Source: Candidatus Jordarchaeum sp. LHC_1308
GTDB lineage: Archaea > Asgardarchaeota > Jordiarchaeia > Jordiarchaeales > Freyrarchaeaceae
Direction: 5' to 3'
DNA length: 35,059 bases
Assembly: GCA_019057675.1 (NCBI GenBank)
Contig: JAHLWX010000012.1
Coordinates: 1-35,059 of the forward strand
Made by a program: the position numbers and the translations under genes. The notes beneath the pieces were generated by a model. That model saw nothing but the letters and a program-made list of their open reading frames with translations. It ran no database searches and was not told the origin of the DNA. Shown piece by piece: positions 1-35,059 of this stretch. Positions within the stretch are counted from its first letter, which is position 1. The number at the start of each line of letters is the position of its first letter.

Positions 1-867
1 GTCATCTTTAAATATGAAGTTGGAGGCCGAGTTAAAGCCTATTATTACCCAGAGGAGCACCCCCCGCCAAAAATCACCTTTAACGCTGCCCCATTCTCGC
101 AAATGGACTTCGAAATTTCAGCAGGACTTGAAAGATTATCATACGAGTTAGAGGTGGCCATTAACGTACAGAAAGAATATGACATAGACTTGCTTCTCTT
201 GGATGGAAGCGTGCTTCCACAGATGAGCGATAAACCATATACTCCCGGGTTAGAAGCAAAGTACTTGAAGGTTCTAGGGCTCTTCGAGAAACTTTACAGG
301 TCATGTGTCGAAAATGGTGTTTCACTCGCCGGGGTGATTAAGGATACACGCAGTACGCGTTTCGTCCAGTTACTTTCAAGCGTCATACCTGTCCTAGTGG
401 AAAAGAACGATGCGTTCAGAGAAATACTCTCCTTTGATTACCGCCTTTTTATAAGGAGCCTGCTTGACTCTGAACTTCTCTTCAGATTACTGGATAGAGG
501 AGAAAGAAGCATGGTCTTAAAGTACTCCGACAACCCAAGTGCACACCCTGTACTAAAGGACGTAAGTAAAGATTGGCGCGACAAGTTCTACGTAACCTAT
601 CTTAAGCCAGCAGAGTTAGACCGACCAATAAGAGTTGAATTCATTGCCGTGGGGAACCCCACAATCGAGGTTAAGAAAGTAGCATCAGCTATAATGGCTC
701 TCTCCATGCATCATCCGGAGTATGCTCTTCCATCAGTACAACTTGAAGCCCATGCCCAGGCGAAGCTCGCTGAGAGAGAAATGGACTTTATATGTGATCA
801 GCTTGCCCATAAAATAGGTGTTCCCCCTAACTTATTAAAACCAAGAGATAAAATGTTCCCTGTGTGA
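1..867 (+). CDS. nurA: NurA 5'-3' nuclease, 5'-truncated
   Basis: NurA is the nuclease partner of the HerA translocase in archaeal end resection, usually acting with Mre11-Rad50. The reading frame is open from base 1 of the window, upstream of the first ATG at 103, so the true start lies outside and the track ORF is only part of the gene. The LLLLDGS segment near residues 63-69 of the visible frame matches the conserved acidic DGS motif of the NurA active site. The C-terminal part around residues 205-215, with an isoleucine-glycine-valine-proline end, also fits the family. The stop is 15 bases before herA, so the two are co-transcribed. Family assignment rests on this motif plus the herA neighbour. 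I see no damage within the visible part. Confidence 0.85.
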   Translation, partial: VIFKYEVGGRVKAYYYPEEHPPPKITFNAAPFSQMDFEISAGLERLSYELEVAINVQKEYDIDLLLLDGSVLPQMSDKPYTPGLEAKYLKVLGLFEKLYRSCVENGVSLAGVIKDTRSTRFVQLLSSVIPVLVEKNDAFREILSFDYRLFIRSLLDSELLFRLLDRGERSMVLKYSDNPSAHPVLKDVSKDWRDKFYVTYLKPAELDRPIRVEFIAVGNPTIEVKKVASAIMALSMHHPEYALPSVQLEAHAQAKLAEREMDFICDQLAHKIGVPPNLLKPRDKMFPV

Positions 868-882
868 AGAGGGGGTGAATAA

Positions 883-2373
883 ATGCAATCTATTGGAACA
901 GTAATATGCACCGATCATAGTCCGACAACCTCTGAGTTCACGTTTGTCGTTACATCCTCGGAAGTAGTTCCTGTGAGGAGGGGGCAACTTGTTCAGCTTG
1001 AAACCGAGGATGGCTTGCTGTTAGCTGTTGTGCAAGAAGTTATGAAAACAAACCGCTTCTATTATCATGCTGAGGCAGTTAAAGAGCTTGAAAGAAGCGG
1101 AAGGACGCTCTCCTCGATCTTCCCATGCGACAGGTGGGATATGCTAATCGCAACAGCTAAACCCCTCGGCGCTCTTAAAGAGGAAAGCTTCGACAAAATA
1201 ACCTTCCCTCCCTCCCCCGGAGAGAAAGTTTACCTAGCAGATAAGAACGTCATCTCGAGGTTCTTCGGGTTCGATGAAGAAAACGGGCTCGAGATAGGCT
1301 TCATGAGTCATCACAATGTGCCAGTTAAACTCAACATGACACGGTTACTGCAAAAACATTTGGCTATTCTTGCCATGAGCGGCTCCGGGAAATCATACCT
1401 TGCGACAATACTTCTGGAGGAAATCCTCTCAAGAAGTAGAGATAAGGGAAGAATATTCACTCTGGTGGTTGATGTTCACGGTGAGTATGTAGTGCTATCC
1501 CAAGATGACAGCTGGGAGCTTGCTCAATCGGTGTCCATAGTGAAAGGTTCCTATGTTCAATTCGCCACGCCTCTTCTTACAGAGAGACAGTTAGCCATGT
1601 TTCAACCCGAAATGAGCCCTGTCCAAGTTCGTGAGCTAAATCGCCTGCTATCCGATGTGAGGAAAGCAAAGGGAGATATTTACTCCCTCTCAGACGTTAT
1701 CTTTCTTATAGAGAAAGACGAAAAGATGAATCCTAGAACAAAGGACGCTCTGTTAAGCTGGCTCTACGAGCTGGAAGACACGCAGCTCTTCGGAGTGGAA
1801 GAGAACCCATATCTTCCAGAGTACGCCAAACCCGGCCGAGCGGTAGTACTCGACCTAAGCGACATTCTAAGCTTAAGGAAAAAGCAGATGATAACTGCAT
1901 ACGTTCTTCAGAGGCTATTTGAATTGAGGCGGCGTGGTAGCATTCCGCCATCCTTCGTAATACTTGAGGAAGCACACCAATTTTGCCCTGAGGCGAAGCA
2001 GGAGTTAGCTATCTCAAAAAGTATCATCGAAACTATAGCGAGGGAAGGAAGAAAATTCTATTTTTCACTTTGTCTCATTTCCCAGCGCCCAGTAAGGCTT
2101 TCAACAAGCGTCCTCAGCCAAGCTAACACACACATTATACTGCGAGTAACCAACCCGAACGACCTAAAGGCCATAGAACTCTCCTCCGAAATGATTACCC
2201 GCGAGACTCTCAGCATGATAGCAGATCTGCCAGTAGGAGAAGCATTAATAGTTGGCAGCGCCGTTAATGCTCCTCTCTTCATAAAGGTAAGAAAGAAAAA
2301 AGTTTCTCTTTCAGCTTATGAGGAAACTATGGAGGAAGCAGCTAAACGCTTCGAAACAGACGAAACCCAGTAA
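883..2373 (+). CDS. herA: HerA DNA helicase/translocase
   Basis: HerA is a hexameric FtsK/HerA-superfamily ATPase that pumps DNA to NurA during double-strand-break end processing. The 496-residue length is normal for the family. An N-terminal beta-barrel (HAS-barrel, about residues 1-100) is followed by Walker A (AMSGSGKSYLA, about 163-173). Walker B with the glutamate pair (FVILEEAHQF) lies near residue 356, and an arginine-rich segment (IAREGRKF) follows. The ATG is preceded by GGGGTGA at good spacing. It sits 15 bases after nurA, giving a classical nurA-herA operon; mre11-rad50, often adjacent, would lie upstream of the window if present. The gene ends 5 bases from the convergent ArsR-like gene. 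Confidence 0.95.
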   Translation: MQSIGTVICTDHSPTTSEFTFVVTSSEVVPVRRGQLVQLETEDGLLLAVVQEVMKTNRFYYHAEAVKELERSGRTLSSIFPCDRWDMLIATAKPLGALKEESFDKITFPPSPGEKVYLADKNVISRFFGFDEENGLEIGFMSHHNVPVKLNMTRLLQKHLAILAMSGSGKSYLATILLEEILSRSRDKGRIFTLVVDVHGEYVVLSQDDSWELAQSVSIVKGSYVQFATPLLTERQLAMFQPEMSPVQVRELNRLLSDVRKAKGDIYSLSDVIFLIEKDEKMNPRTKDALLSWLYELEDTQLFGVEENPYLPEYAKPGRAVVLDLSDILSLRKKQMITAYVLQRLFELRRRGSIPPSFVILEEAHQFCPEAKQELAISKSIIETIAREGRKFYFSLCLISQRPVRLSTSVLSQANTHIILRVTNPNDLKAIELSSEMITRETLSMIADLPVGEALIVGSAVNAPLFIKVRKKKVSLSAYEETMEEAAKRFETDETQ

Positions 2374-2378
2374 AAATA

Positions 2379-2678
2379 CTAATCAGATATAATGATTACT
2401 ACGCGCTTGACAGCGGGTTCACAGACCTTTTTTACGCCATGTTGACCCGGAGAATAATAGCTCCTTATTAACCCCGCCTTCTCCAATATCTTTATTTGCG
2501 CTGATATATTAGCTTCCGTCTGATTAAGTGTTTCAGCTATTCTGCTTACATCTATTTTTCTTTCACGGATGATTTTCAGTATCTCCCACCTTGTTTCGGA
2601 GGAAATGGCTTTCGCTATCTCAACCGCCTTTTTATCGCTTACCACAAGCTCCTCCTCACTTGTTTCCACGGTCAACAC
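2379..2678 (-). CDS. ArsR-family winged-helix transcriptional regulator
   Basis: This is a 99-residue single-domain DNA-binding protein. The central part (about residues 18-75) reads as an ArsR/HTH_20 winged helix: a helix ending SSETRWEILKII, a recognition helix region ETLNQTEANISAQIKILEKAG, then a wing LIRSYYSPG. No metal-binding cysteine pair is visible (the only Cys is near the C-terminus), so metal sensing is not supported and the ligand is unknown. The start is a GTG after a purine-rich GGGGGAA; a TTG one codon later is equally possible. It is transcribed alone from the AT-rich divergent region shared with RIO2, which contains an inverted repeat that may be its own operator. Confidence 0.8.
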   Translation of the reverse strand: MLTVETSEEELVVSDKKAVEIAKAISSETRWEILKIIRERKIDVSRIAETLNQTEANISAQIKILEKAGLIRSYYSPGQHGVKKVCEPAVKRVVIIISD

Positions 2679-2689
2679 ATGTTCCCCCT

Positions 2690-2724
2690 TTAATGTTAAT
2701 TGGCATGAATTGATAAAACATTAA
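2690..2724. promoter_or_regulatory. Inverted repeat over the ArsR-like gene's promoter/leader
   Basis: Arms TTAATGTT (2690-2697) and AACATTAA (2717-2724) are perfect reverse complements, separated by 19 bases. They lie between the ArsR-like start codon and a TATA-like box (CTTTATAAG on the minus strand, 2728-2736). An autoregulatory operator is the natural reading, but it is inferred from position only; short AT-rich arms can arise by chance. Confidence 0.4.
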
Positions 2725-2904
2725 TAACTTATAAAGTTTTTCTATACTCTTTTACACAAAAAGAAAATTAGAGTTTTTTTTCCATTTAAATAAAGAGAAA
2801 GTTTAATCATGGTACTTAATATGGTTTAATTTGCAGGCTACTACGAAAAATAAAATCTTAAAGAATAAAAACTCCTAAAGCCATATAGAATTCTAGGTGT
2901 CTGA

Positions 2905-3783
2905 ATGAAGTGGCTGGCGCGTATCCTCCATAACCTTAATACAGATGACTATAAGGTTCTATATGCACTTGAAAATGGCATGAAAACACACGAGTTTGTT
3001 CCCGTAGACCTTATTGCTTGTTACTTGTCTCTCCGTAAGGAGAGAGCTTTGAGCATTCTTAAGAGGCTTCATGAATTTAAGCTGGTTGTAAGGCAGATAA
3101 CTAATTATGTTGGTTACAGATTGACGGTTCATGGTTACGACGCCTTAGCTCTAAAAGCTCTTGCAGAGTCGGGTGTAATAGAGTTTTTCGGCTCTAAAAT
3201 CGGCGTCGGAAAGGAGTCGGATGTCTATGAGGCTTTAACTTCCTCCGGTAGACGGGTTGCCGTCAAGGCCCATAGAATTGGCAGGACAAGCTTCACACAT
3301 GTAAGAAGGGTACGTAACTACGTTAAGAGAGGTGTTACCCGCTCAAGCTGGTTCCCTATCTCCTGTAAGTCTGCCGAAAGAGAATATATCGTCCTCAAAA
3401 AACTCTACTCTAACGGTGTTGCAGTCCCTGAACCAGTCTACTGGAATAGGCATATACTAGTTATGAGCTTCATAGAAGGAGAAGAGCTAGTCAATTGTAA
3501 GTTCCTACCAGAACCCTATGATATCTTAGAGTTGATACTCGAAAATGTAAAGTTGGCTTACCAATGTGGAATCGTCCACGGAGACTTAAGCGAATACAAC
3601 GTTGTCGTGTCACCTGAGCCCGCTGTCTTTTTAATAGATTGGCCACAGTACGTGCTTGTTGCGAATGCTTCGTCACGTTACTTGCTCGAAAGAGACTTGC
3701 ATAACCTCATATCCTTTTTCAAGAGAAAGTTCGGTATTAAGTTAAGCTTATCAGAAACCCTAGAATATGTCACGGAAAACTAA
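2905..3783 (+). CDS. rio2: RIO2-type atypical serine/threonine kinase/ATPase
   Basis: RIO2 is a conserved kinase/ATPase needed for late small-ribosomal-subunit maturation. The 292-residue length matches archaeal RIO2. An N-terminal winged helix (about residues 1-90), which distinguishes RIO2 from RIO1, precedes the kinase domain. The flexible P-loop GKESDVYEA lies near residue 101, the catalytic loop HGDLSEYN near 225, and the metal-binding segment IDWPQ near 244 (the last is usually FPQ, a mild variant). The ATG follows a modest GGTGTCTGA stretch. The gene is divergent from the ArsR-like gene and 15 bases upstream of the DUF460 gene, so these two probably share a transcript. Confidence 0.93.
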   Translation: MKWLARILHNLNTDDYKVLYALENGMKTHEFVPVDLIACYLSLRKERALSILKRLHEFKLVVRQITNYVGYRLTVHGYDALALKALAESGVIEFFGSKIGVGKESDVYEALTSSGRRVAVKAHRIGRTSFTHVRRVRNYVKRGVTRSSWFPISCKSAEREYIVLKKLYSNGVAVPEPVYWNRHILVMSFIEGEELVNCKFLPEPYDILELILENVKLAYQCGIVHGDLSEYNVVVSPEPAVFLIDWPQYVLVANASSRYLLERDLHNLISFFKRKFGIKLSLSETLEYVTEN

Positions 3784-3798
3784 GTTATCCACTCCTAG

Positions 3799-5832
3799 AT
3801 GGGGTTAAAAATGGAAATGTTTAAGCGAGTGCTTGGGGTCGATATTCTGCCTGCAAGCTCCCCCTTATCTAAGGCTCCTCCAAGATACGCTGCTTTCCTA
3901 CTGGATAACGAGGGGGAGCGTGCCTATGAACGCCTTAGTAAACGTGAACTGATAGCCCTCATAAACTCCATTAAGCCGGATGTCGTTGCTTTAGATAACG
4001 TGTTTGAAATTGCCTCAGATCAGAAAGGCATCATCTCCTTCATAGCAAGCTGTCCCTCATTTACAAGGTTAGTGCAGGTGACTGGCTCCCCTGTTAATGG
4101 CACTCTACCTCTTTCCATAGTGGCCTCTCAAAACGGTCTTCAAGCAGAGAAGCTTTCACCCGTTAAAACAGCTGAAATATGTGCTAGGTTAGCGGCTAAG
4201 GGAGTTGGATGCCTTGTACGTGCTTTTGAGAATGAAACCCGAATAATTGTTGCGAGGGGGCGTTGTCCAGGCCATGGAGGTTGGAGCTCGGAGAGGTTCA
4301 AAAGGCGCATGTATAATCTTGTTCTCCAGACAACTAGGGAGATACAAAAGCGGCTTGACGATGCTGGACTGGAATATGACCTGTACGTGGAGGAAGTGGA
4401 GGGTGGAGCTAGGCGTAGCAGGTTTACTGTTTACGCTGAAAGAAGCATTGTAGAATGGCTGGTTAAGCCCTATCGGGGAGACATCATAGTAGCTGTTCAG
4501 CCTATACTGCTTGAACGCCTGGAGTGGATTCCACTCTCCCGGATTCCCAGCGAATCCGCTCCAAAGAAAGGCTTAATCATTGGATTAGATCCAGGAGTCA
4601 CGTGCGGCGTTGCTGTACTAGATCTTAATGGCGGTCTTCTTTTGCTGGAGAGCGAGAAGGAACTATCTAGGACGACTCTTGTCAGAAAGCTTACTTCCCT
4701 TGGTGTACCTGTTCTGCTAGCGTCTGACGTTAATCCTCCCCCAAGCCTTCTCGAAAAACTGGCTGGCATTCTCAACTCAAAGATCTTTTGTCCTCCGAGA
4801 AACCTTACTATTTCTGAGAAAAGGGAACTCGTACAAAAATTTATTGAGGGAAAATATATTAAGGTTCAAGATTCACATCAGCGTGATGCCCTAGCTTCTG
4901 CCCTTAAAGCCTTCTTTACGTTCAAAAATAAGTTTGAAAGGGCTGAAGCCAAAGCTAGATCTATGGGATGTCACATTCCACTCGACCAGTTAAAAATTAT
5001 GTTGCTGAGGGGTCTGTCCGTCTCAGAGGCGATAAGTATGCTTTCACAACCAAAAGTAGAAGTGGTTAAAGAGGAGCGACAGCCACAACAAATAGACCCA
5101 GCTGCCTTATTCAAAAAACTAGAGTTATACAGAATTAAAATTAAAAAGTTAAGAAGGAGTCTCATCCGCGTCAAAGAACAGAATGCTGTTTTCATTGCGG
5201 AAAAAAATAGGTTAGAGGAGGAGCTTCAGCGCCTCAGAGACATGTTAGAGAACCTTAACGTTTGTGCTAAGCCAGAAGGCTTTGAAAGAGTGGTTGAGCG
5301 CTACAAGGAGGAAATTAAATCACTTAAACATGCACTTTTCGCCCTCAAAGAAGAACTTTCTAAGGCCCGGCATGAAATTGCTAATCTGAAAAGAATGAGG
5401 ATAATGGAGATCAGAGGCGTAGTCTATCCTCTTAAGGTTATAAAACGATTCACTCACAATGAAATACATAAAACCGACGAAGCAGTTGGAATAAACAAGG
5501 GCGACATAATACTCTTGCTGGATGGTAGTGGGGGCGGCAGAGCTACTGCAAGCCTTCTGATAAAGAAAGGCATTAGAGCTGTAATTTCCGAGACAGCTAT
5601 GTCTCACACAGCGCTCGAAGCCTTCTCCGAGGCAAACATACCTGTTTTCTTCTCAGAAGAGGTTAATGTAAAACAAATTGATGAGTTCGCTGTAATAGAC
5701 AAGAAAGAATTTGACGCTTTATTTTCACGTTACTTTGAAGAAAAAGAAAAAGCCGAACGTGAAAAACGAAAAAAGCAACTAGAAAAGCTACTTGAAGATT
5801 ATCGAATGGAAAGAGAACTAGGATTAAGTTAA
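3799..5832 (+). CDS. DUF460 (COG2433) protein with RuvC-like RNase H fold and coiled coil
   Basis: This 677-residue archaeal protein matches the COG2433/DUF460 family, whose function is not established. An N-terminal region (residues 10-250) begins with a degenerate RNase H-like strand (VLGVDILP). A second, intact-looking RNase H/RuvC-type domain starts at LIIGLDPGVTCGVAVLD (about 257-273) and ends with DSHQRDALASALKAF (about 357-371), which supplies the acidic residues expected of a resolvase-like nuclease. A long heptad-rich coiled coil follows (about 440-535), then a small C-terminal alpha/beta domain and a charged tail. The listed ATG at 3799 may be too early: ATG codons at 3811 and 3817 fit equally well. 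It follows RIO2 by 15 bases. A role in RNA or DNA processing is inference. Confidence 0.85.
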   Translation: MGLKMEMFKRVLGVDILPASSPLSKAPPRYAAFLLDNEGERAYERLSKRELIALINSIKPDVVALDNVFEIASDQKGIISFIASCPSFTRLVQVTGSPVNGTLPLSIVASQNGLQAEKLSPVKTAEICARLAAKGVGCLVRAFENETRIIVARGRCPGHGGWSSERFKRRMYNLVLQTTREIQKRLDDAGLEYDLYVEEVEGGARRSRFTVYAERSIVEWLVKPYRGDIIVAVQPILLERLEWIPLSRIPSESAPKKGLIIGLDPGVTCGVAVLDLNGGLLLLESEKELSRTTLVRKLTSLGVPVLLASDVNPPPSLLEKLAGILNSKIFCPPRNLTISEKRELVQKFIEGKYIKVQDSHQRDALASALKAFFTFKNKFERAEAKARSMGCHIPLDQLKIMLLRGLSVSEAISMLSQPKVEVVKEERQPQQIDPAALFKKLELYRIKIKKLRRSLIRVKEQNAVFIAEKNRLEEELQRLRDMLENLNVCAKPEGFERVVERYKEEIKSLKHALFALKEELSKARHEIANLKRMRIMEIRGVVYPLKVIKRFTHNEIHKTDEAVGINKGDIILLLDGSGGGRATASLLIKKGIRAVISETAMSHTALEAFSEANIPVFFSEEVNVKQIDEFAVIDKKEFDALFSRYFEEKEKAEREKRKKQLEKLLEDYRMERELGLS

Positions 5833-5887
5833 ACCTCAAAGGAGAGGGGCAGCCTCAGTCTGCATATAACTTAACATTTCATGTTCG

Positions 5888-6145
5888 TCACTTTCCCCCC
5901 TTCGGGGGAAGTTCCTCCGTTAAGTCTGGTTTGATAAAAAGTATATTGTTTCCCCTTATGAAGACTTCCCCGTATCTGGCAATCGGTCCATCCTCGTCCA
6001 GCTCTTCAGCGTTGGTTAGGCACAGGTTCATGTAAGCGTCTATGTTAGAGAGTCTTCCTTGAATTGTTCTTCCATCCTTTAATTTTACTAAAATTAGGTT
6101 GTTAATAGCTTTCTGAAGCATAGTAAGAGGTTGGCTTCCCGACAT
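5888..6145 (-). CDS. Archaeal Sm-like protein (Lsm)
   Basis: Archaeal Lsm proteins form heptameric rings that bind U-rich RNA. The Sm1 motif is seen in NNLILVKLKDGRTIQGRLSNID, with the YMNLCL strand after it, and Sm2 in GEVFIRGNNILFIKP. The track ORF starts at 6196, but an AGGGAG site lies 8 bases before the ATG at 6145, giving an 85-residue protein starting MSGSQPL. A second ATG at 6169 is possible. The upstream extension has no Sm homology. It is convergent with the DUF460 gene (55-base gap), and its last codons form a GC-rich hairpin. Confidence 0.92.
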   Translation of the reverse strand: MSGSQPLTMLQKAINNLILVKLKDGRTIQGRLSNIDAYMNLCLTNAEELDEDGPIARYGEVFIRGNNILFIKPDLTEELPPKGGK

Positions 6146-6260
6146 AACATTCTCCCTTCTAACACTCATACTTACCGAAAAATGCATATCTACCATTTAA
6201 AAAACTTGCCCTCTAACATACGCCATTTTCCTTCCATTCCCGCAATTCTTGAAGTAACAT

Positions 6261-6325
6261 AAATATTTTGGCGGCTCCAAAGTTAACCTTTTAAGCATTG
6301 ACTGTTAGATTATGAATAGTTAACC
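6261..6325. promoter_or_regulatory. thiC promoter region with repeated AGTTAACC elements
   Basis: An AT-rich TATA-like stretch (AAATATTTT, from 6261) is followed by two copies of AGTTAACC at 6281-6288 and 6318-6325, 37 bases apart; the GTTAAC core is a palindrome. The first lies about where transcription would begin, so it could be an operator. Archaeal thiamine genes are often controlled by ThiN-domain regulators, but no such gene is in the window and the link is inference. I found no TPP riboswitch consensus. Confidence 0.35.
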
Positions 6326-6351
6326 CGCCTTTTTTCTTGGAGGAAACCTTT

Positions 6352-7656
6352 TTGACAACGAGGATGAAAGCAGCGAACCGGTCAGTTTTAACGGACGAAG
6401 TTAAAGCTGTGGCTGAGGAAGAAAGAGTCTCACCGGAGAAGTTAGCAAGAAGGTTGGGGAGAGGAGAAGTAGTCATAGTGAAGAATGTGATTCGCGAGGT
6501 GAAGCCCCTAGGAATAGGGAAAGGATTAAGAACTAAGATTAACGCTAACATAGGTTCTTCTCCCAATATCTGTGATGCCGAGTTGGAACTTAGGAAAGCG
6601 AAGGTTGCTGTTAGTTATGGCGCTGACACCCTGATGGATCTCAGCACTGGAGGTGACATAGATAGTATAAGGCGGATAATTTTAGGGTCTGTTAATGTTC
6701 CTGTAGGTACCGTCCCCATATATCAAGCGGGTATAGAAGCCGCTAGGAAAAAAGGTGCTATAGTGGAAATGGACGAAGATGATATGTTCAACGCCATCAA
6801 GAAGCATGCCGAAGACGGCGTGGACTTTGTGACGGTTCATGTCGGTGTAACAAAAGAAAACGTGAAAAGACTTATTGAGGTTAAAAGGGTGATTCCAATG
6901 GTGAGCAGAGGCGGGACATTCCATGCTGCTTGGATATTACATCACGATCAAGAAAACCCGCTATACAAAAACTATGATTACTTGCTCGAAATAGCTAAAG
7001 AGTATGACTTGACTCTAAGCCTAGGTGACGGTTTAAGGCCTGGTTGCATTCACGACGCTACAGACGTTCCTCAAATATCAGAACTGGTAACGATAGGGCA
7101 CCTAGTTGAGAGAGCTAGAGAAGAAGGGGTGCAAGTTATCGTTGAAGGGCCAGGCCACGTCCCCATACATGAGATCGCCGCAAACATAAAGCTTCAAAAA
7201 GCCATGTGCAAAGACGCTCCTTTTTACGTTCTCGGACCACTAGTAACAGATGTCGCCCCAGGATATGACCATATTGTGGGAGCAATAGGAGGGGCAATAG
7301 CAGCACTAGAAGGAGCAGACTTCTTGTGCTATGTAACCCCGGCGGAGCATTTAGGCTTGCCAAATGAAGAAGACGTCAAGCTGGGAGTTATAGCTGCAAA
7401 GATAGCTGCTCATGCAGCTGACATCGCGAAGTTTGGCAGTAATATGGCTGAATGGGATCATGAAATGGCAAAGGCTAGGATAAACTTGGATTGGGATAAG
7501 CAATTTAGCCTTGCCATTGACCCTGAAAAGGCAAAGTCCTATTATGAACGCTACATTGCAAAAGAAGCGGTTTGTAGCATGTGCGGTGAGTACTGCGCGA
7601 TGAAGTTGATATCCGAGGCCCTTGGAAGAAAGGACTTTTCCAACCTTTCCTGCTGA
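6352..7656 (+). CDS. thiC: Phosphomethylpyrimidine synthase ThiC
   Basis: ThiC is a non-canonical radical-SAM enzyme that rearranges aminoimidazole ribotide into HMP phosphate, the pyrimidine moiety of thiamine. The conserved core is continuous: GLRTKINANIGSS, SYGADTLMDLSTGGDI, VNVPVGTVPIYQA, EGPGHVP and YDHIVGAIGG. The C-terminal [4Fe-4S] site reads CSMCGEYC (a CX2CX4C arrangement) about 20 residues from the end. The track starts at a TTG at 6337, but GGAGG at 6339-6343 points to the TTG at 6352 (ATG at 6364 is the alternative), giving about 435 residues, typical of archaeal ThiC. It appears monocistronic and ends 3 bases from a convergent gene. Confidence 0.96.
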   Translation: MTTRMKAANRSVLTDEVKAVAEEERVSPEKLARRLGRGEVVIVKNVIREVKPLGIGKGLRTKINANIGSSPNICDAELELRKAKVAVSYGADTLMDLSTGGDIDSIRRIILGSVNVPVGTVPIYQAGIEAARKKGAIVEMDEDDMFNAIKKHAEDGVDFVTVHVGVTKENVKRLIEVKRVIPMVSRGGTFHAAWILHHDQENPLYKNYDYLLEIAKEYDLTLSLGDGLRPGCIHDATDVPQISELVTIGHLVERAREEGVQVIVEGPGHVPIHEIAANIKLQKAMCKDAPFYVLGPLVTDVAPGYDHIVGAIGGAIAALEGADFLCYVTPAEHLGLPNEEDVKLGVIAAKIAAHAADIAKFGSNMAEWDHEMAKARINLDWDKQFSLAIDPEKAKSYYERYIAKEAVCSMCGEYCAMKLISEALGRKDFSNLSC

Positions 7657-7659
7657 TAC

Positions 7660-8367
7660 TTACTTCTTGATTATGAGAGCTATTGGGAGACTAGCCCTCT
7701 GCCACGTTGCATATTTTCCCTCATACGTGATTGGTGCCTCCGTTCTACCGTATGTTCCTATTATCGTTATAAGCGTGTCAGGTTGAGCCTGTCTGTAGAG
7801 CACTTTTATCCAACTGTCGGTTCTCACGATAAGTTTCTGGGCAGTTTCCTTAGGCGGTTGAAAACTGTATTGTTTGTAAAGCTCTTCAAAGTCTAGAAAG
7901 TGAACCCAGAGAAAATCTACTCTGTTAAGCACCTTTACAGTTTCCACGTAGCTCTTGTTGTCTGAATCGCTTACCCTCAACTCGCCCTTACCATCTATTA
8001 CTGCGAGATCCTCCTTCCTGCCTATCATTACAGTTCGTTTTCCAAGGGATGATAAAAAGCTGAACAAGTTAAAGTCGAAGTTATCTCCCCCAAAAACAAT
8101 CTCCCTGAGAACGTGAGGGGTATATGGGTTCTTGGATTCAAGTGTTATGATCGCCTCGGACTTGCCTATTATAAAACGAGGCTTATAGTACGTGCACTCC
8201 AGCAAGCCAAAGTTATCTATTATTATGGTTACAACGCGCTTCGAAACGAACTTTTCTGGTAAATTAACTTTTGGTGGAATGTTATTAGGTGGATCTATGC
8301 CCATCATACTTAGGAGTGTGGAGGCCATCTGGTTCATCGAACCCTGAAAGGCCATCAGTTCGCTCAT
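7660..8367 (-). CDS. Uncharacterised protein, possible degenerate alkaline-phosphatase-superfamily fold
   Basis: I do not recognise a named family. The order of elements recalls the alkaline phosphatase/phosphopentomutase superfamily: a beta strand ending in an acidic turn (VVTIIIDNFG), later VDFLWVHFLDFEELYKQ where these enzymes have a metal-binding D-x-x-x-H segment, and TLITIIGTYGRTE where they have a SDHG-type turn. Several expected metal ligands (the Asp-His of the last motif) are absent, so it may be a non-catalytic relative. The track start is a GTG at 8397; a GGTGG site points to the ATG at 8367, giving MSELMAF. No signal peptide or membrane span is seen. It is divergent from the small membrane protein across a palindromic promoter. 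Confidence 0.5.
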   Translation of the reverse strand: MSELMAFQGSMNQMASTLLSMMGIDPPNNIPPKVNLPEKFVSKRVVTIIIDNFGLLECTYYKPRFIIGKSEAIITLESKNPYTPHVLREIVFGGDNFDFNLFSFLSSLGKRTVMIGRKEDLAVIDGKGELRVSDSDNKSYVETVKVLNRVDFLWVHFLDFEELYKQYSFQPPKETAQKLIVRTDSWIKVLYRQAQPDTLITIIGTYGRTEAPITYEGKYATWQRASLPIALIIKK

Positions 8368-8426
8368 CCGAAAATCCACCATTAAAAACCTTTTCACTTC
8401 TAAAATTGGACTACTTTCTTTAAATC

Positions 8427-8457
8427 ATTTTTCGAAAAATACTTGCGAAGTATTTTT
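8427..8457. promoter_or_regulatory. Two overlapping perfect palindromes in a divergent promoter
   Basis: ATTTTTCGAAAAAT (8427-8440) is a perfect 14-base palindrome. It overlaps a second inverted repeat with arms AAAAATACTT (8435-8444) and AAGTATTTTT (8448-8457) around a GCG centre. Together they form three AT-rich half-sites across about 31 bases. The structure lies between the divergent genes starting at 8367 and 8513, and its right end supplies a TATA-like TATTTTTAT for the plus-strand gene. A repressor binding here could shut both directions. Binding is inferred; the symmetry is directly visible. Confidence 0.55.
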
Positions 8458-8512
8458 ATCGGGGAAATGCAAAACAACAACCTCAAATAAATTGAGGCTG
8501 GTGACTGCTAAT

Positions 8513-8812
8513 TTGAGTCAAAAGGAACAGGAAAGCGACGTAAGTAGCCTTGCAACACTACTTTTCCTCGGATTTGTATGTGTTGTAGGCTATCTCTTAG
8601 AATCATACTGGAATGGTTTGTTCCCCTTCTCCATAAGTTACACGAACACAGTCTTTTTGGCATCGCCTCATGGTCTTATAGCCATGTGTAGCTTAGCGGT
8701 AGCCTTCCTGGTATTAGGTGCGTTTAAAGCGAGGTATCCCCGCTTAGTGATTACAATTTTCTTTGTAGGAGGATGCATTGTGATACTCCTACTTTGGCTT
8801 GTCATATTCTAG
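8513..8812 (+). CDS. Small three-span membrane protein
   Basis: Unrecognised family. After a polar N-terminus, three hydrophobic segments are visible: LATLLFLGFVCVVGYLLESYW, VFLASPHGLIAMCSLAVAFLVLG and LVITIFFVGGCIVILLLWLVIF. The last span reaches the C-terminus, ending in IF with no tail. The track ORF begins at a TTG at 8492, but GGTGA eight bases upstream of the TTG at 8513 gives a better start (MSQKEQ, 99 residues). It precedes the Get3/ArsA gene by 114 bases on the same strand. That invites, but does not prove, a link with membrane-protein insertion. Confidence 0.7.
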   Translation: MSQKEQESDVSSLATLLFLGFVCVVGYLLESYWNGLFPFSISYTNTVFLASPHGLIAMCSLAVAFLVLGAFKARYPRLVITIFFVGGCIVILLLWLVIF

Positions 8813-8926
8813 TAAAAACTTAAACTTAGCCTTAAAGTCGTCTTCCTTGTCTTGGAGCTAGAAACATTCTTAAGTGGCTGCTTCTTTTCTTGAAGTAAAG
8901 TTAAAACTCGATTGGCGGTGTAACCT

Positions 8927-9883
8927 TTGACCTTAACCGACCTCTTAGATAATCGAGGTGTTTCTTTCATACTTTTTGGCGGGAAGGGTGGCGTGGGTAA
9001 AACCAGTTGTTCTGCGGCGTCAGCTTTATGGGCAGCCGAGCATGGAAAAGAAACCCTTATAATAAGTACCGATCCAGCTCATAGTTTAAGTGATAGCTTT
9101 GACCAGCAAATAGGAGGAGAAATAAAGAAGGTAGAAGGGTGTAGCAACCTTTCGGCTCTAGAGCTTGACCCTAGGAAGACCTTTGAAGAATACAAAAGGA
9201 AACTATCGGAGGCAGAAGGATTTGAAGAGCAAACCCAATCGGTTCTTCAAGAGATCGGAGATCTTTCCAGTATGACCCCTCCAGGGGTGGACGAAGCAAT
9301 AGCGTTCGCGAAGGTTCTTGAGTTCATCGAGAACCCAGAATACGACCTAGTGATTTTCGACACCGCGCCAACAGGACACACACTGCGCCTTCTAGGCCTA
9401 CCTGACATACTAAACAGCTGGGTTGTAAACATCATAAAAGTCAGGGTTTACATGAGCAAGCTGACCGGTCTCTTCAAGCGGCTTATCGGGCGAGGAGATG
9501 AAGAGGACAGAACCCTGGAAGTTCTAGAAAAGTTAAAGAATACAATCGGCGTGGCTAGGGAGACGCTCAAGGATCCTAACGAAACGGCTTTCGTCATAGT
9601 TATGATACCTGAAGCCATGGCGATATATGAAACCGAACGTCTTCTTTCATCATTGATGGAGTATGAAATTCCATGCGACCACATAATTGTTAATATGATC
9701 TATCCTGACGTGCCAAATTGTCCCTTCTGCCGTGCAAGGAGGCAAATGCAGCAGGAAAACCTAAAGGACATAAGGGAACTATATGATGACTTCAACATAA
9801 CTGAGGTGCCTCTTTTCGAGACAGAAATAAGAGGGTTAGACATGCTCAAAAAACTCTCAGAAATTCTATTCGAGGGTTTTTAA
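8927..9883 (+). CDS. Get3/ArsA-family ATPase
   Basis: ArsA/Get3 ATPases either drive arsenite export or deliver tail-anchored proteins to membranes. The 318-residue single-copy protein has the deviant Walker A GGKGGVGKTS (about residues 18-27), switch I STDPAHSLSDSF, and the A-loop FDTAPTGHTLRLL. A CPFC pair near residue 264 matches the zinc-binding CXXC of Get3, whereas bacterial ArsA has two ATPase halves. No arsenic genes are nearby, so a targeting role is favoured. The start is TTG after GGTG with near-ideal spacing. Its 3' end overlaps the convergent Fe-S gene by 18 bases. Confidence 0.9.
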   Translation: MTLTDLLDNRGVSFILFGGKGGVGKTSCSAASALWAAEHGKETLIISTDPAHSLSDSFDQQIGGEIKKVEGCSNLSALELDPRKTFEEYKRKLSEAEGFEEQTQSVLQEIGDLSSMTPPGVDEAIAFAKVLEFIENPEYDLVIFDTAPTGHTLRLLGLPDILNSWVVNIIKVRVYMSKLTGLFKRLIGRGDEEDRTLEVLEKLKNTIGVARETLKDPNETAFVIVMIPEAMAIYETERLLSSLMEYEIPCDHIIVNMIYPDVPNCPFCRARRQMQQENLKDIRELYDDFNITEVPLFETEIRGLDMLKKLSEILFEGF

Positions 9884-10999
9884 GTGTTTAGCGACGAACT
9901 CTGAGAGGTCATAAACTTTTATTTTTCCTTCCGAGACTCCTTCAAGCTGGTTCTTGCAGAAGGGGCAGGCTGTGACTAGAATTTCCGCCCCTGTCGCCGT
10001 AGCTTCTCTAATCCTTTCCATTCCTATTTTCCGAGACAGCTCCGGAAAGTTCAACTGGAGACCTCCACCGCTACCACAGCACTTCGAATTCCTCTTGCTC
10101 CACTCCATTTCGATAAGCTGAACTCTAGCGAAACTGTTCAGGACGCTTCTCGGCTCCTCGTAGACACCCATATGCCTTCCCAGATGACAAGGGTCGTGAT
10201 AGGTCACTTTCAAGTCTTTTTCCCTGCTGGTCTTCCTTATTTCGAGTTTTCCCTCTTCAATTACTTTCCATAAGTACTGGCTTAAGTGCAAAACCCGAGT
10301 TTTTAGTGGAAAACCCATTTTCGGGTAGTCCCGGGAGAGGGTCATATAGCACCCGGCACATGACGTGACAACGATATCGCACCCCGATCTTTCTATTACC
10401 TCTTTATTGTGCTTGGCGTGCTCTGCGGCTAGCTCCCTATGGCCTGTCGATAAAAGTGGGGCTCCACAGCACCACTCCTCGTCTATCAGCGTAAAGCCGT
10501 CTCCAGCCTGCTCAAGTATCTCGGCCGTGGCTTTCGCTATACTCGGTTGTTTATAAGCCGAAGTGCAGCCAACGAAGTAAGCTACTCCCCCTTCCTTCTT
10601 CTTTCCATTTTTCTTTCCCTTTCTAAGTGCAGCAAGCCTTTTATTATGCGGTTCACCATAAGGGTTTCTTTCACTCCTAGCCCTTTCACCAAGCTCAACC
10701 GTAGCTTCGGGAGCTACATCTTTTTCGAGAAGCTTCGCCCTTACATCCTTAACTATCTCCGGAACGTCAACTCGTGGAAGACACCACTCCGTGCACAAGC
10801 CACAAGTTGCGCATTGATAAATTACCTCTGCAGTCCTTTTTCCCCCTTTAATTGCTTCATTACGCAGGTAGTAAGCTATGAGGCACTTGCCGTAGGGGGC
10901 TACTGTTTCAAGTTTAAGTTGATTCGCAACAATACACACGAAACGGCACATCTTCATGCATTCTACTCCACACATAACTACGGGGTCTAGCGTCATCAT
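9866..10999 (-). CDS. HdrD/GlpC-like iron-sulfur protein with two CCG domains
   Basis: This is an electron-transfer subunit of the kind paired with FAD-linked dehydrogenases (GlcF, HdrD, GlpC). The N-terminus has cysteine clusters CGVECMKMCRFVC and CATCGLCTEWC for [4Fe-4S] centres; the first is unusual in spacing. Two CCG domains follow: FVGC/WCCG/SCAGC in the first half and HDPCHLGRH/KCCGSGGG/ACPFC in the second. All four blocks are intact, so noncubane cluster binding as in HdrB is plausible. It is the last gene of the glycerol operon, 6 bases after the FAD oxidase, and is its likely electron acceptor. No membrane span is present, so the downstream acceptor is not shown. Confidence 0.85.
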   Translation of the reverse strand: MMTLDPVVMCGVECMKMCRFVCIVANQLKLETVAPYGKCLIAYYLRNEAIKGGKRTAEVIYQCATCGLCTEWCLPRVDVPEIVKDVRAKLLEKDVAPEATVELGERARSERNPYGEPHNKRLAALRKGKKNGKKKEGGVAYFVGCTSAYKQPSIAKATAEILEQAGDGFTLIDEEWCCGAPLLSTGHRELAAEHAKHNKEVIERSGCDIVVTSCAGCYMTLSRDYPKMGFPLKTRVLHLSQYLWKVIEEGKLEIRKTSREKDLKVTYHDPCHLGRHMGVYEEPRSVLNSFARVQLIEMEWSKRNSKCCGSGGGLQLNFPELSRKIGMERIREATATGAEILVTACPFCKNQLEGVSEGKIKVYDLSEFVAKHLKTLE

Positions 11000-11005
11000 T
11001 CTCCC

Positions 11006-12433
11006 TCATAGTCCAAGTTTACCTGGATTCATTATGTTGTTAGGGTCCAGCGCTCTCTTAATGGCCTTCAAAATGTCAAAAGCCTTCCCGTGCTCTTTAT
11101 GCATCCAGCCAGCCCTAACTAGTCCAACACCATGATGATGGCTTATTGTCCCGCCAACCTTTAGGCACGCTTCTAACGCGTCCTTCCAAACGGAGTTATA
11201 AACTTTCACTGCTCTTTCATGATCCTGTTGCTGAGTGAAGAAGATCATGTATATTGAGCCTCCATCCTCATAGAAGTGCGAGAAGTGAGCCATCATAGTT
11301 ACGCCAGGGTTCCTTTCCTCAACGGTTCTCTTAATAGTCCAGTAAAGTTCCTCAAGCTTATCGTATGGTGCTGCAACGTCTACGGTGTCCGCTATTATGC
11401 TATAGGACGACCTGAAAGCGTCAGGATAATACATATCGTATCTGTGGCGCCACCAGTGTTCTGCTAGTTCCCGGCTTACCTCTACTCCTCCCTCCTCCAA
11501 GCATATTCCCGTGGCTATTTTCTCTTCTAAATCCACAATTTCTCTTGATCCATCGAAGCCTAGTATCAAGTACGATCCACCTTCAGGTATTTCGGCTTTC
11601 CCCTTAAGGGTAAATTGGGCATCAATGTAGTCGTAGAGCCGTATCACGCAAGGCTTTACTCCTTTACGGAAGATCTTAATAACGGACTCTATTCCTGAGT
11701 GAAGGTTCTTGAATATGAAAGCTTTAAACCTCCTCTCCTCCGGAAGATGCTTTATTTTCAATGTGACTTCCGTTATTATTCCAAGTGTCCCCTCCGAACC
11801 TATGAACAGCTGTTTCAAGTCTGGTCCAGTAGATGATCGGGGAACTGGTTTTATCCTTATTATCTCGCCTGTAGGAATAACGACTTCCATACCTGCAACC
11901 ATATCTTCTATTTTTCCATACTTAGATGAAAGCGAGCCCGCCGAACGACAGGCTACAAATCCGCCCACAGTTGAACAATACATGGACGCAGGGTAGTGAG
12001 GTAAAGTGTAGCCCATCTTGTTCAGCTCTCTTTCCAGCACTTCTCCTAAAATGCCCGGCTGGACTGTTACGAGTAACGATTTGTGGTCGACTTTGACTAT
12101 CCTGTCCATTTTCTTAAGGTCCACTACGATGCCCCCGTGAACTGGGATGGTTCCACCGCAAACCCCTGCGCCCCCTCCGAACGGTATTAGGGGTATCCGG
12201 AATCTGTTTGCTAGCTTAACGATCTCTGAAATCTGCTCCGCGTTTTCGGGGTGCACTATGAAGTCAGGTTTAGGAAGCTCTCCCCCGCCCTTAATCCAAG
12301 GAACAGTCAGTTGCCATGCATCGCGTGAATAGCAGAGTAAATCTGCTTCGTCGCAGTATACGTTTTTCTGTCCTACTATGCCGACAATCTCCTCATAAAC
12401 AATGTTTCTCCAGAATGCTCCTCGCTCGCTCAA
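11006..12433 (-). CDS. FAD-linked oxidase, alkyldihydroxyacetonephosphate synthase-like
   Basis: This is a VAO/PCMH-type flavoprotein of 475 residues. The FAD-binding half shows PFGGGAGVCGG, then LERELNKMGYTLPH, STVGGFVACRSAG, KYGKIEDM and STGPDLKQLFIGSEGTLGIITE. This series resembles alkyl-DHAP synthase (AGPS) more than D-lactate or glycolate dehydrogenases. Near the C-terminus it has SHHHGVG (His 432-434), the AGPS triple histidine, where GlcD/Dld proteins carry GEHGIG. AGPS swaps the acyl of acyl-DHAP for a fatty alcohol, but here the gene lies in a glycerol-3-phosphate oxidation operon and is followed by an HdrD-like protein, which suggests a redox dehydrogenase. The start is TTG after GGAGGT. 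Substrate is undecided. Confidence 0.85.
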   Translation of the reverse strand: MSERGAFWRNIVYEEIVGIVGQKNVYCDEADLLCYSRDAWQLTVPWIKGGGELPKPDFIVHPENAEQISEIVKLANRFRIPLIPFGGGAGVCGGTIPVHGGIVVDLKKMDRIVKVDHKSLLVTVQPGILGEVLERELNKMGYTLPHYPASMYCSTVGGFVACRSAGSLSSKYGKIEDMVAGMEVVIPTGEIIRIKPVPRSSTGPDLKQLFIGSEGTLGIITEVTLKIKHLPEERRFKAFIFKNLHSGIESVIKIFRKGVKPCVIRLYDYIDAQFTLKGKAEIPEGGSYLILGFDGSREIVDLEEKIATGICLEEGGVEVSRELAEHWWRHRYDMYYPDAFRSSYSIIADTVDVAAPYDKLEELYWTIKRTVEERNPGVTMMAHFSHFYEDGGSIYMIFFTQQQDHERAVKVYNSVWKDALEACLKVGGTISHHHGVGLVRAGWMHKEHGKAFDILKAIKRALDPNNIMNPGKLGL

Positions 12434-12437
12434 AAAT

Positions 12438-13664
12438 TTAAACCTCCTTTGAATATATCCTCTTGGCTAGAAAGACTGTAAAGTCGTCTATTCCAACGCT
12501 AAGTTTCCTTCGAGCAACCCCCTCAGAAATGTTAACCGTGCAGAGGGGGCATGGAGCCACGACAAGCCCAGCTCCCGATTTAGAAATTACGTCAAGCTTT
12601 CTGCTCCTTATAGCTGCCGAAACGGTTGGATCATGAAATTTGAGCAGACCTCCGGCCCCACAGCACTCGTCAGCCCCCTTCATGCCGGCGTAGTTAACGT
12701 TTGGCAATGCTTTAAGTATTCTTTCTGCATATGCAACAACGTATCTTCCTACATGTCTGCCTAAATGGCAAGGCTCGTGAAGTGCAACTTTAACGTTACC
12801 CCCATTGCAAGCTTTCCTACTTATTACATCGACGCCTACTTCTTCAAACAGGAACTCGATCAAGTGTCTTACATGGATGCCCGAGCCCAGGTGCTTGGCC
12901 GCCGCTCTTAACTCCGAAGCACACCCTGCACAAGTAGTAACGACCTCCCTTACACCTAACTCCTTTATTTTCTCAAAAAAGCCACGTTGAAGCTCGTCTG
13001 CCATTGCCGAGTCTCCTATCAATCTGATGGGAAGACCGCAGCACTTCCATCCTTCTGGAATTCCGTAATTTACATTGAAAGCCTCTAGAACAAGCTTTCC
13101 AGCTTCTTTGACATCTAGCAGTCTAGTTTCGGCCTGACAACCTGGGAAATAAGCTATTTTGCTTCCCTTTTCAAGAGGAGGGTCTTTCGTTAATGGTAAA
13201 CCAATCATCTCCAATCTCCCTTTAAGGCTCTCCCCCCTCTCTTCGTTGCTCATAGGCTCGAATATGTAACCATATTTCGAAACGTTCTCCAGTAGTGTCT
13301 TAAGCTCTTCGGGCACGAGATCCGGTCTCTGGACGAAAATTTTCGACCTGAGGAGCACAACAACTTCCGGAATTGGAGCGTTAACAGGGCATTTTTCTTG
13401 GCATTGACCGCACAGAGTGCACATGTAAACAATGTTGCTCGCCCTCCAGAATTCTCTTACATCCCTAGAGAGCTCGTCAGCTATCCCTCGTGGGCCAGGA
13501 TAAAACTTGTCTGTGACCTCAAAGACAGGGCAGAACGCAAGACATAAAGAGCAATTCTGACATTTCTCTATCTCACTGTAAATTTCATCTTCATAGGGAG
13601 AGAAGACTACTATCTTCTCCTCGGCGAGAATCCTACTAATGTGGTCGATCTCCTTTTTTCCCAT
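12438..13664 (-). CDS. glpC: Anaerobic glycerol-3-phosphate dehydrogenase subunit C
   Basis: GlpC is the iron-sulfur subunit that takes electrons from GlpAB to the membrane. Two ferredoxin-type motifs are visible, CQNCSLCLAFCP and CTLCGQCQEKCP. Two CCG domains follow (PGCQAETR/WKCCGLP/TCAGC and HEPCHLGRH/DECCGAGG/PCPLC). The track ORF starts at 13676; a GGTGG five bases before the ATG at 13664 argues for a 408-residue protein beginning MGKKEID. It follows glpB by about 39 bases and precedes the AGPS-like gene by 4. It is a close architectural twin of the last gene in this operon, so the operon carries two such Fe-S proteins. Confidence 0.88.
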   Translation of the reverse strand: MGKKEIDHISRILAEEKIVVFSPYEDEIYSEIEKCQNCSLCLAFCPVFEVTDKFYPGPRGIADELSRDVREFWRASNIVYMCTLCGQCQEKCPVNAPIPEVVVLLRSKIFVQRPDLVPEELKTLLENVSKYGYIFEPMSNEERGESLKGRLEMIGLPLTKDPPLEKGSKIAYFPGCQAETRLLDVKEAGKLVLEAFNVNYGIPEGWKCCGLPIRLIGDSAMADELQRGFFEKIKELGVREVVTTCAGCASELRAAAKHLGSGIHVRHLIEFLFEEVGVDVISRKACNGGNVKVALHEPCHLGRHVGRYVVAYAERILKALPNVNYAGMKGADECCGAGGLLKFHDPTVSAAIRSRKLDVISKSGAGLVVAPCPLCTVNISEGVARRKLSVGIDDFTVFLAKRIYSKEV

Positions 13665-13703
13665 AAAAACCACCATCTTCCTATTCCTGCTTAAGCCCTA
13701 CAC

Positions 13704-15026
13704 TCAGCCCACATAAATTGCCGCGCTTATCCCCGCTACGTAGCCGGTGGCTGTTGCAACGCCCATACCGCTTTTCTCCCTCACGTAGCTATAGCCTGAA
13801 ATAAGGGAGCCGGCAACAAATAAATTCTCGTAAACAACCTCACCCTCAACTACTGGCTTCATCTGGGCGTTAACCTTTACCCCGCATCCCATGAGAGGGT
13901 GCCCCCCTTGGGGGAAAGGAGACCTAGCTAGAAGCCGCGGGATCTTTTGTCCTCTTAACGCCTTCCCCCTCTCGTCGTATAAAGGTAAGTTGAACACGGC
14001 CTCCTTTACTTTGTCCTCCTCCTCCACTAGTCCCCCGCCAATGAATTTCCCTGTCGCTAAAATGTAAGCCCCAGCTTTTGCAGGGAAATGTTTCCCTCCG
14101 GAGTCCAGTATGACGCTCATAACACGTCTCCCTTCACTTTTAAATCCGACTGCTTTATAGCCTCTGAGAATTCTTACCCCCTTCTCAGCGACCCCTTCCT
14201 CAAGCGCCCTCATCAGTCTTTGAGCTGGCACTGAGGGAGGTGGCGACACAAGCTCAAACACCTCAGCTTCCGTCTCTTCTCTAAGAATCCTCATGCTTTC
14301 ATAATGCTTTCTCAGTCCAAGCGTTGGGAGGGCTATATGCGAGGTGTTGCCTTTAACTGTTTCGTCTCTTAGTTTTTTAGCCAGTATCTCTCTGAATTCG
14401 TCTTTATCAATCATTCTCGCTAGTTCTATGAACGTCAGGTTAAAGTCTCTTAAAGCTGGAAGTGAGAGCTTGACTCCGTCAGCTTTTCTGAGTTCAACGT
14501 TGAATTTAGATGCAAAGTGCTTAAAGCCTGAGGCGCAAAAACGCGGGTTGAACCCTGCCAGTCCATTAAAGCCTACAACGAGTAATGACGCCCCATCAAG
14601 CTTATTTAGTGTCCCCCCACTCATTGTTGACTGGTAGAAGCATGTTATCTTAAAACTGCCTATGGTGTTTAGAAGAATAACATTCTTTTCGATGTTCCCA
14701 TCAAATCTGACCTCATGAGTAGAGGCCATGTCTAGTAAGCATTTTGTGGCTTCTTTAATTACGTCGGCAACGCTTCTTTCGCTCGAAATAACAGAGTATG
14801 GATGTTGCGGCAAACACTCAATGGTCTGGGTGACTCCTTCGAGGGGGCTTAATGTGATTTCTCCTTCCGGAAGGCACCCCATTACGTCGATCACCCCAGA
14901 CGACTGGTAGCTGGCTCCTGACCCTCTGTCAACAATCACAACTTCCACTCCTTCATCGGCAGCTTTGGCTGCGGCCAATAATCCAGCTACTCCGCCGCCT
15001 ATTACTAGAACATCGGTCTCAATCAC
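13704..15026 (-). CDS. glpB: Anaerobic glycerol-3-phosphate dehydrogenase subunit B
   Basis: GlpB is the second flavoprotein of the GlpABC complex, oxidising sn-glycerol-3-phosphate to dihydroxyacetone phosphate. The N-terminal Rossmann motif DVLVIGGGVAGLLAAAKA is complete, followed by the family's SSGVIDVMG stretch. FPQGGHPLMGCGV and NLFVAGSLISGYSYVREKSGMGVA near the C-terminus match the GlpB FAD-binding end. Length (440) is close to bacterial GlpB (about 420). The start is a GTG that overlaps the glpA stop by four bases (GTGA), indicating translational coupling and a stoichiometric complex. Confidence 0.9.
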   Translation of the reverse strand: MIETDVLVIGGGVAGLLAAAKAADEGVEVVIVDRGSGASYQSSGVIDVMGCLPEGEITLSPLEGVTQTIECLPQHPYSVISSERSVADVIKEATKCLLDMASTHEVRFDGNIEKNVILLNTIGSFKITCFYQSTMSGGTLNKLDGASLLVVGFNGLAGFNPRFCASGFKHFASKFNVELRKADGVKLSLPALRDFNLTFIELARMIDKDEFREILAKKLRDETVKGNTSHIALPTLGLRKHYESMRILREETEAEVFELVSPPPSVPAQRLMRALEEGVAEKGVRILRGYKAVGFKSEGRRVMSVILDSGGKHFPAKAGAYILATGKFIGGGLVEEEDKVKEAVFNLPLYDERGKALRGQKIPRLLARSPFPQGGHPLMGCGVKVNAQMKPVVEGEVVYENLFVAGSLISGYSYVREKSGMGVATATGYVAGISAAIYVG

Positions 15027-16660
15027 TTATCTCCCCCGCCGATTTTCACGTCGATTGATCCCACACAAGCGTAAGCAGCCTGGGTCATCTCATACTCGCT
15101 GAGCTGGGCTCCCCTCAAAATCACGAAATGCCCTTTCCATCTTTCAGCTAAGAAGTTTTCAAGCTCTTTGAATGCTTCATCAACCTTAATTCCTCTCTCC
15201 TCAGCTAGAACCGACATAGCTTTGAATCCGCAGGAGAAGCCTTGACACGGACCCATGCCCATCCTAGTTCGTCTTCTCAGCGCATCTAAGGTTACCCCCC
15301 ACTCGTTCCGTATGACGTACCGTAGCTCAGCCTCGGTTACAGACTCGCATAAGCAAACACTTGAAAGGAAGTCTCTCTCATCCCTTGCCTCCGATAATAT
15401 GGCGTGAGCCAGTGTGCCTTGCCTTGAAGCGAGTCGCCCAGCAACTTGCGGTGAAACACGGTACTTTGAAGCCAGTTCTTCCACGCTGATCTTCCCATCT
15501 GCCCCGGGCAATGGCTCTAAATGAGTTCTACATGGAGCCTCGCGGCCAAGCTTTTCACAGACCAAGTCGGTTATCTTTTCAGCCATAGCTCGGCAGACGA
15601 CCAGCTTTCCCCCCTCGACGCTCACCAGACCCTTAACTCCATCCCTCTCTTCATGATCGATCACCTTGAAGTTTCTTGTCACGTCCCCCTCGGGCACCCA
15701 CCACTGAGCGATTAACGGTCTAACTCCGCACATAACTCTGACTACTCGTGCCTTTCTCACCGAAGGTACAGCCATCTCCATGCTAGAAATTAAATACTCG
15801 ACTTCATCATATGTTGCTTCAGCCTCATCCGGGCTGGTGAATATGTCTATTGCAGTCGTACCCAAAATCGACCCAGTTTCGTGGGGGAATAGGTACACAG
15901 TCCTTCCATCTAAAGCCTGACAGATTATACCAAACCTTGTAATTCTTCTGTCAAAAATGACGTGCGTCCCCTTATTGAGCCTTAGCGTCTGTTTGACCCC
16001 TACCATCCTTGAAATCTCTGGAACCCATGCGCCAGTAGCATTAACTATAATTTTTCCTTTTACCTCCTCTTCCTTGCCGTTTAACCTGTCCCTGACCTTA
16101 ACTCCATAAACTTCCCCGTCCTTATGAAGTATATCGATAACCTCAGTGTACGTCCTTATTTCCGCTCCATGTCGCTTAGCGGATAGCGCCGTAAGAACGG
16201 TTAGCCTAAATGGGTCGATAAACATCTCGTCAAAGTAAGCCGCGAGAATTATCTTTGAGCTCAACTTAGGCTCTAGGCTTCTAGCCTCTTGGGGAGATAA
16301 AACTAAAATAGGACTTGCCTGTCTTTTCTCAGTTAAAGCACCATACTTCTCAGCGAAGCTTGCTCTAAGCTTAAGCTCCTCCTCTGTTAGTATAGCTGTT
16401 ATTATCGGCGTCCTGAATACTATGTGGCCAGCTATCCGAGAAAGATTTATAACTTCCATTGTACACATTGCAGAAAACTCCGGCTCCTGTAGCACGTATT
16501 TTGTTCCCCCACTGATCATGCCGGCGCAGGCACCTGTAGCACCTGATGCTAGGTCCCCTCTCTCGAAAAGAATAGTTTTAAAACCACGCATCGCACAATC
16601 TCTTGCAACGCTAGTACCAGTTGATCCTCCGCCGATAACTATAACATCGTATTCTTCCAA
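15023..16660 (-). CDS. glpA: Glycerol-3-phosphate dehydrogenase subunit A (FAD, with BFD-type [2Fe-2S] domain)
   Basis: This is the catalytic DAO-fold flavoprotein. DVIVIGGGSTGTSVARDCAMRG binds FAD, ERGDLASGATGACAGMISGG matches the GlpA/GlpD region that contacts the cofactor, and INATGAWVPEI is the second FAD segment. The C-terminal part carries four cysteines in a BFD-like arrangement (CLCESVTEAEL, then GPCQGFSCG), the extra [2Fe-2S] domain that separates anaerobic GlpA from aerobic GlpD. The 545-residue length matches. It starts at TTG after GGTG, 77 bases behind the kinase, and is coupled to glpB. Confidence 0.92.
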   Translation of the reverse strand: MEEYDVIVIGGGSTGTSVARDCAMRGFKTILFERGDLASGATGACAGMISGGTKYVLQEPEFSAMCTMEVINLSRIAGHIVFRTPIITAILTEEELKLRASFAEKYGALTEKRQASPILVLSPQEARSLEPKLSSKIILAAYFDEMFIDPFRLTVLTALSAKRHGAEIRTYTEVIDILHKDGEVYGVKVRDRLNGKEEEVKGKIIVNATGAWVPEISRMVGVKQTLRLNKGTHVIFDRRITRFGIICQALDGRTVYLFPHETGSILGTTAIDIFTSPDEAEATYDEVEYLISSMEMAVPSVRKARVVRVMCGVRPLIAQWWVPEGDVTRNFKVIDHEERDGVKGLVSVEGGKLVVCRAMAEKITDLVCEKLGREAPCRTHLEPLPGADGKISVEELASKYRVSPQVAGRLASRQGTLAHAILSEARDERDFLSSVCLCESVTEAELRYVIRNEWGVTLDALRRRTRMGMGPCQGFSCGFKAMSVLAEERGIKVDEAFKELENFLAERWKGHFVILRGAQLSEYEMTQAAYACVGSIDVKIGGGDK

Positions 16661-16737
16661 GTATTACACCACAAAAGACAGATATATCAGTTAAAAAATA
16701 ACCTCTCTTTTCGTCATTTATTTTTTTCGAGGCTTAA

Positions 16738-18198
16738 TTAAGTTCGCCCCAAGACCTCGGAGTAGCTGGAGAGTAGAATCTTCATGAAAACGGGATACAT
16801 TTCGTCGTAGATTCTCTTGTTCTCCTCTTTTGGCTCTCTTACCTCCACAATCTTAACCATGGCCTCGGCGGCGTCCTCCACAGATGGGAACAATTTAACT
16901 CCCGTCGATGCTAGAATTGCTGCGCCAAGCGCTCCAGCCTCTTCGATGTGGGGCACGGCGATACGTTTACCTGTTATGTCGGCTTGTATCTGCCTCCAGA
17001 GCTTGGATCTAACTCCTCCCCCATCTGCTCTTAGCTCATTGATGGCAACGCCCATCCCTGAAATCACTTCTAGGATCCCTCTTATTCCAAACCCGTTACA
17101 CTCCATTATCGCTCTGATTAAGTGCCTCCTGCTATGTGCGAACGACAAGTTGTGAATGGAACCCTTGCCAAAGTTAAACAGTGGTATTACAAGTAGCCCA
17201 TCAGATCCTGGACTGATCGTCTCAGCCTCGTCTTCGAGTATGTTGTATGCATCCACGCCGATGTCGCTGGCTACTTTCTTTTCTAAGTGTCCAAAGTTGT
17301 CGCGGAACCATTTGAGTATGCTTCCCGTCCCCGGAATGACTCCCTCTAGCACCCACTTTCTCTCCAAGACGTGAGGCAAAGTAAAAAGTATACCAAGGGG
17401 ATCGTAAATCGGCTTATCTATAAGTGCATTTACAAATGTCCCTGTCCCGGTGGTTACCTTAGCTATTCCATGCTTTGTCGCTCCAACACCGACGCATGAG
17501 CATTGCTGGTCTCCTCCCCCCACGACTACTGGTGTGCCGGTTCTAAGTCCGGTCTCCCTTGCTGCCTCCTCTGTCACTTCGCCAATAACCTTCCCCGACG
17601 GGTAAACGTCCACCCACTTGTCTAGGGGGACTTCGACTTCATCAGCCAATTTTTCGTCCCAGGATAATCTCTCAACATCAAATGGCCCATAAAACGCGTT
17701 TGAAAAGTCTGACGCGAAGACTCCCGCTATCTTAAAGTAGAAGTAAGAATCAACAAATAGGAACTTAAATGTTTGCTCAAATATGGAATGAAGGTTGTCT
17801 TTTATCCAGAGAACCTTGTTCAAACTTTCTCTCTGACCTATCTTCTCCTTCAGCTTCCTCGCTGAGGGGGAAATTCGCGTGTCCATCCAAGTGATCGCTC
17901 GGTAAAGTGGCTTTCCATTCTTGTCGATGGGAAAAACGGTCGCCCTCTGAGTGCAAACACTGACGGCAGCCACATCCGATGGAGAAACACGTGCACTTTT
18001 CAGAGCGAGCTGCATGGTTCTACACGCAATCTCCCACCACTCCTCAGGAACTTGCTCTGACTGCCCTGGGAACTCGGAAATAGTAGAATACTCTTCATAG
18101 CTACATCCCAAAATTGAGCCTTCAAGGTTAAACAATAAGGCACGGATACCCGTCGTTCCCACATCAAAAACAGCTATGACGTTTCCACTTCTCTCCAA
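16738..18198 (-). CDS. FGGY-family carbohydrate kinase, probably glycerol kinase
   Basis: This is a sugar/polyol kinase of 486 residues. The N-terminal phosphate motif DVGTTGIRALLF, the substrate region TQRATVF and TWMDTR, the catalytic GGGDQQ aspartate, the TGTGTFV loop, and the C-terminal DGGGVRSKLWRQIQADITG are all seen, so the enzyme should be active. The residues around MDTR differ from classical glycerol kinase (QDRR type) and look partly xylulokinase-like, so the family alone does not name the substrate. Position as first gene of the glpABC operon strongly suggests glycerol. The start is TTG after GGGGGAT, and a TATA-like TTTTTTAAC lies about 35 bases upstream. Confidence 0.8.
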   Translation of the reverse strand: MERSGNVIAVFDVGTTGIRALLFNLEGSILGCSYEEYSTISEFPGQSEQVPEEWWEIACRTMQLALKSARVSPSDVAAVSVCTQRATVFPIDKNGKPLYRAITWMDTRISPSARKLKEKIGQRESLNKVLWIKDNLHSIFEQTFKFLFVDSYFYFKIAGVFASDFSNAFYGPFDVERLSWDEKLADEVEVPLDKWVDVYPSGKVIGEVTEEAARETGLRTGTPVVVGGGDQQCSCVGVGATKHGIAKVTTGTGTFVNALIDKPIYDPLGILFTLPHVLERKWVLEGVIPGTGSILKWFRDNFGHLEKKVASDIGVDAYNILEDEAETISPGSDGLLVIPLFNFGKGSIHNLSFAHSRRHLIRAIMECNGFGIRGILEVISGMGVAINELRADGGGVRSKLWRQIQADITGKRIAVPHIEEAGALGAAILASTGVKLFPSVEDAAEAMVKIVEVREPKEENKRIYDEMYPVFMKILLSSYSEVLGRT

Positions 18199-18242
18199 AT
18201 AAAATCCCCCGAAATTTTAGACTAGAAAACTGTTAAAAAATC

Positions 18243-18707
18243 TTAAAGTTTAATTTTTTCGTTTTTATTTTCGAAGTTAATTTGATTATCTTTCTCCGTG
18301 CATCTAAGGAAAGCTGGCGTAACTGCGTTGGGTACGCTGTCGATTTCAGGTATGTAGGGCTTAATATCAATTACAGGTGTTCCATCCAACGCGTCCAGTC
18401 CTGCAACCTTCAAAACATTTCCTTTTCTTTCAATTAGCTCTACAACGGTGAGCCCTACCAAGTTCGGCCTTAAAGGCGACCTCGAGCTCAACACTCCAAC
18501 CAGCGGAAGACTTACATCTTTTTTGGGATGAACCTTAACTGGGATTTCGGCCCCGAGAAGTTTATGCATAAAGTATATCACGAAAACGTGAGAGAACTCC
18601 TCTATGCCATCCAATGCATCTTTAAGTTCTGGCCTAAAAATAATCTCTGCTTCCCTTTCATTTAACACCTTCACATAGCCTACTGGTTTAAAAACGACTT
18701 CATCCAT
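18243..18707 (-). CDS. TrmO/TsaA-like tRNA methyltransferase (UPF0066)
   Basis: TrmO proteins N6-methylate t6A37 of certain tRNAs in bacteria; archaeal members share the fold. Signature blocks present are EFSHVFVIYFMHK, VGVLSSRSPLRPNLVGLTVVEL and LDALDGTPVIDIKPYIPEID. The length of 154 residues matches single-domain archaeal homologues, followed by a lysine/asparagine-rich tail without obvious structure. It lies just upstream of the kinase gene on the same strand (44 bases), but a promoter-like sequence between them suggests the glycerol operon has its own start. The exact tRNA substrate is not deducible. Confidence 0.85.
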   Translation of the reverse strand: MDEVVFKPVGYVKVLNEREAEIIFRPELKDALDGIEEFSHVFVIYFMHKLLGAEIPVKVHPKKDVSLPLVGVLSSRSPLRPNLVGLTVVELIERKGNVLKVAGLDALDGTPVIDIKPYIPEIDSVPNAVTPAFLRCTEKDNQINFENKNEKIKL

Positions 18708-18801
18708 TTTCCAGCTTCCCTTCTTGTTCGTCGGAAGAGTTTAAACGTGGAAAGATGTTAAATTTTCTGGAAACTGAATGATGAGAGGCTGATGCTTATT
18801 G

Positions 18802-19845
18802 ATGGACACTCTCTCTTTAATTAAGAAACTTATATCTGTTTCTAGCGTCTCCGGTTTTGAGGATGAGTTCTCAGAGGTTGTAGCATCACTTATAGATGGT
18901 TTTGTCGATGAACTGGAGATCGACAGAGTGGGAAATGTTGTGGCAAGGGTTGAGGGTGAGGGCAAAGAAAGAGTTTTAGTGGATGCCCACATGGACGAAG
19001 TTGGGCTAATCGTTAAAGCTATAGATGAAAAGGGATTTCTCCGATTTACAACACTCGGAGGAATAGATAACAGAATTTTATTGGCTCAAAGAGTCATCGT
19101 GCACACGTCAAAGGGTAAGGTTAAAGGCGTCATCGCAGCAATGCCCCCGCACTTTACTTCCGAAAAGGAACGCGAAAAAATGCCTAGCGTTGATGACTTA
19201 TTCATCGATATTGGTGCATCAAGTAAAGAGGAGGCTTATGAGAGGGGCGTCAGCGTTTCGGATCCGGTTTCCTTTGAGGGCGGAGTTGAAGAGCTTATTG
19301 GAGGACGTATTTGTGGATGCGGCTTCGACGACAAGTTGGGTTGCGCTGTAGCCATAAAGGCGCTCTATGAACTGCGCAACTTAAAAGAGACTCCTCCAAG
19401 TGCCGACATCTATTTCTCCTTCAGTGTAGAGGAGGAGAGAGGACTTAGAGGGGTAAAGCCCGTCGCCTTCAGAGTTAACCCTACAATTGCCATTCCTCTT
19501 GATACGACGGGAGCAGGGGACTATCCTGGAGTCAAGCCGTTCATTTCTTCTGTTGTTCTTGGAAAAGGTCCCGTAATAAGGGCAGCTGACAGGATGTTTA
19601 TTGCAGAACGATCCGTAAAGGAATTCCTAATTAAAGTAGCGGAAGAAAACGGAATACCATACCAGATAGGTGTAGTCATGGGAACAACTAATGCTGCTGC
19701 AATCCAGTTAGCTAGAGAGGGCGTAGCTACATGTCCCCTTTGCATCCCTGTAAGATATGCCCACTCACCAGTCGAAGTGGCTGACTTATCGGATGTAGAG
19801 AACACCATAAGGCTACTTATCAAAGCTCTTACTACAATAAGTTGA
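18802..19845 (+). CDS. M42-family metallo-aminopeptidase (TET/glutamyl aminopeptidase type)
   Basis: M42 peptidases form dodecameric tetrahedral particles that trim peptides. All metal and catalytic elements are visible in order: VDAHMDEVG (first His and the catalytic Asp), FDDKLGCA (bridging Asp), EEERG (general-base Glu and metal Glu), PLDTTGAGD (metal Asp) and the late RYAHSPVEV histidine. The length of about 347 residues is typical. The track start is a TTG at 18799 immediately before ATG 18802; I take the ATG. It is divergent from TrmO and followed by a 287-base gap with T-rich tracts. Confidence 0.93.
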   Translation: MDTLSLIKKLISVSSVSGFEDEFSEVVASLIDGFVDELEIDRVGNVVARVEGEGKERVLVDAHMDEVGLIVKAIDEKGFLRFTTLGGIDNRILLAQRVIVHTSKGKVKGVIAAMPPHFTSEKEREKMPSVDDLFIDIGASSKEEAYERGVSVSDPVSFEGGVEELIGGRICGCGFDDKLGCAVAIKALYELRNLKETPPSADIYFSFSVEEERGLRGVKPVAFRVNPTIAIPLDTTGAGDYPGVKPFISSVVLGKGPVIRAADRMFIAERSVKEFLIKVAEENGIPYQIGVVMGTTNAAAIQLAREGVATCPLCIPVRYAHSPVEVADLSDVENTIRLLIKALTTIS

Positions 19846-19977
19846 CCTTCCAGAAGCAAAAATAGGAACTGAAAGGGCACTAAAACCATATATGATTTTC
19901 TTGTTAAATTCTGGGCTCCATCAAAAACACATGTTCAACATTCCTATTACTGTTATTTAATTATGGGCAATTTTGGC

Positions 19978-19999
19978 TCTTTTTTTCTGAATTTTTTTC
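19978..19999 (+). terminator. T-rich tract downstream of the M42 gene
   Basis: Two long T runs (TCTTTTTTTCTGA and ATTTTTTTCG) stand about 135 bases after the M42 stop codon. Archaeal transcription commonly ends at such oligo-T stretches without a hairpin. No stem-loop precedes them. Confidence 0.45.
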
Positions 20000-20034
20000 G
20001 ACTCGTCTATGAGCTTTCTTAATTTTCCCTCGGT

Positions 20035-20046
20035 AAATTTAAAAAG
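20035..20046 (+). promoter_or_regulatory. TATA-like box for the small GTPase gene
   Basis: AAATTTAAAAAG is the clearest TATA-type sequence between the M42 terminator-like tract and the GTPase start codon. It would place transcription initiation near 20070 and give a leader of about 60 bases. The rest of 19846-20132 holds no gene that I can support. Confidence 0.4.
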
Positions 20047-20132
20047 TTTTACTAGAAAATTATTATTTAGTATTTTCTGCAATTACTTATCGAAGAAGTT
20101 AATGTCCCCCTCAAAGATGCAAGGTGTTAGAC

Positions 20133-20660
20133 TTGAGTCAAGCAAAGTACATCTTTAAGATAGTTGTTGTGGGAGACGGTGCTGTAGGAAAAACCAGTTT
20201 AATTATGAGGTATACCGAAGAAAAGTTTCGGTCAGACTACATAATGACCATAGGGGCGAACTTTGCAATCAAAAACGTCGAAGTGGACGGTGTTATCATT
20301 AAGCTTCAATTGTGGGATCTTGCTGGACAACCGCAGTTTAAGGAAGTACGTTCCTCTTTTTATAGGGGTGCTGCAGGCGCCATCTACGTTTATGATGTCT
20401 GCCGACCTGATAGCTACCTCAACTTAGTGAACTGGAAAAACGAGCTTGTAAAAGAGTGCGGTGAAGTGCCGGGCGTACTTCTTGCTAACAAAATAGATTT
20501 AGAGGAGCATCGTAAAGTTACCCCCGAAATGGGGGAAGAACTTGCCATGCGTCTCGGTGGATTACCATACTTTGAGACAAGTGCCTCTACAGGTGTCGGC
20601 GTAAACGAAGCCTTCCAAAAAATAGCAGAATTAGCATATAGGGCAGCGACCAAGAAATGA
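20133..20660 (+). CDS. Rab/Ras-like small GTPase
   Basis: This is a single-domain P-loop GTPase of about 175 residues with a full set of G motifs: G1 GDGAVGKTS, G2 threonine in MTIGANF, G3 WDLAGQ, G4 NKID, G5 ETSAS. The WDLAGQ and YRGAAGAIYVYDV blocks are Rab/Arf-superfamily-like, as in the small GTPases of Asgard and some TACK archaea. The C-terminus (AATKK) has no cysteine for prenylation, so any membrane contact must be indirect. The track start is a GTG at 20124; the GGTG that contains it works better as a ribosome site for TTG at 20133 (MSQAKYIF). It stands alone, with no effector or roadblock gene beside it. Confidence 0.92.
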   Translation: MSQAKYIFKIVVVGDGAVGKTSLIMRYTEEKFRSDYIMTIGANFAIKNVEVDGVIIKLQLWDLAGQPQFKEVRSSFYRGAAGAIYVYDVCRPDSYLNLVNWKNELVKECGEVPGVLLANKIDLEEHRKVTPEMGEELAMRLGGLPYFETSASTGVGVNEAFQKIAELAYRAATKK

Positions 20661-20675
20661 TTTTTTTTATTTTCT
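20661..20675 (+). terminator. Oligo-T terminator of the GTPase gene
   Basis: Eight T residues directly follow the TGA stop and continue as a T-rich run. This fits intrinsic archaeal termination in the 28-base gap before the convergent mfnA gene. Confidence 0.5.
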
Positions 20676-20688
20676 TAATACTTTCTTT

Positions 20689-21885
20689 CTAAAATGCGCT
20701 AGTGACCGTTCTTTTTGCTAAAAGCGTTTGGACGGCGTCTTCAAGTTCACTTAAGAACTCCATGATGTGTCTCCTCTTAACATGTGGCATCACAACTATC
20801 CTTAGAAATTCTGGAAACTTGCCTAGGGCCCAGCCTCTCCTTCTGAGTTCCAAGTCCAGCTTGCATATGTCGACAGCATTTGACGAAATTCCAATAATGT
20901 TCATTGTTGGCTTTACTGGTAATCCTAGGCCGTCTACCCTTTGTATTCCCTTCTCTAATATCTCGGTATTCTTCATGCATCTCTTAACTATCCTAATATA
21001 TCCTTCGATTCCTAAGTGGTTGAGCAATGCCCATGTCGCAATGACCGCGGCTCCCGAGCGTGTTCCAAGTATTATCGGGTGGCTATTTTTTCCCCCTGCT
21101 AGGTAAGGGATCTCGAAGCTATTATCAATAAAAAGTTTTTCGTCTCGAAGAAGCAATCCGCCGGCGGGTATGGGCGCCATCCCCATCTTATGCGGATCCA
21201 CTGTTATGGAGCATACGCCCTCGTTTCTGAAGTCAAAGCTTGGAACTTTGAATCCGGCTTTATCTAGGAAAGGTAGCACGAATCCTCCAAACGCGGCGTC
21301 GACGTGAAGGTATATTCCTTTGTCTTCTGCTATGTCGGAGAGAGCGTCTATCGGGTCTACTGTTCCTAGAGCTGTAGTTCCGGCTATGCCGACTAAAGCG
21401 AACGTGTCATCTGTCACTTTTTCTTGTACGTCGTCCACGTCGACCCTGTACTCTTCATCAAGTCGCGCTTTAACTAATTTTACATCAAGCAAATCTGCCG
21501 CCTTGTCGAATGACGCGTGAGCCGACTCAGGAACTATTATTGTTTTACTTTTCTTACCCTTTTTACGTGAAATGTTTCTGGCTATACGCATTGCAGAAAT
21601 ATTTGCTTCTGTTCCTCCGCTTGTTATTATTCCTGAAGCGTTAGGGCTTCCTAAAAGTTCCCCCATCATGCTTATGACTTCTTTTTCTAACTGTAAGGTT
21701 GCAGGGAAAAGCCCTGGGTCACCTAAATTCTTTTCAAGATACTTGGAAAATATCTTTCTTGCTAATGGATGTGGAATAGTGCACATGCTACCTAATATTC
21801 TTCCAGAATGATAGCTCATATCTGATATTAATCTTTCCTCGATTTCCCTTAGAACTTCCTTAGCGCTAACTCCTCTCAGCTTCAT
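20689..21885 (-). CDS. mfnA: MfnA-type PLP decarboxylase (L-aspartate/L-tyrosine decarboxylase)
   Basis: This is a group II PLP-dependent decarboxylase of 398 residues. SGGTEANISAMRIAR, PESAHASFDKAA, HVDAAFGGF and the PLP-lysine segment VDPHKMGMAPIPAGG are all intact. Archaeal members make tyramine for methanofuran or beta-alanine from aspartate for CoA. The adjacent PanE, PPS and PoK genes argue for aspartate decarboxylation here, but the sequence does not settle the substrate. Its ATG lies inside the end of panE (20-base overlap), giving coupled translation. It is the last gene of the CoA operon. Confidence 0.92.
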   Translation of the reverse strand: MKLRGVSAKEVLREIEERLISDMSYHSGRILGSMCTIPHPLARKIFSKYLEKNLGDPGLFPATLQLEKEVISMMGELLGSPNASGIITSGGTEANISAMRIARNISRKKGKKSKTIIVPESAHASFDKAADLLDVKLVKARLDEEYRVDVDDVQEKVTDDTFALVGIAGTTALGTVDPIDALSDIAEDKGIYLHVDAAFGGFVLPFLDKAGFKVPSFDFRNEGVCSITVDPHKMGMAPIPAGGLLLRDEKLFIDNSFEIPYLAGGKNSHPIILGTRSGAAVIATWALLNHLGIEGYIRIVKRCMKNTEILEKGIQRVDGLGLPVKPTMNIIGISSNAVDICKLDLELRRRGWALGKFPEFLRIVVMPHVKRRHIMEFLSELEDAVQTLLAKRTVTSAF

Positions 21886-22816
21886 CAGAGATCACGCTTT
21901 TCTTTTGATTGATCTTTGCTTCTAGTGCTTTAACTATTGCAGTTACTGCAAAATTTACAGGCGTCTTAACTTCATATTTTTTGCCGTAAGCAACTATTGC
22001 TCCATTAATGTAATCTATTTCAGTTTTTTTGCCTTTTTCTAGATCCTGAAGCATGGAATTTTTATTGGTGGCAGTCATCTTCGCAACCCTAATAGCTTTA
22101 GTGAAGGGATCTTCCGTTAAAGTGATGTTATGCTTCTTAGCAACGTTCTCTCCCTCCACAATAAGCTCCTTCATAACTTCTAGAAGGAGTGGATGGTCAA
22201 GTATCTCACCATTTCTAAGTCCCGTTATGGCTCCAATGGGATTTATTCCAGCGTTAACGAGCACCTTTCCCCAAACTTCTCTTTCAATGTTATCCGTAAA
22301 CCTTGCATCGAAACATGCCTCTCTAAGAAGTTCAGCAATGCTTTCTGCCTTTTGCGGCGGGACACCAAAAGGAGACCCTATTAGGCTTTCTCCTCTCCCA
22401 GCATGTCGCACAACTCCTGGTTCCACCAGCTGTGCCCCCTCAGAGGTTACCCCTCGAAAAACCTTTTCTTTTCCTAAGATCTCGGCTGCCTCTTTTTCTG
22501 TATCTAGTCCGTTTTGCATGCAGATAACTAAGCTGTCTTTTTCTAACAAGTGTTTAGCATCCATCGCAGCCTTCCTAGTATCGTATGCTTTAACCGTCAA
22601 GAAGACTATATCCGCTTTGCCTGCCTCTAAAATGTTGGTCGTTGCTTTCACTCTAACTGTAAATGTTTCATCGTCTTCCAATATTTTTAATCCTCTTTTT
22701 CTTATCATTTCTACATGTTCTTTTCGGCCTATCAGTAATACTTCAACACCTATCTTTGCCAGCATTCCTCCGAAAAGGCTTCCTATGGCTCCAGCGCCCA
22801 AAAAGGCGACTCTCAA
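21866..22816 (-). CDS. panE: 2-dehydropantoate 2-reductase
   Basis: Ketopantoate reductase makes pantoate with NAD(P)H. The N-terminal FLGAGAIGSLFGGMLAKIG is the nucleotide fold, VKAYDT carries the likely catalytic lysine region, NGL is the substrate loop, and EVWGKVLVNAGINPIGAITG matches the C-terminal signature. The 316-residue length is standard. The start is TTG after an AAGGGAT stretch. It lies between PPS (40-base gap) and mfnA (overlap) in the CoA operon. Confidence 0.93.
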   Translation of the reverse strand: MRVAFLGAGAIGSLFGGMLAKIGVEVLLIGRKEHVEMIRKRGLKILEDDETFTVRVKATTNILEAGKADIVFLTVKAYDTRKAAMDAKHLLEKDSLVICMQNGLDTEKEAAEILGKEKVFRGVTSEGAQLVEPGVVRHAGRGESLIGSPFGVPPQKAESIAELLREACFDARFTDNIEREVWGKVLVNAGINPIGAITGLRNGEILDHPLLLEVMKELIVEGENVAKKHNITLTEDPFTKAIRVAKMTATNKNSMLQDLEKGKKTEIDYINGAIVAYGKKYEVKTPVNFAVTAIVKALEAKINQKKSVISDEAERS

Positions 22817-22856
22817 CTTGTATCCCTTTGAAGGCTAATTTTTCCAACTCTGAACT

Positions 22857-23654
22857 TTAAGATGTCTCCTTGAATTCGTCAAATATTGTTCCTCCAGCTT
22901 CAGCTATTGCCGTTAATCTATCTCTTATTATTCTTAGCATGTCTGCCAAAACTTTCTTATTGTTATACTTTTCTAGAATCTCTTTCAGCTGTTCCTTTGA
23001 GTATTTTTTTAATCTTCTTGCTTCCTCTACAAGGAGAGGCATGCATCTCACTGCATTGTCAACTATTGTTATGTTGGCATACTGTGCGGTTCTGCTAAGG
23101 GGATTTAGGTCTATCGCGATAACCGTTTTTCCTAATTTTCTAAGTGCCTGCGTCCTGTCACCGTCTTCGATGGAAACGAGGACTACGTCTGCTATCATTA
23201 TTCCTCTTCGGTCAACTACTCTCCTAACGCTTGATATCTCCGGAATTTCTCCATCAGCTGTCTCTCCTACTCCTAAGATCTCTTTTGCCCCTACTTCTTC
23301 CAAAACTTTCTTTATTGCTTCAATTCTTTCTTGGCTTCTATAGAAAAGATTTATCTCTATTTTGGCATTTACCTCCTCGGCAAGCTCTACTACTTCTCTT
23401 GGTGAGAGAGCTGCCAAGTTTCCATTAACACTTATGACGGGGTGCTTCGCTAATAGAAGAGCTGAAACAGCAGCGTGTATAGCTTCCATTACTGGTGGTT
23501 GCGTCCTCTCACCTAAAAGGTAGTCAAACGCCTCCCCTCTGCCATGCGCTATGAGCCCTGCTTTAGCCACAATCTTATTCTCCATTCCATGAATAATTTT
23601 ATGCCTTATTCTCAAGGACTCAGCTCTAGGGTGCCCTGGTGGAATTTCGCTCAT
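22857..23654 (-). CDS. 4-phosphopantoate--beta-alanine ligase (phosphopantothenate synthetase, DUF137)
   Basis: PPS joins 4-phosphopantoate and beta-alanine, replacing bacterial PanC in most archaea. The protein of 265 residues begins IPPGHPRAESLRIRHKI, includes GLIAHGRGEAFDYLLGE, HPVISVNGNLAAL, GVGETADGEIPEI and IAIDLNPLSRTAQYANITIVDN. These are the hallmark blocks of the DUF137 family. The ATG has a GAGGGG site upstream. It follows pantoate kinase by 22 bases, so the enzymes of consecutive steps are neighbours. Confidence 0.95.
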   Translation of the reverse strand: MSEIPPGHPRAESLRIRHKIIHGMENKIVAKAGLIAHGRGEAFDYLLGERTQPPVMEAIHAAVSALLLAKHPVISVNGNLAALSPREVVELAEEVNAKIEINLFYRSQERIEAIKKVLEEVGAKEILGVGETADGEIPEISSVRRVVDRRGIMIADVVLVSIEDGDRTQALRKLGKTVIAIDLNPLSRTAQYANITIVDNAVRCMPLLVEEARRLKKYSKEQLKEILEKYNNKKVLADMLRIIRDRLTAIAEAGGTIFDEFKETS

Positions 23655-23676
23655 TTTGCTTCCCCTCTTACCGGCA

Positions 23677-24600
23677 TCATATCAATCTTGCTCCTCTAAA
23701 ATCTATTTTGCAAATTTCAGCGAAGCCCTGAGGTACACATTTTCTGAGTATTCCATATGCTTCTTTTGCCTTCTTCCTATTGGTTATGCAGAAGATGCTT
23801 TCACCTAGCATTATCATGCTACAGTACTCAAACCCTCCTTTTTCGAGTGCAAGGATAGCTTCCTCTACTTTTTTCGTCATTAGTCCCGATTCTCTCGCAA
23901 ACTTCTTCGCTAAAAGCGCCATGTTCTCTATTGTTGCATTTTTAATCAGTTCTTCTAAGAGATTTTTTCCAGCCGTATTTATTTTTTCTTTCTTTTCTTT
24001 TTGTGAAATCACGTCCTTCGTCTCTATTTTGCCTATTGATCCACAGACCACAACATAATCTTCCGAGACTGGTATGCTATCCACTATTCCATAACCCGGC
24101 GCCCCCTCTTTTACTCTTATCTCTACGCCTCCGACGTTTTGGGCTACAACATCTCCTAGTCCAGTAAGGTTTTCAATTTCAGATAAGTGAGCTATTTGCC
24201 CTACCCTGTTCTTCGTGAGACCCAACTCTAACGCATCATTGAGAGCTAAAGCAGTGCTGAAGGCTGCAGCACCACTGGAGCCAAACCCAGCGTAAACCGG
24301 GATGCCCATCTCTTGTATCACTGTTATCTTATAATTTTTCGAATACTTTTCGTTTGCAAGCTTCACCATTTTTTCGGCCGCGCTTCTGGTAACTCTAGGT
24401 TCACCTATATTGGGGTTAACAATTATTTCCAAACTATTTTCCTTGGCAATCTCTACTTTAACCGTGGCAGTTATCCCTCTATCCAAACATATTCCGGCAC
24501 CTCTAGATCCAATCTCCAGTGGGTTTTCTGACTTGTCATGTATCTGGAAAAAACACGTGATATGCGCTGGACAGAAAGCTCTCGAATATTTTGAGGTCAA
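23677..24600 (-). CDS. Pantoate kinase (GHMP family)
   Basis: Archaeal pantoate kinase phosphorylates pantoate before coupling to beta-alanine. The 307-residue GHMP kinase starts with SRAFCPAHITCFF (usually PAHITGFF, here Cys for Gly) and SRGAGICLDRG. The ATP loop reads GIPVYAGFGSSGAAAFSTALALN, and ENLTGLGDVVAQNVGG supplies the following conserved segment. The start is TTG with a GGATGG site and an AT-rich TTTTTAAC box upstream, so it is probably the first gene of the PoK-PPS-PanE-MfnA operon. Confidence 0.93.
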   Translation of the reverse strand: MTSKYSRAFCPAHITCFFQIHDKSENPLEIGSRGAGICLDRGITATVKVEIAKENSLEIIVNPNIGEPRVTRSAAEKMVKLANEKYSKNYKITVIQEMGIPVYAGFGSSGAAAFSTALALNDALELGLTKNRVGQIAHLSEIENLTGLGDVVAQNVGGVEIRVKEGAPGYGIVDSIPVSEDYVVVCGSIGKIETKDVISQKEKKEKINTAGKNLLEELIKNATIENMALLAKKFARESGLMTKKVEEAILALEKGGFEYCSMIMLGESIFCITNRKKAKEAYGILRKCVPQGFAEICKIDFRGARLI

Positions 24601-25000
24601 TTATAAAACCATCCCTTTCAGCATGTTTTACCATCGTTAAAAACCCATTTAATATCAAAATATAAGTTTTCCTTTAAGTAGCTTAGTAAAAATGCGAAAG
24701 CACGGATAAAGCGCTTTTTTGCCTTTAGATCGAAGCTTAAACTAGCTAGCACAAGGAACAAGTTACAACATAGACGAATACTCCTTTAAAAATAAAAACC
24801 TATTTTACCCAGAGCAACGGGTCAAAGATTTAAGGCATATGGATGCTTAAATTGCTTTATTATTTTTAGTCTACTTCACTTCTATCTCTTTGAAGAGTTT
24901 TAATGGTTTTCTAATAGTACTACATAGTCCTTTCTAGCTTCCTCCCTATCCCGGAAAGAAATTAATTTCCAATGTGGTGCCCCTGTTAAGGGTGTTATAC
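24601..25000. other. Divergent intergenic region between pantoate kinase and TFB
   Basis: About 400 AT-rich bases without a supportable gene or RNA. It should contain promoters for both flanking genes. Visible elements are a TATA-like stretch close to pantoate kinase, AAAGCGCTTT followed by T residues at 24708-24717, and a perfect 12-base palindrome GAAATTAATTTC at 24958-24969 just upstream of TFB. Confidence 0.6.
24958..24969. promoter_or_regulatory. Palindrome at the TFB promoter
   Basis: GAAATTAATTTC is a perfect palindrome flanked by GGAAA/TTTCC outer pairing. It ends about 31 bases before the chosen TTG start of the TFB gene, about where a TATA box would lie for a short leader. It could be the core promoter, an operator, or both. 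Confidence 0.4.
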
Positions 25001-25975
25001 TTGTCACTTTTGAAATGTCAGGAATGTAATGTGAACGCTGTGGAATATGAAGGACATTATGTATGCCCAAATTGTGGTCTCGTCATCGAACGTTGCATGG
25101 CTCCTCCTCTTTTCCACATATCCTCAGAGGAACATGTTAGAGGTGCATGGGTCTACCCTGAAACTCAAGTAGGAAGTTATATTGACTACAAAGATGCTTT
25201 CACCTTCAGAGATTCGAGGGGTAATATAGTTTCACCTAAAAACCAAGCTGTTTACAAGAGACTGAAAATTAAAGCTATTCAGGACAAGACGAGAACTCTA
25301 TGCGCAACTCATTATAGAGCATTCTCTGCACTTCGACAAGTGTCTGAGATTCTCAGTCTTCCGATCATAGTAAAAGAACGTGCAATAAACTTGTATAGGC
25401 ATGTAATACGTCGCTTGAAAGTTAGTAATCACATACTCCTAATGGCAGCATGCCTTCTTCATGCTATCAGAGAGCAGAAAATGCATGCACCAGTAACATT
25501 AATGGAAATAACAGAAGCCTTTGAATCACTGGGCTACAAGGTTGCTCCAAAAAAATTATTGAAAACAGTATTTGTAGTTCGAAAGGTTGCAGGTGTACAC
25601 CAAGAACTGCGTAAAAGCGAAGAGTATCTTCCCAGAGCAATAGATGCTCTGTTAGGATCAAAAAGCGTCCTTCTCAAATTGGAAGAAAAAGGAGTGAATG
25701 TTGAAGAGTACAAGAAGGAACTAACAAACGTATGCATGAAGATCCTTACGGAGACGAAGTCTAAGGAAAGAGGTGGAAGAAGACCATATACTTTTACTGC
25801 AGCAGTAATATACTGTGCCGATAAGCTTCTAGCACTTCGGAGAGGGTCCTCCTCCATTTTGACACAGAAACTAATTGCGCGGTCTTTAGGTGTAGCGGAG
25901 TATAGCCTAAGGGATCATTACAATGTTATCTTAAAGCCGAAGTTTCTTAGCAACCCACACGCAAAAAGTCCTTAA
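25001..25975 (+). CDS. Divergent transcription initiation factor B (TFB/TFIIB family)
   Basis: TFB bridges TBP-bound promoters and RNA polymerase. The zinc ribbon has Cys 6, 9, 22 and 25 (CQEC and CPNC), followed by GLVIE. Two cyclin-like repeats occupy about residues 90-190 and 200-300, with KVAGVHQEL and PYTFTAAVIYCADKL in the expected places. The B-reader/linker region (VYPETQVGSYIDYKDAF) is recognisable but far from the usual sequence, and the protein looks like a divergent paralogue. The track begins at GTG 24974; GGTG six bases before TTG 25001 gives MSLLKCQEC, putting the zinc ribbon at the N-terminus as usual. Confidence 0.88.
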   Translation: MSLLKCQECNVNAVEYEGHYVCPNCGLVIERCMAPPLFHISSEEHVRGAWVYPETQVGSYIDYKDAFTFRDSRGNIVSPKNQAVYKRLKIKAIQDKTRTLCATHYRAFSALRQVSEILSLPIIVKERAINLYRHVIRRLKVSNHILLMAACLLHAIREQKMHAPVTLMEITEAFESLGYKVAPKKLLKTVFVVRKVAGVHQELRKSEEYLPRAIDALLGSKSVLLKLEEKGVNVEEYKKELTNVCMKILTETKSKERGGRRPYTFTAAVIYCADKLLALRRGSSSILTQKLIARSLGVAEYSLRDHYNVILKPKFLSNPHAKSP

Positions 25976-26129
25976 CATAGAAGACCCTTTTCATTATTTA
26001 TTTTTTAAATATTTCAAATATGAATAAAAATTATTTATACTACTTTTTTTGTGTTTAAAAGCTTAAATACAGCTTGCTGCATAAAGTTAACTTGAACGTA
26101 AATTCACATAACACTCCGGGGTCGTTATA

Positions 26130-27440
26130 TTGCTTCCTGAACATACCTCGAAGCAAATCATTGGTACTAAGAGTCAGATTCTTAAGGGGAAAAAAATAGC
26201 TCTTTGTATAACAGGTAGCGTGGCGGCAGTGGAATGCCCCATAATTGCTAGGGAATTAATGCGCCACGGGGCGGAAGTTTATGCTGTGATGTCGCCTGCA
26301 GCTACAAAACTGATCTCGCCTGCGTTAATGGAGTGGGCTACGGGGAATCCTGTTATAACCGAGCTGACTGGGATGGTAGAACACATTTCCCTTGCTGGAG
26401 AACATCCTAACGCCGTCTCAATAGTGCTTGTTGCTCCAGCCACTGCAAATACAATAAGCAAGATTGCTTATGGTATTGACGATACCCCTGTTACTACTGT
26501 AGTCACGACAGCGATAGGCGCACGGATTCCTGTGGTCGTCGTGCCTGCAATGCACGAGTCAATGTACCATCACCCAATAATAATAGAAAATCTGAAGCGC
26601 CTGGAAGCGTACGGAATCGAGATCATAGGTCCCCGCTTCGAAGAGGGGAAAGCGAAGATTGCCCACATAAACACGATAGTCGCTAGGGTAATCGAAATTC
26701 TCTCAAAGAAGAAAGACATGAAAGGATTAAAAGTTCTAATCACTGGGGGACCCACGCGAGAATACATAGACGCTGTGAGATATATCAGTAACCCTAGCAG
26801 TGGAAAGATGGGCGTCGCGCTGGCGGAGGACGCATCTCTCCGAGGCGCAGAAGTAACTCTCGTATATGGTCCAGGAACCGCTGAGCCTCCTTTCAACGTT
26901 AAGGTCATTAAAGTTGAAACCACTAAGGAAATGCTGGATGCTGCTCTTTTCGAAGTGGGAGAAAAATGCTATGATATAATAATATGTGCAGCGGCAGTCG
27001 CAGATTATGCTCCTGAAAACAAAGTTAACGAAAAAATACCATCCGGAAAAGAAAACCTTCAAATCTCTTTAAAACCATTACCTAAAGTGATAAACGCCAT
27101 AAGAGCAGCCGCACCTAAGGCGTTTCTAGTCGGATTTAAAGCAGAATATGGTGTCTCAAAGGAGGAGCTGATTTCACGGGCTATAACGAAACTTAAAAAC
27201 GCGAACTTAGACATGATAGTCGCCAATGACGTGTCAAAACCGAACTCAGGCTTTTCCGCAGAGGCCAACGAAGTCTATGTAATAAATAAAAGAGGAGAAA
27301 TTCATCACATACCTCTTTCGAACAAAAAAGTTGTAGCGTCAAAGATCCTTGACTTAATTCTTGAGGAACTCTGGGAAGGCAAAGAAAAAGTATTACCAGA
27401 AGAAGAATTGGAAAGTCAGCACGAGATCCTTCAAAAGTAA
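26130..27440 (+). CDS. coaBC: Bifunctional phosphopantothenoylcysteine decarboxylase / phosphopantothenate--cysteine ligase
   Basis: CoaBC (Dfp) couples cysteine to 4'-phosphopantothenate and decarboxylates the product to 4'-phosphopantetheine. The flavodoxin-like CoaC half (residues 20-190) shows ITGSVAAVECP, the catalytic-histidine segment EHISLAGEH, and VLVAPATANTISKIAYGIDD. The CoaB half (200-420) shows ITGGPTREYIDAVRYISNPSSGKMG, CAAAVADYAP and IVANDVS. The 436-residue length is slightly long because of C-terminal charged residues. The start is TTG after CGGGGTCG. It is separated from the other CoA genes by TFB and transcribed the opposite way. Confidence 0.95.
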   Translation: MLPEHTSKQIIGTKSQILKGKKIALCITGSVAAVECPIIARELMRHGAEVYAVMSPAATKLISPALMEWATGNPVITELTGMVEHISLAGEHPNAVSIVLVAPATANTISKIAYGIDDTPVTTVVTTAIGARIPVVVVPAMHESMYHHPIIIENLKRLEAYGIEIIGPRFEEGKAKIAHINTIVARVIEILSKKKDMKGLKVLITGGPTREYIDAVRYISNPSSGKMGVALAEDASLRGAEVTLVYGPGTAEPPFNVKVIKVETTKEMLDAALFEVGEKCYDIIICAAAVADYAPENKVNEKIPSGKENLQISLKPLPKVINAIRAAAPKAFLVGFKAEYGVSKEELISRAITKLKNANLDMIVANDVSKPNSGFSAEANEVYVINKRGEIHHIPLSNKKVVASKILDLILEELWEGKEKVLPEEELESQHEILQK

Positions 27441-27446
27441 AAATAA

Positions 27447-27710
27447 CTAACTTCCTCGCCCAGCCGCATTGAATATCACTCTGACAATATCCTTAGTGTT
27501 GATTCCGACAAGAGTAATCTTTTTCTCCTCAAGAAACCGTTCAACAAGCTCCTGAACCGCATCTATAGGCGCCCCTTCTAATGCTTCTTCTAACCTTTCA
27601 AGTTCCTCTTCAGGGTGAAAGTAGAAGTCACCTGTTATCTTCACATACCTTATCAAGTCCCCTTCCAGCCTCACCTCTGCCTCTATCATTTTACCTCCCG
27701 GAACTTTCAA
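27447..27710 (-). CDS. Lipoate--protein ligase C-terminal domain protein (LplB type)
   Basis: Some archaea split lipoate ligase into a catalytic LplA and a small separate C-terminal domain, LplB, needed for lipoate activation. This 87-residue protein has the core VPGGKMIEAEV, KITGDFYFHPEEELERLEEALEG and the closing TKDIVRVIFNAAG of that domain. No catalytic LplA is in the window, so the partner must be elsewhere if functional. The start codon is a TTG with a weak site, 14 bases after the M23-like gene, so it depends on that gene's transcript. It ends 6 bases from the convergent coaBC. Confidence 0.85.
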   Translation of the reverse strand: MKVPGGKMIEAEVRLEGDLIRYVKITGDFYFHPEEELERLEEALEGAPIDAVQELVERFLEEKKITLVGINTKDIVRVIFNAAGRGS

Positions 27711-27724
27711 CCTAGCATTTCCAG

Positions 27725-28648
27725 TCAGAGGAACCCCTCCTCGTGTAATTTTAACTGAACTACCTCTCCTTTTCTAAAATCTATTTTCTCCCCTTTTAAA
27801 GGGATCAATTTCATTAAGCATTTCTCATTTAAACTTAGAAATGTAGAAATTCCCCTCAATCGAACCCCCTCACATTCGAGAGAAACATTCTCTAGAGATA
27901 TCTGGACACCATTACGTATAAAACCGTTTACTCTTCCTACAACCAGACCACCAAGCCTAACTTGGTCTCCTAATCGTACCTTACTCTCCCGAACAACTAT
28001 AACTCCTCCTCTTTTATAGTGAGGAAAACCACAATCGAGTATTCCAAGATTTTCTCCAACCCTGACCCCCAATCCTCCAACCCTTCCTACTCTTACAGTG
28101 CATTCATCTTTAAGTTTTACCAGCACAAAGTAATCGTTGGCCTGGACTACCCTAAAGAAAATATCCTCTACTGCTTCACCTTCAATCTCTCCATCGATAT
28201 TCAAGGTCATCGGGATAGAGCCCTTAGCCCTAAAAGCATAACTGGGATACTTTACCTCTAAGTGGGCGTGTAGGCTCGTCCAAGGATCAAAAAACCCGCT
28301 CCGCAAAAGCATCCCTATAGGGCTTCCCACATCTAGGCAGTCCCCTTCCTTGACAAATGGCTTAACATGCATTAGTCTAACAATTAGACTCGGATCTTCT
28401 CTGCTCTCAATGAGTATCACGTAATCAAACTCACTATGGGGGAACTTCTTCATAGACGTCGCCTTAATAGTTCTAATATCGACAATCCTGCCGGGGGTTA
28501 AACATGGAAAAACACGCTCTTCATCCAAAAAATAGATGTCAAGAGCTCCTCCATAGCTATGAGCATAATAGGGACTATTAAACAAAGAGAAGTAATCTAT
28601 TTTGTACCTGTAGATTTTTACCTTGCCACATGATGCAACAACGTTCAA
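27725..28648 (-). CDS. Cytoplasmic M23 (LytM)-like fold protein of unknown function
   Basis: Not a family I can name. The first 135 residues follow the lysostaphin/M23 pattern: His30 and Asp37 in HSYGGALD, the turn GRIVDIRT, His94 in RLMHVKPFVKEGD, a VGSPIG segment, and LHAHLEVK with His127 and His129 (HxH). All zinc and catalytic residues of an M23 peptidase therefore have candidates, although H-x6-D is longer than the usual H-x3-D. No signal peptide is seen, and archaea lack murein. Residues 140-307 are beta-rich and glycine-rich, with lipoyl/barrel-like repeats (VRVGENLG, VRLGDQVRLGGLVVG). It is followed by LplB in one transcript. Confidence 0.65.
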   Translation of the reverse strand: MNVVASCGKVKIYRYKIDYFSLFNSPYYAHSYGGALDIYFLDEERVFPCLTPGRIVDIRTIKATSMKKFPHSEFDYVILIESREDPSLIVRLMHVKPFVKEGDCLDVGSPIGMLLRSGFFDPWTSLHAHLEVKYPSYAFRAKGSIPMTLNIDGEIEGEAVEDIFFRVVQANDYFVLVKLKDECTVRVGRVGGLGVRVGENLGILDCGFPHYKRGGVIVVRESKVRLGDQVRLGGLVVGRVNGFIRNGVQISLENVSLECEGVRLRGISTFLSLNEKCLMKLIPLKGEKIDFRKGEVVQLKLHEEGFL

Positions 28649-28678
28649 CTCAGCTCACGCCTTATTACCCAGAAAACT

Positions 28679-28687
28679 AATTTAAAT
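28679..28687 (+). promoter_or_regulatory. TATA-like box for the methyltransferase gene
   Basis: AATTTAAAT stands about 50 bases before the ATG at 28733. Initiation 25 bases downstream would fall at the upstream ATG (28706), which supports choosing the later start codon. Confidence 0.45.
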
Positions 28688-28732
28688 CTGAAGAATGATC
28701 TTTTTATGATTTCTCCTTTCGGAGGGCGGTTG

Positions 28733-29515
28733 ATGAGCGAATGCGTCGAATTCGAAGAAGCATTGAGGCGTAGTCTCGAACCCCTAAAGTCCCTCGGAAA
28801 CTATGAAGCGTGGCTTTCATGGTTTAAGAACGCTGATAAAAGAGCTGAAATTTACATTGCAAAGATGAAGGTGTTTCTTAGAAAAGTATCTGGGCTAAGA
28901 GTTCTCGACGTGGGTTGCGGAGTGGGAGGAGCATGCTTGGCGTTAGCAAACCACGCTAACCATGTCGTTGGAATCGAAGTAAACCCTCTGGCGATTCCAC
29001 TTGCAAAACTAAATGCTAAAAGAACAAAGAGCGGCGTAATCGACTTCATTTTAGCCAGCGGCCTAAACATGCCGTTTAAAGAAGGATGTTTCAACTTAGT
29101 CATATGCAACGACGTTCTGGAGCATCTTGAAGACAAACACAAATTACTCAAAGAAATCTACTCTGTTCTCGACGATGAAGGATACCTTTTTTTAACAACG
29201 CCCAACAGGATCTACCCAGTAGAGCCGCATACTGGAATAATCGGGTTAACCCTGCTCCCTAGGAGGGTTGCAAATAAAATCGCTTCAATGATGCTTAAGG
29301 TCAATGCCGAACTTCCCTCACTCGTAACATACAAGCAACTCGCCAAATTACTTACAGAAAATGGCTTCACGCATGTAATTAACCATCCAGACTGGCTACT
29401 CTATGAGAAAACCTTCGTCATTAAATTCATAACTCGCATAGCAAAATCAAGAATCATAACTTGGCTTTTAACCATCCTCTCACCCCTCTTCACTGCACTT
29501 TGCAAGAAAAATTAG
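28733..29515 (+). CDS. Class I SAM-dependent methyltransferase
   Basis: This is a Rossmann-fold methyltransferase of about 260 residues. Motif I reads VLDVGCGVGGACLALA, the acidic loop VVGIEVNPLA, and motif IV NLVICNDVLEHLED, with LFLTTPNR as post-motif strand; this is a UbiG/Methyltransf_11 type. A hydrophobic C-terminal segment (TRIAKSRIITWLLTILSPLFTALC) may anchor it to the membrane, hinting at a lipid or quinone substrate, but this is inference. The track start at 28706 is replaced by ATG 28733, which has GGAGG just upstream. Convergent with the next gene. Confidence 0.85.
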   Translation: MSECVEFEEALRRSLEPLKSLGNYEAWLSWFKNADKRAEIYIAKMKVFLRKVSGLRVLDVGCGVGGACLALANHANHVVGIEVNPLAIPLAKLNAKRTKSGVIDFILASGLNMPFKEGCFNLVICNDVLEHLEDKHKLLKEIYSVLDDEGYLFLTTPNRIYPVEPHTGIIGLTLLPRRVANKIASMMLKVNAELPSLVTYKQLAKLLTENGFTHVINHPDWLLYEKTFVIKFITRIAKSRIITWLLTILSPLFTALCKKN

Positions 29516-29539
29516 AAACCTAACTCAGATGCAGTTAAC

Positions 29540-29899
29540 TCATATTTCCCCTACGAAAACTGGAGGACTAGCAAGATGAATTATTGGTACAAAAGTTGCT
29601 TTCGGATCAACCTCAACGGCATCGACAAACTCTGTTTTTTCCTCTTGGTGTCCAACATAACGTATAAAGTTCCCCTTCGGGGGCTTGTCATCCACAATGT
29701 ACATAAACAACGGGAGCCCTCTGAGCTCATAGTATCCTGGAAAACTTCCTATCAAAGCACCGTAGACATGCTTTCCATCCTTCTCAAAATGAAATATGTG
29801 TACTCCACGTTCCCTGCTCCATGTTACCAACAACCTGACTAGGTCGGCCAAACTTTTAAGCCTCAATGAGACCGCAGGCTTCACAACATTTTCGCTCAT
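29540..29899 (-). CDS. Conserved-looking hypothetical protein
   Basis: No family recognised. The protein of about 119 residues starts with a helical SLADLVRLLVTWSRERGVHIFHFEK segment and continues as beta-rich sequence (YGALIGSFPGYYELRGLPLFMYIV), without transmembrane, signal or cysteine motifs. A PPKG turn is encoded by a C-rich/G-rich stretch that can form a hairpin. GGAGGAG before the ATG at 29899 argues against the longer track start at 29917. It is followed on the same strand by genes of unknown role but separated by 100 bases from the upstream RAM-domain gene. Confidence 0.6.
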   Translation of the reverse strand: MSENVVKPAVSLRLKSLADLVRLLVTWSRERGVHIFHFEKDGKHVYGALIGSFPGYYELRGLPLFMYIVDDKPPKGNFIRYVGHQEEKTEFVDAVEVDPKATFVPIIHLASPPVFVGEI

Positions 29900-29999
29900 A
29901 GTGCTCTCCTCCACCATTTAAATTAAAACTGGGATTTTCCTCTAAAAATCTTCTGTCAGCCCAATTTAACTCATGGCGTAACAGTAACTAACTATTTTA

Positions 30000-30245
30000 T
30001 CAGCCTTCTTCTCCGCTAGAGCAAATGCAAGTCATCGTCTCCATAACGCCATCCATCTGCCGCACTACCCCAAAAACGAAGTCGTCAAGTTCCTCTACAT
30101 CCTTCACGTTGACCTTTAATATTATATCATAGATTCCATAGACAAGGTCTGCGCATTCAACATTTTTAAGCTCCCTCAACTTCGAAAGAACAGGCTTCTC
30201 GTGACCGGAAGCAACCTTAATCAATATATAAGCGCTTAACACCAT
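30000..30245 (-). CDS. Stand-alone RAM (AsnC/Lrp effector-binding) domain protein
   Basis: The 81-residue sequence SAYILIKVASGHEKPVLSKL, ECADLVYGIYDIILKVNVKDVEELDDFV and VMETMTCICSS follows the beta-alpha-beta-beta-alpha-beta pattern of the Lrp/AsnC ligand-binding domain. No DNA-binding helix-turn-helix is present. Such solo domains bind amino acids or assemble with full-length Lrp proteins. The ATG is preceded by a purine-rich AGGGGG. The ligand cannot be told from sequence. Confidence 0.85.
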   Translation of the reverse strand: MVLSAYILIKVASGHEKPVLSKLRELKNVECADLVYGIYDIILKVNVKDVEELDDFVFGVVRQMDGVMETMTCICSSGEEG

Positions 30246-30352
30246 CTGCTTAGCCCCCTTAAAGGGTATAGGAAAATTTCCAGAATGTAAAATAAATAAT
30301 TTTCCCCATCAATTCCAAGCGAAGGAATATAGTAAGGCACAAAATGTTTTTT

Positions 30353-30673
30353 TCACAATGCTAGTTTAACCGTTGGAATAACTGTTCTTTCTCTTTCCTT
30401 TTTACCTTTTATTTCTGTTTCGACGCTAGCTCCGCCTTCACTTCCATCCTTAGCGCGTTCACTTCTTTCTTCCTCTCTTTCCTCTATTACAGTTACTTTT
30501 TTCTCTTCCTTGCTTTCTTCATTCTCCAGAAGCCTAAACCCGTAAATTTCCTGAATTAAAACATCAACATGCTTCTCAACTTTTCTAAGCCTTTGCTCCA
30601 AATCCGAAATAGCTTCTAGCAGAAATTTAATCACGTTCTCATCAACTTTACCTCTGCTAAGCTTAACAACCAT
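30353..30673 (-). CDS. Short coiled-coil protein with charged tail
   Basis: Unrecognised. Residues 10-50 (NVIKFLLEAISDLEQRLRKVEKHVDVLIQEI) have clear heptad spacing and should form a coiled coil. The rest is Glu/Lys/Arg-rich and likely disordered, ending in a hydrophobic VIPTVKLAL. The ATG follows a run of G residues (GGGGGGAATTAT). It lies 69 bases downstream of the polytopic membrane protein on the same strand and could be a partner, though nothing in the sequence proves it. Confidence 0.65.
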   Translation of the reverse strand: MVVKLSRGKVDENVIKFLLEAISDLEQRLRKVEKHVDVLIQEIYGFRLLENEESKEEKKVTVIEEREEERSERAKDGSEGGASVETEIKGKKERERTVIPTVKLAL

Positions 30674-30742
30674 ATAATTCCCCCCTTTTTAAGGGAGAGC
30701 TCTGAAATAACATAAAAAAGTAAGTATGTTCTCCGTATTTTC

Positions 30743-32092
30743 TCACATTCGCGTTGCTCCCGCTTTAACAAAACAATAAATGACCGTAATGAACCATATT
30801 AATGCTGTTAATATTATGGCGCCAGTGACATAAGTTACTGAGTTATGGATGAGCGTCATCACGTACACCGCCAAAGTAAGTGCTATATGCGTGCCACTGA
30901 GAAAATAAAGCTGCATTAATGCTCTTGGAAGCTCATAATAGGGGATGTAAAGGTTCAAGAAATAGTTCATATCCACAGTTAAAAGTCCCCAAGAGGATGA
31001 TAGTGCAACGTTCATGATAAACGGCGTAAGCACCTTTGGTATGATGACAAGCGTTTTAATGTAGTTTCCAGTGACCATGTCTAATCCTATGAATCCCCCA
31101 GCTATGATCAACCCCAAAAAAGAGAAATTGAACGCATGCTTTCTTAGACCCTTAGTTATTCCTACTAGAGTAACCAGCGATATTAAACCTAAACAAATGT
31201 AATTTATCCTATCGTAGAGAATGCTTGGGTTGCTCCCCCAAATGAGGTAATGAGGGGGCCACCCCGGAATGTAAATGTATGGGAGTCCGACATAAACGAA
31301 CAAAATGAAGAATGCTACTTCAAGTATGGCTATTGCCTTATAGGGTGGCTTGGTTAAAGCAACTCCAAACGTCTTAGCTTCAAACTCAGCTGAGCCAGCA
31401 AATATCAGCCATACTATGGATCCTACAGCCAGTGCATTAACTATACACATAGAAATCGTGTATGTTACAACAATGTTATTTGCCCATAGCTCCCAGAGCC
31501 AACTAGTCAGGAAAACGTGGAGTCTCTCTAAGTAGTATATCACAGTCATGTAAACGGGCCCTCCACATATAATTGTGAATGCTGCAGTGCATGTAACTAA
31601 TTTAACGACCTTTCTCTGTCTCCAGAACCACTCACTCGTATTAAGCACCCTACCAGCAAGAATCACGCTTGAAACAACACTCAAAACAGGAAACAATGCA
31701 GGAAGAATAAAGAACACCAGTAAAAGCAATGCATTAAAACCGTAAAAAATCCTGTATCTCAAGGGAACTATTGTAGTTGTTGCGTCAAACATCTCAAAGC
31801 TTCTAATAATTCTTTCACGGTTTAAGGCGACAAAAAGAAGCCATGGAAGAGAGAAAAAAAGAGGCGCGAAAATACAGTTAATCACGTTAATCCATGGTTG
31901 CTCAACCCCCAAGGACTGCAAGAAACCATGAAGTAAAGGGTAGTTGGCAATTGACATATCAAATGGTAAAGGATTGGGGCGTAGCTTGACTGGTGAAAAG
32001 ACAAATAAAAGCAGAAAGTAGAGTGGGGTTAAAAAAACAGATAGTGCCAATGAAAGCCGTGAAAGGACGAAGCCTCCAATCCTGAAGCTCAA
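30743..32092 (-). CDS. Polytopic membrane protein of unknown family
   Basis: This is a 449-residue hydrophobic protein with roughly ten to twelve membrane spans, e.g. LALSVFLTPLYFLLLFVF near the N-terminus, AIAILEVAFFILFVYVG in the middle and AIILTALIWFITVIYCFV at the end. I see no transporter, oxidoreductase or glycosyltransferase signature; aromatic- and proline-rich loops (IPGWPPHYLIWG) are notable. The TTG start has a strong GGAGGT five bases before it. It is the first gene of a minus-strand run that includes the coiled-coil gene, and is divergent from the helical protein at 32318. Confidence 0.75.
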   Translation of the reverse strand: MSFRIGGFVLSRLSLALSVFLTPLYFLLLFVFSPVKLRPNPLPFDMSIANYPLLHGFLQSLGVEQPWINVINCIFAPLFFSLPWLLFVALNRERIIRSFEMFDATTTIVPLRYRIFYGFNALLLLVFFILPALFPVLSVVSSVILAGRVLNTSEWFWRQRKVVKLVTCTAAFTIICGGPVYMTVIYYLERLHVFLTSWLWELWANNIVVTYTISMCIVNALAVGSIVWLIFAGSAEFEAKTFGVALTKPPYKAIAILEVAFFILFVYVGLPYIYIPGWPPHYLIWGSNPSILYDRINYICLGLISLVTLVGITKGLRKHAFNFSFLGLIIAGGFIGLDMVTGNYIKTLVIIPKVLTPFIMNVALSSSWGLLTVDMNYFLNLYIPYYELPRALMQLYFLSGTHIALTLAVYVMTLIHNSVTYVTGAIILTALIWFITVIYCFVKAGATRM

Positions 32093-32149
32093 TCAACTAC
32101 CTCCTTCACCATCGCCTCGCATAATAATGGTTTTTACTATCTTTTCATA

Positions 32150-32211
32150 GGAGGCAGTCATTGATAATTTTTATGACACTTTTTAATACTTATGATTATT
32201 TTCCCAGCTAA
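32150..32211 (+). promoter_or_regulatory. Possible 16-codon leader ORF with GGAGG site
   Basis: GGAGG at 32150-32154 stands six bases before a TTG (32161) that opens a 16-codon frame closing at TAA 32209-32211. The next gene's likely start is about 110 bases further on. This could be a leader peptide or simply a chance match in an AT-rich divergent promoter, and the nearby TATA-like sequences are ambiguous. Confidence 0.25.
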
Positions 32212-32317
32212 TCTGAGCATTAAGAGCACCTTATTGCTTTTATTGCTTTTTTTCGATAAGACTGAAAAGGTAAAAAATAATTATTTGGTTAGAAGAAAAA
32301 TTACTGGAGAGAGCGGC

Positions 32318-32860
32318 GTGGAAGAGAAAAAGGGAGGTTTAAGGGGAAGAAGCATGCTTAAGGAATTTTTGAGTGACGTGAAAAGAGAAGTGAAGGATTA
32401 CCTTAAGCTTTGCAAGGATTACATAAAAGTTGTCATTGGTGGCGAGCCAGAAGTAAAAGATTTGCACGGAGACCTAGTTGATGGGTATAATGTTCTATGG
32501 GACATTATACTGGCTTACTTGGATGATTTGAAAGACTATATTCAGGCACGTAAACGGGTTATTAGTGAGTTTGAGGCTCATTTATTCTGGGTTAGACAAG
32601 TTCTTGAGGCGGATAGCGCTGAAGACGCTGTTTTCTACCTTAAACATGCCATAGAAGACTTGATAGACATGAAAAGCTCAGCAATTATAGAAAGAGACTT
32701 AGCGAGTAGGGTTGAAGAACAATTCTCTGCGGTGTTGAAAGTTATGGAGGGTGTTAAGGCTGCAAGGAGACGGGCTGAACTCTTCGAGGAAACGTATCCC
32801 AAACTCGAAAAATCACTTGAAAATATGATAAAGAAACTTAAAGAACTCGAGGAACGCTAA
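32318..32860 (+). CDS. Helical, coiled-coil-prone hypothetical protein
   Basis: No family recognised. The protein is almost wholly helical and highly charged, with heptad-like stretches at the C-terminus (YPKLEKSLENMIKKLKELEER) and a middle part rich in aromatic and acidic residues (EFEAHLFWVRQVLEADSAEDAVFYLKHAIEDL). The track start at 32192 adds a hydrophobic stretch that could mimic a signal, but it lies too near the TATA-like sequence. GTG 32318 has GGAG at good spacing, and ATG 32354 after AGGGGA is an alternative. It ends 8 bases from the convergent pyrF. Confidence 0.65.
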   Translation: MEEKKGGLRGRSMLKEFLSDVKREVKDYLKLCKDYIKVVIGGEPEVKDLHGDLVDGYNVLWDIILAYLDDLKDYIQARKRVISEFEAHLFWVRQVLEADSAEDAVFYLKHAIEDLIDMKSSAIIERDLASRVEEQFSAVLKVMEGVKAARRRAELFEETYPKLEKSLENMIKKLKELEER

Positions 32861-32868
32861 CCTCTGTT

Positions 32869-33648
32869 TCATAATATCTTTTTAACTCTATCAACGTACC
32901 ACTTAATGGTTTCCCTAGGATTTTTCGCTTCACATACCGTACGTCCGAGTATTGCGTAATCAGTCCCCGCTTTAAAGACCGCTTCGATTTCTCCTCCTTG
33001 AACTGCGACCCCAGGACTAAAAATGGGTATTTCTTTAGGCAACAGTATTCGCACTTCACTTATCACATTTGGCCTCGTGGCACCCACCACAACGCCATCG
33101 GCACCCCACTCGACGGCTTTCTCTGCGAAAAACTTGTAGTAAGGCTTTATCCTACCATCGCTTAATACAATTTCACGTCCATAGTTTTCTTCAGCGCCAT
33201 AATGTGACATGTAAACCAGAAGTATGACCCCTCTTTCACGTCTCCTTGCTTCATCGAAGACTCCTTTTAGTCCTCCATCCCAGCCAGTGAAGGGGTTTGC
33301 AGTTAAGGCATCAAACCCTGCATCAAAGAAATGAGTAGCAGCCCACTTGTTAGTATGCTCAACGTCATTTATCTTGCAATCTATAATTGTCGGCAAGCCG
33401 TACTCTCTAGCGGCGCCCAGTACCTCCTGCAGATAACCATATAGACCTAAGGGAAGCAGAAGCTGAAAATTCACTTTTAAGCCTGCTATAAATTGCTCAG
33501 TCTCATCCAAAATAGACTTAGCCCTTTTGTAAAGTTCGCGAACATCATTTTCATTCTTAACTCTGCTTGAAACATCTAAAGCCAATATAATCTTACTGTC
33601 CCGTTCCTCTGAGACTTTTTGGATTTTCATTACAAAGGGTCTCCTCAA
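32869..33648 (-). CDS. pyrF: Orotidine-5'-phosphate decarboxylase
   Basis: PyrF makes UMP from OMP, the last step of pyrimidine synthesis. The TIM-barrel protein of 259 residues shows IILALDVSS at strand 1 and the catalytic charge network DCKINDVEHTN (the family's D-x-K-x-x-D). It also has YMSHYGAEE, VVVGATRP and the phosphate-binding FSPGV and YAILGRTV loops. The start is TTG; the internal ATG at codon 7 is possible. It lies 18 bases behind the hydrogenase protease gene, probably in one transcript, without functional connection. Confidence 0.93.
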   Translation of the reverse strand: MRRPFVMKIQKVSEERDSKIILALDVSSRVKNENDVRELYKRAKSILDETEQFIAGLKVNFQLLLPLGLYGYLQEVLGAAREYGLPTIIDCKINDVEHTNKWAATHFFDAGFDALTANPFTGWDGGLKGVFDEARRRERGVILLVYMSHYGAEENYGREIVLSDGRIKPYYKFFAEKAVEWGADGVVVGATRPNVISEVRILLPKEIPIFSPGVAVQGGEIEAVFKAGTDYAILGRTVCEAKNPRETIKWYVDRVKKIL

Positions 33649-33666
33649 TTCCTCCTCTCCTCTTCG

Positions 33667-34125
33667 TCAACAATCCGCGACAAGCTTAAAGATCGCTTCT
33701 ATAACTTTTGGTACTGATTCCTCCACTTCTCGCGAAAGAGTAACTCTCAACTCCTTGTAGCTTTTTGGCTCAACCCCAACCAAGAAAAATCTAGGTAAAA
33801 CATTCATTTCCCTAGCTACTTTTACCAGTAATTGGACACTCATGTCATGCAGAGACGACAAACTCCTAACCCCGTTCTTTTCAAGCTCTTCAGCATTGAG
33901 TATGTATATGTCGCCAGGCTTCCCGCCACCTGAAACCGCATCCACAAGAATCACCTTCTCAGCCTTCTCAAAAAAATCCAGCAAAAACAAGCCTCCTACT
34001 CCTCCATCAACAACCTCCACTCCTTCAGGCAATGTCTGCTTCCTCATTATGTTTACGACATGAATCCCTACTCCTTCATCCCCTAAAAGATAGTTTCCTA
34101 CACCTATAACGAAAATCTTACGCAA
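33667..34125 (-). CDS. Hydrogenase maturation protease (HycI/HyaD family)
   Basis: These endopeptidases clip the C-terminus of the [NiFe]-hydrogenase large subunit after nickel insertion. The three nickel-contacting positions are present: Glu in GVGNYLLGDEGVG, Asp in VILVDAV, and His in SSLHDMS. The track ORF starts at 34179 with an unrelated charged prefix; GGTGG ahead of TTG 34125 gives MRKIFVIGVG, where the family begins. It implies that the genome encodes a [NiFe]-hydrogenase, or an F420-reducing one, but none is in this window. Confidence 0.9.
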   Translation of the reverse strand: MRKIFVIGVGNYLLGDEGVGIHVVNIMRKQTLPEGVEVVDGGVGGLFLLDFFEKAEKVILVDAVSGGGKPGDIYILNAEELEKNGVRSLSSLHDMSVQLLVKVAREMNVLPRFFLVGVEPKSYKELRVTLSREVEESVPKVIEAIFKLVADC

Positions 34126-34381
34126 AATTCCACCGGCCTCATTTTCTCCTCGCTCAAATCGAGAAAGACGAAATGCCAATAAAGATTACGTAAACTTTCC
34201 CATCAAGAAGAATCTTAACAAACGAACTCATTCGCCGTTCAGGTAATCAACACGTTAATTAAGTTCCCTTATATGCTCACTAAGTTTTAAGTAACTTGAC
34301 TTCTTCATTCCTTAACTGCTCAATTACCAATTAAACCCAACCCTCAGAAAGTTGCTGCAGCAAAATAGAGACTCCAGTTGT

Positions 34382-34990
34382 TCAATCTGAGAGTATTATT
34401 TTTTTGATGAAAAACATGTGGATTCTTGGGTCATTTGCTAATTCGGGGTGGAATGCCGTAGCGATTATTTTTTCTTGCCGCACTGCCACTATTCTTCCAT
34501 TTAGTCTACATAAAACCTCGACTTTATCCCCTACATTTACTACTATAGGTGCCCTGATGAAAACTCCCCTATAAAGGCCACCAATCGCTGGTATTTCAAG
34601 CTCAGCCTCGAAGGAGTCTCCTTGTCTCCCAAAGGAATTCCTTTCAACAGTTACGTCGAGTATTCCGGCAGTCGGCTGACTAGTATCCCCCAGCACCCTG
34701 TCCCGTATTTTTTTCGCCAACACAATCATGCCTGCACAAGTTCCAAAAAGGGGAATCCCTCCTGTCTGTCTTAAATAATCTATTATGCCCATTTGCTTCA
34801 TCATGCTACCTATAACTGTACTTTCTCCGCCGGGGATTATCAGCCCATCTAACTTCTCGACTTCCTCTAGTTTCTTAACAACATTAACTTCTCCACTTGT
34901 CCCTACTTCTTTAAGTGCTCTTCTTGTAGCTTCTACGTGTTCCTCGATAGCTCCTTGAAATCCGAGTACGCCAATTTTAATGTTCCTCAT
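34382..34990 (-). CDS. pdxT: Pyridoxal 5'-phosphate synthase glutaminase subunit
   Basis: PdxT releases ammonia from glutamine for PdxS. The class I glutaminase protein of 202 residues has IGVLGFQGAIEEH, LIIPGGEST, the nucleophile segment FGTCAGM and the closing ATAFHPEL with catalytic His-Glu. RNSFGRQGDSFE matches the PdxT insertion. The ATG starts three bases after the end of the pdxS frame, so the two are an operon. About 256 bases without a gene separate it from the hydrogenase protease gene. Confidence 0.95.
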   Translation of the reverse strand: MRNIKIGVLGFQGAIEEHVEATRRALKEVGTSGEVNVVKKLEEVEKLDGLIIPGGESTVIGSMMKQMGIIDYLRQTGGIPLFGTCAGMIVLAKKIRDRVLGDTSQPTAGILDVTVERNSFGRQGDSFEAELEIPAIGGLYRGVFIRAPIVVNVGDKVEVLCRLNGRIVAVRQEKIIATAFHPELANDPRIHMFFIKKIILSD

Positions 34991-34993
34991 GCT

Positions 34994-35059
34994 TCAGCCC
35001 CTCTTTCTTGCATTTTCAACGCAAGATCACCGACATCTATACCAACCATAGATTTTCTT
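34994..35059 (-). CDS. pdxS: PdxS C-terminus (partial, runs off the window)
   Basis: A minus-strand frame runs off the window's right edge and ends with TGA at 34994, encoding SMVGIDVGDLALKMQERG at its end. The VGID...L...ERG pattern matches the flexible PdxS C-terminus, and position immediately before pdxT (three-base gap) is the usual pdxST order. Only about 21 codons are visible, too short for the ORF track, and the call leans on context. Confidence 0.75.

Follow-up and report, generated by a model that had tools for sequence, protein, structure and literature searches.

Does an archaeal flavoprotein that resembles alkyl-DHAP synthase (AGPS), with which animals begin to make ether lipids, do the same, or does it serve another purpose? 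The question is raised by a gene in contig JAHLWX010000012.1 of the Asgard archaeon Candidatus Jordarchaeum sp. LHC_1308, of which positions 1 to 35,059 were analysed and are called the window here. The gene starts with a TTG codon behind a ribosome-binding-like site (AAAGGAGGT) and encodes 475 residues (Table 1). A preliminary description of the DNA had reported SHHHGVG, STVGG, STGPD and LERELNKMGYTL from this ORF and had called the blocks AGPS-like. All of them were confirmed in the 475-residue sequence, with SHHHGVG at residues 431–437, and the likeness held as well: AGPS is the top PDB match by phmmer (Dictyostelium 2uuu, 5.9e-67; guinea-pig 4bby, 1.3e-62), ahead of D-lactate dehydrogenase (LDHD, 4.4e-49) and glycolate oxidase (1.2e-45). 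Judged by these E-values, the similarity to AGPS is far beyond chance. The Pfam domains are PF01565 (FAD_binding_4, 5.6e-41) and PF02913 (FAD-oxidase_C, 6.1e-43), and the nearest NCBIfam model is GlcD, at 265 bits with a cut-off of 568. When an AlphaFold model (pLDDT 85.9, least certain at residues 89–93 and 338–342) was compared by fold, guinea-pig AGPS again came first (TM 0.85–0.89), followed by mLDHD (0.83). The nearest named record is a 90% identical protein encoded in the same operon in Candidatus Jordarchaeum sp. JNZ_1113.

The protein was then placed in a maximum-likelihood tree of 59 proteins, including its orthologs, AGPS, GlcD, LDHD and LctD, in which the aligned segments of PDB chains serve as AGPS reference rows and the bacterial AGPS rows come mostly from plasmids. 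Myxococcus AGPS MXAN_1676 and PA3026 were left out of the tree, with Streptomyces, Rhodococcus and a Myxococcota phylum-mate homolog as stand-ins. One clade of 43 rows (support 100/100) unites the window protein with its orthologs and with eukaryotic AGPS; GlcD, LDHD and LctD form a separate clade of 13 rows (support 100/99), with the window protein outside. It is also outside the strict AGPS branch, which comprises six rows (guinea pig, Dictyostelium, two Streptomyces, Rhodococcus and the homolog from the phylum-mate of a Myxococcota genome; support 100/99). Forcing the two Jordarchaeia proteins (window and L007) into the AGPS branch was rejected by the AU test (p-AU 0.00032), as was forcing them into GlcD/Dld (p-AU 2.4e-5), and placement of the Asgard rows inside the AGPS-side clade is poorly resolved. 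Within the FAD-oxidase_C family the protein thus sits on the AGPS side, yet it is no AGPS. Because SHHHG is common in the AGPS-side clade outside the AGPS branch itself, this motif alone is no diagnostic of AGPS.

Likeness to AGPS/ADPS (4bby, 2uuu) extends beyond the FAD-oxidase_C fold and SHHHG into the active site. Alignment matches guinea-pig H300, T309, R419, S527, the catalytic Y578 and H615–H617 to H146, T155, R265, T350, Y395 and H432–H434 of the window protein (Y578 and R419 being Y508 and R352 in Dictyostelium). The residues that surround the DHAP portion of the substrate in AGPS are kept. H146, R265, H383, H386, Y395, H433 and H434 are invariant or nearly so. Absent is the catalytic arginine (guinea-pig R515, Dictyostelium R447), which in the guinea-pig enzyme presumably serves the acyl leaving group; the window protein has D338 there, within residues 338–342, where the model is of low confidence. 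Arginine occupies this column in all six AGPS-branch rows versus one of the 37 other AGPS-side rows, and that one is a degenerate copy without the catalytic Tyr. The importance of this arginine for AGPS catalysis was established by mutagenesis, and an extra gating domain has been reported for AGPS (PMC3509576). The stretch from R265 to D338 spans 73 residues, versus 95–96 from R419 to R515 in AGPS; by this count the window protein lacks about 22 residues at the site of an AGPS insert, and the missing stretch may be the AGPS gating element. The window protein further differs from AGPS in lacking its N-terminal extension, in having an Fe-S partner and in its separate clade. Of the preliminary description, then, the reading as an AGPS-side oxidase branch is borne out, and placement inside the D-lactate/glycolate dehydrogenases, which it had named as the contrary outcome, is not what the tree gave. 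The AGPS tyrosine/histidine set to which it had pointed is retained in Y395 and H432–H434, and so is R419 in R265, but R515 is not.

The AGPS-like gene is the fifth of six on the minus strand, in the order kinase-glpA-glpB-glpC-AGPSlike-CCG2, with intergenic gaps of 77, -4, 27, 4 and 6 bp.

Table 1. Genes of the six-gene operon in the window, in order of transcription
Feature	Coordinates	Strand	Evidence
FGGY kinase, GlpK paralog with altered glycerol pocket	16738–18198	-	PF00370/PF02782, PDB matches, pocket table
GlpA-type FAD dehydrogenase with BFD domain	15023–16660	-	TIGR03377, residue table
GlpB-type flavoprotein	13704–15026	-	TIGR03378
GlpC-type iron-sulfur protein, two 4Fe-4S motifs and two CCG domains	12438–13676	-	PF02754, PF13183, motif scan
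AGPS-like FAD-oxidase, the subject of this study	11006–12433	-	ORF, Pfam, motifs, PDB matches, tree, model
CCG2, second iron-sulfur protein, two CCG domains, GlcF/HdrB-type	9866–10999	-	PF02754 1.2e-37, PDB matches

GlpB scores above the TIGR03378 cut-off (206.6 versus 174.15 bits) and GlpA below that of TIGR03377 (454 versus 552.8 bits). CCG2, with PDB matches to an iron-sulfur-binding reductase and HdrB, is the likely electron acceptor of the AGPS-like subunit. Sister genome G003 repeats the six-gene order, and so does Asgard family f4 (G025, G039 and G050, as well as G045, where the kinase is outside the view), and the kinase, the AGPS-like gene and CCG2 occur together in Asgard families f3, f12 and f16 and in Baldrarchaeum. 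In Thermoplasmatota an AGPS-like/CCG pair has as its neighbours a GlpA-like protein and a GlpK that passes an NCBIfam cut-off, an AGPS-like gene adjoins GlpABC in bacterium L045, and Microbacterium also has one, beside GlpK/GlpD. Neighbour calls rest on profiles built in this analysis, and small loci restrict the view of neighbours. On the AGPS side outside the AGPS branch, a CCG-type Fe-S gene adjoins the AGPS-like gene in about 32 of 37 rows; no such neighbour was found at the four bacterial AGPS-branch loci. Two arrangements count against the explanation favored below: Helarchaeota and Hermodarchaeota loci have AGPSlike-CCG2 with kinase and Glp genes not nearby, and family f2 has no CCG2 after the AGPS-like gene.

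In Lentisphaerae, Verrucomicrobia, Kiritimatiellae and Planctomycetes, AGPS-like genes belong to sugar-type clusters that also encode XylB-like and PfkB kinases, IolB-like and SftI-like isomerases and an aldolase, and the encoded AGPS-like proteins have NEHHG where the window protein has SHHHG. The presence of these relatives in sugar clusters with XylB-like kinases indicates that the substrate differs within the clade, a further point against the favored explanation. One uncharacterised carbohydrate cluster of this kind (L022 5748–14377: PfkB, IolB-like, XylB-like, AGPS-like, SftI-like isomerase, class II aldolase and NagB-like) is common to many Lentisphaerae, Verrucomicrobia and Kiritimatiellae. 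Some bacterial clusters keep the Fe-S partner gene with its cysteine motifs lost and no Pfam match (L022 10438–11412, L160 8434–9555), and in those the partner may do something other than redox work. In deltaproteobacteria/Myxococcota-type genomes (L013, L025, L146, L148 and L151), AGPS-like genes occur as tandem pairs; several pairs have lost the catalytic Tyr from one copy, which suggests that such pairs may combine a catalytic and a structural subunit. The f4 operon is followed by genes for an MSMEG_0568-type radical SAM protein and a GNAT acetyltransferase (L173 1138–4543, L176 1037–4443), and in two genomes an aldehyde dehydrogenase also lies downstream. Elsewhere in the window are a Ras-family small GTPase (20124–20660, plus strand; PF00071, 2.6e-52), which an Asgard genome would be expected to encode, and two ORFs with no Pfam match (7660–8397, minus strand; 8492–8812, plus strand). 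Successive genes for an MfnA-type decarboxylase, a ketopantoate reductase and an archaeal phosphopantothenate synthetase (20689–23654, minus strand) make up a cluster for coenzyme A synthesis.

The pathway encoded beside the AGPS-like gene is itself altered. GlpK binds glycerol through Arg83, Glu84, Tyr135 and Asp245 (PMC3245297). Where GlpK has NQRETT, the operon kinase has TQRATVF, so that Glu84 is replaced by Ala; Arg83 and Asp245 are kept and the Tyr135 column is not. The kinase is below every NCBIfam cut-off (TIGR01311, 215 versus 590 bits), and its best PDB matches are AI-2 kinase and glycerol kinase. All 18 GlpK-type kinases that share a locus with an AGPS-like gene, including those of Thermoplasmatota and Microbacterium, have lost Glu84, with Ala, Ser or Gly in 15 and Asp in the three of f4. 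XylB-like bacterial kinases were not counted, as their motif columns are not comparable with those of GlpK. The kinase gene of L177 is split, and its N-terminal piece reads TQRGT. By contrast, 32 kinases of relatives carry the canonical QRET..Y..DQQ pattern, and by contig and position none of these is near an AGPS-like gene. Eight genomes (G003, G008, G025, G029, G039, G042, G044 and G050) encode both types, and in every one the altered kinase adjoins the AGPS-like gene and the canonical GlpK lies elsewhere; the kinases are related by descent, and neither the 18 nor the eight are independent events. Several more altered kinases occur where the DNA covered does not reach their neighbours; coordinates place that of G024 at 1.4 kb and that of G030 at 8 kb from the AGPS-like gene. 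The altered/canonical split recurs in five Asgard families, Thermoplasmatota and one actinobacterium. The GlpA of the window operon has GGTKY where others have GGxRY; this mild change (R54 to K) occurs in 12 of 13 Asgard operons, and other GlpA copies of the same or related genomes keep Arg54. The operon looks like a second, altered glycerol-type catabolic pathway that is widespread in Asgard archaea.

A GlpK and an extra GlpABC operon of Freyarchaeia were described earlier as glycerol catabolism (PMC11291895), and the part of that paper drawn on here makes no mention of the AGPS-like flavoprotein, CCG2 or the pocket changes. Set against the anaerobic GlpK-GlpABC pathway as outlined in that part, the window operon has the same kinase-glpA-glpB-glpC order but differs in the kinase without Glu84, in the GlpA with Lys for Arg54 and in the added AGPS-like and CCG2 genes; the canonical GlpK and GlpA of related genomes lie outside the AGPS-like operon. 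In Pseudomonas aeruginosa, PA3026–PA3023 likewise places an FAD-binding oxidoreductase beside a GlpD homolog and an FGGY kinase; it differs in that an Fe-S partner is not reported and the lipid kinase YegS is present, and deletion of PA3026–PA3024 gave no phenotype (PMC8151288).

Lipid genes were examined in eight Asgard genomes, four of which reach 90% completeness or more and do not exceed 5% contamination; the genome of the window is 84% complete. GGGP synthase was found in seven of the eight, the window's genome included, and G1P dehydrogenase gave a strong match in G003, the sister genome, and in four more, and only a weak match in the window's genome. The PF01553 acyltransferase (PlsB/PlsC/GNPAT-type), found in 10 of 14 controls, was absent from all eight Asgard genomes in this search for members of that one family, and GpsA (PF07479) and PlsY (PF02660) were also found in none of the eight. 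The fatty acyl reductase domain PF07993 was uninformative, matching eight of eight Asgard genomes and 14 of 14 controls. With GGGP synthase and G1P dehydrogenase matched and PF01553, GpsA and PlsY missing, the lipid equipment of these genomes is archaeal.

Given the retained DHAP-site residues, the lost AGPS arginine and the neighbouring kinase, GlpABC-type dehydrogenase and Fe-S acceptor, this AGPS-side member of the FAD-oxidase_C family is probably not an ether-lipid synthase but the flavin subunit of a catabolic enzyme coupled to an Fe-S protein. Substrate class, electron flow and direction are what we infer here, and action on a DHAP-like phosphate in the paralogous glycerol-type pathway is most likely. 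We found no characterised member of this branch in the literature. In such a pathway, the kinase would phosphorylate a glycerol-like compound other than plain glycerol, and GlpABC would oxidise the product, yielding a ketone phosphate that resembles DHAP. This ketone phosphate, or its precursor, would then be oxidised or cleaved by the AGPS-like subunit at FAD N5 with Y395 or a His as base, electrons would pass through CCG2 to an anaerobic electron-transfer chain, and the carbon would join central metabolism as DHAP. Without Glu84 and Tyr135 the kinase pocket would have more space around the far end of glycerol, so a glycerol substituted at C1, either an ether or a longer polyol, suggests itself as a candidate substrate. 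Were it an ether, the AGPS-like step would reverse AGPS chemistry: the altered kinase would phosphorylate an alkylglycerol, the altered GlpABC would make alkyl-DHAP, and the flavoprotein would cleave the C1 ether bond by way of an FAD N5 intermediate and release DHAP. That the operon is such a catabolic mirror of AGPS is a speculative possibility, to which we give a low probability.

Other roles for the flavoprotein were weighed against the favored one of a catabolic flavoenzyme acting on a DHAP-like phosphate. It could be a GlcDF-type D-2-hydroxyacid dehydrogenase, for lactate, glycolate or glycerate, working beside glycerol catabolism: the two-domain fold is shared with GlcD, LDHD and LctD, mLDHD is a close fold match, the adjacent CCG subunit is as in GlcDF, and GlcD is the nearest NCBIfam model. 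This is nonetheless unlikely, and it was dropped on the metal ligands and the clade. At the His-His-Glu metal site of lactate dehydrogenases, the window protein has H386, Y395 and H433, so that Tyr and His replace a His and the Glu among the three ligands; the GlcD/Dld clade was rejected; and the same-genome paralogs C14 and C60, with an EHG-type motif, could do that job. Two other FAD-oxidase paralogs of this genome (L004 823–2298, L005 1489–2970) each have a CCG gene and neither GEHG nor SHHHG, the motif position of L004 reading STYIGDG. Oxidation of sn-glycerol-1-phosphate, as partner of a GlpABC taking sn-glycerol-3-phosphate, would yield DHAP, which would suit an AGPS-type pocket; it would fit the archaeal G1P lipid genes of the group, and the operon kinase lacks glycerol-pocket residues, so its stereochemistry could differ. 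We consider it improbable, as the reversible G1P dehydrogenase already links G1P and DHAP and the gene pair is kept in bacterial members, where G1P lipids are not expected. There is a small chance that the protein has no substrate of its own and serves an enlarged GlpABC complex as electron-transfer flavoprotein, given that it adjoins GlpC, that family f2 has no further Fe-S subunit and that the related LctD is part of a complex linked to NAD and ferredoxin (7qh2). However, an LctD-like complex is weakened in that EtfAB-like genes were not found among the annotated window genes, the seven active-site residues are invariant or nearly so, and GlpABC is absent from many loci. A true alkyl-DHAP synthase making unusual ether lipids, the other path proposed in the preliminary description, is very improbable and was dropped, for although AGPS is best by sequence and fold and the SHHHG, Tyr578 and Arg419 equivalents are conserved, the R515/R447 equivalent and the AGPS insert are missing, the protein is outside the AGPS clade (p-AU 3.2e-4), its neighbours are Fe-S and glycerol-catabolic genes, and the acyl-DHAP-producing enzymes whose absence that description had said would tell against it are indeed lacking in the eight Asgard genomes as far as PF01553 is concerned, as are PlsY and GpsA.

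These results bear on how AGPS homologs are read. AGPS is among the enzymes listed for LUCA (PMC11383801), and Agps homologs have been screened in Black Sea genomes, including those of Verrucomicrobiota and Desulfobacterota (PMC11868695). AGPS homologs serve as evidence of ether-lipid capacity, and homology alone should not be read so: since the AGPS side consists mostly of kinase- and Fe-S-linked genes without the AGPS arginine, ether-lipid calls need a test for R515/R447. Eukaryotic AGPS branches inside this mostly catabolic-looking group, a position that suggests a way in which a dehydrogenase could give rise to a redox-neutral flavoenzyme. If true, the catabolic mirror of AGPS would be a route for anaerobic ether-lipid recycling in Asgard archaea.
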